Source of the DNA: Candidatus Gastranaerophilales bacterium
GTDB taxonomy: Bacteria > Cyanobacteriota > Vampirovibrionia > Gastranaerophilales > Gastranaerophilaceae
DNA: 64,000 nucleotides
Direction of reading: 5' to 3'
Assembly: GCA_944326605.1 (NCBI GenBank)
Contig: CALVEM010000002.1
Span: forward strand, 62,001-126,000
The notes under the pieces are model-generated. The model did no database searches, was not told where the DNA came from, and saw nothing but the letters and a program-made list of their open reading frames with translations. Shown here piece by piece: positions 1-64,000 of this stretch (position 1 is its first letter; each line of letters begins with the position of its first letter). The position numbers and the translations under genes were made by a program.

Positions 1-161
1 GAAACTACACCTATGATTGCTAAAGTTACCAAAACTTCCGCTAAAGTAAACCCCAAGCGTGCCGCTTGACCCAACACTTCAGTTTTAAATGAACTTTTAA
101 AACATTGACAAGAAAGTAAGAAATGTCCTCTGCACGTTATATTTCGTAAGATTGATTTCAT
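1..161 (-). CDS. Type IV prepilin-like protein, 5' part only (runs off window start)
   Basis: The minus-strand frame opens with ATG at 161 after an AAGGAGT-like ribosome site and stays open to the window edge, so only the first 53 residues are visible. A leader of about 37 residues precedes 'GFTLAEVLVTLAIIGVVS', the prepilin peptidase junction (G/F) with the conserved Glu at +5 and the start of the hydrophobic helix. Such proteins are cleaved and methylated by PilD and assembled into type IV pili or type II secretion pseudopili; many in this lineage are minor pilins of unknown role. The leader is long and contains Cys and repeat-like residues, unlike the short leader of the prepilin at 22068. 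Same orientation as the signalling genes upstream, 78 bp away. Confidence 0.75.
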   Translation of the reverse strand, partial: MKSILRNITCRGHFLLSCQCFKSSFKTEVLGQAARLGFTLAEVLVTLAIIGVV

Positions 162-239
162 TTATACTCCTTTCTATAACATTCTGCCACTTTCAATCAT
201 GCCTGAATGATCAAATATTTTTAACAGGATAGCTTCTTC

Positions 240-773
240 TTACCAGTCAGATGAGACCATATCATCGTCTTCATCCTGAAGTGCCGACAAATCTTTGTGT
301 CCGGTGCCGTCAAAATCTTCAGGCAGCATATCATCATCAGGCCATACTGTATCCTCGTCAAATCTGCTTGAATTCAAATTCTGGCTTGCTGATAAATCTG
401 AATTTGATAAATCAGTTTCAGATAAAATACAACCAGCCATATCAGAGTCGGAAAAATTACAGTAAGTCATTGAAGCATAACTGCAATCCGCACCTGTTAA
501 AAGAGAATCCGTAAAATCACATTCCAAAACTCTTGCACGCGTAAAATCAACAGATGTCAAATCTGCGTTTGTAAAATTAACAAGAGATAAACTGCAATCC
601 GCAAAGGAACTTGAATTCAAATCCGCATCGGAAAAATCGATTTCTGACAGGTTGATACCGGAAAAATCAACTTCTGACAAGTCAACTTCCTCCTGCTCCA
701 CTTTCCATTCATTAAATTTTTCGGGGTTCTTTCTCAATAATTCAATCAATTCTTCCTTTGTGTAATCTATCAT
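240..773 (-). CDS. Pentapeptide-repeat protein
   Basis: 177 residues. After a charged helical start (about 1-28), residues about 30-140 consist of pentapeptide repeats of the A(D/N)Lxx type (for example 'VDFSG', 'INLSE', 'IDFSD', 'ADLNS'), which fold into a right-handed quadrilateral beta-helix. The tail is acidic. No signal peptide or membrane segment, so it is probably cytoplasmic. Pentapeptide proteins are abundant in Cyanobacteriota; molecular role is unknown except in DNA-mimic examples, and this one is not clearly of that class. The ATG follows a ribosome site (AAGGAGAATTTATA). It lies 28 bp after the response regulator gene on the same strand and may be cotranscribed with it. Confidence 0.85.
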   Translation of the reverse strand: MIDYTKEELIELLRKNPEKFNEWKVEQEEVDLSEVDFSGINLSEIDFSDADLNSSSFADCSLSLVNFTNADLTSVDFTRARVLECDFTDSLLTGADCSYASMTYCNFSDSDMAGCILSETDLSNSDLSASQNLNSSRFDEDTVWPDDDMLPEDFDGTGHKDLSALQDEDDDMVSSDW

Positions 774-801
774 GATTTATAAATTCTCCTTATTATTTTT
801 C

Positions 802-1413
802 TTACTTAACTAAATCTGTTTGCATGGCAACAAGTACAGCCTGCGTTCTGTTTGCTACCTTTAATTTTTTATAAATACTGTTCAGATGCGTTTTTATTGT
901 AACCTCTTTCACAAACATTTTGTCTGCTATCTGTTTATTACTTGCCCCTTTTGATATCATTTGTAACACTTCTTTTTCTTTTGAGGTCAAAAGGTCATCA
1001 GGCAAATGTTTTTCGCAATCCGAAGTTCTTTGAGTATTTCTTCTGCTTCGCCTTAAAACAGCTTCCATTCTTGCCAGAAGATTGGGTAATATAAAGGGTT
1101 TTACAATGTAATCGTCCGCGCCGATTTTTAAGCCGGAAACCATTTTTTTATCTTCGTTAACTGCCGTAAGCATTATAACCGGCAAATCTTTTGTTTTTTC
1201 TCCCGAGCGGATAGCTTTTAATGTTTCCCATCCGTCCATATTAGGCATCATAACATCCAGAAGAACAATGTCAAATTTGTTATTTTTTGAAAGCTCCTTT
1301 AACGCCTGAACACCGTCGTACACGGCAGTTACCTCATATCCGTAAAACGGAAGGGCATCTTTTAAGTATTTGGAATTGTCATCAACGAGCAAAACATTTG
1401 TCAAATCAGACAT
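802..1413 (-). CDS. NarL/LuxR-type response regulator (REC plus HTH)
   Basis: About 203 residues from the chosen ATG at 1413, which has a good ribosome site (AAAGGAACAAATA); an upstream in-frame start at 1440 is less likely because it overlaps the preceding gene. Receiver domain about 5-120 with 'LLVDD' acidic pocket and phosphoacceptor Asp in 'DIVLLDVMMPNMDGW'; the conserved Lys is in 'IVKPF'. LuxR-type HTH about 140-200 ('LTSKEKEVLQMISKGASNKQIA'). No histidine kinase is encoded in the window, so the partner is unknown. Last but one in a tight minus-strand group with a second regulator, a TPR protein and an HD-GYP protein. Confidence 0.88.
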   Translation of the reverse strand: MSDLTNVLLVDDNSKYLKDALPFYGYEVTAVYDGVQALKELSKNNKFDIVLLDVMMPNMDGWETLKAIRSGEKTKDLPVIMLTAVNEDKKMVSGLKIGADDYIVKPFILPNLLARMEAVLRRSRRNTQRTSDCEKHLPDDLLTSKEKEVLQMISKGASNKQIADKMFVKEVTIKTHLNSIYKKLKVANRTQAVLVAMQTDLVK

Positions 1414-1432
1414 TATTTGTTCCTTTAAGTTA

Positions 1433-2080
1433 TTAAACAATTTTATTTTTTAATGCTTTTAATGCTGCCTGAAGTCTGTCGTCAACTTCAAGTTTCTGCA
1501 AAATATTTGCAACGTGAGCTTTCGTCGTATTAATACTTATAACAAGCATCTGTGCAATTTCCATATTGCTGTATCCTTCTGTCATAAGTTTTAATATCTG
1601 TGCTTCACGCGAGGTAAGGTCATAGTCTTTTCTGTTATTTTCACTTTCATAAGAAGGCGAATTTGCACTTGCTTTCAATACAATATGTGCAATACTCGGA
1701 TCAAACCAGGCTGCACCGTCAGCAACCGACTGCACAACCTGAACCAATCTCTGAGGATTAATTTCTTTTGAGCAGTATGCATTTGCACCTGCTTTTAAGC
1801 TGTTCAATACTTCTTTTTCATCGTTATGAGATGTTAATATTACAATCTTTACGTCTTTATTTGATGAACGAATTTGTTTTGTGGCTTCAATACCGTTCAT
1901 ATTCGGCAAACCTAAATCCATTATTATAACATCTATATTGTTATTATTAAAAATTTCAATAGCATTCTCGGCAGAATCGGCTTCGTAGATATTTTCTACG
2001 TAATCAACATTTTCAAATGTAGTTTTTAAGCCAAATCTTGTTAATTCATGATCTTCTACTATTAAAATGTTTTTTTTCAT
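1433..2080 (-). CDS. NarL/LuxR-type response regulator
   Basis: 215 residues. Receiver domain about 1-120 with 'ILIVEDHE' at the start, phosphoacceptor in 'DVIIMDLGLPNMNG' and Lys in 'CSKEI'; LuxR HTH about 150-212 ('LTSREAQILKLMTEGYSNMEIA'). Its start codon overlaps the stop of the upstream TPR gene by 4 bp (ATGA), which implies translational coupling and one operon. A DNA-binding transcription factor controlled by phosphorylation; no sensor kinase is adjacent. It is divergent from the regulator at 802, so the two probably respond to different inputs rather than being recent duplicates. Confidence 0.88.
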   Translation of the reverse strand: MKKNILIVEDHELTRFGLKTTFENVDYVENIYEADSAENAIEIFNNNNIDVIIMDLGLPNMNGIEATKQIRSSNKDVKIVILTSHNDEKEVLNSLKAGANAYCSKEINPQRLVQVVQSVADGAAWFDPSIAHIVLKASANSPSYESENNRKDYDLTSREAQILKLMTEGYSNMEIAQMLVISINTTKAHVANILQKLEVDDRLQAALKALKNKIV

Positions 2081-3612
2081 AAACTCAATTCCTCTTTAGC
2101 AGGCTGATAATCGGGATTTAAACTTAGGGATTTTTTAAAATATTGAACAGCGTCCTGTTTCATTCCCTGATTTTTTGCAATCAATCCTTGATAATAATAA
2201 TATCTAAAATCATTTTCGTCAATATATTTTGCAACACCGAGATACTTATTTGCCTGCTCATAATTTCTGCGTTCAATTTCGACACGACCGAGGTCAATCC
2301 ATGCATCTTTGTAGTTCATATTTATTGCTATTGCTTTTTTTAAATATGCAAATTCTTTTGATTTATCTTTCAGGGCAATTTTATAATATGCAATGTATGC
2401 GTCAGAGTATGTCTTTAAAACCTTCTCATAAATTTCTATAGCTTTTTTTTCTTTATTCAGCTGCTCATAAGTCTGTGCTATTTTAACCGGACAAATCCAG
2501 GAATTTTTGTCATGGCTTTCCGCATCTTTATAGTATTTCAAAGCTTCTTTAAAATCACGATTTCTAAAGCTCAAATCTCCGAGCACGAGAAGAGCAACAG
2601 GATTGCTGCCGTCAAGTTTGTGAGCCTTTAATGCGTTATCCTGAGCTTTCTCATAATCCTGCATATCAAAATATACCCGCGCCATTATCGCATATACGGC
2701 TTTGTTGTGTTTTTTCTTTGATGTCACAGCACCCTGAAGAGTTCTGATTGACTTTGCGAGTTCGCCTTCGTAGTAGTAATAATACCCGAGATGATACATT
2801 TTTTGTGCATAATCCTTTTCAGATTTATAAAGCACATATTGTTCAAGCGAATTTGCCTTTCTTATAAAATCCGTAGTGTAAAATTTTTGAGATTTCAGAT
2901 ATTCAACCATTTTGAGCGCATTTTTAGGTTTTTTACCCTGAGATAAAATTTCCGCTTTAAGTTTTTTATAATTAATATTCTGAGGATTTTTATTTATAGC
3001 TTGATCAATATAAATTTCCGCATTTGCAATATTATTTGATTTTAGATATCCCAGAGCAGCAATATAATTTGCATAATCAGATTCTGAGAGCAAAGAAGTA
3101 TTTTTTACAAGTTCATCTGTTGCTTCGCGGCTCTGGTCATTATAAATTATATTGGAAAAGACCTCTCCAAGATACATTTCATCATCCGGTTTTAATTTTT
3201 TTGACGGGTAATAATAAGTTTTTATATCGCCCGTTAAAAAATCCGAAAGAGTTTTGTCATCAATTTTTGAGGCAGCCATCTCAGAAAGGTTAAAAAATCC
3301 GATATCTGCCATCCGTTCGGCCATCTGCATATAACCGTAGTCATTAGGTTCCATTGTCTCTATTAAAACTCTGAAATTTCTGTAAGCTGATTTGACATTA
3401 CTTTGCATAAAACGATCAAAAGCAATAACATACTGATTATGAATACTGTTATGTGTCAGCGTTGCTTTTTTAACCGGCAGTGCAATAGTATTTACGGGTG
3501 CAGAATTCTCTGCAAACGGATTCGCCGGCTTTATACTGTCAAACCCTGACGCACAGACAGGCAAACCCGTAATAAAACTTATAGCAGCTATACATAAACA
3601 TTTACGTATCAA
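2077..3612 (-). CDS. Exported TPR-repeat protein
   Basis: 511 residues. The N-terminus ('MIRKCLCIAAISFITGLPVCAS') looks like a signal peptide ending near residue 22. The rest is helical with tetratricopeptide repeats, clearest in the C-terminal half (about 270-505), for example 'AVYAIMARVYFDMQDYEKAQ' and 'PVALLVLGDLSFRNRDFKEA'. TPR arrays act as protein-binding scaffolds; no enzymatic domain is seen. It lies between an HD-GYP gene (4 bp gap) and a response regulator (4 bp overlap), so it is likely part of the same envelope-sensing operon. Specific partner unknown. Confidence 0.85.
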   Translation of the reverse strand: MIRKCLCIAAISFITGLPVCASGFDSIKPANPFAENSAPVNTIALPVKKATLTHNSIHNQYVIAFDRFMQSNVKSAYRNFRVLIETMEPNDYGYMQMAERMADIGFFNLSEMAASKIDDKTLSDFLTGDIKTYYYPSKKLKPDDEMYLGEVFSNIIYNDQSREATDELVKNTSLLSESDYANYIAALGYLKSNNIANAEIYIDQAINKNPQNINYKKLKAEILSQGKKPKNALKMVEYLKSQKFYTTDFIRKANSLEQYVLYKSEKDYAQKMYHLGYYYYYEGELAKSIRTLQGAVTSKKKHNKAVYAIMARVYFDMQDYEKAQDNALKAHKLDGSNPVALLVLGDLSFRNRDFKEALKYYKDAESHDKNSWICPVKIAQTYEQLNKEKKAIEIYEKVLKTYSDAYIAYYKIALKDKSKEFAYLKKAIAINMNYKDAWIDLGRVEIERRNYEQANKYLGVAKYIDENDFRYYYYQGLIAKNQGMKQDAVQYFKKSLSLNPDYQPAKEELSL

Positions 3613-3616
3613 TTAA

Positions 3617-5353
3617 TTAAACACCCTCACTCTCTACAATACCAGAATAATAGAAATTAAATAATTCCGCAATATGCTTTTGGTTATCATCTGCATTTTC
3701 ATTTGTTATAAAATCATAAATATCTTTGAGATTATACCTGCTTAATATTTCCTGATCCTCCTCTTTAAAGCAGTGATGATTTTCCGTCAAAAATACTTTG
3801 ATAATTTTATCAGCCGGAATTTTTAAAAACACATCAACCAGATTGCCGTCAAAATGTTTATTTTTACCTTCAAGCAAAATATTAATAACATTTTGAATAG
3901 GCATTTTGTCACGATAGTGACGTTTTGATGTAATTGCGTCAAAAACATCCGCAACTGCAAGAATTCTTCCCCCATAGGGGATTTCTTCTCCTTTAAGATG
4001 TCTGTAATAACCCGTTCCATCGTATTTTTCGTGATGAGAACAGGCAATCTCAGTTATCATTTTAAAATCATTAGACATATAGATTTTGTCAAGAATATTA
4101 TGGGTAATCTGAACATGTTCCTGAATATGTTTATATTCTTCCGGCGTCAATTTCCCTTCTTTTTGCAAAACCGTATCTCTGATACCGATTTTGCCGATAT
4201 CATGGAGAATTGCCGCACGTTCAACAAGTTCTTTGAATTTCGCATCACAGCCAAGAGCCTCTACAATAAGCATTGAATAAAGCTTAACCCTGCTTGAATG
4301 ACCTGCAGTAATCTTATCACGCGCATCAATAGATGCTGCAAGTGTATTTATAAAACTTTCAAACAGTTCTTTTTGTTCTTTATAAAGTTCTTTCTGTTGT
4401 TCAAAAAGCTGAGCGTTTTCCAGAGCAATTGAGGCACTGCCGCCGATTGCAACAAGTAAATCCTCATCGCCTTTTGTAAACACGCCGCCTTTTTTGTTCA
4501 ACACCTGAAACGCACCGATAATTTCCTTGTTATTGTTTTTTATCGGAAGACAGAGAATAGTCTTGGTTTTATAACCGGTTTCCTTGTCAACATCAGGGTT
4601 AAATCTAGGGTCTTTGTAAGCATCAGGAATATTCAAAGGTTCTCCGGTTTTTACTACATACCCGGCAAGACCTTTATCAGCAGGAAATCTTATTTCCTGA
4701 CTGTCCATGCCCAAAGCCACCTTGCTCCAGAGTTCATCTTTTTCTTTATCCAGCAAAAATACCGTACATCTGTCTGCCTGAATAGCAATACGCGTTTCTT
4801 CCGCAATAACTTTAAGCAAGACATCAATATCTGTAACCGCACTGATAGAACGCCCTATTTTAACCAGAGAAACAAGCGGATCGCTTGAAACAGGAGTTGA
4901 AAAATCAAGTCCGCTTCTAAGCTGTTTAATTCTTGTTAAAACATAACCCATCAACGAAAGTTCATCTCCGCTTTCCATAGAAATATTTTTTGCATTATTA
5001 TAATGAAGCATAGCTAAATCATTTGCACCTTCTCCAAAATAAACTGTACCCAGAGCAAATTCATTAACAAGTTTTGCTGTCCCGTTTTTGCTGTATTGAG
5101 CCATGTAGCCGGCATCATTTAAAATTTTTAAAACTTCTTTATAATTTGCTTTATCAAGAAAATACTTTGTCATTCCGCAAAAACTTAATGCAATTGATAG
5201 ATTTTCATCTGATTTTTGCTCGCTGTATAATTTCTCAGCTCCGGTAAAAACATTCAATGCCTCTTCATAATTTTTGTCTTCTAAAAGAGATAAACCTTTT
5301 TTAATAATTTCTTTGTCGCACTCACTCATTTTTCTTAATCCATTAACTACCAT
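3617..5353 (-). CDS. GAF and HD-GYP domain phosphodiesterase with N-terminal helical repeats
   Basis: 578 residues: TPR-like helices about 15-140, GAF sensor about 165-315 ('DRCTVFLLDKEKDELWSKVA'), linker helix, then HD-GYP about 335-520 with 'HDIGKIGI' and 'HHEKYDGTGY'. HD-GYP proteins hydrolyse cyclic di-GMP using a metal centre; the third signature residue is Tyr rather than Pro ('GTGYY'), a common variation. GAF suggests regulation by a small ligand. The start is uncertain: ATG 5353 lacks a clear ribosome site and ATG 5329 ('MSECDKE') is the alternative. First gene of the minus-strand operon running to about 802. The GGDEF protein at 55484 is a plausible antagonistic enzyme. Confidence 0.88.
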   Translation of the reverse strand: MVVNGLRKMSECDKEIIKKGLSLLEDKNYEEALNVFTGAEKLYSEQKSDENLSIALSFCGMTKYFLDKANYKEVLKILNDAGYMAQYSKNGTAKLVNEFALGTVYFGEGANDLAMLHYNNAKNISMESGDELSLMGYVLTRIKQLRSGLDFSTPVSSDPLVSLVKIGRSISAVTDIDVLLKVIAEETRIAIQADRCTVFLLDKEKDELWSKVALGMDSQEIRFPADKGLAGYVVKTGEPLNIPDAYKDPRFNPDVDKETGYKTKTILCLPIKNNNKEIIGAFQVLNKKGGVFTKGDEDLLVAIGGSASIALENAQLFEQQKELYKEQKELFESFINTLAASIDARDKITAGHSSRVKLYSMLIVEALGCDAKFKELVERAAILHDIGKIGIRDTVLQKEGKLTPEEYKHIQEHVQITHNILDKIYMSNDFKMITEIACSHHEKYDGTGYYRHLKGEEIPYGGRILAVADVFDAITSKRHYRDKMPIQNVINILLEGKNKHFDGNLVDVFLKIPADKIIKVFLTENHHCFKEEDQEILSRYNLKDIYDFITNENADDNQKHIAELFNFYYSGIVESEGV

Positions 5354-5425
5354 ATAATTTACAACTCTATGTTTTTATTGTACAATATTTTTGAGAATAT
5401 TACAAATGTTTTTTATAGAAGGTTA

Positions 5426-6115
5426 ATGATGAACAAAGTCACAATACTAATTCCGGTTTATAATGAGGCTGCAACTCTTGATAAAATCATAAAAAAAGTA
5501 GAAGAAGCAAATTTTTGCGGACTGGAAAAAGAAATAATTCTGATAGATGACTACTCTACAGACGGCACAAGGGATTTATATTCAAAATATCCTTACAAAG
5601 TTTTGTATCATGAATATAATCAAGGCAAAGGCGCAGCACTTAGAACCGGTTTTAAAGAAGCCACAGGCGATATCATAGTTATTCAGGATGCTGATTTAGA
5701 ATATGAGCCTGTTGATTATGAACCGTTAATACAGCTAATTATTGACGGCAGAGCGGACGTTTGTTACGGTTCAAGACTTTCCGGCGGAAAACCGTCCAGA
5801 TCATTTATGTTCCATCATCTTTTAGGCAACAAATTTTTGTCACTTTTAACAAATATTCTTTACGGTTCGACCTTAACAGATATGGAAACTTGTTATAAAG
5901 CTTTCAGGGCAGAATTTATCAAGGGGATTGAAATTAAATCCGACAGATTTGATTTTGAACCTGAAATTACTGCAAAGGTTTTAAAACGCGGGGCAAGATT
6001 ATATGAACTGCCTATTTCATATTACGGCAGAGAATTTGCGGAAGGCAAAAAGATTACCTGGAAAGACGGAATTCACGCAATTATTGCTCTGATCAAATAC
6101 AGATTTGTAGATTAA
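5426..6115 (+). CDS. GT2 glycosyltransferase, dolichol-phosphate mannosyltransferase-like
   Basis: About 229 residues from ATG 5426 (or the adjacent ATG 5429), which follows AGAAGG. Starts with 'VTILIPVYNEAATLDKI', then nucleotide-sugar motifs 'DDYSTDGT' and 'QDADLEYEP' (the metal-binding DxD region). This size and pattern match the cytoplasmic DPM1/GtrB group that moves a sugar from a nucleotide donor to polyprenyl phosphate; no C-terminal membrane segments are present, so it is the short soluble form. Divergent from the HD-GYP gene. It could supply polyprenyl-linked sugar for surface glycans, but the donor cannot be read from sequence. Confidence 0.85.
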   Translation: MMNKVTILIPVYNEAATLDKIIKKVEEANFCGLEKEIILIDDYSTDGTRDLYSKYPYKVLYHEYNQGKGAALRTGFKEATGDIIVIQDADLEYEPVDYEPLIQLIIDGRADVCYGSRLSGGKPSRSFMFHHLLGNKFLSLLTNILYGSTLTDMETCYKAFRAEFIKGIEIKSDRFDFEPEITAKVLKRGARLYELPISYYGREFAEGKKITWKDGIHAIIALIKYRFVD

Positions 6116-6134
6116 AAAATATAGGGAGAAAATT

Positions 6135-6971
6135 ATGAAAAAGATTATTTTATCGTTATTTTTAGCAGCATCGCTTGCACTGCCTTCTCTTGCTGCAACA
6201 TGGAGTGCAGTTGACAGAGTTCCGACAGTAGGGAAACAGGTTTTGTCTAAAAACGGTCTGCCGTCAGATACTAAATTTATCGTAACTGAAGCAGAGGTGG
6301 GAAACAGCACATCAAATGTTAATAATGAACTTTATATAAGTAAAACAAATCTTCAATATACCGGCAACGACAATGAAGTGGCTGCCGTAATCGCTCAAGA
6401 AGTAGGAGCACTCGTTAATGCAAATGCATCAAAGAAAAAACTTGTTTCTAATCTGACATCAGCTATTGCAGGAAGTTTCGTAGATACAAGTCTTGAAAAT
6501 ACCGCATTAATCGCAAATGAACTTACATTAAATAACATGTCCGAAAAAGATCAAAAAGCAGCAGATATTACGGGTATTGATTTAATGATTCAAGCAGGAT
6601 ACAATCCGCTTGCAATGATTGTAGTACTCGGGAAAATGCCAGGGAGCACTCTTGACCTTTTGAAAGGACAGCCAAATAACTTTAAAAGAACCATGTATAT
6701 CTATGATTATCTGGCATACAACTACCCTTCAAAAGTAAAGGCAGGATACAACTGTCAGGAATACAAAAACTTTCTTGCATTTATTCAGCCTGATATCGAT
6801 GAAAGAAATGCAGACGCAAAAAAACTTGCAAAATGGGAAAAAGAACAGGCTAAATTGAAAAAAGAAAGAGCAAAACAAATAGCTAAATATAAAGCCACAG
6901 GCGGCTTGAATGGCTGGGATGCATCTTACACAATTTTGAAAAATCTGTCTGAAAATGCAGAAGTAAAATAA
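6135..6971 (+). CDS. Exported M48-like protein lacking the zinc-binding residues
   Basis: 278 residues with a clear signal peptide (cleavage after 'LPSLAA', about residue 21). Residues 80-100 ('EVAAVIAQEVGALVNANA') align by eye with the HEXXH segment of M48 peptidases (typically '..AHEIGHVVNRHA'): both His are replaced (Gln88, Ala92) while Glu89 remains. The downstream third-ligand motif, normally EADxxG, appears as 'KAADITG' and is followed by the usual 'LMIQAGYNPLAM'. So the fold looks retained but zinc binding lost: a probable pseudo-protease. The C-terminus (about 225-255) is a charged Lys/Glu/Ala helix. Good ribosome site (AGGGAGAAAATT). Confidence 0.7.
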   Translation: MKKIILSLFLAASLALPSLAATWSAVDRVPTVGKQVLSKNGLPSDTKFIVTEAEVGNSTSNVNNELYISKTNLQYTGNDNEVAAVIAQEVGALVNANASKKKLVSNLTSAIAGSFVDTSLENTALIANELTLNNMSEKDQKAADITGIDLMIQAGYNPLAMIVVLGKMPGSTLDLLKGQPNNFKRTMYIYDYLAYNYPSKVKAGYNCQEYKNFLAFIQPDIDERNADAKKLAKWEKEQAKLKKERAKQIAKYKATGGLNGWDASYTILKNLSENAEVK

Positions 6972-7090
6972 AAGAAGGTCAGAGGGCAAGAGGCCAGGAA
7001 GGCAAGCTGATTACATAAGTTACTTTTGTGCGAAACACCAATAACAGCCTTACCTCATGACCTCTAAGCTTCTGAGTATCTAAATAAAGG
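6972..7090. repeat. Dispersed intergenic repeat (AGG-rich type)
   Basis: This spacer carries 'CCAGGAAGGCAAGCTG' at its left side and 'ATGACCTC' with 'CTTCTGAG' at its right side, giving imperfect inverted arms. The same words occur at 17098-17128, 34378-34487 and inside alaS at 41635-41670. AGG-rich sequence is foreign to this AT-rich genome. No coding potential seen. Confidence 0.55.
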
Positions 7091-7097
7091 AGAAAAA

Positions 7098-7610
7098 ATG
7101 ACGGATACAACAAAAATTATTAACTGTCCTGCCTGCGGTAAAGAAATGACAAAAATTTTTATCTCCGGTGAAGGCGTAAATCTTGATATTTGTCTGGATG
7201 GCTGCGGCGGAATATTTTTTGACAACAGAGAATTAAAAAAATTTGACGAACAATCTGAAAATATTGAGGAATTAAAACAGGCAATTCAGGGCAAAAACTT
7301 TGAAAAAACTGATGAAAATTTAACCAGAATTTGTCCTGTGTGCGGTACAAATATGGTTAAAAATTCAGTAAGCATTAAAGGCAATATTATCATTGATGAA
7401 TGTTACAATTGCGGAGCCAAATTCTTTGATCACGGAGAACTTAATAAAATGCGTGAGGAATATCCGACTGAACAGGACAGGCGTCAGGCATTATTGTCGG
7501 AAACTTATGAGGAAGTCGGTTCTAAAATTGATCAACTGGAACTTCAAAACAATATGAACAGAGCAAAACGCTCAAAATTTTTAAAAATGATGGATAAACT
7601 ATTTTATTAA
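7098..7610 (+). CDS. Zinc-ribbon (zf-TFIIB type) protein
   Basis: 170 residues with two zinc-ribbon modules: 'CPACGKEM' with 'CLDGCGGIFFDNREL' (about 10-50) and 'CPVCGTNM' with 'CYNCGAKFFDHGEL' (about 78-115). The CGG-x-(F/W)-(F/L)-D-x-x-E-L ending is typical of the zf-TFIIB family of bacterial small proteins. Function in bacteria is not established; nucleic-acid or protein binding is usually supposed. No signal peptide. It is followed 9 bp later by a paralogue, so the pair is probably one operon from a recent duplication. Ribosome site AAAGGAGAAAAA. Confidence 0.85.
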   Translation: MTDTTKIINCPACGKEMTKIFISGEGVNLDICLDGCGGIFFDNRELKKFDEQSENIEELKQAIQGKNFEKTDENLTRICPVCGTNMVKNSVSIKGNIIIDECYNCGAKFFDHGELNKMREEYPTEQDRRQALLSETYEEVGSKIDQLELQNNMNRAKRSKFLKMMDKLFY

Positions 7611-7619
7611 GGATAAACT

Positions 7620-8156
7620 ATGGCTGACACATCCGAAATTTTAACCTGTCCTGCCTGTGGTACAGAAATGAAAAAAATATTTATTCCATCAAAAGGTATA
7701 AATGTTGATATCTGTGTAAATAACTGCGGCGGAATATTCTTTGACAATAAAGAATTTCAGCAATGCAGTTCATCAACCGATGAAATTACGGAAATTAAAG
7801 ATTTGCTTGAAGATAAAAACTTCATGCCTGTAGATGAGAGCAAAACACGTATTTGCCCTGCCTGCAATACTCCTATGGTAAAAACAAAAACCTTCGGCAT
7901 ACAGATTGATACCTGCTACAATTGCGGCGGAATTTTTCTGGATAATCAGGAATTTGAAAAAATAAAGGCACAAATAAAACCCAAAAAACAACGAACAGAT
8001 ACTGTTCAGAATTCTAACAAAGAAAATATCGATCTTCATGAATTTTGTAAAGATGCTCTTGAAGAAGACAGACAAATTAAAGCTGCAGCACATGCTGTAG
8101 ACATGTTAACAAGAACTCTGAGGAGGCACCGCGGCTTTTTCAGATCGTTTTTCTAA
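7620..8156 (+). CDS. Zinc-ribbon (zf-TFIIB type) protein, paralogue
   Basis: 178 residues, the same two-module layout as the gene before it: 'CPACGTEM' with 'CVNNCGGIFFDNKEF', then 'CPACNTPM' with 'CYNCGGIFLDNQEF'. The C-terminal part is helical and basic, ending 'RTLRRHRGFFRSFF'. The 3' end overlaps the convergent phosphohexomutase gene by 17 bp. Role unknown, as for its partner. Confidence 0.85.
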   Translation: MADTSEILTCPACGTEMKKIFIPSKGINVDICVNNCGGIFFDNKEFQQCSSSTDEITEIKDLLEDKNFMPVDESKTRICPACNTPMVKTKTFGIQIDTCYNCGGIFLDNQEFEKIKAQIKPKKQRTDTVQNSNKENIDLHEFCKDALEEDRQIKAAAHAVDMLTRTLRRHRGFFRSFF

Positions 8157-9510
8157 GTTCATCAAGTTTTTGCTTGCTGTCGCTTTCAAAATAAATTCTC
8201 AAAAGCGGCTCTGTACCGCTCGGGCGGACGAGCATCCAGCTTGTATCATCGTCAAAGTAAAGTTTAACACCATCTTTAGTATCAATATTTTTAACAGTAA
8301 ACCTGCCGATTGAAGTTTTGTTTTTGTATTCTTCAAGAATCGGTTTTATTTCGTCAAAATTTTCAAGACGCCTGTCAACTCTGTCGTTATAAAATCTGCA
8401 GCCTACAAAATCATACAAACCCTTTTGAAGATCAACAAGTGATTTATTTTCATAAGCCATAGCCTCAAGTATTAAAAGATTTGCAAGAATTCCGTCTTTT
8501 TCAGGAATATGTCCCTGAATACTCAATCCGCCGGATTCCTCTCCGCCTATAACAGGATTATATTTGCGCATTGCTTCTCCGACATGCTTGAACCCGACTG
8601 CCGTTTCAATAACTTCAACACCAAGCTTTTCAGCGGTTTTATTCAATAAAAGACTTGCACCTACAGTTTTTACAAGCGGACCTTTTAGCCCTTTGTTTTT
8701 AGTCAGATGTATTAAAAGAATTGCAATAATTTCGTTTGGAGATACATATTCGCCGTTTTCATTTATTACTCCGAACCTGTCAGAGTCACCGTCGTTTGCA
8801 AAACCGACAGAATTTGGAGTTTCCTTAACTTTTTCTATTAATTCTTTTAAGTATTTCGGTTTAGGTTCAGGCATCCCGCCGCCAAAGTTAACATCATGAA
8901 ACATGTGCAGGCTGTCATATTTTATTCCGTGAATATCCAGAATTTTATCAAAATAGCCTATACTTGCGGCATATAGCCCGTCAAAAATGATATTTTTATC
9001 CAGAGTTCTAATTTTGTTAAAATCTATAAGTTGTTCAATATGACTAAAATAATCAGGTTTAAAATTATACTCTTCAACTCTGCCCATGCCTGTTTCACGG
9101 AAAGGGACATGCAAATTTATCATCAATTCATCCGTAATCTGAGAGGTAGCAGGTCCCGCATAATCGGGAATAAATTTTATCCCGAGATATTCAGGCGGAT
9201 TGTGCGATGCTGTAAACATAACAGCACAGGCATTTAAATGTTTCGCACTGTATGCAAGAACAGGAGTGGGGAGAACTTTATCACTCAACAGAACATTAAA
9301 ACCATATCCTGCAAGCTGATTAGCCGTTTGTTCCGCAAACTCTTGCGCCATATGCCGCGGATCAAATCCCACGATTATTTTTTTATGCAAACCAAAGTTG
9401 TCAAAAACATATTTACCTATTGCTTTTGTAACGGTTTCAACATTATCTTTGTTAAAATCTTTTCCTACTACAGCTCTCCAGCCGTCTGTTCCGAATTTTA
9501 TATTACTCAT
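8140..9510 (-). CDS. Phosphoglucomutase/phosphomannomutase
   Basis: About 456 residues from ATG 9510 ('MSNIKFGTDGWRAVVG'), which has a GAGGCAAT ribosome site; an in-frame start 60 bp upstream would add an unlikely hydrophobic stretch. All four alpha-D-phosphohexomutase domains are present: 'FGTDGWR', the active-site serine loop 'TASHNPPEYLGIKF', the metal loop 'DGDSDRFG', the sugar-binding loop 'GGEESGGLS', and the C-terminal phosphate-binding 'RPSGTEPLLRIYFES'. It interconverts hexose 1- and 6-phosphates, feeding nucleotide-sugar synthesis for surface glycans (see rfbA at 35784). Glucose versus mannose preference cannot be decided. Confidence 0.9.
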   Translation of the reverse strand: MSNIKFGTDGWRAVVGKDFNKDNVETVTKAIGKYVFDNFGLHKKIIVGFDPRHMAQEFAEQTANQLAGYGFNVLLSDKVLPTPVLAYSAKHLNACAVMFTASHNPPEYLGIKFIPDYAGPATSQITDELMINLHVPFRETGMGRVEEYNFKPDYFSHIEQLIDFNKIRTLDKNIIFDGLYAASIGYFDKILDIHGIKYDSLHMFHDVNFGGGMPEPKPKYLKELIEKVKETPNSVGFANDGDSDRFGVINENGEYVSPNEIIAILLIHLTKNKGLKGPLVKTVGASLLLNKTAEKLGVEVIETAVGFKHVGEAMRKYNPVIGGEESGGLSIQGHIPEKDGILANLLILEAMAYENKSLVDLQKGLYDFVGCRFYNDRVDRRLENFDEIKPILEEYKNKTSIGRFTVKNIDTKDGVKLYFDDDTSWMLVRPSGTEPLLRIYFESDSKQKLDELRKTI

Positions 9511-9570
9511 ATTGCCTCGATATTTTCTCTCTGCTATAATTATCATAGTAAAAATAAGGAGTAATCGCAA

Positions 9571-10443
9571 ATGTTAAATTTTGAAACAGTAAAATCAGTA
9601 GCATATCTAGGACCGCAGGCATCTTTTACGGAAATGGCAAAGGATTATTTTTGCGATAAATTTAACATTAATGCTTATCCGACACCGTTGACGACAATCA
9701 GACAGGTTGTTGAATATGTTGACAGCAATCCTGACACACTCGGAGTTCTGGCTGTTGAGAATTCAATTGAAGGGACAGTCAGGGAATCTTTGGACAACCT
9801 TATGTCAACTCAAAACCCTAATATAAGAATATTATCAGAGTATTACATGCCTATTCATCACTGTCTGCTTGCAAGGACAACTGAATTTTCTTCCATAACC
9901 GGTGTAATATCTCATCCGCAGGCACTTGCACAGTGTCAAAATTTCATACATAATGAAATGCCATTTAATGTAAATATTATTGAAGCCCCGAGTACTGCAG
10001 AAGCTGCAAGAAGCTTACAAAATTACAATTTAACTTACGCTTCTATCGGAAGTAAAAAAACTGCGGAAACATATAATTTAAACGTTCTAAAAGAAAATAT
10101 AAATGACGATAAAACAAACCAGACAAGATTTATTTTGATAGGTGACTTTGAAACCGAAGAAACAGGTAATGACAAAACATCTTTGGCTTTTTCCACAGAA
10201 AATAAACCAGGTGCACTTTTAAACATTCTTGAAATTTTTATGCAAAATAATATAAATCTTTCCTATATTGCTTCACGTCCTTCAAAACACCGGTTTGGCG
10301 ATTACATATTTATTGTAAACTTTGACGGGCACATTCACAATCAGAAAATTATGGACACGATACAACAGATTAAAGAAAAAATAACATTTATGAGATTTCT
10401 GGGGTCATATAAAAAAAGCAAGGCTATTGTTCTTCAGCAATGA
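9571..10443 (+). CDS. pheA: Prephenate dehydratase
   Basis: 290 residues, monofunctional type. Catalytic periplasmic-binding-like lobes about 8-190 with 'YLGPQASFTEMA', 'ENSIEGTVRESLD', 'SHPQALAQC' and 'QTRFILIG' (the Thr-Arg-Phe motif essential for decarboxylation). ACT domain about 200-285 ('KTSLAFSTENKPGALLNIL') with 'SRPSKHRFGDYIFIVNFDGH', expected to give feedback inhibition by phenylalanine. Converts prephenate to phenylpyruvate. Ribosome site AAGGAGTAATCGCAA. Divergent from the phosphohexomutase; 3' end overlaps acpS on the other strand by 20 bp. Confidence 0.93.
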   Translation: MLNFETVKSVAYLGPQASFTEMAKDYFCDKFNINAYPTPLTTIRQVVEYVDSNPDTLGVLAVENSIEGTVRESLDNLMSTQNPNIRILSEYYMPIHHCLLARTTEFSSITGVISHPQALAQCQNFIHNEMPFNVNIIEAPSTAEAARSLQNYNLTYASIGSKKTAETYNLNVLKENINDDKTNQTRFILIGDFETEETGNDKTSLAFSTENKPGALLNILEIFMQNNINLSYIASRPSKHRFGDYIFIVNFDGHIHNQKIMDTIQQIKEKITFMRFLGSYKKSKAIVLQQ

Positions 10444-10768
10444 CAAAAGCAATTGCTTTTGATCTGTCATGAGAAAGACTTAATTGAAAATTAATTTCTT
10501 TATCCAGATTTTTTAATATACGTATCTGAGGGCATTTATTTTCATTATGGAACACTTCTATTTCATTTAGCTGAATATTTGTAATATTGAGTGCTGTTAA
10601 AGCTTTTATAACAGCTTCTTTAGCACAAAAACGCACAGCAAAATGACTTTCAGGTTTTGAAAATTTATAACAGTATTCCTGCTCCAAATCAGTAAAAATT
10701 CTTTTGATAAATTCTTCGGATTTGTCTTTAAATCTTGAAATATCTTCTATATCTACGCCAACTGCCAT
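10424..10768 (-). CDS. acpS: Holo-[acyl-carrier-protein] synthase
   Basis: 114 residues, standard AcpS length. 'MAVGVDIEDISRF' supplies the Mg-binding Asp and 'RFCAKEAVIKAL' the second conserved motif (WAxKEA type). The enzyme transfers 4'-phosphopantetheine from CoA to apo-ACP for fatty acid synthesis. No acyl carrier protein or other fab gene is adjacent. It lacks an obvious Shine-Dalgarno sequence. Confidence 0.92.
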   Translation of the reverse strand: MAVGVDIEDISRFKDKSEEFIKRIFTDLEQEYCYKFSKPESHFAVRFCAKEAVIKALTALNITNIQLNEIEVFHNENKCPQIRILKNLDKEINFQLSLSHDRSKAIAFVIAEEQ

Positions 10769-10788
10769 AAAAAAATATTACCACAATA

Positions 10789-10818
10789 TTGACGGTTTTT
10801 GCAAACACGTGGTATAAT
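10789..10818 (+). promoter_or_regulatory. Sigma70-type promoter for the tail-fibre pair
   Basis: TTGACG (10789-10794), 18 bp, TATAAT (10813-10818), with the ATG of the tail-fibre gene 62 bp downstream. The -10 is a perfect consensus, so the module probably has its own vegetative promoter. Confidence 0.6.
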
Positions 10819-10880
10819 TAATTATTCAAACGCCTTTTTAAATATACATACTTCATTAAATTAGTCAGAAAGGAATTTTT

Positions 10881-11558
10881 ATGGCTAATTCAATGATACC
10901 GTATTCTTTTATCCCGGGTACAAAGGCAAAAGCCAGTGAAGTTAATGCAAACTTTATTGCTCTTGCCGACAAAATTGATACTAATAAAGCGGCCTGTGAT
11001 GAAGATGTTTCAGATATATACGAAGCAATGTCAACAAAAGCTGAAAAAACAGAATTAATTAATGAACATACTGTTACGGAAGCTGACACTGATTTAGATG
11101 ATTACAAAACAAAAGGTACATACATCTTTTCGTCTCTTTACACTCCGGAAAATATTCCACAAGGTACATCAGGAATGCTTATTGTAACAGGTGATGACAC
11201 ATCGGTTATAAAACAAATATGGTATTGTGACGGAGAAAATCCCGAAATTTTTACAAGAAATTTCACTAATGAAAGCTGGAGCAGCTGGTATGCAATATCG
11301 GGAGTTGTAGATCAAGCCAATCCAGGATATTTACAACTCACTAACGGTCTGCTGCTACAATGGGGAGGACAAAAAAGCTCAAGCGTCACATATCCCATTG
11401 CTTTTAAAGTATTAGCCTGCCCTGTACTAACCAAACAAGGCTACAGTGTAACTGCAGAAAGAAGCGACGGTGGTATAATCAGCCAGTCACTTACCGGTTT
11501 TAACTTCGGCAGTAATGGTGCTTTCGCACACATGAATTGGATTGCTATAGGTTATTAA
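10881..11558 (+). CDS. Phage-type tail-fibre protein
   Basis: 225 residues. The start 'MANSMIPYSFIPGTKAKASEVNANF' resembles the N-terminus of phage structural and fibre proteins. About residues 70-150 look like a pyocin-knob type domain ('LDDYKTKGTYIF', 'NESWSSWYAISG'). The C-terminus (about 155-225) resembles the gp53-like fibre tip domain ('GYLQLTNGLLLQWGG' and the closing 'NWIAIGY'). Such proteins bind cell-surface glycans. No capsid, terminase, sheath or other tail genes are nearby. Ribosome site AGAAAGGAATTTTT; followed 9 bp later by a probable fibre-assembly protein. Confidence 0.75.
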   Translation: MANSMIPYSFIPGTKAKASEVNANFIALADKIDTNKAACDEDVSDIYEAMSTKAEKTELINEHTVTEADTDLDDYKTKGTYIFSSLYTPENIPQGTSGMLIVTGDDTSVIKQIWYCDGENPEIFTRNFTNESWSSWYAISGVVDQANPGYLQLTNGLLLQWGGQKSSSVTYPIAFKVLACPVLTKQGYSVTAERSDGGIISQSLTGFNFGSNGAFAHMNWIAIGY

Positions 11559-11567
11559 GGAGGAAAA

Positions 11568-11978
11568 ATGAAATATTACGGAACTAAAAATAATAAAGAC
11601 TATGGTTTTTACGAAGAAAATTTTGAAAATGCAATAGAAATTACCGACGAATACTGGAAAAACTTGCTGATGAAACAAAATGAAGGAAAAATAATAATTT
11701 TATATGAAAATAACGTAATTGCAGTTGATGAAACACAGTATTCAAAAGAAAACGGCGTATGGAAAAAATTAAGTGATGAAGAAACTACAGCAAAGCAGCT
11801 CAAAATTCAAAATGCAATTCGGGCAAAAGAGATTCAGGATGAATTATACGACCTTGATAAAAAAAGGATAAGAGCCCTTGCAGAACCTTCTCTAAAAAAT
11901 GAAGACACAACATGGCTTGAATATTACAATTCGCAAATAATACAACTTCGTAAGGAGCTCAATTCCATAACAGAATAA
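11568..11978 (+). CDS. Tail-fibre assembly-like protein (DUF4376-like)
   Basis: 136 residues, no signal peptide. The N-terminal half ('EITDEYWKNLLMKQNEGKIIILYENNVIAV') and the helical C-terminus with 'KKRIRALAEPSLKNEDTTWLEYY' resemble phage tail-fibre assembly or chaperone proteins that follow fibre genes. It is preceded by GGAGGAAAA, 9 bp after the fibre gene, and closed by a strong terminator, so the two form an isolated two-gene unit between acpS and tyrS. Assignment is by context and weak pattern; could instead be a host protein of unknown function. Confidence 0.6.
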   Translation: MKYYGTKNNKDYGFYEENFENAIEITDEYWKNLLMKQNEGKIIILYENNVIAVDETQYSKENGVWKKLSDEETTAKQLKIQNAIRAKEIQDELYDLDKKRIRALAEPSLKNEDTTWLEYYNSQIIQLRKELNSITE

Positions 11979-11985
11979 TATAAGC

Positions 11986-12017
11986 AAAAAACCGGTTTTT
12001 TATTTAAACCGGTTTTT
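11986..12017. terminator. Bidirectional terminator
   Basis: Inverted arms AAAAACCGG and CCGGTTTTT separated by a T/A-rich loop; T-runs on both strands serve the tail-fibre unit (+) and the convergent gene at 12016 (-). Confidence 0.85.
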
Positions 12018-12579
12018 ATACATCAAAATACCTGTTCATAATACGTTGGATAAATTCATTAACCTGTTCTGCTCCATATTTTACACCATCTTTATCAAAA
12101 AAGCCGTTCAGGAATTGTGATTTTTGTTCAGGTAAAACATGTCTGATATTTATTTTGCTGCCATATATAAGGTTTGTTTGTGCTTCATAATTTACATAAT
12201 CCTTATTAACAACCATATCTTTTTCAGGCATATTTGCAATTTTTCTTGTAAGTTTCGCTATATAAGAAAATATTGGCATTGTTTTATTTTCAGGTTCAAT
12301 GACGTTTCCGTTAAGCATTAATACATCACCATTTCTGTCGCTATAACATTCTATATTCAAAATATTTTTTTCATCCGGCTTAAAGTAAAAATCAGACGGT
12401 GATTTTGTAATCCTGTGTAAAACCTGATTGTATTCAGAAAAATCTTTTCCTTTCAGATCATCACGAAGTACCATAGATATACTTTTTGACAGAGCTCCCT
12501 TTGCACCCGGTTCTCTTTTAAAATTAATACAACCGATATTAGAAATTCCTGTAAAAGTTATATTATTAACCTTGTCCAT
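12016..12579 (-). CDS. Hypothetical protein with N-terminal 'ITFTG' motif
   Basis: About 187 residues from ATG 12579 ('MDKVNNITFTGISNIG'); an open extension upstream to 12696 would run through the tyrS promoter and is unlikely. No recognised domain. The start shares a short pattern (hydrophobic-x-F-T/S/Q-G within about 12 residues) with the products at 25186, 52643 and, further in, 49288. Mixed alpha/beta composition, no signal peptide or membrane segment. Divergent from tyrS with under 80 bp between starts. Confidence 0.6.
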   Translation of the reverse strand: MDKVNNITFTGISNIGCINFKREPGAKGALSKSISMVLRDDLKGKDFSEYNQVLHRITKSPSDFYFKPDEKNILNIECYSDRNGDVLMLNGNVIEPENKTMPIFSYIAKLTRKIANMPEKDMVVNKDYVNYEAQTNLIYGSKINIRHVLPEQKSQFLNGFFDKDGVKYGAEQVNEFIQRIMNRYFDV

Positions 12580-12657
12580 AACTGATATAAAATACGTAAA
12601 AATTTTTTTTGCGCGTGATATAATAATTTTACAGAAGTTAATAATTGGAGAAAATTT

Positions 12658-13875
12658 ATGGAAATAAGAGAGGAATTTATACAACAGGCAAAACATTTAA
12701 CACGCAACGCAGAAGTTTTGCCGGGCGGTATTGACGAATTAGCAGCAAAATTGCAATATTCACACGATACAAATACCCCTTTGAGAATAAAACTCGGAAT
12801 GGATCCCACAAGACCCGACTTGCATCTTGGACACACCGTTGTTATGAGAAAATTAAAAGAATTTCAAAGTTTAGGACACAAAATTGTCCTGATTGTAGGC
12901 GGTGCAACTGCAATGGTCGGAGACCCTTCGGGCAAGTCAGAGACCAGACCTGCATTAACCAAAGAACAGGTTGAAGCAAATGCAAAGACTTATTTTGAAC
13001 AGATGTCAAAGGTTCTTGATGTTTCTAAAGCCGAAGTTGTTAATAACGCAGACTGGCTCCACAAAATGAATTTTACCGACCTGTTGAAACTTGCCTCACA
13101 GGTAACGGTTGCGCAGATGATGACACGTGATGATTTTGCAAAACGATACGCCGAAGGAAAACCTATTGCAATCCATGAATTTTTCTATCCTCTAATGCAG
13201 GCTTACGATTCTGTCGAAATTGATTCAGATATTGAACTTGGCGGAACAGACCAGAGATTTAATACCCTTCTTGGCCGTGATATTCAGGCTGCTTACGGCA
13301 AAAAATATCCCCAGCTTGTAATGCTTTTGCCATTACTTGAAGGCACTGACGGAGTTGTAAAAATGTCAAAAACTTACCCCGAACACTGTATTTCTCTCAC
13401 GGACAGCGAAGTTGATATGTTCGGCAAGTTAATGAGTATTCCTGATAATATGATTTCAAGATATTTCAGCCTTTTGACAGATGCAACTAAAGAAGAACTT
13501 GAAACTATTGACAAACAAATCGCAGAAGGTTCTGTAAACCCGCGTGATATAAAAATGAAGCTTGCATATACAATTACCGCAGAATACCATGGAGAAGACG
13601 GAGCAAAACGCGGGCAAGACGCATTTATTAATGTAGTTTCAAATAAAGGAATTCCCGATGATATTGAAGAAATCCCAGACATGAACGGCAAAGGGATTCT
13701 GGATGTTCTTGTAGAACTAAAATTCACTGCCAGCAAAGGTGAAGCTAAACGTTTAATTCAAGGCGGCGGAGTAAAAGTTGACGGTGAAAAAATTACCGAT
13801 ACGGCTTATGTACTAAATTTTGCGGAAAGTGTAGTATTGCAGGCAGGAAAACGCAAGTTTGCAAAATTAATCTGA
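12658..13875 (+). CDS. tyrS: Tyrosyl-tRNA synthetase
   Basis: 405 residues, class I synthetase of the TyrZ-like subgroup. HIGH motif as 'HLGH' in 'RPDLHLGHTVVM' (about 48-60); the KMSKS loop reads 'KMSKT' (about 238). Catalytic Rossmann domain about 30-250, anticodon-binding helical region to about 340, and an S4-like RNA-binding domain at the end ('KGEAKRLIQGGGVKVDGEKI'). Charges tRNA-Tyr. Ribosome site TTGGAGAAAATTT. No T-box leader is visible upstream. Confidence 0.95.
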   Translation: MEIREEFIQQAKHLTRNAEVLPGGIDELAAKLQYSHDTNTPLRIKLGMDPTRPDLHLGHTVVMRKLKEFQSLGHKIVLIVGGATAMVGDPSGKSETRPALTKEQVEANAKTYFEQMSKVLDVSKAEVVNNADWLHKMNFTDLLKLASQVTVAQMMTRDDFAKRYAEGKPIAIHEFFYPLMQAYDSVEIDSDIELGGTDQRFNTLLGRDIQAAYGKKYPQLVMLLPLLEGTDGVVKMSKTYPEHCISLTDSEVDMFGKLMSIPDNMISRYFSLLTDATKEELETIDKQIAEGSVNPRDIKMKLAYTITAEYHGEDGAKRGQDAFINVVSNKGIPDDIEEIPDMNGKGILDVLVELKFTASKGEAKRLIQGGGVKVDGEKITDTAYVLNFAESVVLQAGKRKFAKLI

Positions 13876-14000
13876 AAGTGAACAGGTTAATAAGTAAATG
13901 AGTGAATAAGTTCTTTACAGAAGTTGTAACGGCAAGTATTTAATTAATACATTTTCGATATCGACCTATTCACCTATTAACATATTCACTTATTAACTTT
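13876..14000. repeat. Imperfect palindromic repeat downstream of tyrS
   Basis: Left arm words 'GTGAACAGGTTAATAAG' and 'GTGAATAAG' are mirrored on the right by 'CTATTCACCTATTAAC' and 'TTCACTTATTAAC'. Resembles the small dispersed palindromes elsewhere in the window. May act as a transcript 3' structure; no coding potential. Confidence 0.5.
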
Positions 14001-14038
14001 ATTTTAACATATACACTTCAACCAAAAGGCAAAAAATT

Positions 14039-14701
14039 ATGTTTAAAATACTCAAACGCGGAATAACAAAGGTAAAAGAAGACATTCAGGTAATCTACGA
14101 CAAAGACCCGGCAGCAGAAAATCTGCTTGAAGTAATTTTATGTTATCCGGGACTTCATGCACTGATTGCATACCGCTTTGCACACAGGCTTTACAAATGG
14201 CATATTCCTTTAATTCCACGCATTATATCTTATATAACAAGGATTATAACAGGCATTGAAATTCATCCTGCCGCAAAAATCGGCAGAAGATTTTTCATAG
14301 ACCACGGCGAAGGCGTTGTAATCGGCGCAACAACAGAAATAGGCGATGATGTTTTGATTTATCAGCAGGTAACCTTAGGCGGTACAGGAAAAGAACACGG
14401 GAAACGTCATCCGACCCTCGGGCACGGCGTAATAGTCGGCGCAGGAGCAAAAGTTCTCGGAAACATAACGCTCGGGGATTATGTCAGAGTAGGCGCAGGT
14501 TCTGTTGTTGTGGATGATGTTCCTGAATACTCAACAGTAGTAGGGGTTCCCGGAAGAGTTGTGCACAGAAAAATTAAAGATAAAAACGGTGTTCTTATGC
14601 ATAACAGAATTCCCGATCCTGTTAAATGCGAATTGAACAGGCTTAAATATGAAGTTATGGAGTTAAAAGAAAAAATAGAAAAAGTGAAACGTGAAGAGTG
14701 A
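14039..14701 (+). CDS. cysE: Serine O-acetyltransferase
   Basis: 220 residues. Short N-terminal helical region, then a left-handed beta-helix of hexapeptide repeats (about 75-185) with 'GIEIHPAAKIG', 'FFIDHGEGVVIGATTEIGDD', 'LGGTGKEHGKRHPTLGHGV' (catalytic His/Asp region) and 'VVVDDVPEYSTVVGVPGRVV'. This is the short EpsC/SrpH-like form of CysE. Transfers acetyl from acetyl-CoA to serine, the first step of cysteine synthesis; no cysK is adjacent. The last residues ('KVKREE') are encoded by a GTGAAACGTGAAGAG repeat also found at 16714-16738. Confidence 0.93.
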   Translation: MFKILKRGITKVKEDIQVIYDKDPAAENLLEVILCYPGLHALIAYRFAHRLYKWHIPLIPRIISYITRIITGIEIHPAAKIGRRFFIDHGEGVVIGATTEIGDDVLIYQQVTLGGTGKEHGKRHPTLGHGVIVGAGAKVLGNITLGDYVRVGAGSVVVDDVPEYSTVVGVPGRVVHRKIKDKNGVLMHNRIPDPVKCELNRLKYEVMELKEKIEKVKREE

Positions 14702-14759
14702 AACGTGAAGGGCTGTTCCATCATTGTTAATTCTTCACTTTACTGGAAAGGGTAAAAAT

Positions 14760-14963
14760 ATGTATCACGTTTACACATTAAAAAATCATTCGGAATTTTC
14801 AAAAACATTAGTTTGTGAAACAAAAGACTATGATGAAGCACTGCAAAAAGCAGAGAATGCCGTTAAAGGCAAAGAAGGTTATTCTTATGTAGTAGAAGAA
14901 ACAGACGGGTCAATGAACAGCTACGGCGAACTTCTTACAACAGTTGTTGCCGAAGGAGAATAG
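14760..14963 (+). CDS. Small hypothetical protein
   Basis: 67 residues starting at ATG 14760 after GGAAAGGGTAAAA. Composition is acidic and soluble ('MYHVYTLKNHSEFSKTLVCE', later 'SYVVEETDGSMNSYGELL'). No recognised domain, signal peptide or membrane segment. Probably real because of its ribosome site and normal codon use; function unknown. Confidence 0.55.
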   Translation: MYHVYTLKNHSEFSKTLVCETKDYDEALQKAENAVKGKEGYSYVVEETDGSMNSYGELLTTVVAEGE

Positions 14964-14977
14964 CACGGGTGAGCTTT

Positions 14978-15013
14978 ATTGTTGGGCTGAAAGCCCAACC
15001 TACTAGCTAGCTC
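14978..15013. repeat. Small palindromic repeat
   Basis: Perfect hairpin GTTGGGCT-GAA-AGCCCAAC followed by CTAGCTAG. GC-rich relative to surroundings, no T-run, so a repeat rather than a classic terminator. Confidence 0.55.
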
Positions 15014-15042
15014 AATAATCAATTTTTCTATAAGGAGAGAAA

Positions 15043-16008
15043 ATGAAAGCGGTAGTATTTGATGAAGGATTAAAATTAGTAAATGATTATAAAAAACCTG
15101 TTCCGCAAAAGGGAGAAGCACTTGTACGTGTAACTTTAGCCGGAATTTGCAATACTGATTATGAAATTACTAAAGGCTATATGGGCTATAAAGGTATTTT
15201 AGGACACGAAGCTGTCGGAGTTGTTGAAGAAATTAATGATGATGACCAGTCACTTCTCGGCAAACGTGTTGTGGCGGAAATCAGCTACGGCTGCAAAAAG
15301 CCTGACTGTCCTTACTGTGCTGAAAAGCTTTACCGCCACTGCCCCGACAGGCATACTTTAGGCATCTGGAGAAAAGACGGAGTTTTTGCGGAATATTTTA
15401 CAATGCCTCTTGAGACACTTTTTGAAGTTCCCGATAATGTGCCGGATGAGCAGGCAGTGTTTGTCGAACCGCTTGCTGCAGCATGTGAAATTACGGAACA
15501 ATTGCACATAAAACCGTTTGAAAAAGTTATTGTTCTCGGTGACGGCAAATTAGGTCTCATTACTGCTTTAACATTGAATGCACAAAATTTTGACGTAACA
15601 TTAGTCGGCAAACATCAAAATAAACTCGATATTGCTAAAGCTCAGGGGGTTAAAACAAAACTTCTCAACGATCTAAAAGTTGAAAAAATTTATGATGTAG
15701 TTGTAGAAGCAACAGGATCTGTTTCAGGTTTTGAAACATCTCTTGCACTAACTAAACCGCGAGGAGTGCTTGTTTTAAAAAGCACCGTTGCAGCCTCAAA
15801 AGAGTTTAATCTTGCGCCGATCGTAATTGATGAAATTACGGTACTAGGCTCACGCTGCGGGCAATTCGGACCTGCATTAAGGCTATTAAAATCAGAAAAA
15901 ATAGATTTTTCACCTCTTATTTCCGCAAAATATAAGGCAGATGATGCGATTGAGGCTTTTGAAAAAAATAAGGAAAAGGAAACTCTGAAAGTCTTGATAG
16001 AATTTTAA
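15043..16008 (+). CDS. Zinc-type alcohol dehydrogenase family protein (MDR)
   Basis: 321 residues. GroES-like N-domain with catalytic zinc region 'GICNTDYEITKGY' and 'GHEAVGVVEE', and structural zinc cysteines 'CKKPDCPYCAEKLYRHC'. Rossmann NAD(P) domain about 155-280 with 'VIVLGDGKLGLITALTL'. Oxidises or reduces an alcohol/polyol or threonine-like substrate; the exact substrate cannot be assigned. Ribosome site TAAGGAGAGAAA. Stands alone, followed by a perfect terminator. Confidence 0.88.
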   Translation: MKAVVFDEGLKLVNDYKKPVPQKGEALVRVTLAGICNTDYEITKGYMGYKGILGHEAVGVVEEINDDDQSLLGKRVVAEISYGCKKPDCPYCAEKLYRHCPDRHTLGIWRKDGVFAEYFTMPLETLFEVPDNVPDEQAVFVEPLAAACEITEQLHIKPFEKVIVLGDGKLGLITALTLNAQNFDVTLVGKHQNKLDIAKAQGVKTKLLNDLKVEKIYDVVVEATGSVSGFETSLALTKPRGVLVLKSTVAASKEFNLAPIVIDEITVLGSRCGQFGPALRLLKSEKIDFSPLISAKYKADDAIEAFEKNKEKETLKVLIEF

Positions 16009-16012
16009 ACAT

Positions 16013-16040
16013 AAAGCCCGATTAATATTAATCGGGCTTT
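16013..16040. terminator. Bidirectional terminator
   Basis: Perfect 28-bp palindrome with arms AAAGCCCGATTAAT and its complement, between the dehydrogenase (+) and prepilin gene (-); A/T runs on both sides. Confidence 0.88.
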
Positions 16041-16045
16041 GTTTA

Positions 16046-17068
16046 TTAGTAATTCATTTCCCAGTTATCATTTAGGAGTTTTCCAAAACATCCGGTCCAA
16101 TTACTATTGTCAGAGTTACATTTTGTATTAAATAAATTTTCCCTTGTGTCCTTATCTCCGGGGGCTGTTGAAAGATCATATTCATCAACTATGCCGTTAT
16201 TAAATAAGCCGATAATAAAAACATCACGACCTGCAATGTTAGGTCCCTGCTGACCATTTATGTCAACATCAAATATTGCAACTCTGCTGTTATCAGCAGT
16301 ACCGGTACTTGCCGGACCACACCCGAATGATACTCCGCTTGCGATAGTATAGTTCAAAGGCTGTCCGGAGGCATCGCCTAATTCTGTACCTGTTAGTTTT
16401 TTATAATTTGAGGACATACAAGGATCCTGTGTATTGCCGCAATCCTTAACTACTTTAAAATAACTATTTACAAAATCAGCTATAGCCTCATTTGAAGTCA
16501 AACCTGCCTCACGAAGGTTTACGGCATTATGATCGGTCATATACTGCTGCGCCGCCTGCTGAAGCTCATTATAAAACTTATGCATCTGGGTTACATAGAC
16601 TTTTCTCTGATGATTTTGCATTAAAGTCGGGACCGTCATTGCGGAAACAACTCCGATAATGCCGAGGGTAACGAGAACCTCTGCGAGAGTAAAGGCAGCT
16701 TTTCGTTTTAGTGAAGAGTGAAGGGTGAAACGTGAAGAGAATTTTTCTGTTTCCCTCCCTCGGCGGAAGGATTGCGGGAGAGGGTTATTAATCCCGTCAT
16801 GCTGAACTTGTTTCAGCATCTTATGAACGTCGGATTGACCTCTGCGGCTTTTGGTCTCTTGAGATCCCGAACCAAGTTCGGGATGACAGATTGCTCCCTC
16901 TCCTATGAAAGAGGGATATTTATTTTTACCTCTGATCAGCCCCTCTCCGGTCCTGCGGACACCCTCTCCCCAAGGGGCGAGGGGAAAATATTTTACGATA
17001 CTGGCTTTGCCTCTTCGCATCTTGACATCTTTGCTTCCGGTTAAGAGATCATGAAACACAGAGGTCAA
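16046..17068 (-). CDS. Type IV prepilin-like protein with a repeat-filled leader
   Basis: The recognisable protein starts with 'AAFTLAEVLVTLGIIGVVSAM' (about 16700 down to 16640): prepilin cleavage site, Glu at +5, hydrophobic helix, then a globular C-domain with several Cys to residue 340. Upstream of this the frame stays open for roughly 120 residues encoded by intergenic repeats ('HPELGSGSQE', 'HKMLKQVQHDG', 'LPQSFRRGRE'), starting at TTG 17068. The true start is probably ATG 17187, which has a strong ribosome site and reads 'MKRLLEKLKSF' into a G10 tract; with G11 or G8 that ATG would be in frame with the pilin. As sequenced (G10) it is out of frame. Minor pilin or pseudopilin if expressed. 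Confidence 0.7.
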   Translation of the reverse strand: MTSVFHDLLTGSKDVKMRRGKASIVKYFPLAPWGEGVRRTGEGLIRGKNKYPSFIGEGAICHPELGSGSQETKSRRGQSDVHKMLKQVQHDGINNPLPQSFRRGRETEKFSSRFTLHSSLKRKAAFTLAEVLVTLGIIGVVSAMTVPTLMQNHQRKVYVTQMHKFYNELQQAAQQYMTDHNAVNLREAGLTSNEAIADFVNSYFKVVKDCGNTQDPCMSSNYKKLTGTELGDASGQPLNYTIASGVSFGCGPASTGTADNSRVAIFDVDINGQQGPNIAGRDVFIIGLFNNGIVDEYDLSTAPGDKDTRENLFNTKCNSDNSNWTGCFGKLLNDNWEMNY

Positions 17069-17130
17069 TCTGACGTTCAGGATGACGTAAATAGATTGTC
17101 TTCTTGACCTCCTGACTTCTTGCCCTCTAA
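16705..17130. repeat. Cluster of intergenic-type repeats inside the prepilin leader
   Basis: Contains 'GTGAAGGGTGAAACGTGAAG' (16718-16737, also 14684-14710), 'CATGCTGAACTTGTTTCAGC' (also 32168, 60500), 'TCCCGAACCAAGTTCGGGA' (also 28304), CCCTCTCC-type hairpins and the AGG-rich repeat at 17098-17128. These are elsewhere intergenic. Here they sit between the start codon and the prepilin cleavage site and keep one frame open on the minus strand. Confidence 0.7.
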
Positions 17131-17187
17131 TTAGCCGAGGAGTGCCCCCCCCCCGAAGCTCTTCAATTTTTCTAATAATCTTTTCAT
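17131..17187 (-). other. Prepilin 5' leader ORF ending after a G10 tract
   Basis: ATG 17187 follows GAAAGGAGTAAAAT and encodes 'MKRLLEKLKSFGGGALLG' before a stop at 17131. The C10/G10 run is at 17145-17154. One extra G (or two fewer) joins this leader in frame with the pilin at 16046 with no intervening stop, as checked by reading the codons through 17068. Read as the switched-off form of a phase-variable gene, or as an assembly miscount of the homopolymer. Confidence 0.6.
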
Positions 17188-17288
17188 ATTTTACTCCTTT
17201 CTTATATAAATTCCATTTTTATTTTAACATTGTTTTCAAACTTTTACAATATTTGCCTAATCAATTTGTTTCAATTATCATTATTACT

Positions 17289-18419
17289 ATGGGAACCGAA
17301 GTAATTGAAAAAGAATTTTCAGGGAAAATAACTCTGCTTGATAAATATATCTTAAGGCAGATAATTGAGATGTTTATCATGGGGGTATGCGTATTCACAT
17401 CAATCATATTTGCATCTGATACGTTTATAACTCTTATCAAACAAATTTCACTCTTTGGTATTCCTTTCAAAGTCGCACTGATGATGATTATTCTAAACCT
17501 TCCTCAGGTAATTGTCATGACAATACCTATGGGTGTTCTGCTGGCTACTGTAATGACATTAAACGGCTTGAGTTTAAAATCAGAAATCACTGTTATGAGA
17601 GCCTGCGGAATAGGATTGAATCGAATAGCAAAGCCCATATTTATTTTTGCACTCTTGATGTCAATTTGCAGCTTTATAATCAACGAAAGCATTGTTCCTG
17701 TTATGACAAAGCAATCTAAAGATCTTGCTTTATGGTCTCTCGGACAAAAAAATATTCCGGAAGGCAAACAAAACTTTGTGTTCAAAGAGCTTACAGAAGG
17801 CGCCAGCCTGAAACGTCTTTTCTACGTTGGATATTGCGAGAATAAAGTTTTGCATAATATTACGGTACTCGATACGGCAAAACAGGGTACGATTCAAGTT
17901 TTACAGGCTGATGAAGGTAAAACATCTCCCGAGGGCTGGGAATTTGAAAAAGGTGCGGTGTACACTGTAGGCGACGACGGTAAAATTCTCAACACAACTC
18001 TGTTTGATAAATCGATCGTAAAATTCGGTCTTGATATGTCAAAAGAACTGAACAAAAACGTCGCTAAAGAGATGAATTTCACCCAGCTTATTAATTTTAT
18101 CCGTCATAACCACATAAATGATGAACAAAAAAATGTAATCCATATCGAATTATATGATAAACTTGCACTTCCGCTGACAACAATTGCACTTGTGCTAATC
18201 GGTGTGCCGCTTGCGATAACTCCGCCGAGAGTACGATACAACAGAGGTTTCTTATTCAGTATTTTAATCATTTTTGCATATTACCTGATAAGAGCACTTT
18301 CTATTTCATTCGGAGAAGCAGGAACTTTACAGCCGTTTCTGGCAGCATGGATGCCTAATATTGTCCTAACCGTTGTAGGGGCAATACTTTATTACAAAAA
18401 AGTTTATACTATTGAGTAA
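17289..18419 (+). CDS. LptF/LptG-family permease (YjgP/YjgQ)
   Basis: About 376 residues from ATG 17289 ('MGTEVIEKEFSGKITLLDKY'); an upstream open extension encodes the prepilin promoter region on the other strand and is not credible. Membrane segments near the N-terminus ('MGVCVFTSIIFASDTFI', 'VIVMTIPMGVLLATVMTL'), a soluble jellyroll domain about 130-270, then more helices at the C-terminus ('LALPLTTIALVLIGVPLAI'). LptF/G forms the inner-membrane part of the lipopolysaccharide export ABC transporter with LptB. Its presence supports a diderm cell. Only one permease gene is here. Ribosome site weak. Confidence 0.88.
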   Translation: MGTEVIEKEFSGKITLLDKYILRQIIEMFIMGVCVFTSIIFASDTFITLIKQISLFGIPFKVALMMIILNLPQVIVMTIPMGVLLATVMTLNGLSLKSEITVMRACGIGLNRIAKPIFIFALLMSICSFIINESIVPVMTKQSKDLALWSLGQKNIPEGKQNFVFKELTEGASLKRLFYVGYCENKVLHNITVLDTAKQGTIQVLQADEGKTSPEGWEFEKGAVYTVGDDGKILNTTLFDKSIVKFGLDMSKELNKNVAKEMNFTQLINFIRHNHINDEQKNVIHIELYDKLALPLTTIALVLIGVPLAITPPRVRYNRGFLFSILIIFAYYLIRALSISFGEAGTLQPFLAAWMPNIVLTVVGAILYYKKVYTIE

Positions 18420-18426
18420 AAACAAA

Positions 18427-19008
18427 ATGAACAATAATTTATTTCATACAAATTTTAATAAAAGATTAAACGATTATGATTTAAATATTTTAAATGATAA
18501 TTCTTTTAAAGATCTTGATGACAAAACGCTAAAACTTGAATGTTTGATAGCGGAAAAAGAGCAGACACTTGATAACCTGAATTCAAAAATAAAAGGAGCC
18601 GAACTTTTAGGCAAGCTGCTTGATGTTATGGATTTAAAAATCCGTGCAAAACAAATAGAAAACGAACTTGTTCAACTTAAAGAAGAATATTCAAAGCGCA
18701 ATATAACAGAAAAGCTCACAGATGTTATAACCCCTAAAAAACAAAAAACTAAATTATCGCCGATACATCGCCTTGCACGTTTTGTATCCAGAAAAATCAT
18801 TGCGAAATTATCAAAAAAATTCAAATCCATACTGGATTTGAGTGACTCGCTTGAAACACTGGAAAGTATAAATGAAAACGTCGATGAACTAATAGCAATG
18901 AAAGTTCCTTACGGCGAAACAAAAGCAAATTACGAAAAACTTACCAACTATCTTTACCACGCAAACAGAATTCATTCACAGATTAATAAAAAAATGCAGA
19001 AATTATAA
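18427..19008 (+). CDS. Coiled-coil hypothetical protein
   Basis: About 193 residues from ATG 18427 (a TTG at 18412 overlapping the permease stop is the alternative). Mostly helical with coiled-coil character about 35-100 ('LKLECLIAEKEQTLDNLNSK', 'QIENELVQLKEEYSKR') and a basic middle ('HRLARFVSRKIIAKLSKKF'). No signal peptide or known domain. Abuts the LptF-like gene and is probably cotranscribed; function unknown. Confidence 0.65.
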   Translation: MNNNLFHTNFNKRLNDYDLNILNDNSFKDLDDKTLKLECLIAEKEQTLDNLNSKIKGAELLGKLLDVMDLKIRAKQIENELVQLKEEYSKRNITEKLTDVITPKKQKTKLSPIHRLARFVSRKIIAKLSKKFKSILDLSDSLETLESINENVDELIAMKVPYGETKANYEKLTNYLYHANRIHSQINKKMQKL

Positions 19009-19045
19009 AAATTTTAATAATATTGCGTTAAAGTTAAATTTATAT
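19007..19045 (+). promoter_or_regulatory. Promoter of tiny-peptide locus A
   Basis: ATTTTAATAATATTG is followed by the -35 TTGCGT, 17 bp, then TATGAT. The same 15-bp word precedes locus B (about 40253-40268), where it also overlaps a TTGACT -35. Shared upstream sequence argues that the two loci are related. Confidence 0.5.
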
Positions 19046-19077
19046 TATGATTATTTTGTAGGGTGCACATACTTACC

Positions 19078-19112
19078 CCTGTCACACACAATTTACGTAG
19101 AAATTGGACAGG
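19078..19112 (+). promoter_or_regulatory. Leader hairpin abutting the Shine-Dalgarno of locus A
   Basis: CCTGTC (19078-19083) pairs with GACAGG (19107-19112), and CAATTT (19089-19094) with AAATTG (19101-19106), loop ACGTAG. The right arm shares its last bases with the start of GGAAGGAGGT, so the stem can hinder ribosome binding. Confidence 0.5.
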
Positions 19113-19127
19113 AAGGAGGTAGTTGCT

Positions 19128-19202
19128 ATGATTGACAAAATAATAATGCTACTAATAGCATTTGATATACTCTTAGTAGCACTAAAATTGTTCAAATCAT
19201 AG
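19128..19202 (+). CDS. Tiny hydrophobic peptide (locus A), type I toxin-like
   Basis: 24 residues, read directly as MIDKIIMLLIAFDILLVALK followed by LFKS: a short charged start, one hydrophobic helix, and a basic end. It follows GGAAGGAGGT with ideal spacing, the strongest ribosome site in this part of the window. The coding DNA contains a 9-bp inverted repeat (TGCTACTAA at 19147-19155, TTAGTAGCA at 19173-19181). A nested terminator hairpin begins at its stop codon. Architecture matches single-helix type I toxins (Fst, TxpA and holin-like groups), but no family could be assigned. A second locus with the same layout is at 40382. Confidence 0.6.
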   Translation: MIDKIIMLLIAFDILLVALKLFKS

Positions 19203-19253
19203 GGTGCGTAGAAGCTCTTAACACCAAGCTTAAATTGTTAAGGGCTCACCCTA
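19200..19253 (+). terminator. Nested hairpin terminator of locus A
   Basis: Outer arms TAGGGTG and CACCCTA enclose inner arms CTCTTAACA and TGTTAAGGG with a 12-nt loop; A/T-rich sequence follows. Begins at the stop codon of the peptide. Confidence 0.65.
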
Positions 19254-19350
19254 CACATATATTATTTACGATTTTTTACAATTTGTCAAGTGTTGCAAAA
19301 CCGCTTGCGAAACTGTTATTTTTGTCATAAAATTTTTTTGTAAGTCTATT

Positions 19351-19420
19351 GTCATTCTGAGCCGATTTTGGGATTCTTCGGCTAAAGCCTCAGAATGACG
19401 CTAAAGACGAAGAATCTCAT
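19351..19420. repeat. Small palindromic repeat upstream of gatA
   Basis: GTCATTCTGAG (19351-19361) and CTCAGAATGAC (19389-19399) form an 11-bp perfect stem; the flanking 'AAGAATCTC' also recurs in such repeats. No coding potential. Confidence 0.6.
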
Positions 19421-19447
19421 AACAATGAATAGCTTTAAGGAGATATT

Positions 19448-20911
19448 ATGAACGAGCTTTTAAAAAAATCAGCAGCAGAACAAAGCAAAGCTTTAAAAAA
19501 TAAAGAAGTTTCAGCCGTAGAATTAACAAATGCGGCATTTGACAGAATTGAAGAAGTTGACGGCAAATTAGGCGCATTTAATTCTTTAACAAAAGAAATT
19601 GCAATCAATACAGCTAAAAAAGTTGATGAAAAAATAGCTAAAGGCGACGAATTACCACTTCTGGCAGGTGTTCCTCTGGCACTTAAAGACAACATGAATT
19701 TGAAGGGCTCTAAAACAACAGCTTCTTCAAAAATTCTGGAAAACTTTGTTTCCCCGTTTAACGCTACAATTAGTGAAAAGCTCTTAAATAATTTAGTTCC
19801 GATTGTCGGAAAAGCTAATTTGGATGAATTCGCAATGGGATCATCAAACGAAAACTCGGCTTTCAAAAAAGTTCATAACCCCTGGAATTTGAATAAAGTT
19901 CCCGGAGGCTCATCAGGCGGATCGGCCGCTTCCGTTGCAGCCTGCGAAGCAACACTGGCATTAGGTTCCGATACAGGCGGTTCAATCAGATTACCGGCAT
20001 CTTTCTGCGGTATTGTCGGTATGAAACCTACTTACGGACGTGTTTCAAGATACGGTTTAATTGCTTTTGCATCATCATTAGACCAGATAGGCCCTTTTGC
20101 AAGAACCGTTGAAGATGCAGCAAACTTACTTGAAGTAATTTCAGGTCATGATCCGAAAGATTCTACATCTTTAAATCTGCCTGTAGAACATTACTCCGCA
20201 CATCTTAACGATGACATAAAAGGAATGAAAGTCGGCGTTATAAAAGAATTGATGTCAGAAGGTTTATCCGATGATGTTCAAAAAGCGATTGAAAAAGCAA
20301 TTGAAGATTATAAAAAATTAGGCTGTGAAATTGTAGAAATTTCTTTGCCAAGATTGAAATATTCAATTGGAATTTATTACATCCTGGCAACTGCAGAATG
20401 TTCATCAAATCTGGCGCGTTTTGACGGTGTAAAATACGGTTACAGAACACCTGATGCCAAAAATCTTCTTGAAATGTATACAAAAACCAGAGCAGAAGGC
20501 TTCGGGCCCGAAGTTAAACGCCGTATTATGCTCGGGACTTACGCTTTATCATCAGGATATTATGATGCTTACTACAAAAAAGCACAGCAGATGAGAGCAC
20601 TGGTAACTCAAGATTTTGAAGAAGCATTCAAAAAAGTTGATATTCTGATTTCTCCTACCTGCCCGAATACAGCATTTGATCTCGGCGCAAAAGCATCAGA
20701 TCCGCTGGCTATGTATTTGACAGATATTGCAACGATTTCCGCTAACCTTGCCGGAATTCCCGGATTGAGCGTGCCTGCCGGATTTGACAAAGACGGTATG
20801 CCGATAGGTCTGCAAATCCTTGCTCCGCAATTACAGGAAAGCAGATTGTTCAATGCGGCTCATAAGTTTGAAAGAGCAAACGATTACTACTTACAGCTTG
20901 CAAAAATATAA
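19448..20911 (+). CDS. gatA: Glutamyl-tRNA(Gln) amidotransferase subunit A
   Basis: 487 residues. Amidase signature with the Lys-cisSer-Ser triad: Lys in 'VPLALKDNMN' (about 78), 'GGSSGGSAASVAA' and 'SDTGGSIRLPASFCG' (about 155-185). C-terminal 'DIATISANLAGIPGLSVPAGF' is typical of GatA. With GatB and GatC it converts Glu-tRNA(Gln) to Gln-tRNA(Gln), implying an indirect glutamine charging route; gatB and gatC are not in the window. Ribosome site TTAAGGAGATATT. Confidence 0.95.
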   Translation: MNELLKKSAAEQSKALKNKEVSAVELTNAAFDRIEEVDGKLGAFNSLTKEIAINTAKKVDEKIAKGDELPLLAGVPLALKDNMNLKGSKTTASSKILENFVSPFNATISEKLLNNLVPIVGKANLDEFAMGSSNENSAFKKVHNPWNLNKVPGGSSGGSAASVAACEATLALGSDTGGSIRLPASFCGIVGMKPTYGRVSRYGLIAFASSLDQIGPFARTVEDAANLLEVISGHDPKDSTSLNLPVEHYSAHLNDDIKGMKVGVIKELMSEGLSDDVQKAIEKAIEDYKKLGCEIVEISLPRLKYSIGIYYILATAECSSNLARFDGVKYGYRTPDAKNLLEMYTKTRAEGFGPEVKRRIMLGTYALSSGYYDAYYKKAQQMRALVTQDFEEAFKKVDILISPTCPNTAFDLGAKASDPLAMYLTDIATISANLAGIPGLSVPAGFDKDGMPIGLQILAPQLQESRLFNAAHKFERANDYYLQLAKI

Positions 20912-21027
20912 CGAGCCCTCCTCCCTTGTAAAGCGAGGGGAACCACAAAGTGGTGGAGGAATTTTATATTGTATAAACATTGCCTCCCTTGTTAAAGGGA
21001 AATGAAGAACAAAGCGGCGGAGGGATT
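20912..21027. repeat. Two tandem diverged palindromic repeats
   Basis: Unit 1 'CCTCCTCCCTTGTAAAG' to 'AGTGGTGGAGGAATTTTAT' and unit 2 'CCTCCCTTGTTAAAGGG' to 'AGCGGCGGAGGGATTATAT' have the same order of words. The 'GGAGGGATTAT' end of unit 2 lies just before the ATG at 21030 and serves as its ribosome site. Confidence 0.65.
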
Positions 21028-21029
21028 AT

Positions 21030-21440
21030 ATGCTTAACACCGAATATCTTGAAAAATGCATAGCAACACTTGAAAAATCTTATTCCTGCATAAAGTCGGC
21101 AGAAGAAGGTTCCATTGACTATGAAATGTACAGGAATTCTCTTGTAAAAAGTTTTGAAATGACGCTTGAACAAAGCGGAAAACTTTTAAGGAAAAAAATA
21201 ACTCCCTATTTTGCAAGTAAAAAAGCTGTAGATTTGTTAACTTTTAAAGATTTATTCAGAGAAGCTTTGAAACATTCGTTATTAACCGAAGATGAAGTAA
21301 ATCGCTGGTTCATATACAGAGATAACAGAAATAATACAGCACACGATTACGGGAAAGCCTTTGCGGAGGAAACTTTGCGTTTGATTGACGATTTTTTGAA
21401 AGATGTTAAACATTTGAAAGAAGTTATTGAAAATGAGTGA
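21030..21440 (+). CDS. HEPN-family nucleotidyltransferase-substrate-binding protein (toxin partner)
   Basis: 136 residues, all-helical, of the HI0074 / HepT-like group. The RX4H motif of HEPN ribonucleases is seen in 'RDNRNNTAHDYGKAF' (about 90-104). Paired with the MNT nucleotidyltransferase whose ATG overlaps its 3' end. In characterised HEPN/MNT modules the HEPN protein is an RNase toxin silenced by adenylylation of a tyrosine near the active site; Tyr in 'HDYG' is well placed. Ribosome site is supplied by the preceding repeat. Confidence 0.83.
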   Translation: MLNTEYLEKCIATLEKSYSCIKSAEEGSIDYEMYRNSLVKSFEMTLEQSGKLLRKKITPYFASKKAVDLLTFKDLFREALKHSLLTEDEVNRWFIYRDNRNNTAHDYGKAFAEETLRLIDDFLKDVKHLKEVIENE

Positions 21441-21726
21441 ACTCTTCATAAAACCGGAACATCTTAAAATGTTAAAAGAGATTTTTGCATCTTACTGTCC
21501 TGATGCGGAAATCTGGGCTTACGGGAGCAGGCTGACAGGTGATGCCCATAAAGGAAGCGATTTAGACTTAGTTGTTAAAGATTTCCATCGTGAAAATGCA
21601 AACCTTTATGAACTCAAAAATTTGTTGTCAGAAAGCAATATTCCGTTTATTGTTGATATTCATGAATTTGATAAACTCCCAAAATATTTTCAGGATGAAA
21701 TTTTGAAAAATTATATTGTAATTTAA
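21433..21726 (+). CDS. MNT-type nucleotidyltransferase (antitoxin partner)
   Basis: 97 residues from ATG 21433, overlapping the HEPN stop by 8 bp, so translation is coupled. Minimal nucleotidyltransferase fold with 'YGSRLTGDAHKGSDLDLVV' containing the GSx10DxD metal-binding motif, and a third acidic residue in 'FIVDIHEFD'. Expected to transfer AMP to its HEPN partner. Followed by a small intergenic gap and a convergent XRE regulator. Confidence 0.85.
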   Translation: MSELFIKPEHLKMLKEIFASYCPDAEIWAYGSRLTGDAHKGSDLDLVVKDFHRENANLYELKNLLSESNIPFIVDIHEFDKLPKYFQDEILKNYIVI

Positions 21727-21741
21727 AATAGTTTTACTTTT

Positions 21742-21963
21742 TTATACTTCTATCCCTTTAAAAAATTCCTCCATTGGGAGTGCTAATGCTTTTGACATTT
21801 TAAACAAAACTAATGCAGTCGGCGAGGTGAGCCCCTGTTCTAATTTACTTATATAACTCAAGCTCATATCTATCATTTCCGCAAATTCTTCCTGAGTTAT
21901 ATCTTTTCGTATTCTTTCTATCTTTATATTACGCCCTAATTTATATTTAATATCATCCTTCAT
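21742..21963 (-). CDS. XRE-family HTH regulator
   Basis: 73 residues from ATG 21963 ('MKDDIKYKLGRNIKIERIRK'). HTH core 'ITQEEFAEMIDMSLSYISKLEQGLTSP' is complete; it lacks an effector domain. Divergent from the prepilin gene at 22068 with a shared AT-rich region of about 100 bp holding near-palindromes, so it probably represses itself and may control the pilin or, less likely, the HEPN/MNT pair. Confidence 0.85.
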   Translation of the reverse strand: MKDDIKYKLGRNIKIERIRKDITQEEFAEMIDMSLSYISKLEQGLTSPTALVLFKMSKALALPMEEFFKGIEV

Positions 21964-21980
21964 TAGAAAATTATATAATC

Positions 21981-22009
21981 TTGACAATTGTAATATAAGT
22001 CAATATAAT
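21981..22009 (+). promoter_or_regulatory. Consensus promoter for prepilin gene
   Basis: TTGACA (21981-21986), 17 bp, TATAAT (22004-22009): both hexamers are perfect. The region around it ('TATAATGATATTATTATCA') is dyad-rich and may hold operators for the divergent XRE protein. Confidence 0.7.
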
Positions 22010-22067
22010 GATATTATTATCAATATATTACTATTTAATAACAACATATTAATAGAAGGAAGTATAT

Positions 22068-22688
22068 ATGAATTTTAAGGCTTTTACATTAGCTGAAACA
22101 TTAATTACTGTTGGTATAATTGGAATTATTGCGGCACTGACATTGCAGTCTTTAATTGAAAATCATCAAAAAAAAATTACAGTGACAAGACTTAAGGCTT
22201 TTAATTCAATAATGGCACAAGCGTTCCAGACTGCAAAATTAGAGTATGGAGATTGGGAAAATTGGGATAACAGCAACTTTGGAGATAGCAGCTCTGATAA
22301 AGGAGATGGCAAACAACAATTGTTATGGCTTGAAAAATATATATTGCCGAACATTAAACACATTGATGCATACTTTAAAGGTAAATACGCAATTGTAGCA
22401 CTTCCAAACGGTTCAGGGTTTTCAACATATAATAATTTGTATTTCTTTTGTGTGAAATATTCTGATTGTCAAAAGGATAATGAAGATTATGATACTCGTT
22501 CAAGATTTATTTTTCAATTCTCAACAACACATGGATTTGAACCTTACGACTGCGGTTGGACAGGAACAAGAGAAGAACTGTTTACAACTAATTCATGCAC
22601 ACATTCGTGTACCAAAACGAGCAGCGGCATGTGTGCGAAGTTAATACAGTATGACGGTTGGGAAATTAGAGATGATTATCCATGGTAA
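22068..22688 (+). CDS. Type IV prepilin-like protein
   Basis: 206 residues with a normal short leader: 'MNFKAFTLAETLITVGIIGI' gives cleavage before Phe, Glu at +5 and the hydrophobic helix. The globular region has several Cys, including 'CTHSCTKTSSGMCAKL', likely disulphide-bonded after export, and ends 'WEIRDDYPW'. Belongs with the minor pilin or pseudopilin-like proteins that are numerous in Gastranaerophilales. Own consensus promoter and terminator, ribosome site GAAGGAAG: a monocistronic unit. Confidence 0.85.
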   Translation: MNFKAFTLAETLITVGIIGIIAALTLQSLIENHQKKITVTRLKAFNSIMAQAFQTAKLEYGDWENWDNSNFGDSSSDKGDGKQQLLWLEKYILPNIKHIDAYFKGKYAIVALPNGSGFSTYNNLYFFCVKYSDCQKDNEDYDTRSRFIFQFSTTHGFEPYDCGWTGTREELFTTNSCTHSCTKTSSGMCAKLIQYDGWEIRDDYPW

Positions 22689-22689
22689 A

Positions 22690-22722
22690 AAAATCCGGCT
22701 TTTATTACAAAAACCGGATTTT
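22690..22722 (+). terminator. Rho-independent terminator
   Basis: Arms AAAATCCGG and CCGGATTTT directly after the prepilin stop codon. Confidence 0.85.
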
Positions 22723-22747
22723 AATTTAGGTGTTTAAGATTATTGAA

Positions 22748-24595
<1,848 letters not shown>

Positions 24596-24744
24596 TTATC
24601 TCCTTTACTGTAAATTATTACCTTCCATTAATTATATTTATGTTATAACACTATTTTTTTGAAATCTTAAAAAAATAAACAAAAAATTAATATTTTCCCC
24701 CTCATTTGTAGAGAGGGAAAATATTTCGACTTAACCCGGCTCTT

Positions 24745-25065
24745 TTATTCAACTAACTCAGCTCCTGCACCGGTTGTCTGCCCCGGCATACAAACTCCGA
24801 ACTGACAGTTAGAATTATAATTATTTTCAGGAGGTAAAACGTCTTGTTCCGTGTTTATCAACATATCATAGTAAGGAGTTATATAAGAAGGCCGGAACGC
24901 GTCAGATCTTTGGAGTTCCTGTAAATTATCAGGTACAAGCCGCTGTTCTAAAGGTTTTTGTTCCCAATTTGATGTAGCTGTACAGGCTCCGCCTGTTATA
25001 CTGCATACAGCATAAACAGGAATTGCCATAAGCATCCAGCTTAAAATTAATATTATATTTTTCAT
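24745..25065 (-). CDS. Small exported Cys-containing protein
   Basis: 106 residues with a signal peptide ending near 'IPVYA' (residue 19), followed by 'CSITGGACTATSNW' and a later 'CQFGVCMPG'. Four Cys in two close pairs suggest disulphides in the periplasm. Proline-rich, acidic C-terminus. No recognised domain. Ribosome site GAAAGGGAAAT. Convergent to nothing; divergent from the gene at 25186. Confidence 0.65.
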   Translation of the reverse strand: MKNIILILSWMLMAIPVYAVCSITGGACTATSNWEQKPLEQRLVPDNLQELQRSDAFRPSYITPYYDMLINTEQDVLPPENNYNSNCQFGVCMPGQTTGAGAELVE

Positions 25066-25185
25066 ATTTCCCTTTCAAATTATTCCACATTATAAGCTTA
25101 AACGACAATGCAGAATTTTTCATTGCCCGAAAGTAGCAAAAAAAATTTTTACGAACTTTATATAAGCAAAGGAGTTATAAATTAT

Positions 25186-25779
25186 ATGAACAATGTTAGT
25201 TTTCAAGGCCATACCAACCTTGTATTAGATCCAGACGTATACGATAAAGCTTGCAGAATAACAAGAGGAGTATACAGACATCTTAGCTATAACACTAATT
25301 CTAAACTGGCTAACGGTAAAATATATACTTCCAAAGCTGACGCTCAAAATATAGCAGTAATTTTAAGAAATGAAAAAGACGGAATTATAAAACATGTTCC
25401 TGTCAACGGGAAAACTCAATCTATTATTGACGAAATAGCCCGAAAAGCAGAAGAATTAAAAGCAACAGCTAAAGGGAAATTAACTGCGTGGATTATCGGC
25501 GGTACACCTATTACCAAAAGTCCTGAAAGTACTAAAACTATTGAAACAGTTAATAAAATTGCTGATGTTATCTGCGATAAACCGGATATTGATGCTTCAA
25601 TTCTTGCAGGAAGCCTGACAGGCGAAGACAGAATCGTCATCCATACAAAAAACAATTTTCTTGAAATCATCTTAGATAAAGTATTAAAACTAAATACAAA
25701 AAAACAAAAACCTGATATAACCGATCTGGAAAAATATTTTGACATTGTTGAAATAAATAACACAGATTTGTCTATTTAA
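25186..25779 (+). CDS. Hypothetical protein with N-terminal 'VSFQG' motif
   Basis: About 197 residues from ATG 25186 ('MNNVSFQGHTNLVLDPDVYD'), which has a good AAAGGAGT ribosome site; an upstream frame extension is not supported. Soluble alpha/beta composition, no signal peptide. Shares the short F-x-G start pattern with the products at 12016 and 52643. Function unknown. Confidence 0.65.
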   Translation: MNNVSFQGHTNLVLDPDVYDKACRITRGVYRHLSYNTNSKLANGKIYTSKADAQNIAVILRNEKDGIIKHVPVNGKTQSIIDEIARKAEELKATAKGKLTAWIIGGTPITKSPESTKTIETVNKIADVICDKPDIDASILAGSLTGEDRIVIHTKNNFLEIILDKVLKLNTKKQKPDITDLEKYFDIVEINNTDLSI

Positions 25780-25780
25780 A

Positions 25781-26197
25781 TCATTTTTTAGATTTTCGGA
25801 CGGTTTTTTCCAAAACTTCGCTGAACGGAATTATAGGCTCCATTTTATACCCGCAGTCATCAGACAATGCTCCGCCCATAGAAAACAATTCTTCCTGCGG
25901 ATATCGCCTGCATATACCGGGGCGTGTTCTGTGAATTTTGCATTTATGTGTTACGGGATCTAAATTTTGGCATTCAAAAATCAAACCGATATCATCTTTG
26001 CCTATAACTTTCAGGTAGCTGTAAAAACGATGCAGGTATTGAAGCTTCTCAAATTCTTTTTCGTCCTGAACAACATGCTTGTAATGCTTTACATAAATCT
26101 GAGTACAGCATTTCCCGCAGGCCTTGCATTTGCCGGTGCGGTAATACTTTCTTCCGAGAACTTTTGAGAGAAAAATTTTTTTTAATTTTGCAAACAT
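25781..26197 (-). CDS. YkgJ-family cysteine cluster protein
   Basis: 138 residues. Cys pattern 'CKACGKCCTQIYV' (about 22-33) and 'CQNLDPVTHKCKIHRTRPGICRRYP' (about 80-105) is the YkgJ/CxxCxxCC family, expected to bind zinc or an Fe-S cluster. N-terminus is basic. Biochemical role of the family is unsettled. Convergent with the gene at 25186, separated by one base. Confidence 0.85.
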   Translation of the reverse strand: MFAKLKKIFLSKVLGRKYYRTGKCKACGKCCTQIYVKHYKHVVQDEKEFEKLQYLHRFYSYLKVIGKDDIGLIFECQNLDPVTHKCKIHRTRPGICRRYPQEELFSMGGALSDDCGYKMEPIIPFSEVLEKTVRKSKK

Positions 26198-26330
26198 ACC
26201 TATATAATAACATAAAGTTTTGTAAACATTTTAACCCATCATGGCAAATCCAAACTTTTACAGTAATTATAAACAATGTAAAGCGAAACTTAATCATAAT
26301 TACTATAACATAACCAAAATAACCAACCTT

Positions 26331-26361
26331 GACCTTGATAATACAAGGTCTTTTCTTTTTT
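26331..26361 (+). terminator. Terminator without an assigned upstream gene
   Basis: GACCTTG-6 nt-CAAGGTC then TTTTCTTTTTT on the plus strand. The 130 bp before it (26198-26330) contain no plus-strand ORF, so it may end a small RNA or act as an attenuator upstream of rubrerythrin. Confidence 0.55.
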
Positions 26362-26480
26362 ATAATAATCATTTTCAGAAAAAATAATAATTATTCCTAC
26401 TTTACAAATAAAACTTTATGTAGTATTATAAAACATGTAGAAAAAGAGAGATCATTTTTGATTAAGAAAGGTGGTAAAAA

Positions 26481-27023
26481 ATGGCAAAATTTGTATGTAC
26501 AGTATGCGGCTGGTCAACAGAAGCTGACAAAGCTCCTGAAAGATGCCCTCTTTGCGGTGCAACTACATTCAAAGAAATAAATACGGCAGAAGGTAAAGTT
26601 TATGCCTGCGAACATAAAGTCGGTGACGGAAAAGTTGAAGATAAAGAAGTTATGGACGGTTTGAGAGCACACTTTACAGGTGAATGTACAGAAGTCGGTA
26701 TGTACCTTGCAATGTCAAGAGTTGCCGAAAGAGAAGGTTATCCTGAAGTTGCTGAAGCTTACAAAAGATATGCTTTTGAAGAAGCTGAACACGCTGCAAA
26801 ATTCGCTGAATTGTTAGGCGAAGTTGTTACTGATTCAACTAAGAAAAACCTCGAAATGAGAGCGGAGGCTGAACAGGGTGCATGCGAAGGCAAACTTGCA
26901 ATTGCAGCACGCGCAAAACAGTTAGGCTATGATGCAATCCATGACACTGTTCATGAAATGGCTAAAGATGAAGCACGTCACGGCAGAGGTTTTGACGGTC
27001 TATTGAAAAGATATTTTTCATAA
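26481..27023 (+). CDS. Reverse rubrerythrin
   Basis: 180 residues. The rubredoxin-like FeS4 site is at the N-terminus ('[20 protein letters not shown]', about 5-22) and the four-helix diiron domain follows (about 45-180) with '[12 protein letters not shown]', '[11 protein letters not shown]' and '[12 protein letters not shown]'. This order is the reverse of classical rubrerythrin and is known from anaerobes as an NADH-linked peroxidase/oxygen-reduction component. Ribosome site AGAAAGGTGGTAAAAA. Its 280-bp upstream region is A/T-rich; PerR-type control is possible but no clear box was identified. Confidence 0.92.
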
Positions 27024-27045
27024 TTGATGTCATAATCAAAAACAC

Positions 27046-27075
27046 AAAAGACCTCTTTTAATAAGAGGTCTTTTT
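27046..27075 (+). terminator. Terminator of rubrerythrin gene
   Basis: AAAAGACCTC and GAGGTCTTTT arms with a 9-nt loop and trailing Ts. Confidence 0.87.
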
Positions 27076-27102
27076 AATTTCCAAAATGACTTACAATAAC
27101 TA

Positions 27103-27131
27103 TTGAATTCTTATGAAATAAATGTTATATT
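27103..27131 (+). promoter_or_regulatory. Promoter giving a probable leaderless transcript
   Basis: TTGAAT (27103-27108), 17 bp, TATATT (27126-27131). The ATG at 27138 starts 7 bp after the -10, where transcription would begin, and there is no ribosome site. Confidence 0.5.
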
Positions 27132-27137
27132 TTGTAC

Positions 27138-27452
27138 ATGACAAATATTGATGAATTATTAGTTAAGCTGAATAAAAAAATTAAAGACTTATTTATTGAT
27201 TTTAAAGGAGTTTATTTATACGGTTCTTATGCAGGTCACTGTGCAAAAAAAAACAGTGATGTAGATATTGTTGCCATATTTGGTAACGAATTAACGCGGA
27301 AAGAACGTATGGATTTATGGGGAATAATAGGAAAACTTGAAGCTGAAATGGATGTAGTTTTAGACCTTCATCCTACAACAATGGCAGAACTAAAACAAAA
27401 TCCTATATACTATAATCAGGTTGTGAATAAAGGAATTTATTATGGAATTTGA
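27138..27452 (+). CDS. MNT-type nucleotidyltransferase
   Basis: 104 residues from ATG 27138. 'VYLYGSYAGHCAKKNSDVDI' holds the GSx10DxD motif and 'EMDVVLDLHP' the third acidic residue. Probable antitoxin that adenylylates the HEPN protein encoded next, with an 11-bp overlap. Distinct in sequence and gene order (MNT first) from the pair at 21030. Appears to lack a 5' leader. Confidence 0.83.
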   Translation: MTNIDELLVKLNKKIKDLFIDFKGVYLYGSYAGHCAKKNSDVDIVAIFGNELTRKERMDLWGIIGKLEAEMDVVLDLHPTTMAELKQNPIYYNQVVNKGIYYGI

Positions 27453-27840
27453 CAAAAAAATCATAATTGATAATGCTGTAAAAAAATCTGAAGATGCCAT
27501 AGCTGCTGCAGAATACAATTTTGAAAACAAATTTTACACAACTTGTCAAAACAGGCTTTACTATGCAATTTTTTATATAGTTACTGCTTTAGCATACTCA
27601 GACAATTTTATTACATCTAAACATTCTCAGTTAATGAGTTGGTTCAACAAAAAATACATTTACACGGATAAAATTTTTGATGAAGATATGTTTAAAATAT
27701 ACAAAGAAGCTTTTACAAACAGACAAAAATCAGATTATGATTTTATGTATATTGTTAATGAAGATGACTTACTTTCTTCAATAAAAGATGTTAAAACATT
27801 TGTAAAAAATATAAAAGATTATTTACAAAAAAACAATTAG
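27442..27840 (+). CDS. HEPN-domain protein
   Basis: 132 residues, helical. Typical HEPN features: 'AAAEYNFENKFYTTCQNRLYYAIFY' with Asn-Arg-x-Tyr-Tyr-Ala, and 'SKHSQL' then 'NRQKSDYDF'. This is the PF05168-like group commonly paired with MNT. In the window it overlaps the MNT gene upstream and its last 4 bp overlap the convergent AbrB-like gene. Likely RNase toxin or RNA-binding partner. Confidence 0.8.
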   Translation: MEFDKKIIIDNAVKKSEDAIAAAEYNFENKFYTTCQNRLYYAIFYIVTALAYSDNFITSKHSQLMSWFNKKYIYTDKIFDEDMFKIYKEAFTNRQKSDYDFMYIVNEDDLLSSIKDVKTFVKNIKDYLQKNN

Positions 27841-28013
27841 TTATCTTTTTCTTTTTCAAGTTTTTTGACCATTAAAACTTTGTCTTTTACCTCAATATCC
27901 ACATCGTGCAAAACAGGATTAATTCCCATTTCTTCAAGGTAAAGCTTAGGAATTATTATGCCGTAACTGCCACCGATAGGTCTTAAAGATTTTCTTACCA
28001 TATTGTCGTCCAT
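27837..28013 (-). CDS. AbrB/MazE-like DNA-binding protein
   Basis: 58 residues read directly: 'MDDNMVRKSLRPIGGSYGII' then 'IPKLYLEEMGINPV' and a Lys/Glu-rich tail. The R-x-I-G-G-S-x-G-I-x-I-P pattern is the swapped-hairpin AbrB fold found in antitoxins. Convergent with the HEPN gene and overlapping its stop, it lies antisense to any read-through of that gene. It could autoregulate through the dyad at 28061-28088. Confidence 0.75.
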   Translation of the reverse strand: MDDNMVRKSLRPIGGSYGIIIPKLYLEEMGINPVLHDVDIEVKDKVLMVKKLEKEKDN

Positions 28014-28049
28014 TATAATAATATTATAATTTTATAGTAACATAACAAC

Positions 28050-28078
28050 TTGACAAAAAATTACTATTTAATTACTAT
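28050..28078 (+). promoter_or_regulatory. Promoter for the gene at 28099
   Basis: TTGACA (28050-28055), 17 bp, TACTAT (28073-28078); ATG 28099 lies 20 bp further on. Confidence 0.65.
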
Positions 28079-28088
28079 TAAATAGTAA
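28061..28088. promoter_or_regulatory. Palindromic operator overlapping the -10
   Basis: TTACTATTTAA (28061-28071) and TTAAATAGTAA (28078-28088) form an 11-bp perfect dyad with a 6-bp spacer, covering the spacer and -10 of the promoter. Suits repression by a dimeric regulator such as the divergent AbrB-like protein. Confidence 0.6.
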
Positions 28089-28098
28089 GGATATAGTA

Positions 28099-28287
28099 AT
28101 GAACAACAAATCTCATTTTGAGCAGCTACAAATAATCTCTGAGCATGCAACAAAACTTTCCAGCTATCTGCATGTTTTACACGCTTATACCGAAAATGAA
28201 ATGATCGATAATAACAAAATCGGCAACATATTTGAAATCCTTGACCTTGCAGTCAAGGAAATTGACATAATTACACAACAAGTCTGA
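28099..28287 (+). CDS. Small helical hypothetical protein
   Basis: 62 residues ('MNNKSHFEQLQIISEHATKL'...), acidic and entirely helical in appearance. No known domain. It is preceded by a strong promoter with an operator-like dyad, and resembles in size and composition the small helical product at 39972 that also faces a small regulator gene. Function unknown. Confidence 0.6.
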   Translation: MNNKSHFEQLQIISEHATKLSSYLHVLHAYTENEMIDNNKIGNIFEILDLAVKEIDIITQQV

Positions 28288-28390
28288 CATAATTTAGTCA
28301 TCCCAAACTTGGTTCGGGATCTCGCCAAAAGTCAAGGCACAACTATAAATCAGTAAGATGCTGAAATAAATTCAGCATGACACAATTGCT
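28288..28390. repeat. REP-like palindromes
   Basis: Contains 'TCCCAAACTTGGTTCGGGA' and 'GATGCTGAAATAAATTCAGC', both stem-forming and recurring (16800-16890, 32168, 60460-60525). Confidence 0.65.
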
Positions 28391-28398
28391 GATAAGAA

Positions 28399-28845
28399 CT
28401 AACGTCTGTGGATATCCACATTGTTTTCGTACAAAAGCTGTCTGCTTTTTATTTTATAAAGATCATTTTTCTGAGTTTCCATATCTCTCAATTTTGCATA
28501 ACAGGCAGATTTTGCAGAGCTGTCAAGATTTTCACAGGTTTTTAAATATTTTTCAAAACTCACACGGCGTTCAGCCCAGTAATTCTTTTTGACCCTCTCC
28601 GATTTTACAAAACTGAAAATATTAAAAATGTCATGACTGTCTTTGTAAACGGCATTCTCGTATCCTGCTTCACAAAACTCCGACCATTGAGGCGGCAACT
28701 CTTCTCTAACAGGATCCGCAGGTTTAACTATTTCCTGAGCAGGAATAACCTCAGATTGCGGGATATTATCCTGCTGTATCGCGTCATCACATATCACAGG
28801 CATTCCAATAGCCAAAAACAATGATGCTAATAATATTTTTTTCAT
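28399..28845 (-). CDS. Exported hypothetical protein
   Basis: 148 residues with a signal peptide ('MKKILLASLFLAIGMPVICD', cut near 19), a Pro/Glu-rich linker about 22-52, then a helical domain with three Cys ('FCEAGYENAV', 'LKTCENLDSSAKSACYAKL'). No recognised family. Same strand as, and 9 bp downstream of, the acyl-CoA synthetase gene, so possibly cotranscribed. Confidence 0.65.
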   Translation of the reverse strand: MKKILLASLFLAIGMPVICDDAIQQDNIPQSEVIPAQEIVKPADPVREELPPQWSEFCEAGYENAVYKDSHDIFNIFSFVKSERVKKNYWAERRVSFEKYLKTCENLDSSAKSACYAKLRDMETQKNDLYKIKSRQLLYENNVDIHRR

Positions 28846-28854
28846 TAATAACTC

Positions 28855-30528
28855 CTATACATTTACAAGCTCTTTTACTTCTTTACGCTTAACTTTTCTT
28901 GTTGTAGTACGCGGTAAAGGATCTTTACTTACAACTATATTAATCGGTCTTTTGTAAGGAGTCAACCTCAATGATAATTTTTTAACCTCATCTTTTATAA
29001 GTTTGTCTACTGTATCCCATTCGTATTTTTGGAGAACTTCATCAGAAGGAACTATAACAGCAGTAATTTCTTCCGTGCCGTCTTTTGCTCCGAAAGTTCT
29101 TGAAGTTCCCAGCACACAGACTTCGGCAATATACGGACTTTTTTCAATAACCGATTCGACTTCTTCCGGAAAAACTTTCTTTCCGCCGGATAAAACTATC
29201 ATATTTTTAATTCTGCCTGTTATATAAATATGACCTTCTTTGCTTATTTTAGCAATATCGCCTGTGTGCAGCCATCCGTCAGGTTCAATTACTTCGGCCG
29301 TCAGTTCAGGATGATTGTGATACCCCTTCATAACAGCAGGACCTTTAAGCATTAATTCGCCCGTCTGCTCATCAATCTTCGCCTCAAAACTTTTCAAAGG
29401 TCTGCCCACAGATGCAATATCTCCGCGTCTGTCAGTATTTACCGATACAACAGGGCTTGTCTCAGACAAACCGTAACCCTGATAAACTTTTATCCCTATT
29501 CTTTCAAAAAACTCGCCCACCGAAACATCTAAAGGTGCTCCGCCTGATATACAGCCGGAAAAATGTCCGCCGAATTTTGCATGAATTTTTTTAAACATAA
29601 ACTTCTTCATTCTGTAGGAAGGAATAAATTTAGCGAGTTTAAACATTACAGAAAATGCCGTTTGGACAGTTTTTGGCGAATTATTCAATTCGGTTTCAAT
29701 ACCTGTTTTTAAAAGTTTCAGAAATGCAGGAACAACAATCATAAATTCCACCTGCTTTTCGCGCATAATGCTCAAAACATCTTTAGGTTTTAAACTCGGA
29801 GTGTAATATACTGAAAAACCGAAGTTTAAAAACGTAGAAAACCCGACAGTCATTTCAAAAAGATGGTTCATTGGCAAAATTGACAGAATATTAACATGCC
29901 TGTATGGTAAAATTTGATCAAGTGCAATCTTTAAATCATCCAATTGGGCCATCATATTTGCGAAAGTAATTTCAACCCCTTTCGGAGCACCTGTTGTTCC
30001 TGATGTATATATAATAAACGCTGTCGAATTTGAATTTCGGAAACGCCATCTGCAATCATAATTGTCAGGAAGTTCATAAATACTCTTTTCATCAATATTA
30101 GCAGTAGGCTCATCCATCAAAATAACTTCTTTTATTGAAGGAATTACATCCTTCAAATATCTTGCCATATCAATATTGTGTTCGGAAACCATAATTACCG
30201 ACGGCTCACAATCAGATAATATAGATTTTAATTCGTATTTAGTCAGCTTGACATCCAGAGGAACAGCTGTCATCCCGGAAATTACAGATGCAAAAACACA
30301 TGCACCGTATTCCGGCTTTGATTCGGATAAAATTGCCAGCCTGTCGCCTTTTTGAACATTAAGTTCATTTATCAGATAATGCGCAAGTTTTCGTGACATC
30401 AAACCTATTCCGCGGTAAGTGAATTCTCTCCAGCCATATTTGTTTTTCATACCCAAAGCAACTTTATCCGCGTATTTTTCAGTACGTTCCTGAAGCAAAA
30501 ATAAAACATTCTTTTTACATAATCCCAT
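28855..30528 (-). CDS. AMP-binding acyl-CoA synthetase (long-chain fatty acid--CoA ligase type)
   Basis: About 557 residues from ATG 30528 ('MGLCKKNVLFLLQERTEKYA'); a GTG 18 bp upstream is the alternative. ANL superfamily motifs: P-loop 'AFIIYTSGTTGAPKGVE' (about 165-181), 'GYGLSETSPVV', 'LHTGDIAKISKEGHIYITGR' and the C-terminal Lys region 'PRTTTRKVKRKEV'. Activates a carboxylic acid via the acyl-adenylate, then forms the CoA thioester or transfers it to a carrier; chain length is not predictable. Ribosome site AAAGGTGT. Confidence 0.9.
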   Translation of the reverse strand: MGLCKKNVLFLLQERTEKYADKVALGMKNKYGWREFTYRGIGLMSRKLAHYLINELNVQKGDRLAILSESKPEYGACVFASVISGMTAVPLDVKLTKYELKSILSDCEPSVIMVSEHNIDMARYLKDVIPSIKEVILMDEPTANIDEKSIYELPDNYDCRWRFRNSNSTAFIIYTSGTTGAPKGVEITFANMMAQLDDLKIALDQILPYRHVNILSILPMNHLFEMTVGFSTFLNFGFSVYYTPSLKPKDVLSIMREKQVEFMIVVPAFLKLLKTGIETELNNSPKTVQTAFSVMFKLAKFIPSYRMKKFMFKKIHAKFGGHFSGCISGGAPLDVSVGEFFERIGIKVYQGYGLSETSPVVSVNTDRRGDIASVGRPLKSFEAKIDEQTGELMLKGPAVMKGYHNHPELTAEVIEPDGWLHTGDIAKISKEGHIYITGRIKNMIVLSGGKKVFPEEVESVIEKSPYIAEVCVLGTSRTFGAKDGTEEITAVIVPSDEVLQKYEWDTVDKLIKDEVKKLSLRLTPYKRPINIVVSKDPLPRTTTRKVKRKEVKELVNV

Positions 30529-30633
30529 AAAATAAACACCTTTCACACCATTATAATATCAGAATATAATTTTTTTTACGGAAAGTCAAGAGTATTAAGT
30601 ATTTTTGTATTATAATTTAAACAGTTAATATAA

Positions 30634-31977
30634 ATGGCGGGAATTTCAAAGATGAAAAAAGTTTACATAGAAACAATGGGCTGCCAGATGAACAAATCCG
30701 ATACCGAAAGAATGCTCGGAATGTTATCTTATTTCGGATATGAAGAAACAAAAAATCCTGAACAGGCAGACCTTTTAATTGTTAATACATGTTCAATAAG
30801 ACAGTTGAGCGAGGATAAAGCTTTCAGCCAGCTTGGTGTCTGGGGAAAATGGAAACAATCAAAACCCGCTTTGAAAATAGGTATAGCAGGCTGTGTTGCG
30901 CAGCAAAAAGCTAAAAGTATTTTTAAGCGAGCCCCTTATGTGGACTTTGTTCTCGGAACTCATAAAATCTATGCGCTCCCTGAAATTATAGAAAAAATCA
31001 GCAAAGGCGAGAAGATTTGTGAATGCACGGAAACCAACACTACAGAAGATGAACAGGCAGTCAAATATGACATAAAAAGAGTAAAAGGCGTCAACGCGTG
31101 GATTCCTATTACGGAAGGCTGCAACAATTTCTGTACATACTGTATAGTCCCTTATACCCGCGGCAGGGAACGCTCCCGACTTCCGGAAACGATTATCAAA
31201 GAAGCAAAAGACGCTTTGAATACAGGTTTCAAAGAAATTACGCTTCTCGGACAAAACGTTGACAGCTACGGAAAAGATTTTAAGGATAGAAATTACAGGC
31301 TGGCAGACCTTTTAAGAGAACTTAATGCAATAGAAGGTAAGTTCAGAATACGCTTTGTAACTTCATACCCTACAGACATAACAGATGAACTTATAAAAAC
31401 CGTTGTTGAACTTGATAAGGTTTGCGAATATTTCCATATCCCGATGCAGTCAGGAAGTTCCGAAGTTTTAAAAGCTATGAACAGACGCTACGATAGAGAA
31501 ACCTATGCCGGAATTGTTGCAAAAGTACGTGAAATGGTGCCCGATGTAACTATAACAAGCGACTTTATCGCAGGTTTTCCAGGAGAAACCGAGGAACAGT
31601 TTCAACAAACGCTTTCCGCTATTGATGAATTTGAACTTGATTACTCAAATCTTGCCGCATATTCTCCAAGAGAAAAAACAGTTGCCGCAAAATGGGTCGA
31701 CAAATTTATTCCGGAAGACATAAAAAATGAAAGATTTCAGCGGTTGAATAAAAAAGTTCAGGAGAATTGTTTAAAATCAAATCTTAAATATGTCGGACGC
31801 GAAATGGAAGTTCTTATCGAAAACTTTTATGACCATAAAGGCAAAATGATAAACACCGGCAAAACACGGAACTTTAAAACTGTTCATATTCCCTGTGACA
31901 AAGATTTAACAGGAGAATTTGTAAACGTAAAAATTACAGGTACAAAAACCTGGTACCTACAGGGCGACTTCACATAA
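30634..31977 (+). CDS. miaB: tRNA-2-methylthio-N6-isopentenyladenosine37 methylthiotransferase
   Basis: 447 residues; the start at 30652 ('MKKVYIETMGCQMNKSDTER') is equally likely. UPF0004 domain with the first Fe-S cluster Cys ('GCQMN', 'NTCSIR', 'GCVAQQ'), radical SAM domain with 'CNNFCTYCIVPYTRGRERSR' and a C-terminal TRAM domain. Adds a methylthio group to i6A37 of tRNAs reading UNN codons. Oxygen-sensitive cofactors fit the anaerobic setting. The stop codon lies inside a 17-bp inverted repeat. Confidence 0.95.
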   Translation: MAGISKMKKVYIETMGCQMNKSDTERMLGMLSYFGYEETKNPEQADLLIVNTCSIRQLSEDKAFSQLGVWGKWKQSKPALKIGIAGCVAQQKAKSIFKRAPYVDFVLGTHKIYALPEIIEKISKGEKICECTETNTTEDEQAVKYDIKRVKGVNAWIPITEGCNNFCTYCIVPYTRGRERSRLPETIIKEAKDALNTGFKEITLLGQNVDSYGKDFKDRNYRLADLLRELNAIEGKFRIRFVTSYPTDITDELIKTVVELDKVCEYFHIPMQSGSSEVLKAMNRRYDRETYAGIVAKVREMVPDVTITSDFIAGFPGETEEQFQQTLSAIDEFELDYSNLAAYSPREKTVAAKWVDKFIPEDIKNERFQRLNKKVQENCLKSNLKYVGREMEVLIENFYDHKGKMINTGKTRNFKTVHIPCDKDLTGEFVNVKITGTKTWYLQGDFT

Positions 31978-32010
31978 TATTTATTATGGAATAAAATATT
32001 ATGTGAAGTC
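31966..32010. repeat. 17-bp perfect inverted repeat spanning the miaB stop
   Basis: GACTTCACATAATATTT (31966-31982) and AAATATTATGTGAAGTC (31994-32010) with an 11-bp loop. The left arm includes the last codons and stop of miaB. No T-run follows, so it is not a standard terminator; it may stabilise the mRNA end. Confidence 0.75.
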
Positions 32011-32548
32011 GATAAGACGTTAAGACGATAGGACGTGAAGTCATTACGGTGCGCGAAGCACGAATAAATTATTCTCTCGCCCCTTTGGGGAGAGAGTTAG
32101 AGAGAGGGGCTTTAACATTAGTGCTTAACGAAACAGCAGCAAAGCGGATGCTGTTTGGGCGGTAAAGAGATGCTGAAACAAGTTCAGCATGACAAATATA
32201 TAGCGAGTGCATCCGCTCAGGTTGAATTTAGCGCAGATTAAACGGTTAGCGTGTTTCTCTTTCTTTGCTTAATTTCTTTCTCCTCTTACATTGTCGGCAT
32301 TAAACGGGTCTGCCGGCAAGGCTCATCGCCTTGACCGTTCGCCCTCTGCCGACAATGCGCTTTTCATCGCAAAAAACGGATTGCGAGCTGAGGCTGGAGT
32401 GGCGGATGCGTTGAGCATTCGACACGCAATGCCGTTAATCGCGAGCAACAAGCTAGAGAAATTAAGTGCGGGGTGCGGGGACGCACAGTTCCCGCCTTAA
32501 TCCCTCTCTCGGAAGAGGGATTATTCACTCCCGATAATATTTATTATG
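32011..32548. repeat. Repeat-rich, GC-enriched non-coding patch
   Basis: No credible gene in this stretch. It contains CCCTCTCC-type hairpins (about 32083-32115 and 32495-32525), the 'GATGCTGAAACAAGTTCAGC' palindrome (about 32169), and a block at 32290-32480 with nested stems such as GCAAGGC/GCCTTG and TGTCGGCA/TGCCGACA. Base composition differs from neighbours, suggesting accumulated mobile palindromes. Confidence 0.6.
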
Positions 32549-32582
32549 CAAAAAAAAAGAGCCGAATTGAACCAATTCGACC
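32549..32582 (-). terminator. Terminator of the gene at 32611
   Basis: On the minus strand CGAATTG-GTT-CAATTCG is followed by GCTC and a run of eight or more Ts. Confidence 0.8.
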
Positions 32583-32610
32583 TTATATTTTTTGGTGAAA
32601 AAATATAAAA

Positions 32611-33150
32611 TTATGCACTAAAGTCATCTTTCATGACATTATGCGCAAAACCTGCAAGAAAACCAACTCCTGCACCCGCAACTAAAAACGGTACAGCCGG
32701 TCTCTTAAATTTCAACATTATATGATATGCCGTTGCAAATTTTCTTGTCATATCTTTCGATGTTTCATTAACATAACGTATGATGTTTCTAAACTCTTTA
32801 CCGGCAGCAGAATCCTCTCCGCCAAGAGTATTAACTTTTTTTGTTAAATTATCATACAAAAAAGCATCTTTTTTAATTTTGTTCTCGTTTTCAATCATTT
32901 TCACAAACATATCCTGAGCAGGACTTATTTGCTTCTTCTGTTTGATTTCGGCAACACAATTTTTGTTCGTAACTTTACGGCAGTAATTAATCACTGTACG
33001 ACGAAACCTAACATCATTAAAATCATTTTCCTGCTTTGTTACAGGCCATAAATATTTAAGAGAATAACCGCCTGCCGTACCTAATGCCGTATATTTAACA
33101 ATTGTATTTAAATGGCTATTTTCATTTTGTCCAACTGCACTTACTGTCAT
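32611..33150 (-). CDS. Hypothetical protein with C-terminal membrane segment
   Basis: 179 residues starting 'MTVSAVGQNENSHLNTIVKY'. A short hydrophobic patch is near residues 20-35 and a clear Gly/Ala-rich membrane helix near the C-terminus ('FLVAGAGVGFLAGFAHNV'). The middle is basic and helical. No family recognised. Monocistronic with its own terminator. Confidence 0.65.
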   Translation of the reverse strand: MTVSAVGQNENSHLNTIVKYTALGTAGGYSLKYLWPVTKQENDFNDVRFRRTVINYCRKVTNKNCVAEIKQKKQISPAQDMFVKMIENENKIKKDAFLYDNLTKKVNTLGGEDSAAGKEFRNIIRYVNETSKDMTRKFATAYHIMLKFKRPAVPFLVAGAGVGFLAGFAHNVMKDDFSA

Positions 33151-33332
33151 AGCTAATAAACCTTTACTTAACTAATACACGTAACGTCTTCTACAGTTAA
33201 ACTTGTAATATAAAAGTTTAACATTAAGAATATATGGGTGGACTTACACTTAAATATTTTGAACATCTATCTCGTGAAAACGACATGGCTCAAAACTGAG
33301 TAATTAAATCCATGAGGGATAATAACACATAA

Positions 33333-34364
33333 TTATTTTTTTGTCAAGACTTTTATGAAGTTTAGCAACAACATTACAGCAACAATTATTATAATATAAA
33401 TAAAATAATGCTTTATTGTCTGACTTCCCATAAAAAGTGAAGCCAGTGCTCCTGCAATAATTGCAACGGATGTGAGGATCATAACAGTCTTTTTCTGTGA
33501 AAAACCTGCATGCAGCAGCTTATGATGAATATGTTCGGCATCGGCCACAAAAGGAGATTTTCCTTTGGCAATTCTTCTCAATGAAGAAAAAGTTATATCC
33601 ATAATTGGAACCGCAAGAACCAGAAACGGTAGTAATATCGCAAGAGTTGCAGCTTTCATAACTCCAGTTATAGAAATTGTTGCGAGCAAAAATCCGGAAA
33701 ATAACGCTCCGCTGTCGCCCATAAATATCTTTGCCGGATTAAAATTGTATGTTAAAAACGCAAGCATTGAGCCCGCCAGAATAAACCCTATTAAAGCACT
33801 AATAGGATTTGGAGGGGTCATTGCAACCGCAATAATTGCAAGAGTGACAGCATTTATGGTTACGACAGAACCTGCAAGTCCGTCAACTCCGTCAATAAAA
33901 TTCAAAGCATTTGAAATTCCGACAATCCACAATAATGTTATAGGATAGGAAAAAACACCTAAATCACCAATAAACGGAACATTATTAATCTGCACACCCA
34001 GAAGATATACGAGTGTCGCTATTGATATTTGTAAAAACAGTTTAAATTTTGCATCAAGATTATAAATATCATCAACAAGCCCCAGCAGAAACATCAATGA
34101 ACCGCCGAGCAAAATTCCTGATAATAAACTACCGTACGGATAATAACTCATAAAAACAAGACACAAAAATGTCAGCATTGTACTTGCCCAGATAGCAACT
34201 CCGCCTATTCGCGATATAGGTTTTGTATGAATTTTTCTTTCGTTAGGCACGTCAACAAGTCCTTCTTTTTTAGAAAAACTTATAACAAGAGGTACCAGAC
34301 AAACACCTATCAAATAGGCAATTACAGTTCCGATTACATGTGCATGTGTTAATTTTATAAGCAT
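33333..34364 (-). CDS. WecA/TagO-like undecaprenyl-phosphate sugar-1-phosphate transferase
   Basis: 343 residues with about ten hydrophobic segments. MraY/WecA family motifs: 'RIGGVAIW', 'GLVDDIYNLDAKFKL' (Mg-binding Asp pair), 'NALNFIDGVDGLAG', 'IFMGDSGALFSGFLLA' and the cytoplasmic His motif 'DAEHIHHKLLHAGFS'. Transfers a UDP-amino-sugar 1-phosphate to undecaprenyl phosphate, starting O-antigen, teichoic acid or glycan synthesis. With rfbA and the GTs at 57759-60422 it points to a surface polysaccharide. Ribosome site AAAAGGAATAACA. Confidence 0.9.
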   Translation of the reverse strand: MLIKLTHAHVIGTVIAYLIGVCLVPLVISFSKKEGLVDVPNERKIHTKPISRIGGVAIWASTMLTFLCLVFMSYYPYGSLLSGILLGGSLMFLLGLVDDIYNLDAKFKLFLQISIATLVYLLGVQINNVPFIGDLGVFSYPITLLWIVGISNALNFIDGVDGLAGSVVTINAVTLAIIAVAMTPPNPISALIGFILAGSMLAFLTYNFNPAKIFMGDSGALFSGFLLATISITGVMKAATLAILLPFLVLAVPIMDITFSSLRRIAKGKSPFVADAEHIHHKLLHAGFSQKKTVMILTSVAIIAGALASLFMGSQTIKHYFIYIIIIVAVMLLLNFIKVLTKK

Positions 34365-34377
34365 TGTTATTCCTTTT

Positions 34378-34487
34378 AATTAGAAGATCAGAAGTACGAA
34401 TGTCAGGAGGTCAAGCTAATTTCACTCAAAATGTTTATTTCCCGATAACAGCCTGCCTTCCTGACATCCTGTCATCCGGGCTTCTAG
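34378..34487. repeat. Dispersed AGG-rich repeat between glyA and the WecA-like gene
   Basis: 'GTCAGGAGGTCAAGCTAATT' on the left and 'CTGCCTTCCTGACATCCTG' on the right form imperfect inverted arms; same words as 6972-7090 and the alaS insertion. Confidence 0.6.
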
Positions 34488-35725
34488 TTTTTGTATATCG
34501 GGTATTTTTTGCAAAGTTTGAGAGAACGTTCTCTTAAATTTTGCAATCCCAACTCATTATCTGATGAAAATATTGCAGATGCAATAATTTTTGCAACTTC
34601 GGTCATATCATTCTCTTTAAAACCGCGTGTAGTAACAGCAGGCACACCTAATCTTATGCCGCTTGTAACAAACGGGCTCTGCGGATCATTGGGAACAGTA
34701 TTTTTATTAGCGGTAATTCCTACACGTTCAAGAACATTTGCCATATCTTTACCTGTTTTGCCGGTTTTTCTAAGATCCAGAGTCATCAAATGATTTTCGG
34801 TCATTCCGCCCACAATATCCATGCCTTCATCCATCAGACCCTGCGCTAAAGCTTTTGCATTTTTCAAAATTTGCGCTGCATACTCTTTAAATTCAGGTTT
34901 TGAAGCTTCTAAAAGCGCAACAGCTTTACCTGCAATAATATGTTCAAGAGGACCGCCCTGCATGCCGGGGAAAACCGCTTTATCGATAATCTGTGCAAAT
35001 TCTTCATCGCACATTGTTATTCCGCCCCTCGGACCTCTTAAAGATTTATGGGTAGTTGTTGTAACAAATTGAGCATACCCCGCAGGCGACGGATGGAGCC
35101 CTGCTGCAACAAGTCCTGCAATATGGGCTATATCAGCCAGCAAATACGCTCCGACTTCATCTGCAATTTCTCTAAACTTTTTGAAATCTATAATTTTAGA
35201 ATAGTTGCTTGCACCGCAAATAATCAATTTCGGTTTATGTTCTTGCGCCATTTTGCGGACATTTTCATAATCTATGTTTCCGTATTCATCAACACCGTAA
35301 CTTTTTACATCAAAGTACAAACCTGAAAAGTTAACCGGCGAACCATGAGAAAGGTGACCGCCGTTTGACAAATCCATACCGAGGACTTTATCACCAGGTT
35401 TTAAAACTGCCATAAATACAGCCATATTTGCTTGAGCGCCGCTGTGGGGCTGAACATTAGCATGATCCATTTTGAAAAGTTCGCATGCTCTTTTTTGTGC
35501 AAGTTCTTCAATGACATCAACATGGTCACAGCCGTTATAAAAACGTTTATGCGGCTTGCCTTCGGCATATTTATTTGTTAAAACACTTCCGCATGCTTCC
35601 ATAACAGCTTCAGACGTAATATTTTCACTTGCTATAAGCTCAATTGTATTTTGCTGTCTTTCAAATTCTTTTTCAATTTCTGCCGCTACCTGCGGATCAA
35701 CTCTTTTTATATTTTCCAGATACAT
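34484..35725 (-). CDS. glyA: Serine hydroxymethyltransferase
   Basis: 413 residues. '[19 protein letters not shown]' at the start, '[13 protein letters not shown]', '[17 protein letters not shown]' and the PLP-lysine motif '[14 protein letters not shown]' (about 220-233). Converts serine and tetrahydrofolate to glycine and methylene-tetrahydrofolate. Ribosome site AGAGAGGGGTAAGC. Clear single-gene unit with repeats on its downstream side. Confidence 0.96.
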
Positions 35726-35783
35726 GCTTACCCCTCTCTGTTCCCGTATTCAACAGAGTAATTATAAGTGAAAATAAAAAATC

Positions 35784-36674
35784 TTACAACTTGTTAAGTA
35801 TATCTTTTACATAGTTAAAATACTCGTTGTTACTATATTTCTCAACAATTTTTTGCAGCTCATTTTTTGTTACAAAACCCATTCTGTATGCAACTTCTTC
35901 TAGACAGGCTATTTTTATTCCCTGATTTTCTTCAATTGTTTTTACATACTGGCTTGCCTGAAGCAAAGAATTATGCGTTCCGGTATCAAGCCATGCAAAA
36001 CCTCGCGGGAAAAGTTCCACACTCAACTTATTACTTTTAAGATAAACATTATTTAAATCGGTAATTTCAAGTTCGCCGCGTGCGGATGGTTTTAAATTTT
36101 TTGCATATTCAACAACTTTATTATCATAGAAATAAAGCCCTGTAACTGCATAATTTGATTTAGGGTTTTGAGGTTTTTCCTCAATAGAAAGAACTTTCAA
36201 AACGTCTCTATCGCCGCAGTCAAATTCTACAACCCCAAATCTTTGCGGGTCTTTTACCTGATAACCGAACACTGTTGCTCCGCCATAAGCTTTTGTATTT
36301 TCAACAACGCGTTTAAGCTTTCCTGAAAACCCGCCGCCATAAAATATATTATCACCTAAAATCAGTGCAACTTCATCATCCCCGATAAAATCTTCGCCTA
36401 TGATAAATGCCTGAGCAAGACCGTCTGGCGAGGGCTGTTCTTTATAGGAAAAAGTTACGCCGAACCGGCTTCCGTCACCGAGAAGGCGTTTAAAATTCGG
36501 CAAATCAACAGGGGTTGAAATAATCAAAATATCTTTAATGCCCGCCAGCATTAAAACTGAAATCGGATGATAAATCATCGGTTTATCATAAATCGGTAAA
36601 AGCTGCTTTGAAACAGCTATAGTACTCGGATATAATCTTGTTCCCGAACCGCCTGCTAATACAATACCTTTCAT
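35784..36674 (-). CDS. rfbA: Glucose-1-phosphate thymidylyltransferase
   Basis: 296 residues. N-terminal nucleotide-binding '[20 protein letters not shown]' with '[16 protein letters not shown]', metal-binding '[13 protein letters not shown]', and '[18 protein letters not shown]' near the C-terminus. Makes dTDP-glucose, precursor of dTDP-rhamnose and related sugars. rfbB, C and D are not in this window. Ribosome site AAAGAGGTATTT. Confidence 0.94.
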
Positions 36675-36783
36675 AAATACCTCTTTATTTTAGACAGAAA
36701 GCCCACTTATACATGTTACAAAAATTATATGTATAAAACAGTATTTTTGCAAGGTAATGGGATTTCTATCGGCAAAAGTATAA

Positions 36784-37803
36784 CTATTCCTTAACTGGGA
36801 GATAAGCCTGCGGATAGTTGTAATCTTCTTTAAAACCGAGGTGTCTGTACATCTTTAAAGCCTGAAAATTGTTCGTCTCAGTTGTTGTATTGACTTCACT
36901 AATCGGTTTTTCGCCATTATCAGCCCATTCCAGAAGTTTTTCAACGGATTTTTTCAACATGTGCTTTGATAACCCTTTGCCCTGATGAGCCTTTTTTATT
37001 GCCACTATCGGGATATTAGCAATCCTTCCGCCTGTCAGGTTCATAAAACAAAATCCAACGGGTTCATCGTTATAAAGCATAACAGATGTGGCTTCCGGTA
37101 AAAATTCCGCATAAATATTTTCCACAATTTTTGATATTATATCACGCGTTCCCTCAATTGTCTTAAATCTCGGGTCAAAAAGAGCATCAGCGGATGTTTC
37201 AAAACCTTCCTGAACAACTTCTACAGCATCTTCAATATATTTATTATCCCATTCTACAAGTTTGTATCCGCTTTCAAGTTCTTTTAGCTGAGCCATTTTC
37301 AATATGTCACGTGAGTTCGTGCCGGCTGTCATAAAACGCAAAACCGCAATCCCGACAAACTTAAATCCGTATCTTGCAATATCTGCTATCAAATCCTTCT
37401 GTGCCCCCAGCATCGGATAGCAGACAATCTTTTCGGTTCTTTCAGCTTTTGTAAGTTCAAGAAATTTTTTTACAAGATACATTGATCTTGTTGTCATATC
37501 CTCCATTTTAAATGAATGAATGATATTTAATTCCACAGCCTCAGAAATCGCAGTTGTATAAACAAGAAATGCAACCGGTATTGTATTTTCAAACAAGACC
37601 AGACAATCTATCAAATTTTTTTCGACAGAATCCGTAAAATCCTCAAAATTCAAAGGTTCCAGCTCAAACTTATATTCATCACAGGCACGTGTCCTGAAAT
37701 CTTCATAGACAGGGGCAAAACCTTTATAATCATCCTGTGTAAGAAGTCTTGCTTCAAAATTTGTATCATTTTTTTCATTTTCGCTGTGAATATAAGGGAG
37801 CAT
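36784..37803 (-). CDS. GNAT-fold acetyltransferase
   Basis: 339 residues. Two GNAT-like halves: an N-terminal degenerate one (about 15-160) and a C-terminal one (about 180-335) with 'IPIVAIKKAHQGKGLSKHML' (acetyl-CoA motif, R/QxxGxG/A form) and 'NNFQALKMYRHLGFKEDYNY'. Double-GNAT proteins of this size resemble mycothiol synthase-like folds. Substrate unknown. Ribosome site AAGGAATTAAG. Same strand as ribBA, 39 bp downstream, perhaps cotranscribed. Confidence 0.82.
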   Translation of the reverse strand: MLPYIHSENEKNDTNFEARLLTQDDYKGFAPVYEDFRTRACDEYKFELEPLNFEDFTDSVEKNLIDCLVLFENTIPVAFLVYTTAISEAVELNIIHSFKMEDMTTRSMYLVKKFLELTKAERTEKIVCYPMLGAQKDLIADIARYGFKFVGIAVLRFMTAGTNSRDILKMAQLKELESGYKLVEWDNKYIEDAVEVVQEGFETSADALFDPRFKTIEGTRDIISKIVENIYAEFLPEATSVMLYNDEPVGFCFMNLTGGRIANIPIVAIKKAHQGKGLSKHMLKKSVEKLLEWADNGEKPISEVNTTTETNNFQALKMYRHLGFKEDYNYPQAYLPVKE

Positions 37804-37842
37804 AACTTAATTCCTTGTTTTACCGTCAATTTTTTACAGGGG

Positions 37843-39051
37843 CTACAACATGTGGTGCATTTTTTCTTTTTTAGTTTCCATATAACGTCTGTTATACGAA
37901 TTGATTTGCGGTTCTATTTTAACTATATCATGAACAGTCAGTCCGTAACCCTTCAAACCGACGATTTTTTTCGGATTGTTTGTAATCAGGTTAAAATTGT
38001 TAAAACCTAAATCCCTTATAACCTGCGCACCCGTACCGTAATCTCTTAAATCGGGTTTGAATCCCAGAGAGAGATTTGCCTCAACTGTATCCTGACCTTC
38101 TTCCTGAAGATGATATGCCTTAATTTTATTGATAATTCCGATACCTCTGCCTTCGTGCCCTTTCATATAAACAACCGCACCTCTGCCGTATTTGTCAATC
38201 ATCTGTAACGCGGTATGAAGCTGGTAGTTGCAGTCACATTTGAGACTGCCGAAAATATCTCCTGTTAAACATTCGCTGTGAACACGGATAAGCGGAATTT
38301 TATCAGAACCGTCATCTTTTACAAGTGCTACGCATTCCTGACCAGTTGCATGATTTAAATAACCGTAAATATCAAATTCGCCGAACTGTGTCGGAAGATG
38401 CGCTTCCGCTTCACGTGTAACAATTTTTTCGGTTTTAAGTCTATATGCAATTAATTCAGCAACCGAAATAAATTTTATCCCGTGTTCACGTGCAAATTCA
38501 TAAAGTTCATCGCGTTTTGCCATATGTCCGTCTTTGCCCATGATTTCGCACATCGGACCTGCAGGAATATGACCGCAAAGCCTTGCTAAATCAACAACGG
38601 CTTCTGTATGTCCTGTTCTTGTCAAAACGCCTCCCTTTCTTGCAACACAGGGAAACAAATGCCCCGGGCGGCGAAGATCTGATGGCTGAGCGTCCGGAGC
38701 AAGGCAAACCTCAATCGTTTTTGCTCTGTCAAATGCCGAAATTCCCGTTGTTACCCCGTATTTTTCAGCGGCATCAATACTTACGGTAAAAGCCGTTTTC
38801 ATTGATTCGCTGTTTTGTTCAACCATTTGAGGAAGCTGCATTTTTTCTGCAATCTCTGAAGAAATCGCAAGACATATCAAACCTTTTGCATTTTCTGCCA
38901 TAAATTTTATAATCTCAGGTGTAACCATCTGCCCCGAACAGATTAAATCGCCTTCGTTTTCTCTGTCCTCATCATCGGCTACAATTATCATTTTACCGTT
39001 TTTAAAATCTTCTAATGCATCTTCAATTCTGTCAAATTTAAAGTTTTCCAT
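37843..39051 (-). CDS. ribBA: Bifunctional DHBP synthase / GTP cyclohydrolase II
   Basis: 402 residues. RibB half about 1-200 with 'MIIVADDEDRENEGDL' and 'RTGHTEAVVDLARLCG'; RibA half about 205-400 with zinc Cys in 'HSECLTGDIFGSLKCDCNYQ' and 'GHEGRGIGIINKIKAY' (family usually 'RQEGRGIG'). Provides both branch substrates for riboflavin: dihydroxybutanone phosphate and diaminohydroxyribosylaminopyrimidinone phosphate. Its ATG begins one base after the ribE stop. ribD and ribH are not here. Confidence 0.94.
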   Translation of the reverse strand: MENFKFDRIEDALEDFKNGKMIIVADDEDRENEGDLICSGQMVTPEIIKFMAENAKGLICLAISSEIAEKMQLPQMVEQNSESMKTAFTVSIDAAEKYGVTTGISAFDRAKTIEVCLAPDAQPSDLRRPGHLFPCVARKGGVLTRTGHTEAVVDLARLCGHIPAGPMCEIMGKDGHMAKRDELYEFAREHGIKFISVAELIAYRLKTEKIVTREAEAHLPTQFGEFDIYGYLNHATGQECVALVKDDGSDKIPLIRVHSECLTGDIFGSLKCDCNYQLHTALQMIDKYGRGAVVYMKGHEGRGIGIINKIKAYHLQEEGQDTVEANLSLGFKPDLRDYGTGAQVIRDLGFNNFNLITNNPKKIVGLKGYGLTVHDIVKIEPQINSYNRRYMETKKEKMHHML

Positions 39052-39052
39052 T

Positions 39053-39646
39053 TTACATAAACCCGTTTTCTTTCAAAAAATCTTCCGTAATATTATTATT
39101 TTGCGTTGATAAAAATTTTTCAACATACCGTCCGAGAATATCTGTTTCAATATTTACAAAGTCTCCTGTTTTAAGGTATTTTAAGTTCGTATTTTCAAGA
39201 GTGTGGGGAATTATTGCAACAGTGAAAGTATTATTTTCATTTCCAGAAACAGTTAAGCTTACACCATTGACAGTGATTGAGCCCTTGTAGACAATGTATT
39301 TATCTAATTCTTTGGGAACTTCAAATGTCATATCCCCGAGGTATTTTGCAGTTCCGTCAACATGTCCCTGAACAATATGCCCGCCCATTCTTGTCTGTGG
39401 TGTCAAGGCACGTTCAAGATTAACACACTCCCCTGTTTTAAAACCCTTTGTAATTCTTAAGGTTTCAGAACTTACATCAGCGCTGAATGTATTTGATGAC
39501 ATTGACGTAACTGTCTGACAGCAGCCGTCAATTGAGATGCTGTCGCCGATTTTTGTGCCGTCAAGAACATTTTTACATTCAACAACAAGTTTTTTGCCGT
39601 CAAAGCTTTTGATAAATCCTGTTTCTTCCACAATCCCTGTAAACAT
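39053..39646 (-). CDS. ribE: Riboflavin synthase, alpha subunit
   Basis: 197 residues with two homologous lumazine-binding barrels. 'MFTGIVEETGFI' at the start and the second-barrel motif 'GGHIVQGHVDGTAKYLG' in the middle. Dismutates two 6,7-dimethyl-8-ribityllumazine molecules to riboflavin. Upstream of ribBA in one transcription unit, and 21 bp downstream of an XRE-type gene. No FMN riboswitch is visible in the 21-bp gap or before the regulator. Confidence 0.94.
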   Translation of the reverse strand: MFTGIVEETGFIKSFDGKKLVVECKNVLDGTKIGDSISIDGCCQTVTSMSSNTFSADVSSETLRITKGFKTGECVNLERALTPQTRMGGHIVQGHVDGTAKYLGDMTFEVPKELDKYIVYKGSITVNGVSLTVSGNENNTFTVAIIPHTLENTNLKYLKTGDFVNIETDILGRYVEKFLSTQNNNITEDFLKENGFM

Positions 39647-39667
39647 AAGTTTATTGTAGCATGAAAA

Positions 39668-39907
39668 TTATTTCATTGTATTTTTCAATAAATCTTCAAC
39701 AGTGGTATTTAGAATTTTCGCTATTTTAAACAACGTTTTTAAACTTGCCACTTTTTCAGCACGCTCTATACATCCGATATAATTTCTTGCAGAATCTATA
39801 TTAAATGCAAGCTGTTCTTGTGATAAATTAATGCTTTTTCTTACCTTGCTTATATTTTTACCTAAGGTTTTCAAAAAATATTCAAATTCATCGGATGGTT
39901 GACACAT
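39668..39907 (-). CDS. XRE-family HTH regulator
   Basis: 79 residues. HTH about 15-65 with 'INLSQEQLAFNIDSARNYIGCIERAEKVAS'. No other domain. Divergent from the small gene at 39972 and immediately upstream of ribE-ribBA on the same strand. The 64-bp divergent spacer carries the dyad CACCTA-C-TAGGTG, a likely operator. May control riboflavin genes or only its divergent partner. Confidence 0.82.
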   Translation of the reverse strand: MCQPSDEFEYFLKTLGKNISKVRKSINLSQEQLAFNIDSARNYIGCIERAEKVASLKTLFKIAKILNTTVEDLLKNTMK

Positions 39908-39943
39908 GCCACCTATTATGTTACATGTTATGTGTACTATCTA

Positions 39944-39957
39944 CCACCTACTAGGTG
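39944..39957. promoter_or_regulatory. Operator-like dyad in divergent spacer
   Basis: CACCTA (39945-39950) and TAGGTG (39952-39957) around one base; a further CCACCTA half-site lies about 35 bp to the left (39909-39915), near the regulator's start. Confidence 0.5.
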
Positions 39958-39971
39958 TCTGCGGGTAAATA

Positions 39972-40250
39972 ATGACAAACGAAGAAGAAAATCAATTTAA
40001 ACAAAAATTTGACAGAATAAAAAACAATTTAAATAATATTGAAAGTCTCATCAATATGCTTCTTGTTGCACTCGATAACGATTTTGAACCGCCTCAAATT
40101 TCAGATATTGTCGATTATATTTTTATAATTAAGGACTATTTAAAAGAACAAAAACAATTACTAAATGATTTTATCAATGAATTAAATTTACCTGACGGCA
40201 AAGCAAAATTGCTGCTTTTAAGAACAATTCATTTTAATAAAGAAGATTAA
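39972..40250 (+). CDS. Small helical hypothetical protein
   Basis: 92 residues ('MTNEEENQFKQKFDRIKNNL'...), acidic, with helices suggestive of a coiled coil. No recognised domain, no signal peptide. Divergent from an XRE regulator, as the small helical gene at 28099 is from an AbrB-like gene. Directly upstream of tiny-peptide locus B. Function unknown; weak ribosome site. Confidence 0.6.
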   Translation: MTNEEENQFKQKFDRIKNNLNNIESLINMLLVALDNDFEPPQISDIVDYIFIIKDYLKEQKQLLNDFINELNLPDGKAKLLLLRTIHFNKED

Positions 40251-40252
40251 TA

Positions 40253-40290
40253 TTTTAATAATATTGACTTTTTTATGAGTGAAATATAAA
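40253..40290 (+). promoter_or_regulatory. Promoter of tiny-peptide locus B
   Basis: ATTTTAATAATATTG (shared with locus A) overlaps -35 TTGACT; -10 candidates TATAAA (15 bp) or TAAAAT (17 bp) follow. Confidence 0.5.
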
Positions 40291-40381
40291 ATTAAATTGA
40301 GGGTAAGCCCTGATATCATATCCATACCTTTGCGGCGCAAACTATAAATTTGTCAAACCGAAAAAGGAAGGAGGTGATAGA

Positions 40382-40450
40382 GTGGATTTCAGTATAACTG
40401 AAAAAGCACTAGTGCTTATCTTGTTGATAATACTAGTGCTCAAACACTAA
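40382..40450 (+). CDS. Tiny hydrophobic peptide (locus B), type I toxin-like
   Basis: 22 residues from GTG 40382, read as (M)DFSITEKALVLILLIILVL followed by KH: short polar start, one hydrophobic helix, basic end. The site AAGGAAGGAGGTGAT upstream is close to a perfect complement of the 16S 3' end. The coding DNA contains a 9-bp inverted repeat (AGCACTAGT at 40405-40413, ACTAGTGCT at 40432-40440). Same architecture as locus A at 19128 but little peptide identity. Probably a membrane-active small peptide; toxin role is inferred only. Confidence 0.6.
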   Translation: MDFSITEKALVLILLIILVLKH

Positions 40451-40452
40451 CA

Positions 40453-40500
40453 GGGGCTTTTAATGGGGCAAGCTGGAACTTGTCCCGCCCTTTTCTTTTA
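40453..40500 (+). terminator. Nested hairpin terminator of locus B
   Basis: Outer GGGGC/GCCC and inner GGGGCAAG/CTTGTCCC (one G-T pair), loop CTGGAA, then TTTTCTTTTA. Confidence 0.75.
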
Positions 40501-40556
40501 TTATAACTTATGTTTTTAAAAATTTCAAGAGTTAACCTAAAGAAATTATTACATCA

Positions 40557-43184
40557 TTAAACTTTAACTGACTGTAATTCATCCTGAACTTTGGCAAGAA
40601 TTTCATCAAGTTTTGATGCATCTTTCACGCCGCCCTGTGCAAAATTCGGTCTGCCGCCGCCGTTTGCACCTGTTGCTCTTGCAATTTCGCCGACAATTTT
40701 TCCGGCATTAACACCTTTTTTCACAAAGCTGTCAGAAACTTTTACGGCAACAGTTCTTTCCGATGCAAGAACTATTATGCTTTCGCCGAGTTTTTGAGAC
40801 ATATATTCAAGACCGGCTTTTAAAGCATTTCCGTCAAAATTTTCAACTTTTGAAATAAAGAGTTTTCCGCCTTCAATATCTAGAGCTTTTGATAAGAATG
40901 TCGCAAATTTTGCTCTTGCACTTTCTTCTTTTGCATGTGTCAATTCTTTTTGAAGTTCTTTATTCTCATCAAGAAGTTTTTCTATACGTTCAACAACACC
41001 GTCATAGTGAACTTTGAACATTAAAGAAAGTTTGTCAATTTCTTTAACTTTGGCATTCATAAAGTCAAAAGCCGAACGCCCCACACAGAGTTCAATACGT
41101 CTTGTGCCTGCAGCAATTGCGCCTTCCGTAACTATTTTAACAAGTCTCAAGTCGCGGATATTTCTTGCATGTGTTCCGGCACAGAATTCTTTTGAAATAC
41201 AAGTTTTGCCGTCGGTTATTGAAACAACTCTTACGATATCATCGTATTTTTCTCCGAAAAGCGCTGTTGCTCCTGTCAATTTTGCCTTTTCAATATCCAT
41301 AACATCAGTTACAACATCATAGCCTTTTGATATCCAGTTGTTCATTATTTCTTCAACTTTAAAGATTTCTTCAGGCGTCATAGCACGCGAGAAGGTAAAG
41401 TCAAAACGCATTCTGTTTTCTTCTACCTGTGAACCTGCCTGATGAACTTCATCCCCTAGAACTTTAATCAATGCAGCCTGTAGTAAATGCGCTGATGTAT
41501 GATGAAGTCTTATGTTTTCACGTCTTTCAACATCAATTTTTGCATGAACTTCAGCACCTGTTAAATCATCGCCGTTTATAACTTTACATCTGTGGACAAA
41601 AAGTTTGTTAACTTTGAAAGTTGTAAGAACCTCCAGCTTGACCTCCTGTCCTCCTGCCTTCCTGTCTTCTATTACGCCGCTGTCGCCTGTCTGCCCGCCG
41701 CATTCAGCGTAGAAAGGAGTTTTATCAAGAACAACATCGGTATAGCCGTCGCCTTCTATTACAGCCAGAATTTTAGCATCACATTCGTTTTCACTGTAGC
41801 CGACAAACTCTGTTGAACCGACTTTTTCTTCAACTTTTGCATATTTAATATCGCCTGTAACGCTGATTTTTTCTGCGGCAGCTTTTGCGCGGTCTTTTTG
41901 TTCCTGCATTGCTTTTTTATAGCCTTCTTCATCAACATTCAAACCGTTTTCCGATGCAATTTCTTTTGTCAATTCAAACGGGAAGCCGTAAGTATCGTAT
42001 AATTTAAAAGCACTTTCGCCGTCAATGTCTTTTTTAGCGGAAATAAATTCATCAAGCATTTTATATCCGCGGTCAAGAGTTTTAGCAAAACGTTCTTCTT
42101 CTTTCTTGATTGTATCAATAATTTTTGCTTTATTTTTAACAAGGTCAGGATATGCCTCGCCATAATTTTCAACAACAACATCAACAAGTTTGTATAAGAA
42201 AGGCAAATCCATACCGAGAATTTTTCCATGACGCAGAGCACGTCTCAAAATCATTCTCAAAACATAGCTTCTGCCTTCATTTCCCGGAATTACGCCGTCA
42301 GAAATCAAAAATGTAACACATCTTGCGTGGTCTGTAATAATTCTCAACGAAATATCCGTTTTCTCAGATTTTTTGTAAGGTACACCGCTCATCTCGGAAA
42401 CCTTATCCATAATAGGTCTTAACAAATCGGTTTCAAAGGTTGAAGCCACACCCTGACAAACCATTGTAATACGTTCCAAACCCATTCCGGTATCAACATT
42501 TTTGCTTTCAAGAGGCGACTGATTACCTTCTTCATCTTGATAAAGCTCCGTGAATACAAGGTTCCAAATTTCAACCCACCTGTCGCATTCACAGGTATCG
42601 ATACCGCAGCCTCTCGGATCGTTGCATTTATATTGTTCACCTAAATCATAGTGAATTTCAGAACAAGGACCGCATGAACCAGATGCCCCCGGAGGTCCCC
42701 AGAAATTGTCTTTTTTACCCTTACGTTTGATGCGTTCAGCCGGAACTCCAACGCTTCTCCAAATTTCATAAGCTTCATCATCTGTTTCAAAAATCGTAAT
42801 CCATAATCTGTCTTTATCAAGTTTCAAAACTTCAGTAACAAATTCCCAAGCCCAGGGAATAACTTCTTTTTTGTAATAATCACCGAATGAAAAATTCCCT
42901 AACATTTCAAAAAAAGTGTGATGGCGCGGAGTTCTTCCGACGTTTTCTATATCGCTATCTTTTCCGCCTGCCCGTGCACATTTCTGGCAAGAGGTAGCTC
43001 TTGGCGGATTGTATGGCGATTTTACAATACCTAAAAATATAGGCAAAAACTGCAGCATTCCGGCTGTTGTTAATAATACAGTCGGATTATCAGGCACAAG
43101 GCTGGAACTTTCTACAACAGTGTGCTGATGTTTATCTTTAAAATAGTCTAAGTATAATTTTCTAATTTGATTTCCGGTTAGCAT
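40557..43184 (-). CDS. alaS: Alanyl-tRNA synthetase
   Basis: 875 residues. Class II catalytic core at the N-terminus ('FLGIVKSPYNPPRATSCQKC', 'TFFEMLGNFSFGDY', 'NVDTGMGLERITMV'), editing domain with zinc ligands 'HHTSAHLLQAAL' and 'CAGTHARN', and a C-terminal C-Ala domain ending 'GGRPNFAQGG'. Charges tRNA-Ala. Between 'GVIE' and 'VLTTFKVNKLFVHR' it has about 12 residues, DRKAGGQEVKLE, encoded by a copy of the dispersed AGG-rich repeat (41635-41670), in frame. Ribosome site AAGGAAGTAAAG. Confidence 0.96.
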   Translation of the reverse strand: MLTGNQIRKLYLDYFKDKHQHTVVESSSLVPDNPTVLLTTAGMLQFLPIFLGIVKSPYNPPRATSCQKCARAGGKDSDIENVGRTPRHHTFFEMLGNFSFGDYYKKEVIPWAWEFVTEVLKLDKDRLWITIFETDDEAYEIWRSVGVPAERIKRKGKKDNFWGPPGASGSCGPCSEIHYDLGEQYKCNDPRGCGIDTCECDRWVEIWNLVFTELYQDEEGNQSPLESKNVDTGMGLERITMVCQGVASTFETDLLRPIMDKVSEMSGVPYKKSEKTDISLRIITDHARCVTFLISDGVIPGNEGRSYVLRMILRRALRHGKILGMDLPFLYKLVDVVVENYGEAYPDLVKNKAKIIDTIKKEEERFAKTLDRGYKMLDEFISAKKDIDGESAFKLYDTYGFPFELTKEIASENGLNVDEEGYKKAMQEQKDRAKAAAEKISVTGDIKYAKVEEKVGSTEFVGYSENECDAKILAVIEGDGYTDVVLDKTPFYAECGGQTGDSGVIEDRKAGGQEVKLEVLTTFKVNKLFVHRCKVINGDDLTGAEVHAKIDVERRENIRLHHTSAHLLQAALIKVLGDEVHQAGSQVEENRMRFDFTFSRAMTPEEIFKVEEIMNNWISKGYDVVTDVMDIEKAKLTGATALFGEKYDDIVRVVSITDGKTCISKEFCAGTHARNIRDLRLVKIVTEGAIAAGTRRIELCVGRSAFDFMNAKVKEIDKLSLMFKVHYDGVVERIEKLLDENKELQKELTHAKEESARAKFATFLSKALDIEGGKLFISKVENFDGNALKAGLEYMSQKLGESIIVLASERTVAVKVSDSFVKKGVNAGKIVGEIARATGANGGGRPNFAQGGVKDASKLDEILAKVQDELQSVKV
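41635..41670. repeat. AGG-rich dispersed repeat inserted in frame in alaS
   Basis: Minus-strand sequence runs AGAAGACAGGAAGGCAGGAG then GACAGGAGGTCAAGCT; same words at 6985-7010, 17098-17128 and 34400-34470. It uses AGG/GGA codons that are rare in the rest of the gene. Confidence 0.7.
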
Positions 43185-43261
43185 AATCTTTACTTCCTTA
43201 TAAATTACTACGTTATAAGAAAATTATATCTTAAACAAAAATGTGTTGCAAAGGTAATCAC

Positions 43262-43322
43262 AAAAAAAGCCTCAATTTTGTTTTGTAATAACAACTTAAT
43301 GTTAATGAGACAAAATTAAGGC
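43262..43322 (-). terminator. Terminator of the 11-residue-repeat protein gene
   Basis: Minus strand GCCTTAATTTTG pairs with CAAAATTGAGGC across a 30-nt loop, followed by TTTTTTT. Confidence 0.75.
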
Positions 43323-43348
43323 TTAAAGAATTTTTATAAATTTATATC

Positions 43349-44596
43349 TTATTTAAATTTATCAATTATTTCATCTGTTTTGTCTTTATCAACCGGTAAC
43401 CCCTGCGGTGGTTCGGGTAGTTTAACCGGCTCTTTTTTCGAAATTTCCGGCTTTTTCTTAGGAGTTTTCATTAGGAAATCGGGAGCTTCATGTGCAGGAA
43501 GGGGTTCTATTTCCGGCAATTCTTGAACCGGTGTTTCTACCTGTCTGCCTGGAGCAAAGGCTAATCTTTCTTCAATTTCATTACGTTTTTGCTCTAATTC
43601 TCGTTTACTTATAATATGCTGATCTGAGAAATTTGCAAGATCATTTAATAACTCTTTCTTTTCGTCATGAGGAAGATTTGATTGCATTATACTGTCTCTC
43701 AGATTCCCGACTTCTTTTACGGTTCTCGTTGTATGAGGCTTATGTCCGTTTGTTAAAACATCTGATACTTTATCTGATGAAGAATTAAGTTCCTGTGTTT
43801 CTTGAGCTCTGGTATTTACGGTATTACGTGTTTTTGCTCCGTCTTCGCGAACAGTATTTCTTGTTTCTGCTGCCTCATCATGAACTGTTTGTCTTGTACG
43901 GGTACCTTCCTGTCTTACAAGATTACGTGTCATAGCTCCTTGAAGCTGAACTTCTTGTCTTGTACGTCTGTGTTCCTGATGAACAACATTTCTTGTCTTA
44001 ACAGCTTCTTGATGAACAGCACTTCTTGTTCTGTCAACATTTGCATTAATTTCTTCAGCATTTTTGTTATCATTCGCAATAATTGCTTCGCCGGCAGCAA
44101 TAGTAACTCCGGCATTCATTACAGCATTAGCATCATCATTTGCCATAATTGCACCGGCAGCACCATGTACCAATTCTTTTGTGCTTCTTTCTCTTTCATT
44201 CGCAATCTGTGTCATTGCCAGATCTTTCCAGTCACTCAATTGCTGTTGATAATTGAAAAAACCTTCTCTTTTCTTGCCGCATTTTGTAGGATCAGGCATT
44301 GTTTCAAACTGAAGAGAAACATCAGGAAATTCATGCTGCAATTGCATATAAGCTTTTTTTACATCATTTGCAGCATCCTGTGTCATACGCATGGCATCAT
44401 GTTTATCATTTCCTTTGAATTTTTCGAAATTCTCAATATCTTTACCATAAACATTAAAATCAGCCGGTTTTGCCTGCTCTTGTCCTTTCGGAAATGCAAT
44501 ATTGATTTTACTCTGTCCTTCTTTTTGGATTTCAGTTTGTATTCTTGTATCAATCTGATTTTGAATACCACCCACACCGTTAATTTCGTTTGCCAT
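43349..44596 (-). CDS. Protein with seven 11-residue helical repeats
   Basis: 415 residues from ATG 44596 ('MANEINGVGGIQNQIDTRIQ'), which has AAAGGAGAAATGTT upstream. About residues 190-266 are seven exact-length 11-residue units of form TRxxVxxExxx (TRSAVHQEAVK, TRNVVHQEHRR, TRQEVQLQGAM, TRNLVRQEGTR, TRQTVHDEAAE, TRNTVREDGAK, TRNTVNTRAQE). Eleven-residue periodicity is expected for right-handed coiled coils or membrane-surface amphipathic helices. N-terminal part is helical; C-terminus is Pro/Lys-rich. No signal peptide. Function unknown. Confidence 0.75.
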   Translation of the reverse strand: MANEINGVGGIQNQIDTRIQTEIQKEGQSKINIAFPKGQEQAKPADFNVYGKDIENFEKFKGNDKHDAMRMTQDAANDVKKAYMQLQHEFPDVSLQFETMPDPTKCGKKREGFFNYQQQLSDWKDLAMTQIANERERSTKELVHGAAGAIMANDDANAVMNAGVTIAAGEAIIANDNKNAEEINANVDRTRSAVHQEAVKTRNVVHQEHRRTRQEVQLQGAMTRNLVRQEGTRTRQTVHDEAAETRNTVREDGAKTRNTVNTRAQETQELNSSSDKVSDVLTNGHKPHTTRTVKEVGNLRDSIMQSNLPHDEKKELLNDLANFSDQHIISKRELEQKRNEIEERLAFAPGRQVETPVQELPEIEPLPAHEAPDFLMKTPKKKPEISKKEPVKLPEPPQGLPVDKDKTDEIIDKFK

Positions 44597-44875
44597 AACA
44601 TTTCTCCTTTTAATTAACTTAAGTAACACACTGTATAAAATCTCTTACGGATAATCACACGAAAATCTTTAATTAAAAAATCCGTAATTTTATGAACAAA
44701 ATTAAGATAGCTTTATCTGACAAGGGTTTTCAGGATAATTTTATGTAACAATTCTTAATAATGAGAAAAATAAAATAATCTTGCAAAGAAAAATGTTTGT
44801 GATAACATAAATTTTATGAGGGATTATACAGGTACCCCACGAAACCAAACACTTGTCTAAGCCCTCTGGATCCAA
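44597..44875. other. Intergenic region upstream of tRNA-Arg
   Basis: 279 bp, A/T-rich, with the promoter regions of the minus-strand repeat-protein gene and of tRNA-Arg. No ORF with a plausible ribosome site. A dyad is visible between 'ACGGATAATCACACGAAAAT' and the later 'AAATCCGTAATTTTATG'. Confidence 0.4.
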
Positions 44876-44949
<74 letters not shown>

Positions 44950-44952
44950 AAT

Positions 44953-44980
44953 AAAAAGGACGGGTTTATCCGTCCTTTTT
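44953..44980 (+). terminator. Terminator of tRNA-Arg
   Basis: AAAAAGGACGG and CCGTCCTTTTT arms with loop GTTTAT. Confidence 0.88.
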
Positions 44981-45475
44981 ATTTACTTGAGACAGCGATG
45001 AGATAAACCAACTCGTGTTCGAGCGGATTTCCGTACGGACGACACGAGCACAAGCGAGTTAGTCCGGATAGCGAGAATATTGAGCAAAGTTGAACCGCAG
45101 GTTCAATTGCGAAACTATTTGAGCGTGGCGGAAATCCAAGACAATCGCATCCAGGGTAGATTTTTTCAAAATCGCCCGTTTCCGCTATGTAGCAGAAGGG
45201 CTTTTTATATGTCCAGCTTATGTTTTCGCCATTTAGTGTGCAGTTCGAAAGTAGTGATTTTAACAAAATTACCTTATATTCATTAGACATCTGTAAATAG
45301 TTGCTATATAAGTTGTCTAGGAGTTAGAGAGTTATTCCATTAAGTGAAATAGTATTTGAGTGCCGCCGGAGAGTAAAAGTGTGTAGAATTTGGTGCATGC
45401 GCTTGTATAGTATAGAACATTATTTTATGTTATACCGGCTTGTAATACTATTTATAATTAAAATTCCATGTGTGA
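44981..45475. other. Non-coding segment after tRNA-Arg with duplicated tRNA 3' end
   Basis: AATCGCATCCAGGGTA, the last 16 bp of tRNA-Arg (44934-44949), recurs exactly at 45143-45158. Between the copies lie GC-richer sequence and a T-arm-like word (CGCAGGTTCAATTGCG). No credible gene. Beyond the second copy the sequence turns A/T-rich up to the DUF262 pseudogene. Confidence 0.6.
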
Positions 45476-47124
45476 TTATTTAATAACAAACACTTTACAT
45501 GCAATATTAGCAAGATCCTTTGATCTTTCGGCAACTATATTTTCTGTCCAACTTTTTCCACTGATTGTATTTACTATATAAAGGTTACTTTTTGCGTAAA
45601 CTTTAACTTTTTCTTCAAATGATTTACCAGATAAAGCACTATTTTCCTGTTTACTCAGTAATGTCTGATTCCCAATTTTATTAGTAAAACCTTCCCTTTT
45701 AGACTTATCAGATATATGTTCTATAGTAAGGCTATCATAATCTAATTTAATTTTAGTAACATATTCCTCTATCTTAGCAAGAAGATATCTGTCGATAGAT
45801 TCAGTTGCAAAATCTTTTTTTATAAAATCTGCAACAAATTCTTCATCAGCAATATAAATATCACTTTCTTTTAATTCTTTAATTATTTCTCTTTCGTTTG
45901 AGTATTCGCGATTAAAAATTTTAGTTGCTATACGATTATATATAGTCTCCTGCTTATTTGCCTGCTTTTGGCAAACATAATTATACCTAATAGCCAAAAC
46001 TAACAAACAATTAATAATTTTTTTTATCTTATATTTATCCATTGAGTGAAATAAAGACAATATTATCAAATTATGCTGAGATATCCGGGGAATATATTTC
46101 AGAACTTTTAATAATTCCTGTACTTCTATATCCTGTGAATAATTATGTGATTTAAGAATTTTATATATATCAGATGATTTTTTTAATACCTTTGTATAGT
46201 GAAAAGCACTATTTGTATCTTTTATTTCCCTTGCAATTGTTCTATATATTCTTTTTTCCATAACTTTAGGAGTATGCCTACAATTCCAATCCATAGCAAT
46301 AAACCTTGTAATATCACCGCTGCCAATATTAGTATTGATTAAAGCGATATCATCCAGCATACTCTGTTGAAATTTTTCGCCGGCTATTGCCAATAAATGA
46401 TTTTTTAATAAATCATAGGACGATAATTCTACAGATCTTGAATTTAAAGTTTCAAAAAGCATATAAGCATTTTCTTCTTTATTTACAATAATTTTAGTAA
46501 AAATTAATTTTTTTGAAATATTTTCGTTTATAAAATTTATAATTTTATCTGGAGTTGGCTCAAATATATAATTTTTTAATTTTTCATAAAAAAACTTCAA
46601 TGCTTTCAATAATGTCTTATTTGTTTTTAAATCTTTATTAAAAATTGGTTTAACTTTTTTTACACTTCCATTTTCTTTTATATGGCATAATTCTTTAAAA
46701 AAAGCGTCATTATTATCATTTAGAGAAATTTTATTATAATATTTTAAATCTTCTTCCTCTTTCCCGATATATTTAGACATTAATATTTCAAGTTGTTTAT
46801 CTGCTTTCTTTTTATCATCCTCACCAGATAAATTTTTTAAATTTTCATATAACAAATATAAAGCAGCAAGAATAATTATTAATATAGTTGTTAATCTTTG
46901 CTGTCCGTCAATTATACTAATACCAGATTCTGTCTCTTGAAAGACCAAAATCCCTACATAATGTTTTTCTACATTAGAAATTATATCTTCCCATAACAGA
47001 TCCATTCACCACCCAGATTATCCCAAGAATAATCTCTCTGATATTTGGGAACATAATATTTCTTGCTATTATCTATAATATCAGCAAAACTTTCAGTTGT
47101 AGGCGTAAAATTATCTTTTGACAT
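45476..47124 (-). pseudogene. DUF262/DUF1524 (GmrSD-like) protein, frameshifted near the 5' end
   Basis: The long frame (45476-47005, 509 residues) contains 'GISIIDGQQRLTTILIIILA' of DUF262 and, at the C-terminus, 'DYDSLTIEHISDK' and 'KIGNQTLLSKQENSALSGKSF' of a DUF1524 nuclease-like domain. Its first Met ('MDLLWEDIISNVEKHYVG') is already inside DUF262. The missing start lies in another frame: ATG 47124 encodes 'MSKDNFTPTTESFADII...VPKYQRDYSWDNLGGEW', the typical opening with YQR-YSW. One base is lost around 47003-47010. Related proteins are type IV restriction or anti-phage factors. The DUF1524 motif lacks the usual Pro after EHI. Either inactivated or an assembly error. Confidence 0.75.
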
Positions 47125-47418
47125 ATCATTATCCTTATACTTTATATAATTATAAAATTATTATACAGTATACAACACCATATTACAATATTATTTGATC
47201 CTACTCTCTATTTGTACAACGAAAATACCGGAGATAGAGGAAGTTCACTATTCAAATAAACACTCTTACAAGCCAATTGCAACTTCTTTATCAAAATTTA
47301 TATTTGTAACAGTTGCAAAAACCTGAAATAAATCTTATACCGGATAGGCTTAAATCTGTTATGCAATTATTATCTTTAATTTTTATTTTATTCTACAGAT
47401 AAAGAAAGGAGTGGAATA
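47125..47418. other. A/T-rich intergenic region
   Basis: 294 bp. Contains promoters for the flanking genes (TATAAT-like words near 47150). On the minus strand 47266-47334 reads DLFQVFATVTNINFDKEVAI then GL and a stop, preceded by a stop: perhaps the end of a decayed gene. Nothing else recognised. Confidence 0.35.
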
Positions 47419-47724
47419 ATGTTTTACAATGTATTGAAAGCAAAAGATATTGTTGATTTAGGCGAAGAAAAATTCAAACGTGAAATTTTAATGGAGGAAA
47501 ATGACAGTAATTTGTCGGTTATTGCCATCAAAAAAAATGAAATCATTGACACGCACACATCAACCTGCGATGCGGCTGTTTATGTTCTCGATGGAGAACT
47601 TGAACTTCATTTTGATGCCGAAAAATTTAAGGTAGAAAAAGGCGAAATTTTAATGTTTAAAAAAGATACAGAGCATAAAGTTCTGGCACTAAAAGACAGC
47701 AAATTCTTTTTAATAAAAATTTAA
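47419..47724 (+). CDS. Small cupin-domain protein
   Basis: 101 residues, single cupin barrel. 'IIDTHTSTCDAAVYVLDGEL' and 'VEKGEILMFKKDTEHKVLAL' correspond to cupin motifs 1 and 2, with His residues available for a metal. Function within the large cupin family is not predictable. Ribosome site AAAGGAGTGGAATA; own terminator follows. Confidence 0.85.
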   Translation: MFYNVLKAKDIVDLGEEKFKREILMEENDSNLSVIAIKKNEIIDTHTSTCDAAVYVLDGELELHFDAEKFKVEKGEILMFKKDTEHKVLALKDSKFFLIKI

Positions 47725-47730
47725 AAACCG

Positions 47731-47757
47731 AAAAAGGAGCTTTTTAGCTCCTTTTTT
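47731..47757. terminator. Bidirectional terminator
   Basis: AAAAGGAGCT and AGCTCCTTTT arms with trailing Ts, between convergent cupin and AAA+ genes. Confidence 0.87.
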
Positions 47758-47764
47758 ATATTTT

Positions 47765-49288
47765 TTACTGTTTATAAAAACCTATTGGGTTTCTGGTATT
47801 TTTATTATGCGTTACTGCAAAATCCTTTATTGCCTGCTGAAAATCAGAATGAACAATACGCAAATTTTCAATATCCACAGCTTTTAGCATTCCTTCTTCC
47901 ATTTTTTTGTATATACCGGATCTTTCAAAAGCATTTTCATGGGCGGCATTAACAATATAAGCGATGTCCGCACCGGTAGTTTTCAATTTCAGAAGCTCTT
48001 CCGCGAGTTTTTCCTTGTTCACATCGTCAGCAAGTGCCTTATTTTTTGTATGAATATCAAAAATCTTTAGTATACCATCTTTTGTATCCGGAGCTTTAAC
48101 TTCAATATGCTTTCCAAACCTTCCGGAACGTGTAATAGCACTGTCAAGCATATCCAGCCTGTTAGTTGCTGTAATAACATATATGTCATCACCGTTCTTT
48201 TCAACATCACTCATCAATGTCAAAAGCTGATTAACGACTTTATCGCCGTAAACATCCGTTCCGCCTCTTTTTTTAGCAACAGCATCAAACTCATCTATAA
48301 ATATAATTGACGGTTGATTTTCTCTGGCGGAATCAAAAAGCTTACGCCAGTTTTCTTCAGACTGTCCGACCCATTTTGATTCCATTTCCAAGCCGTTTAA
48401 TTTAATAAATGAAGCATCTGTTTCATTTGCAAGAGCTTGTGCAATCAGAGTTTTTCCGGTTCCCGGAGGTCCATACATTATATAACCGTGGTTTACTATA
48501 CTGTTTTTGTAAACTTCAGGATATTTTATAGGGTATAAAATACCTTTTTTTAATGCAGTAATAACATTATCCTGTCCTCCGACATCTGCAAATGAAAGTT
48601 TTTTACCTTTACCTGACAAAGTTTGCAAAATTGAATAAATTGATTTTTGATTCTGACGTTTAATTACAGGATTAACTTCATTTGTAAAATCAAAAGATTT
48701 CACAAATATTTTTCTGTGCATACTTAGATCAGTCAAAGGTTTATCTTTAATCTGAAGACGACTTTCATCTAATTTTAAAATATCGCCATTTTCAAGATAA
48801 AAACTGTCGCCATGCTTCATATTGTAGACAGAATTACCGCTATTTAAAACAACATCAAACTTATTAGGATTATAAGCTTCTAACTCGTTATTATGGTTTT
48901 TAAATAATGCAAGTGAGGCATGGAAATTGTCATCTTCAATATAAAACAAACGTTTTATTATATTATGAAAAGAATTACCTAATTCTTTCAAACTTTTCTG
49001 CGCTGATTTTAATGTTTCATCAATCACAACAACATCACCCTGCTGCAAAATTTGCAAAACAGAAGCAAGACGATCTTCCAACGGAATTTTTTTAGCAAGA
49101 GTTAATGCAGTTGATTGTAAGCCGGTAAAATTAATTTGCGGGTAAAATTTATATCCCGGCAAAGCAGAAAGCTGCCCCGTACCGGAAGTATAAACATTAT
49201 CCGGTTTTTGAACATAACTTGAACTTCTTTGAAGCTGATTATTGGTGTAACGTGCACAACAATAATTTTGAACAGAACTAATTTTCAT
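47765..49288 (-). CDS. AAA+ ATPase (FtsH/Cdc48-type module) with unknown N-domain
   Basis: 507 residues from ATG 49288, which follows AAGGAGGTGTGTGT. N-terminal 230 residues carry '[13 protein letters not shown]' and a beta-rich part ('[20 protein letters not shown]'). AAA module about 230-480 with '[20 protein letters not shown]', Walker A 'GPPGTGKT', Walker B 'IIFIDEFDA', and the Arg-finger region '[14 protein letters not shown]'. No protease HEXXH, no membrane segment: probably a soluble unfoldase or remodelling ATPase. Substrate unknown. Confidence 0.85.
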
Positions 49289-49727
49289 ACACACACCTCC
49301 TTGTGTTTTAAAAGATTACTCTTTTTTTTGTTATTCGTCAATAGTCTTGTACGATAGAAAAAATCAACTTTTCGGGCAATATACTACATGTGTAGCATAT
49401 AAAAAAGCAAAAAATGCTTCTTTGTTTTACTAATCTTACGATTTTTAATAAACAAATTTATTTTTATTAAATAATTTATATTACAATTGTAATAATTACA
49501 CTTCTGTAAAATTGTTACATTTATTTACCATAAACAGATATGCTCCCTAAGCCCGTTTTTTAATCGGCGGCAAGGGAATTTGCTTAGTCGTTGGCGATAA
49601 TAGGAAATTCGAGCCGTAGGAATAAGTATGCAGAGCCTACCCAATAAATTTTTCAACAAAAAATTTATTGGTTCAATTTCCGCTCCGGTATTAAAAAAGA
49701 AAACAGGCTTCCAAAGCCTGTTTTAAT
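49289..49727. other. Intergenic region with palindrome and a partial tRNA-Glu duplicate
   Basis: Near 49384-49395 CTACA-TG-TGTAG is an operator-like dyad about 95 bp upstream of the AAA+ gene. At 49563-49580 ATCGGCGGCAAGGGAATT nearly copies the 3' end of tRNA-Glu (49726-49744). Between the copies is a CCAATAAATTT/AAATTTATTGG hairpin. No credible ORF. Confidence 0.55.
49700..49724 (-). terminator. Terminator of tRNA-Glu
   Basis: AAAACAGGCTT-TGG-AAGCCTGTTTT on the minus strand directly after the tRNA. Confidence 0.85.
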
Positions 49728-49799
49728 CGGCGGCAACGGGAATTGAACCCGTGTCAACAGAATGAGAATCTGCTATCCTAACCCCTAGACGATGCCGCT
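49728..49799 (-). tRNA. tRNA-Glu (anticodon CTC)
   Basis: 72 nt without CCA. Anticodon stem GCAGA/TCTGT with loop TTCTCAT (anticodon CTC), T-arm ACGGG/CCCGT with loop TTCAATT, acceptor AGCGGCA opposite TGCCGCC. The first acceptor pair is A-C rather than the usual G-C, and the discriminator is G. Other arms fold normally. A CTC (not TTC) tRNA-Glu is usually an accessory isoacceptor. Confidence 0.88.
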
Positions 49800-49857
49800 A
49801 AGTAACTTTATTCTAGCACTGGGAATTTATTTATTCAAGCATGTTGTTAATAAACAA

Positions 49858-50568
49858 TTATTTTTCACAATTTTTCGGCAGATTTAAATCTTCGCACAGT
49901 ATAATTGTCACAACTTCACCGGCTTTGGCATGGTATTTTAGTCCGGGAGTAATTAAACCGGTTATCAAACCGACCGTTGTGCCTACAGGAATTCCTATTG
50001 CATAGCCCACACCTAGCTTTGCAGGGTTAGGAATAAATGCAAACCCCGTACCGGCACCGGCACCTACTATACCGAGTCCCAGAGTGTAAGCCGTTAATTT
50101 ACCCGCAGTATTCCACGCTCCTTCTTTTAATGCTCCGTCTTTGGTCAATGGTTTGGCAGACATTTCAAATGCCGACCCGTCAGGGAAAACAAGACATTCA
50201 AAATTCAAATATACTCTGGCATTTTTATTAGGAACTCTCTGTTTATCAATTCTGATAATCGTTGCGACAACTTTTGAACCTGCAGGGATTAGTAAAGTTC
50301 CCTCCTGTGTGTAAATTGCATCAGGAACATCAAAATTTACTCTGTCGCCTGCCTTAGCACAATCTGACCAGAATTTGCAGGAAAATGCTACTTTAAACGC
50401 ATTTCCTTTGCATATTATATTTCTTAAATTTGTAATAGTAACTGTATTTGACAATGCGCCTTTTTCACAGAACATGTGTTCCTGAGCGCAAATCTGCTCG
50501 GTGCAGTTTTCTGCATTAACAGAAATTCCAACAAGTAAAATTAATAATAAAATAAACAGTCTTTTCAT
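49858..50568 (-). CDS. Exported hypothetical protein
   Basis: 236 residues with a signal peptide ('MKRLFILLLILLVGISVNA', cut near 19) and several Cys. The central part ('GTLLIPAGSKVVATIIRIDK' then 'NARVYLNFECLVFPDGS') recalls the beta-barrel of TrbI/VirB10 proteins, by eye only. A glycine-rich hydrophobic stretch (about 155-215: 'AYTLGLGIVGAGAGTGFAFI') may insert in a membrane. No relatives in the neighbourhood; function unknown. Confidence 0.65.
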   Translation of the reverse strand: MKRLFILLLILLVGISVNAENCTEQICAQEHMFCEKGALSNTVTITNLRNIICKGNAFKVAFSCKFWSDCAKAGDRVNFDVPDAIYTQEGTLLIPAGSKVVATIIRIDKQRVPNKNARVYLNFECLVFPDGSAFEMSAKPLTKDGALKEGAWNTAGKLTAYTLGLGIVGAGAGTGFAFIPNPAKLGVGYAIGIPVGTTVGLITGLITPGLKYHAKAGEVVTIILCEDLNLPKNCEK

Positions 50569-50706
50569 AACAAATAATTATTTATACATTTTGAAAATTA
50601 ATACTATTGACCGAGCGGCTATAAATATTGTCAACATTTTTACAGCACTTTCGGACAATTTATAAAAAACTTCATTCTAATAAAAATAATAAAAAAAGGA
50701 GGATAT

Positions 50707-51681
50707 ATGAGCGAACCGTCATCAAAACACCCGTATTTAGACAATATTGCAAAAAATTTTTTGGAAAATCTTGATAAAAATGCCAAACCGCTTTACGAAA
50801 TCGACCCTGAAGATGCAAGGGAATTTTTAACCTTTATTCAGGAAAAAGGATACAGAGATATTGAAGCACAGGTAGAAGATATTTCATTTTCCGATGAAAT
50901 CGCCGGAGAAATAAGCGTAAGATTAATCCGTCCAAAAGATTATACAGGCGAAGAAAATCTTCCGCTTATAATTTACTGCCACGGAGGCGGCTGGGTAATG
51001 GGAAATGCTGATGATTTTGATATGACAATCAAAACCATTGCAAACCATACAAATTGTACAGCAGCTTTTGTTAATTATTCCCGATCACCTGAATTTCAAT
51101 ATCCGACAGCACTTAATCAAATTTATGCCGCTCTGGAACATTTTTACAATAACGGAAATGAATACAATATTAATTCCTCACGCATAGCAATAATGGGCGA
51201 CAGTGCAGGCGGGAATATGGCTGCCGCAACAGCAATCAGAACGAAATTAGAAAACGGTCCCGAACTTGCTTTTCAGGTTCTTGTTTATCCTGTAACGGAT
51301 GCAGAGATGAAAACAGATTCTTACAAAGAATTCAAAGACGGTCCATGGTTGAGTAAAAAAGCAATGGAATACTTCTGGGACTGCTACCTTCCCGATAAGG
51401 ACAAACGAAACGGAATTTATGTATCGCCTTTAAAAACCGATATTGAATATTTAAAAGGAGTTGCACCGGCTCTTGTTATAACGGCTGAAAACGATGTCTT
51501 GAGAGATGAAGGGGAAGCCTATGCAAGAAAGCTTATTGAAGCAGGGGTTGACACAGCCTGCGTCAGAATAAACAACACATTCCATGATTTTCTGCTTCTC
51601 AACGGATTGAGAGAAAGCAGAGGGGTAAAATCAGCATATAAACTGATTTGCAAAACATTAAAACATGTACTGCACAATTAA
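50707..51681 (+). CDS. Alpha/beta hydrolase, hormone-sensitive-lipase family
   Basis: 324 residues. Oxyanion-hole motif 'YCHGGGWVMG' (about 90-99), nucleophile elbow 'GDSAGGNMAAA' (Ser near 166), acid residue in 'ITAENDVLRDEGEAYA' and catalytic His in 'NTFHDFLLL'. A complete bacterial HSL (family IV) esterase acting on short acyl esters. Cytoplasmic, no signal peptide. Ribosome site AAAAGGAGGATAT. Its 3' end touches the convergent repeat gene. Confidence 0.92.
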   Translation: MSEPSSKHPYLDNIAKNFLENLDKNAKPLYEIDPEDAREFLTFIQEKGYRDIEAQVEDISFSDEIAGEISVRLIRPKDYTGEENLPLIIYCHGGGWVMGNADDFDMTIKTIANHTNCTAAFVNYSRSPEFQYPTALNQIYAALEHFYNNGNEYNINSSRIAIMGDSAGGNMAAATAIRTKLENGPELAFQVLVYPVTDAEMKTDSYKEFKDGPWLSKKAMEYFWDCYLPDKDKRNGIYVSPLKTDIEYLKGVAPALVITAENDVLRDEGEAYARKLIEAGVDTACVRINNTFHDFLLLNGLRESRGVKSAYKLICKTLKHVLHN

Positions 51682-52643
51682 GAACGGTACTTTTCTTTGT
51701 TTGGATCTAATGCTTGAGTTGTCGAGTTAACAATCTGTCCATCTTGAGAATAATTAGTTACCTTTAAACAATCCAAAGATTTGACAGTTTCGGACTTAAC
51801 TGTTTTGCCGTCATCATAATATTTTTTAGTTACCCAAGCAGAATTTACGGGATTGTGCTCGGTTACAGAAGTAAGCGTACCATCGCTACGATAATAAGTA
51901 GCACTCATAATTACATTCTCTGTTTTCGGATAATAATCAACGACGGATCTAATAGACTTGCCATTGTCAAAGTATCGGGTAGTTTTTATCTTTTTCCTTG
52001 TCTGCGGGCTGTAGTCAGTAATAGAGCGAAGTGTTTTACCGTCACTATGATAAGTGGTATCCTTAATTCTTTTCCCTGTTTGCGGGTCATAATCATAAGA
52101 TATGACGCTGTTAACTGTCTTACCATCAAGAGAATAAGAGATTGTCTTTGTCCTCTTGCCTGTTTGTGGGTCAAAATAAGTGGTAAAGCACGGTTTTGAG
52201 CTATAATCACAATATTGAGTTACTTTTAACCTTTTCCCTGTTTTTGGATCATAATATACCGTACTATCCGGTCATTCATCACTCGTATAACGTGTCTTTT
52301 TTATAGTTTTACCCGTTACAGGGTCAATTTCAATCATGCTTGTTTTGCGGCCATCCTTGCGTGAGAATATTTTAGATATCATTTTTAGTTCAGTATTCTC
52401 TCCGGATTTAGCCAAATCTTTAACTTTATCACCTGCCCTTTGCCACCAGTTATTTTTATGACCGATTATACCCGCAGTTATTATAATTCCAAGAGCTGTT
52501 GCACCAATCATATATTTTGCGGCATTTGATTTTTCTTTATCCTCTTTTGAAATTTCTTTTTCCGGTTCTTTTTTTACTTGAGCTTTTTCAGGATATGCTT
52601 GAATTTTGTCTAAACCGCTAAATGTTACTTTTTCTATTAACAT
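51678..52643 (-). pseudogene. YD-like repeat protein interrupted by one TGA codon
   Basis: From ATG 52643 ('MLIEKVTFSGLDKIQAYPEK') the frame runs through a membrane segment ('AAKYMIGATALGIIITAGII') and into repeats, meets TGA at 52272-52274, then continues in the same frame to a TAA at 51678. Units have the form Y-D-P-x-T-G-K-x-x-K-x-T-x-Y-x-x-D-G-K-T-x-x-S, before and after the stop, so the two parts were one protein of about 321 residues. The TGA sits where other units have Gly (GGA to TGA would be one change). Similar to the repeat protein at 63593. A (TCCTA)4 tract lies upstream. Confidence 0.75.
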
Positions 52644-52710
52644 AAACTTTGCCTTTAATCTTTCCCTATATAACAATTAAAACAAAAAAGATTGCTATAG
52701 GCGCAATACA

Positions 52711-52731
52711 TCCTATCCTATCCTATCCTAT
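52711..52731. repeat. Pentanucleotide tandem repeat (TCCTA)4
   Basis: Four perfect copies of TCCTA; on the minus strand this reads as repeated AGGAT, which resembles ribosome sites, about 70 bp upstream of the ATG at 52643. Confidence 0.8.
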
Positions 52732-52799
52732 GAGGAGTATATCCAGGATTTCAGCCCTTTTAAATTCGTATTTACATTTCGTTACATTTTAAATTCACC

Positions 52800-53084
52800 C
52801 AGTAATGATTGGTGAGAACGCTTTACTTATCCCACCCTACTAGTCTGCCGTGGGAGATTGACAGGAATGAGGGGAACGCAGCGGTTCATTCGGCAACAGA
52901 GTGTTGCATGAATTTTCCGGGTCGTTCCGAGCAAAACGAAGAATCGCATTATAGCCACGATTTTGCGATTGCGGATCAGCTTCGCTGTCCGCAATGACGA
53001 ATACAGCCCTCTGTCAGTTTGTAGGTCGGATTTACAAATCCGACAAATTGATGTTAGTAATGCCAACCTACTTGCTGTGATCCC
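52800..53084. repeat. Cluster of palindromic repeats, no gene
   Basis: Contains GTCGGATTT-AC-AAATCCGAC, GCGGA/TCCGC stems and flanking GTAGGT/ACCTAC. GC-rich relative to neighbours. The remaining part of the 440-bp gap (52644-52800) shows only the tandem repeat and A/T-rich sequence. Confidence 0.6.
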
Positions 53085-54116
53085 TTATCCAACAGCTATT
53101 TTTAAGCATCCATCTGATTTGCTTTCAAAAAATTTGTAAGCTTCTATAATATCTTCAAGTTTATATCTGTGAGTAATTAAAAAATCAGTATTAATCTTAC
53201 CGTCAGAAATAAGTTTTACAAGCTCTCTGCACTTTGAAGCATCAACTCCGCCCGTTTTAAAAATTAAATTTTTTCCGTACATTTCAGGCAGCGGAAGAAT
53301 TTGATTTTCTTCATACATTGCAACCAGTGCGACAATTGCATTAGGACGGGCGATTTTATAAGACATTTCAAATGTATTTTTGCCGCCCGCTGCTTCTATA
53401 ACAGCATCTGCACCGCATCCTGCGGTCAAATCATTAACAGCCGAACATACATCAACTTTTTGAGGGTTAATAAAATAGTCGGCAAGATTTTGTTTTTCAG
53501 CAATTTCAAGTCTTGTTTCGTCAATATCTATTGCAATAATTTTAGAAGCTCCCTGAAGTCTTGCCGGGAGCATTGAGCAAAGCCCGACAGGTCCTGCTCC
53601 GATAACAGCAATAATATCTCCGCTTTTTATTTCACAAAGTTCCGCGCCCCACCATCCGCTTGATAAAATATCACCAACAAATAATGCATTTTCATAACTG
53701 ACATTATCAGGCAATTTTGTAAGCCCGGTATCTGCATAAGGCACTCTGACATATTCCGCATGGCATCCGTCAATCCGGCAGCCAAGCTCCCAGCCGCCTT
53801 TTTCACAGTTATTTACAAAACCGCGCCTGCAAAACCGGCATTCCCCGCAAAAAGTTTCACAATTTGCACTCACTCTGTCCCCGATTACCAAATTTTTAAC
53901 ACCACTTCCGACAGATACAACTTCTCCGACAAATTCATGCCCGAGAACAGTATTTTTATGTGCCCTTGGTACAAACCCTCTTACAATATGCAAATCACTT
54001 GTGCAAATTGAGGATACTTCCACTTTTACAACAGCATCTCTATCTGATTGAATAACAGGCATCGGTCTTTCAACGAGTTCTATTTTTCCGGTATCTTTAT
54101 AAACAAGAGCTTTCAT
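53085..54116 (-). CDS. Zinc-dependent alcohol dehydrogenase (MDR)
   Basis: 343 residues. Catalytic zinc motif 'GHEFVGEVVSVGSGVKNLVIG', structural zinc Cys 'CETFCGECRFCRRGFVNNC', NAD-binding 'IAVIGAGPVGLCSMLPARLQ'. Nearer to formaldehyde/threonine-dehydrogenase-like MDRs than the shorter enzyme at 15043. Substrate unknown. Single gene with a shared downstream... upstream terminator at 54133 closes the neighbouring unit. Confidence 0.9.
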   Translation of the reverse strand: MKALVYKDTGKIELVERPMPVIQSDRDAVVKVEVSSICTSDLHIVRGFVPRAHKNTVLGHEFVGEVVSVGSGVKNLVIGDRVSANCETFCGECRFCRRGFVNNCEKGGWELGCRIDGCHAEYVRVPYADTGLTKLPDNVSYENALFVGDILSSGWWGAELCEIKSGDIIAVIGAGPVGLCSMLPARLQGASKIIAIDIDETRLEIAEKQNLADYFINPQKVDVCSAVNDLTAGCGADAVIEAAGGKNTFEMSYKIARPNAIVALVAMYEENQILPLPEMYGKNLIFKTGGVDASKCRELVKLISDGKINTDFLITHRYKLEDIIEAYKFFESKSDGCLKIAVG

Positions 54117-54132
54117 ATAATAAATCTAACAT

Positions 54133-54162
54133 AAAAAGGCTTCTTTAAAAAGAAGCCTTTTT
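54133..54162. terminator. Strong hairpin terminator
   Basis: AAAAAGGCTTC and GAAGCCTTTTT arms with loop TTTAAAAA; on the minus strand it ends the gene at 54164. Confidence 0.87.
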
Positions 54163-54163
54163 G

Positions 54164-54514
54164 TTAATCTTTGCCGTCATTTAAGGTAATCATATTTATA
54201 ATCAACCCCAGGAATGAAAGCACGACAGATCCTAAAAATGCGGCAAGAAATCCGTCAACATAAAATCCCGGAGCAATGTATCCCGCAAGCATAAACAAAA
54301 GTGCATTTACAACAAGCCCGAATAACCCGAGGGTTAAAATATTTATAGGCAGCGTAATAAATACAATCAGCGGTCTTATAAATATGTTTATAAGCGCCAT
54401 AATAACAGTTACAAGCATTGCGCTTTGAAAATTTTCAACAAAAATACCCGGCACAAGCCATGCAACAAAAAGTATTGCAAGAGTAAAAAATATCCATCTT
54501 ATAAGTAATACCAT
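54164..54514 (-). CDS. Phage holin family 4-like membrane protein (PF04020)
   Basis: About 116 residues from ATG 54514 ('MVLLIRWIFFTLAILFVAWL'). Four hydrophobic segments and the family hallmark 'NIFIRPLIVFITLPINILTLGLFGLVVNALLFML'-type core (cited in part: 'RPLIVFITLPINILTLG'). These proteins are widespread in bacteria, including Cyanobacteria, and are not necessarily phage holins; role unknown. Ends just before its terminator. Confidence 0.85.
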   Translation of the reverse strand: MVLLIRWIFFTLAILFVAWLVPGIFVENFQSAMLVTVIMALINIFIRPLIVFITLPINILTLGLFGLVVNALLFMLAGYIAPGFYVDGFLAAFLGSVVLSFLGLIINMITLNDGKD

Positions 54515-54655
54515 AAAACCTATTTCCTTTCTCATATACAAGTTTAAAAGTTTACTTAAAATTTTTCATTATCCTGAAGTGTAATAACAAACTTGCTAAT
54601 CCTAAGCATTAAGTGTATAATAATGCCGTAAAAGAAATAGGAAGGGAATTTTTAT

Positions 54656-55012
54656 ATGAAAGACAATATTTTAATAGCACTTGCAGTCGTAATACTTGCT
54701 ACAATGTGGTTTCAATTTGCTGAACAAAAAGCAAACGACAGATACGCAGTAATCACCGGAAGCAACATGATGACAGTATTACTGGACAAAAAAACAGGCG
54801 TAACCTGGAGAAACTGTATCTGTGATACAAAATCAAATATTCCCGGCTGCTGGGAAAGAATGTATACACTCAACGCAGAAGACTACAGCAAACCAATCGG
54901 CGAAGTAACTATTAATAAAAAATTAAAAAAAGATCTTGCAAAACAAGCTCAAAATGCACCGGTTCCGACAGCACAACCGCAAGCCCAGGCTCCGGCAGAA
55001 GCACAGAAATAA
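54656..55012 (+). CDS. Small membrane-anchored hypothetical protein
   Basis: 118 residues: N-terminal membrane helix ('ILIALAVVILATMWFQFA'), soluble part with 'RYAVITGSNMMTVLLDKKTG' and 'WRNCICDTKSNIPGCWERM', then a Pro/Ala/Gln-rich tail. Three Cys in the extracytoplasmic part. No known domain. Ribosome site GGAAGGGAATTTTTAT; own terminator follows. Confidence 0.7.
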   Translation: MKDNILIALAVVILATMWFQFAEQKANDRYAVITGSNMMTVLLDKKTGVTWRNCICDTKSNIPGCWERMYTLNAEDYSKPIGEVTINKKLKKDLAKQAQNAPVPTAQPQAQAPAEAQK

Positions 55013-55020
55013 CCGTTTAT

Positions 55021-55053
55021 AAAAATCCCCTCTCTATATAAGAGGGGATTTTT
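55021..55053 (+). terminator. Rho-independent terminator
   Basis: AAAAATCCCCTCT and AGAGGGGATTTTT arms with loop CTATAT. Confidence 0.87.
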
Positions 55054-55101
55054 ATGATAATAGCTATGCATCTTTGCCTCTAAACGTCTTTGCATCCTGT
55101 A

Positions 55102-55449
55102 TTACTTTTTGTCCAGCACTTTAATCAAATGCCAGCCAAACTGAGTGTACACAGGTTTTGAAACTTCTCCTACAGGAGTTGAGAACGCTGCTTTTTCAAA
55201 TTCAGGCACCATCTGTCCGTGCCCGAAATACCCCAAATCTCCGCCGTTTTGACCTGACGGGCAAATTGAATACGCTCTTGCATAGTATTCAAAATCACCG
55301 CCTTCATCAATAGCTTTTTTAATCTGCTGCGCCTCTGCCGCGGTTTTTACGAGAATATGTTCCGCATGCACAGACTGATACTCTTCTGCTGACACAACCC
55401 CGCTCAACAGCATGATAAATACAAACAATTTACATAAATTTTTTATCAT
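55102..55449 (-). CDS. Exported parvulin-type peptidyl-prolyl isomerase
   Basis: 115 residues: signal peptide ('MIKNLCKLFVFIMLLSGVVS', cut near 21) and one parvulin domain with 'HAEHILVKTAAEAQQI', 'CPSGQNGGDLGYFGHGQMVP' and 'TQFGWHLIKV'. Assists folding of exported proteins. Stand-alone parvulins of this size lack the chaperone part seen in PrsA/SurA. 34 bp downstream of the GGDEF gene on the same strand. Confidence 0.9.
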   Translation of the reverse strand: MIKNLCKLFVFIMLLSGVVSAEEYQSVHAEHILVKTAAEAQQIKKAIDEGGDFEYYARAYSICPSGQNGGDLGYFGHGQMVPEFEKAAFSTPVGEVSKPVYTQFGWHLIKVLDKK

Positions 55450-55483
55450 AGTACACCATCCTATATTATTTTAAACTAAATTC

Positions 55484-56143
55484 CTATTGCCCGAATGTCC
55501 TAATACAGTTGCGTCCTTCTTCTTTGGCTTTATAAAGTGCTGTATCCGCATTCTCAAACATTTCGCAATCATTAGTTACATCTTTATTTGAAGAAATACC
55601 CGCACTGATTGTAATATTTAAATCATACCCTTTATATCTGAATTTATTTTCCTGAACCGCTTTTCTTAATCGTTCAACAGGAATACCTGCAGTTTCACTA
55701 GGCGTTTCTGTCAGAAGAATAACAAATTCTTCCCCGCCGTACCGGAAAATTATATCAGTCTGACGAAAATTTTCCGTCATTAACCAGCTCAATTCTTTCA
55801 ATACATAATCCCCGCACAAATGTCCGTATGTATCATTAATTTTTTTAAACCAGTCAATGTCAACAACCACAAGCGATAAATCCGAATTATAACGCTTTGC
55901 CCTCGCAAATTCACGGGCAAAAACAGTTTCAAAATATCTTCTGTTATAAAGATTTGTCAGAGCATCAGTAATTGATAACTGTTTGGTTTGAGTATACATA
56001 AAATTGATTTTTCTTATTACATCAAACTTGTTGTCATCAGGAATATCAAAACTTTCAATAATATTTTGAATATTCCGTTGAATTTCATCTAAAACATCCG
56101 AAGGTAAATCAAAATTTATATCTGTCATATTACTATTTCCCAT
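55484..56143 (-). CDS. GGDEF-domain diguanylate cyclase
   Basis: 219 residues. N-terminal helical part (1-60) without a known sensor, then GGDEF about 62-218 with 'DALTNLYNRRYFE', 'VVDIDWFKKINDTYGH', the intact active site 'GGEEF', and an inhibitory-site 'RQTD' five residues before it. Should make cyclic di-GMP with product inhibition. Start could be the second Met ('MTDINFDLPSD'). Counterpart to the HD-GYP protein at 3617. Confidence 0.92.
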   Translation of the reverse strand: MGNSNMTDINFDLPSDVLDEIQRNIQNIIESFDIPDDNKFDVIRKINFMYTQTKQLSITDALTNLYNRRYFETVFAREFARAKRYNSDLSLVVVDIDWFKKINDTYGHLCGDYVLKELSWLMTENFRQTDIIFRYGGEEFVILLTETPSETAGIPVERLRKAVQENKFRYKGYDLNITISAGISSNKDVTNDCEMFENADTALYKAKEEGRNCIRTFGQ

Positions 56144-56208
56144 AACCTTTTTTATAATAACAGAAATATTGCAGGCAATCCATTTTTTTGCTAAATTTAA
56201 TATTAATT

Positions 56209-56790
56209 ATGAAACCTTCTGTTGATGAAATGTTAGACAAATATGGAAAAGATAAAGTCCACGCAAATGAAGTTAAACGAGTTTCTCTTATAATATTTGA
56301 CGAAGTTTGCAAAAAAATAGCTGAAATGTCCCAAATAGAAAGGGAATATCTTGAAGCAGCCTCCCTTTTACATGATATAGGTTATTTTATTGAGCCTCAG
56401 AGCCACAATAAACATTCCATGAAAATGATTATTGAAGAGGGGCTTTACGGCTTCGATGAGCGTGAGGCAAAAATAATTGGCTGTATAGCAAGGTATCACA
56501 GAGGCAGCCTGCCCGACAAACATGAGCATGAAATTTACGGCTCGCTGGAGAAAAAAGACCGCAAAATTGTCAAACGTTTAGGCGGCATACTAAAACTTTC
56601 TGACGGACTTTGCAAAGATCATTCAAACCTGTTTACAAATATCAAAATTAATTATGATGATAAAAACAATATTACAAAATTCATTCTTCACCCGCAAAAT
56701 GACAGACCTGATATAAAAACCGCAATCCGAAAACGCGACCTGTTTGAAATCGGCTTTAAATGCCAGAGTGTTTTAATATTCAGCGAATAA
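56209..56790 (+). CDS. HD-domain protein (Ppx/GppA C-terminal-like)
   Basis: About 193 residues from ATG 56209 ('MKPSVDEMLDKYGKDKVHAN'). HD motif in 'AASLLHDIGYFIEPQSHNKH' and further His/Asp in 'CIARYHRGSLPDKHEHE' and 'LKLSDGLCKDHS'. Resembles the HD phosphohydrolase half of exopolyphosphatase/pppGpp hydrolases without the actin-like half. Substrate unknown. Divergent from the GGDEF gene. Confidence 0.82.
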   Translation: MKPSVDEMLDKYGKDKVHANEVKRVSLIIFDEVCKKIAEMSQIEREYLEAASLLHDIGYFIEPQSHNKHSMKMIIEEGLYGFDEREAKIIGCIARYHRGSLPDKHEHEIYGSLEKKDRKIVKRLGGILKLSDGLCKDHSNLFTNIKINYDDKNNITKFILHPQNDRPDIKTAIRKRDLFEIGFKCQSVLIFSE

Positions 56791-56874
56791 CACATTGTAA
56801 ATTTTTTGTTACAAATACCTTTAAATTGTAACATTTCTTCATGAAAAATACTTTATATATATGTAAGGGAAAAA

Positions 56875-56950
56875 CATGAAAGGATTACGGCAATCTGAAA
56901 AGTCCAGCCAATGAACAAAGGATTCCGAAACAAGTTCGGAATGACAATAA
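56875..56950. repeat. REP-like palindrome
   Basis: Includes ATTCCGAAACAAGTTCGGAAT, related to the CCCGAAC/GTTCGGG palindromes at 16865 and 28304. No coding potential in 56791-57011. Confidence 0.5.
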
Positions 56951-57011
56951 GCCCAAAATGCATAAGTTAAGCAATGGCTGTATTTAGAAAGTCGTAAGCA
57001 ATGGTCAAAAA

Positions 57012-57296
57012 ATGTCATTCGATGTAAATGTTTTGAGCACAAAACCGGTCATCAAAGCAGCAGCATCCATGCAAAATGACGGCGGCGGCGGTAACCTCGG
57101 TTACATGGCTCAAGGCAGACGGGAAGAAAAACAGGAAAAGAAATATTTAGATGAAAGTATCTTCACATCAAAACCGGAAGTTGATACTTTTGGATTTGAA
57201 AAAGATGAACCGGAGATGCCTGAAGAAAAATTTTCGCTTTCAAAATTTATCGCTGAAATTATTCTTAGTCTGAAAAAAATCTTTATTAAAAAATAG
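57012..57296 (+). CDS. Hypothetical protein
   Basis: 94 residues starting 'MSFDVNVLSTKPVIKAAASM'. A Gly-rich segment ('GGGGNLGY'), an acidic middle and a basic hydrophobic C-terminal helix ('FIAEIILSLKKIFIKK') that may bind membrane. No ribosome site, no known domain. 3' end overlaps the convergent XRE gene by 11 bp. Confidence 0.5.
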   Translation: MSFDVNVLSTKPVIKAAASMQNDGGGGNLGYMAQGRREEKQEKKYLDESIFTSKPEVDTFGFEKDEPEMPEEKFSLSKFIAEIILSLKKIFIKK

Positions 57297-57609
57297 AAGA
57301 ATTCATACTTTTTGTAATTTCATAAAGCAGCTTTAAGTTTCGCTCATCCAGTAACTTTATTAAATTAATAATTTTGTTTTCGAGTTCGTTTCTGGAAAAA
57401 TTATCTTCAAATTTAAAAAAATCCGAACAGTCAATATTTAATGCGGCAGCTAACTTCTCTATCAAATCGCCGGAAGGAAAACTTTTCGCGTTTTCAAGAA
57501 ACGAAATATAGCGAAAATCAACACCTGCAAGTTCTGCAAGCTTTTCCTGTGTTAAATTTCTGGATTTTCTTATTTTTCTAAGATTTTTAGCAAATCTTTC
57601 TCTTATCAT
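57286..57609 (-). CDS. XRE-family HTH regulator
   Basis: 107 residues. HTH about 8-62 ('RNLTQEKLAELAGVDFRYIS' and 'FLENAKSFPSGDLIEKLAAA'), then a short helical tail about 75-105 that may dimerise. Divergent from the glycosyltransferase cluster beginning at 57759, with a 150-bp A/T-rich spacer, so a candidate local regulator of that cluster. Confidence 0.86.
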   Translation of the reverse strand: MIRERFAKNLRKIRKSRNLTQEKLAELAGVDFRYISFLENAKSFPSGDLIEKLAAALNIDCSDFFKFEDNFSRNELENKIINLIKLLDERNLKLLYEITKSMNSSIF

Positions 57610-57758
57610 ATAACCTCAATATACAGTTTATAAATTAAATTAATAAATTATTACTAATAATTTTTAGGAATTATATTGACATTTTTCTAATTAATTTATA
57701 GAATTTCATGTAATTATTTAGAATTATTAGTTAGAAATTCAGTATATTGATTAGCAAA

Positions 57759-58613
57759 ATGGCAAAAATAAGTATTATTATTCCCGTTTACAATGTTAAA
57801 AAATTCTTAAATAAATGTCTAAAAAGCATTGTTAATCAGACATTTACAGATTTAGAAATTATCTGTATCAATGACGGCTCTACAGACAAAAGCTTATCTA
57901 TACTCAATTCCTTTGCACAAAAGGATAATAGAATTATTGTAATTAATCAATCCAATCAAGGGCAATCATGTGCAAGAAATGCGGGACTTGCAATTGCGAC
58001 AGGCGAATATACAGGTTTTGTAGATTCTGATGACTGGATAGATTTAGATTTTTATGAAAAACTCTATACAGCAGCAGAAAAATATAATGCTGATATTGCC
58101 GCTGCAGGGATTAAAAGATTAAGACCATACAAATGGAAATATCATCTTAAAATAAAAAATGAAGAGTATACCGAAAATACAGACCGAAAATTTTTGCTGT
58201 GTGACGTGCCTGACAAATGCTATGTATGGAATAAAATATATAAAACATCAGAACTTAAAAAAAATAATATTATTTTCGAACCTCATGTATTCTTTGAGGA
58301 CAGATGTTTTACCGCAGAAGTTCTCGTTAAACTTAAAGGTCTTGTGACTGTACCGGATACTTATTACAATTACTGGACTAATAATAGGTCTACCGTAAAA
58401 ACTAAATCAGCTAAAAAATTAAAAGATTCAGAATATACTTACAATAAAATGATGGAATACCTGAAAGAGAATAATATCAACCTTGATCATTATTTTTTAG
58501 AATTTAAAAAAATCAAACTTTTAGGACTTACAATATTAAAAATTAAAATCTACAAAAATAAAAATGAATATAAACTATTGAACTGTATAAAATTTAAAGT
58601 TTCAAAAAATTAA
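57759..58613 (+). CDS. GT2 glycosyltransferase
   Basis: 284 residues from ATG 57759. GT-A fold: 'ISIIIPVYNVKKFLNKCLKS', 'ICINDGSTDKS', 'GQSCARNAGLAIATGEYTGF' and the DxD-type 'VDSDDWID'. Basic C-terminus, no membrane segment. Adds a sugar to a lipid- or glycan-linked acceptor. First of three GT genes (with 58639 and 59514) probably forming one surface-glycan operon. Confidence 0.9.
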   Translation: MAKISIIIPVYNVKKFLNKCLKSIVNQTFTDLEIICINDGSTDKSLSILNSFAQKDNRIIVINQSNQGQSCARNAGLAIATGEYTGFVDSDDWIDLDFYEKLYTAAEKYNADIAAAGIKRLRPYKWKYHLKIKNEEYTENTDRKFLLCDVPDKCYVWNKIYKTSELKKNNIIFEPHVFFEDRCFTAEVLVKLKGLVTVPDTYYNYWTNNRSTVKTKSAKKLKDSEYTYNKMMEYLKENNINLDHYFLEFKKIKLLGLTILKIKIYKNKNEYKLLNCIKFKVSKN

Positions 58614-58638
58614 AATTTCTGATATTATTATTTATAAT

Positions 58639-59517
58639 ATGATTAAAGTAAGTGTAATAGTTCCGGTTTATAATACTGCAAAGTATCTTGAGAGATGTCT
58701 TGATACTCTGCTTAACCAAACGCTTGATGACATTGAAATTATTTGCGTCAATGACGGTTCAACAGATAATTCTTTAGAAATTTTAGAAAAAATCAGCAAG
58801 TCCGCCCCCCCCCCGAAACTCCGTATTATTACGACTAAAAATCAGGGGATTTCCCATGCCAGGAATACGGGTATGAGTGTCGCACAGGGTGAATATATCG
58901 GATTTGTTGATTCGGATGATTGGGTTGATATTGATTTTTTTGAAAAACTCTACAATGCCGCAAAAAAATACGACTGTGACATAGCCTGCGCGGATTTTAT
59001 AAGACAGCATCCCAAACAACAAAAAATCAGACTTAACATAACAGAAGAAAAAGTTTATACAAAACCGGAAGATAAATATCTTGCCTGCAAAACATACAGA
59101 GAAGGCTGCGTCTGGAACAAAATTTACAGAACGAATTTTTTAAAAGGCATAAATCTGGAATTTATTACGGGAATGTATTATGAAGACAGAGATTTTACGG
59201 CACGCGCGCTGTATTTTGCGAACAAACTCGTAACAGTTCCAAAAACTTACTATTACTATTTTGTTAACCCTAAATCCATTGTAAAAAAAGGCGGAAACAA
59301 ACTTCAGGACGAACATTATATTCTTGCCCGCCGTCAGGTGCTTGATTTTATTAAAGAAAAGAATATAAATGTTCCGGACGGACTTTACAGAGCAGAAAAA
59401 TCAAGATTTAAGATATTCGGCAAAACACTGTTTTCCATCCGCGAAAGTATTAACACTGAATATGTATTACTGTTCGGAAAAATTAATATTTTTAAGTACA
59501 AAAAGAGGAAAATATGA
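58639..59517 (+). CDS. GT2 glycosyltransferase with a C10 tract
   Basis: 292 residues. 'VSVIVPVYNTAKYLERCLDT', 'ICVNDGSTDNS', 'GISHARNTGMSVAQGEYIGF' and 'VDSDDWVDIDF', as in its neighbour. At 58805-58814 a run of ten C encodes part of 'SKSAPPPKLR', in frame as sequenced. Removing one C would give a stop (TGA 58874-58876) about 23 codons later and truncate the enzyme before 'VDSDDW'. So the gene is ON here and probably phase-variable. Overlaps the next gene by 4 bp (ATGA). Confidence 0.9.
   Translation: MIKVSVIVPVYNTAKYLERCLDTLLNQTLDDIEIICVNDGSTDNSLEILEKISKSAPPPKLRIITTKNQGISHARNTGMSVAQGEYIGFVDSDDWVDIDFFEKLYNAAKKYDCDIACADFIRQHPKQQKIRLNITEEKVYTKPEDKYLACKTYREGCVWNKIYRTNFLKGINLEFITGMYYEDRDFTARALYFANKLVTVPKTYYYYFVNPKSIVKKGGNKLQDEHYILARRQVLDFIKEKNINVPDGLYRAEKSRFKIFGKTLFSIRESINTEYVLLFGKINIFKYKKRKI
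58805..58814 (+). repeat. C10 homopolymer tract in a glycosyltransferase gene
   Basis: Ten consecutive C in a strongly A/T-rich genome, inside the coding region between the two GT-A motifs. Candidate slipped-strand switch. Confidence 0.85.
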
Positions 59518-60422
59518 CAGTAATTAATGTATGTATTTCATGCGATGAAAATTATGCAAAATACGCATCTGTTGTTATTGCCTCAATTCTTTCAAATGCC
59601 TGTGATGATGATGTCCTGCATTTCTACATTCTTGACGGCAATATCTCTGATGAGAGCAGATCAAAAATTCTAACCCTCACAAAAATTAAAAACTGTAAAA
59701 TTGATTTTATTAAAGTTGACGAAACAAAGCTTGAAATTTATAAACAAATTAATACCCACGAATATATTACACTTCCGGCTTATTATAGACTTATATTATC
59801 GGAACTTTTGCCTGATGTGGATAAAATAATTTATCTTGACTGCGATATTGTTGTTAACACTTCTCTAAAGGATTTGTTTGAAGCAGATTTGGGAGAAAAT
59901 ATTATAGCAGGAGTCCTGGATGCCAGAGTCAAACATAAAAAGAAATGGAAAAACTCTAAATATATTAATTCAGGAATGATTGTTTTTGATCTTGATAAAA
60001 TCCGTAAAGAAAATATTGAACAAAAATTCTTTGAATATACAAAACAGAATATAGACAAAATTGAAACAGGCGATCAGGACGTAATAAATTTTACGCTCAA
60101 AGACAGAATAAAAATTCTGCCTGATGAATGGAATGTACAGGTAAGCGGATTTGCAAGCAGAACCTCCTTTACAAATCATCCTAAAATTATTCATTATATA
60201 GGATGTGACAAACCGTGGGTGTTCGGTTCATGCACATTTTTTAAAGACCTGTACTTTAAATATCTTCAACTGACCCCATGGGCTTTAACTGAAAAAGAAC
60301 AAAAATATTGGTATGATGAAAACAAAAAAGCCAGCCGTATTAATTTTTGGAAAAAACGTCCGTTTTGTTTTCTTAATCCTAAATACTGGTATGCGTTTTA
60401 TTGTTCATATATTAAACAATAA
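59514..60422 (+). CDS. GT8 glycosyltransferase
   Basis: 302 residues. GT8 pattern: 'INVCISCDENYAKYASVVIA' at the start, DxD in 'KIIYLDCDIVVNTSLKDLF', 'INSGMIVFDLDKIR' and 'GDQDVINFTLKDRI', then 'IIHYIGCDKPW'. Family members include LPS galactosyl/glucosyltransferases and glycogenin-like enzymes, with retaining mechanism. Translationally coupled to the GT2 gene by a 4-bp overlap; ribosome site AAAAGAGGAAAAT. Confidence 0.92.
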   Translation: MTVINVCISCDENYAKYASVVIASILSNACDDDVLHFYILDGNISDESRSKILTLTKIKNCKIDFIKVDETKLEIYKQINTHEYITLPAYYRLILSELLPDVDKIIYLDCDIVVNTSLKDLFEADLGENIIAGVLDARVKHKKKWKNSKYINSGMIVFDLDKIRKENIEQKFFEYTKQNIDKIETGDQDVINFTLKDRIKILPDEWNVQVSGFASRTSFTNHPKIIHYIGCDKPWVFGSCTFFKDLYFKYLQLTPWALTEKEQKYWYDENKKASRINFWKKRPFCFLNPKYWYAFYCSYIKQ

Positions 60423-60426
60423 TGGT

Positions 60427-60560
60427 CATCTATCGCAGTTTTCACAAAACAATATCTAAATTGTCACCCTGAACTTGTTTCAGGGTCTAATTGTTATGAG
60501 ATGCTGAAACAAGTTCAGCATGACGTTTTCACACATAATTTGTGTAAACTGTGATAGATG
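60427..60560. mobile_element. MITE-like element between GT8 gene and hom
   Basis: 134 bp bounded by 22-bp inverted ends, CATCTATCGCAGTTTTCACA and its partner, with 2 mismatches. Inside are two REP-type hairpins: CCCTGAACTTGTTTCAGGG and GATGCTGAAACAAGTTCAGC. No ORF. The right end overlaps the region just before the hom start. Confidence 0.6.
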
Positions 60561-60596
60561 TACTCAATAAATTGGATTTTATGGTATTATTATTAT

Positions 60597-61865
60597 ATGG
60601 ATAAAAAAATTAAAATCGGATTAATAGGTCTCGGGACTGTAGGCTCGGGAGTTTTTAAAACTTTAAAAAATTTTGACAACATTGAAATTGTAAAAATAGC
60701 GGTAAAAAATATTAACAAAAAACGCGATATAGAAGGTCTGGATAATTCTATCTTGACAGATAACGCTTATGATGTAGTGAACAACCCTGAAATCGACATT
60801 GTCGCAGAACTCGTAGGCGGAATTGAACCTGCTTTTGATTTAATTTCAACCGCTATAAAAAACGGCAAACATATAGTTACGGCAAATAAAGAGCTTCTTG
60901 CAAAACGCGGAGAAGATATTTTCAAATTAGCCGAAGAACACAATAGAGTAATTCTTTATGAAGCTGCAATTGCTGGCGGAATACCTATTATCATGCCTGT
61001 AAAAACAATTCTTGCAGGCAACGAAATTACTCATATTGAAGCTATTTTAAACGGAACAACAAATTACATACTGACAAAAATGGATGTTCAAAAAGCATCG
61101 TATGTCGATGTATTAAAAGAAGCGCAGGAACTGGGTTACGCAGAAGCTGACCCTACAGGTGATGTGGAAGGTTTTGATGCTGCATACAAAATTGCAACGC
61201 TTGCATCCATAACTTTTCATAAACGAATTGATATCCAAAAAGTTTATAGGGAAGGCATTACAAAAATTCGCGCCAAAGATATGGAAGCGGCAAACGATTT
61301 AGGCTACAAAATTAAGCTTATCGCATCTGCCAATATTGACGCAAACGGCAGCGCTGATGTGAGAGTTCATCCCATGCTGGTTTCAAAAAAATCAACGCTT
61401 GCACATATTGATTACGTAACAAATGCTGTTATGCTTGAAGGTCATCCTGTCGGAAGTATTACTCTTTCAGGTCCCGGCGCCGGAGAATTTCCGACTGCAA
61501 GCTCGGTTGTAGGCGATATCTTAGCAATAGCCGCAGAAATCGGGAAATCAGATTATATTCTGCCAATGATGAGATGTAAGCATAATTCGGCTGCAAAAAT
61601 GCTTGATATTTCAGAAACCACAAACAAATATTATATTTCAATTCACGCAAAAAATAACAAAGGTGTCATAGGCAAAATCGGAACGATCTGCGCGGATAAT
61701 GACATAAGCCTTGCAAGTATTGTACAAAAATGCGTTTCGGATGATAATACTGCAGATATTACTGTGATTACCGAGCTTGTCAAAGAAAAGAATATGCAAA
61801 ATGCAATAAAATTGATTGAACAGGACGGAAATACTGTTGAAAACCTTATAAGGGTGCAGGTATAA
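60597..61865 (+). CDS. hom: Homoserine dehydrogenase
   Basis: 422 residues from ATG 60597 ('MDKKIKIGLIGLGTVGSGVF'); the open extension upstream lies in the MITE-like element and is not used. NAD(P) domain with 'GLGTVGSG', catalytic 'GGIPIIMPVKTILAGNEI', 'NGTTNYILTKM', 'YAEADPTGDVEGFDAAYK', and a C-terminal ACT domain (about 340-420) for threonine feedback. Reduces aspartate semialdehyde. Its stop codon abuts the left end of the DUF559 cassette; thrC follows that. Confidence 0.95.
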   Translation: MDKKIKIGLIGLGTVGSGVFKTLKNFDNIEIVKIAVKNINKKRDIEGLDNSILTDNAYDVVNNPEIDIVAELVGGIEPAFDLISTAIKNGKHIVTANKELLAKRGEDIFKLAEEHNRVILYEAAIAGGIPIIMPVKTILAGNEITHIEAILNGTTNYILTKMDVQKASYVDVLKEAQELGYAEADPTGDVEGFDAAYKIATLASITFHKRIDIQKVYREGITKIRAKDMEAANDLGYKIKLIASANIDANGSADVRVHPMLVSKKSTLAHIDYVTNAVMLEGHPVGSITLSGPGAGEFPTASSVVGDILAIAAEIGKSDYILPMMRCKHNSAAKMLDISETTNKYYISIHAKNNKGVIGKIGTICADNDISLASIVQKCVSDDNTADITVITELVKEKNMQNAIKLIEQDGNTVENLIRVQV

Positions 61866-62396
61866 CCCTCTCCCGAATTTCAGCCTTTCTCCTTCAGACA
61901 AAGGCGAAATTCTGCCCTCTCACAAAGAGAGAGGGCAAATTATTCAATACTGTTATATATTTCTATTATTGAATGTAAAACATTTTCTATATTACCCGTT
62001 ATATCATTATCAAAAAATCTTATTACCTTATAACCATTTTGAGTAAGATATTCTGTTCTCTTTTTGTCATAATCAAGATTATCAATATGCTGCGAACCAT
62101 CCAGCTCAATAACCAGCTTTTTACCTAGATTTACAAAATCAACAATATATTTTCCTATCGGAACCTGACGCCTAAACTTTATATTATTTAACCTTTTACC
62201 TCTCAAATACTGCCACAAAATATTTTCACAATCAGTCTGATCTGTTCGAAGATCTTTAGCATAATTCAAGGATTTTTGAGTATAATATCTTGTCATCTTA
62301 CAAAAAGTTTAACACAAACACGCCCTCTCTCTTTGTGAGAGGGCAGAATTTCAATGTGAGAACTCAAGTTCGAACATTAGAAATTCGGGAGAGGGT
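61865..62396. mobile_element. DUF559 cassette with inverted double-hairpin ends
   Basis: Outer perfect 17-bp inverted repeats ACCCTCTCCCGAATTTC (61865-61881) and its complement (62380-62396); inner perfect 31-bp inverted repeats (61906-61936 and 62322-62352), each foldable on its own as GCCCTCTC/GAGAGGGC. In each end GAATTTC and GAAATTC enclose a further stem. The single gene inside encodes a DUF559 endonuclease-like protein. Nothing of this interrupts the flanking genes hom and thrC. Confidence 0.6.
61940..62296 (-). CDS. DUF559 (Vsr/PD-(D/E)XK-like) endonuclease-domain protein
   Basis: 118 residues. Family pattern is complete: 'DCENILWQYLRGKRLNNIKF' then 'RRQVPIGKYIVDFVNLGKKL', 'VIELDGSQHIDNLDYDKKRT' and 'GYKVIRFFDNDI'. 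Asp in 'YIVDF' and Glu-x-Asp-Gly-x-x-His are the putative metal/catalytic residues. Related in fold to very-short-patch repair endonuclease. Activity and target are not established for this family. Opposite strand to hom and thrC, enclosed by inverted repeats: probably the gene of a small mobile cassette. Confidence 0.9.
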   Translation of the reverse strand: MTRYYTQKSLNYAKDLRTDQTDCENILWQYLRGKRLNNIKFRRQVPIGKYIVDFVNLGKKLVIELDGSQHIDNLDYDKKRTEYLTQNGYKVIRFFDNDITGNIENVLHSIIEIYNSIE

Positions 62397-62471
62397 CTGT
62401 AAATATAAATTGCCTTCATGAAATTTTTATATTAAAATTAATTCATATAATAAAATTGAAAAGGGAAATTT

Positions 62472-63524
62472 ATGTACTATCAGGGATTAATAAACACATT
62501 CAGAGATTTTTTGCCGGTCACTGATGAAACTCCGGTTATAACTTTAAACGAAGGGAACACACCTTTAATTAAGGCTGACAACCTTGCAAAAAAAATCGGG
62601 CTTGAAGCAGAAATTTACTTAAAATTTGAAGGCTGCAACCCGACAGGGAGTTTTAAAGACCGCGGCATGACAATGGCAGTTTCCAAAGCAAAGGAAGCCG
62701 GTGCAGGGGCAATAATTTGTGCATCTACAGGCAACACTTCCGCATCCGCTGCCGCTTATGGGGCAAAAGCCGGAATGAGGACTTTTGTACTAATTCCTGA
62801 CGGGTATATAGCACTCGGCAAACTTTCTCAGGCAATGATGTATGGTGCCGAGATCATAGCAATTCAGGGGAATTTTGATGAAGCTCTGGAAATGGTAAGA
62901 AAAATTTCCGACAATTATCCGATTACTCTGGTTAATTCCGTTAATCCATACAGAATTGAAGGGCAAAAAACAGGTGCATTTGAAATTTGTAATGCTCTCG
63001 GTCAGGCTCCTGACTATCACTTTATACCTGTAGGCAATGCAGGCAACATAACAGCTTACTGGAAAGGTTACAAGCAGTGGCACGATCTCGGTAAGATTTC
63101 AGCATTACCGAAAATGATGGGTTTTGAAGCTGAAGGAGCTGCCGCAATCGTTAAAGGAGAAAGAATTTATAAACCCGAAACTCTTGCAACCGCAATTCGT
63201 ATAGGCAATCCGGCAAGCTGGAAATTTGCAGAAGCTGCCAGAGATGAAAGTAACGGTATGATTAACTTTGTAACCGATGAAGAAATTGTAAAAGCATACA
63301 AACTTATTGCTTCAACGGAAGGTATACTTGCAGAACCTGCAAGCGCAGCATCAGTTGCAGGTCTGATAAAAGTCAAAGACAGAGTAAAAGAAGGTTCAAA
63401 AATAGTTTGTATTTTAACAGGAAACGGGCTAAAAGACCCTGATAACGCAATAAAATATTCTAATTCAGATGTTAAAAAGACATCTGTTGATATGACAGAA
63501 ATTCTGCGTGCAATGAATATTTAG
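62472..63524 (+). CDS. thrC: Threonine synthase
   Basis: 350 residues, short (bacterial/plant-like) form. PLP Lys in '[15 protein letters not shown]' (about 56-70), Ser/Asn loop '[19 protein letters not shown]', phosphate loop '[11 protein letters not shown]' and C-terminal '[11 protein letters not shown]'. Converts O-phosphohomoserine to threonine. hom is immediately upstream apart from the cassette; thrB is not in the window. Ribosome site AAAAGGGAAATTT. Confidence 0.95.
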
Positions 63525-63592
63525 ATGCAAAACTAGTTTTATTCAATGCGCAAAGCGCACGTAAAAGCCTATACACCTTTGCATCCGGCTGC

Positions 63593-64000
63593 TTACTGTT
63601 TATTTCTCAAATCTTCTGTAATAATACCGCCAGATCCTCGGTCAATTTCGCGCTTTACCGGTTTTCCGTTTTCATCAAACCAGGTTTTTACACTCCCGCG
63701 CTGCTCATAACTTTCTGTCACTTTGCCATTTTCGTCAAACATTGAAACATTTGTAATATCTTCAGGATATTTAGTTACACTTTCCGATTTTTTAATCCCG
63801 CTGTCATAATAGGTAAATGAATATTCTTTCTTTATAGCCTGAACATTATTCTCATCATATACAATATCAATCTGGTATGCTATTCTGTCAAATTCGTCAT
63901 ATTGACGCCCGATTTCTAAATTTCTATCACGCGCATATTCGGAAATTAGCTGACCTGAATGATTATAAGTACGTGAAATATACACATTATCAGGACTGAC
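63593..64000 (-). CDS. YD/MORN-like repeat protein, 3' part only (runs off window end)
   Basis: The minus-strand frame is open from the window edge; a GTG at 63985 is the first in-frame start but upstream codons ('VSPDN') fit the same protein, so the 5' end is probably missing. Repeats of the type 'YNHSGQLISEYARD', 'MFDENGKVTESYEQRG' and 'WFDENGKPVKREIDRG' resemble YwqK/MORN-like and YD-repeat proteins and the broken repeat gene at 51678. Role unknown; such proteins are often surface or antitoxin-related. Confidence 0.65.
   Translation of the reverse strand, partial: VSPDNVYISRTYNHSGQLISEYARDRNLEIGRQYDEFDRIAYQIDIVYDENNVQAIKKEYSFTYYDSGIKKSESVTKYPEDITNVSMFDENGKVTESYEQRGSVKTWFDENGKPVKREIDRGSGGIITEDLRNKQ

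Follow-up and report, generated by a model that had tools for sequence, protein, structure and literature searches.

Layout of the locus on the two strands

Between positions 19023 and 19290 of the window (the whole stretch of 64,000 nucleotides that was analysed), the plus strand carries a predicted sense promoter, a leader hairpin, an ORF encoding a hydrophobic peptide of 24 amino acids, and a 3' hairpin. The features of this locus, and of a second copy in the same window (locus B), are as follows.

19023-19051, plus strand: putative sense (toxin) promoter TTGCGT-17-TATGAT, a weak match judged by consensus alone
near 19058, plus strand: predicted start of the sense transcript, from the promoter position
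19057-19065, plus strand: 5' arm TGTAGGGTG of an outer inverted repeat, whose predicted partner is the mRNA 3' end
19074-19112, plus strand: leader hairpin with the upstream anti-SD segment ACUUACC, from fold and covariation
19111-19120, plus strand: Shine-Dalgarno (SD) sequence GGAAGGAGGT, abutting the leader hairpin and partly sequestered in the predicted fold
19128-19202, plus strand: toxin-candidate ORF of 24 aa, MIDKIIMLLIAFDILLVALKLFKS, with SD, start and open frame
19200-19255, plus strand: 3' hairpin from the stop codon to CACCCTACA, with paired helices and sense-favouring wobbles
19137-19181, minus strand: putative antisense terminator within the ORF, stem TGCTACTAA...TTAGTAGCA with U-rich tail UUAUUAUUUU, from wobbles and U-tract
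19137-19256, minus strand: predicted antisense RNA of about 118 nt with two stem-loops, deduced from promoter and terminator
19261-19289, minus strand: putative antisense (antitoxin) promoter TTGACA-17-AATAAT, 11/12 consensus matches
40296-40528, plus strand: locus B, with the same layout as 19023-19290
40382-40450, plus strand: ORF of locus B, VDFSITEKALVLILLIILVLKH, of a different peptide class
40405-40413 and 40432-40440: in-ORF stem of locus B, arms AGCACTAGT and ACTAGTGCT
40528-40500, minus strand: putative antisense promoter of locus B, TTGAAA-17-TATAAT

The leader stem was formed by the arms CCTGTC (19078-19083) and GACAGG (19107-19112) and by CAATTT (19089-19094) and AAATTG (19101-19106). 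The outer inverted repeat, TGTAGGGTG at 19057-19065 and CACCCTACA at 19247-19255, was complementary at 9/9 positions. The hairpin after the stop codon (AGGGTG...CACCCT with a nested stem) is predicted to be the terminator or stability stem of the sense RNA and also the 5' stem-loop of the antisense RNA. The predicted mRNA had a minimum free energy of -61.9 kcal/mol, beating 200/200 dinucleotide shuffles (z = -5.3), and the predicted antisense RNA one of -39 kcal/mol. No Rfam family matched at the locus. In other copies, TATAAT or TAAAAT occupied the position of the sense -10 element.

A promoter, a leader hairpin abutting GGAAGGAGGT, a 24-residue ORF, a repeat inside it and a post-stop hairpin had been described by an earlier, sequence-only reading of this DNA, and all of them are in the sequence. 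The antisense promoter at 19261-19289 lies just beyond the interval then given, 19007-19260; both it and the outer repeat had been missed. The 9-bp inverted repeat noticed in the coding DNA (TGCTACTAA at 19147-19155, TTAGTAGCA at 19173-19181) is likewise present, within a pair of 36-nt arms that are 75% complementary, and what had gone unnamed is its apparent role as a terminator for the antisense strand.

The BLAST query used on relatives ended at 19262, so that the minus-strand -35 element lay outside it. The 21 full copies found by this DNA search could be aligned from the leader to that element: 20/21 carried TTTGTCAA and the remaining copy TTTTTCAA (TTGAAA), and similarity among them dropped just past it. 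The same promoter type (TTGACA-17-AATAAT / ATCGTAAATAAT) was also observed upstream of prepilin-like genes of the own genome (L176-L181), and thus seems to be a common strong promoter there. The six weak R2 matches in that genome, L176-L181, were rejected as copies, since they corresponded to these prepilin-gene promoters.

Locus B was convergent with alaS, and at least three further copies were located in the own genome, at C6:73390, C2:183776 and C4:86486. Runs of ten C were seen near coding regions of the window at 17144-17153 and 58804-58813, and elsewhere in the genome similar runs of ten G stood where prepilin-like genes begin; these are possibly phase-variable tracts.

Spread of the module and diversity of its peptides

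The DNA search matched 19/58 genomes, counting the own one; a few of these matches were short and chance-like. A covariance model, R1, extending from codon 3 to the antisense -35 element, matched 62/117 genomes of the family and 30/41 genera (E <= 0.1). All matching genomes but one in an order-level sample belonged to this same family, and a broader model matched 91/289 genomes of a class-level sample at E <= 1e-5, the matches listed all being in the same family. The sequence-only reading had proposed a new small membrane-peptide family and had named lack of conservation in relatives as the finding that would speak against it; the search was run, and ORF and locus are both conserved.

Copies were dispersed, with up to 13 per genome in these searches. 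Named contigs carrying the leader were mostly titled Candidatus Gastranaerophilales or Melainabacteria; one contig titled Muribaculaceae that carries the leader motif (L164, JAMPCZ010000032.1) is probably mis-binned. Tandem modules, sometimes of differing peptide classes, were seen in a single intergenic region at L095, L097, L124, L148 and L150. A survey of neighbours returned diverse chromosomal genes and no common partner.

The site upstream of gatA illustrates how the module may be present or absent at orthologous spacers. This spacer measured 62-99 bp in at least 10 relatives without the element and approximately 440 bp in G000 and G018; it held a different class-1 version in G021 and G032 and a different class (MNRELIKKALAILELLIKLIIVLI) in G009 and G028. 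A copy from another genus (L041, in G076) also adjoined a gatA-like gene. No target duplication was evident at the gatA site. A MITE-like inverted repeat (ATATCGCAGTTTACACTAAAT...) was observed upstream of gatA in L192 and L193, and the L192 site (G024) has apparently lost the module, with its edges left behind.

In IMG/VR, two copies lay on phage-like contigs. One (L171) was located between tape-measure-like and tail-associated genes and the other (L269) had an amidase-like gene beside it, on a contig that also carries an integrase, these gene names being given by eye from translations. L171, L264 and L269, which are copies or a decayed remnant, all stood among clustered phage genes, and tape-measure-like genes adjoined two of the three. 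Phage and plasmid collections gave no DNA match, an IMG/VR pattern search with the leader and class-2 patterns found none, and two IMG/VR promoter-pattern matches (L169, L170) were rejected as copies.

An ORF with intact SD and start was retained in 138/152 distinct copies; 67 copies encoded exactly 24 aa and the others mostly 20-32. The peptide was hydrophobic in all but a few copies (mean GRAVY 1.69), with a net charge mostly between +1 and +3. By eye, at least seven peptide classes could be distinguished on one RNA chassis, examples being MVDKIIMLLLAFSIAVIALKL, IIKTVITVIITVLQIIIYWL, a 32-aa KEKAPELELLELFLNS type and a FSITEKALVLILLIILVLKH type. The dN/dS ratio of the ORF, 0.57, was similar in an alternative frame and is uninformative, the same bases being constrained by RNA structure; evidence for coding selection therefore rests on the SD, the intact frames and codon position 2, which varied least. 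Searches of Pfam and NCBIfam with six peptides (E <= 10) gave no match save a non-significant one to DUF6728, the remaining classes had no profile match, and a PHROGs search returned nothing meaningful. With ORFs of only 20-32 codons, the modules are invisible to annotation.

Selection on the two strands

A terminator-like structure on the minus strand occurred at the in-ORF position in 151/152 copies, clustered within a few codons, compared to about a third of shuffled controls, at any position. The mean folding energy of the ORF region was similar on both strands, and strand assignment therefore rests on the placement of wobble pairs and on tails. Among 95 non-redundant copies, the in-ORF stem contained 111 G-U pairs formed only in the antisense RNA versus 25 formed only in the sense RNA, a ratio of 4.4:1 where composition predicted 1.36:1; stricter thinning left 38:5 and 17:4 (antisense:sense). 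The bias was reversed in the 3'UTR hairpin (195 sense versus 100 antisense). U-tracts of at least 6 of 9 followed the ORF stem on its antisense side in 51 copies, compared with 5 copies for the sense side. Wobble bias and U-tracts thus indicate that the ORF palindrome is maintained for the sake of the antisense RNA, and the 3' hairpin chiefly for that of the mRNA. Comparison of the sequences shows RNA selection on the antisense strand, and asking which strand tolerates G-U pairs reveals such selection without RNA data.

Covariation was observed in the sense structures as well. The 3' structure scored 0.571 (109 copies), with shuffles reaching 0.18 and slid partners no more than 0.127, in an alignment that was fitted to the model and so favours the structure; its helices were 97.8-98% paired, with changes on both sides. 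For the leader, a sequence-only MAFFT alignment of 44 leaders showed two-sided changes in 51 cells of the 5-bp stem, where shuffles gave 18.3 (0/500). The 5' and 3' ends of the mRNA covaried across copies (T/C vs A/G, Fisher p = 2e-6, relatedness ignored). The best 5'-3' helix scored at least 12 in 40/152 copies versus 1 in controls, and this pairing is therefore strong only in part of the family.

Since R1 contains the antisense promoter, the R1 set is biased toward copies having one, and a leader-only model (R3) was used for this reason. R3 gave more than 100 matches, most adjoining an R1 match. Of its 20 matches without an R1 partner, 18 were accompanied by a minus-strand promoter spaced as expected, in most cases TTGAAA or TTGACA-16-TATAAT; in L260 and L268 this promoter was weak by consensus, missed by the scan and recognised by eye, and L260 also had a degraded SD. 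The antisense promoter was absent from L264 and L267, in which the ORF was likewise lost. No antisense-dead copy with a clearly intact ORF was found in the R1 set and the 20 R3-only matches. In the other direction, the ORF caller failed 14 R1 copies in which the antisense promoter was intact: ORF losses in this set included lost starts (L108, L122), no start (L157) and early stops (L082, L151), and altered SDs were seen in L089, L091, L113 and L118. This would be the decay pattern expected of a toxin-antitoxin pair, within the limits set by the R1 bias. As judged by this comparison of sequences, an intact ORF depends on an intact antisense promoter. Altogether the architecture, conservation and selection of the module are well supported.

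A type I-like toxin-antitoxin model and its alternatives

We propose that the module is a chromosomal type I toxin-antitoxin system, with a probability of about 85%. In this model, the plus-strand gene would yield a structured mRNA with paired 5' and 3' ends, its leader masking both ribosome site and start codon. Unmasking, probably through RNA processing, would allow synthesis of a 24-residue single-helix membrane peptide harming the membrane. From the stronger convergent promoter, just past the mRNA 3' end, an antisense RNA of about 118 nt would cover the 3'UTR and the ORF back to approximately codon 4, where the hairpin built into the coding sequence would terminate it before the SD is reached. 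Codon 4 or so lies within the initiation footprint of a ribosome. The sense/antisense duplex would thus enter the footprint of the initiating ribosome and be a target of RNase III, so that the peptide would be made only upon loss of the antisense RNA. We infer this function: that both strands are transcribed, that the peptide is translated and, by analogy with known type I systems, that it damages the membrane and that the RNAs undergo RNase III cleavage and processing.

Predicted folds are consistent with the masking step. In full-length mRNAs of 66 copies, the predicted unpaired probability of the start codon was 0.12 versus 0.31 with shuffled leaders, and that of the SD 0.41 versus 0.51 with shuffled leaders and 0.60 with the leader removed. 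The predicted masking thus appeared only moderate for the SD across copies and clearer for the start codon. In the full-length RNA predicted for the locus at 19128, most GGAGG bases were paired, and the start codon almost fully so.

A non-toxic regulatory membrane micropeptide, its synthesis controlled by a cis-antisense RNA, would produce the same RNA anatomy, as antisense control alone would account for it. We consider this unlikely: the seven or more peptide classes sharing one chassis, the numerous copies in a genome, presence or absence at orthologous sites and toxin-dead copies that retain the antisense side all fit a toxin better. Much less probable is a MITE-like structured mobile repeat with an incidental ORF. 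The quasi-palindromic unit of approximately 250 bp, its dispersal and the empty sites in relatives agree with such an element, whereas the retention of SD, start and open frame in 138/152 copies, the hydrophobicity of nearly all peptides, the conserved second codon positions, the strand-specific RNA selection and the lack of target duplication at the gatA site do not. A leader peptide or attenuator, here of gatA, could also be suggested by a short ORF that runs into a terminator-like hairpin and precedes a gene of the same direction. This reading, the least probable of all, was rejected by orientation, the downstream neighbour being codirectional in 26 copies and opposite in 39; moreover locus B faces alaS convergently, gatA stands without the element in many relatives, and no amino acid forms a run in the peptide.

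The proposed toxin-antitoxin module resembles several known systems. In bsrG/SR4 and txpA/RatA of Bacillus subtilis, the toxin and antisense genes converge and overlap at their 3' ends, as they would here; their toxins are longer, and the present peptides have no Pfam or NCBIfam profile match. Fst/par (RNAI/RNAII) and Ldr encode single-helix toxins of about 25-35 residues behind a structured leader, which the short single-helix candidate and its leader recall. The two par RNAs share one bidirectional terminator, whereas each RNA here would have its own, and the peptides have no profile match to Fst or Ldr. The antisense RNA suggested by the sequence-only reading gains sequence-level support from the minus-strand promoter, the terminator and the strand-specific selection, while the kinship it drew to Fst, TxpA and Hok did not hold, the peptides not being homologues by any profile tested.

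The best reading is a new type I-like family of Gastranaerophilales whose mode of action would be closest to that of aapA/IsoA of Helicobacter, in which the mRNA is masked and processed (PMC6733600). This likeness to aapA/IsoA of Helicobacter and Campylobacter, drawn from architecture and by description, comprises several chromosomal copies, a short toxin, a cis-overlapping antisense RNA and, close to the SD, a hairpin with an anti-SD segment upstream (PMC6733600). Long-distance 5'-3' pairing of the mRNA, a further trait of aapA/IsoA, is predicted here and strong in part of the family (PMC6733600). In contrast to aapA/IsoA, the lineage is unrelated, the predicted fold pairs the SD with the leader and not with the 3' end, the in-ORF palindrome would act as antisense terminator, and many peptide classes share one chassis.

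No paper joining Gastranaerophilales with type I toxin-antitoxin systems was found in the literature searched, the nearest being that on msoT1/msoA1 of Microcystis aeruginosa, a pair reported to be the first candidate of type I from the cyanobacterial phylum (PMC12390103). Its cis antisense RNA, with two predicted hairpins, also covers the ORF's 3' end together with the 3'UTR; compared by description, MsoT1 is larger (about 8.8 kDa when tagged), has two predicted membrane helices and belongs to a different class from the Gastranaerophilales peptides (PMC12390103). Type I systems were earlier reported only from Proteobacteria, Firmicutes and Tenericutes, with the single Microcystis candidate added in 2025 (PMC12390103). 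The present module would be a large multi-copy type I family, previously unnamed, in a gut lineage of the phylum of Microcystis, its hosts being non-photosynthetic gut relatives of cyanobacteria. Tentatively, and with more doubt than belief, the one RNA chassis, with its masked leader, convergent promoters and antisense terminator within the ORF, might be a swappable cassette in which unrelated toxic peptides are exchanged and which is spread by prophages and recombination. If true, this would mean that each genome has its own collection of addiction or anti-phage modules.
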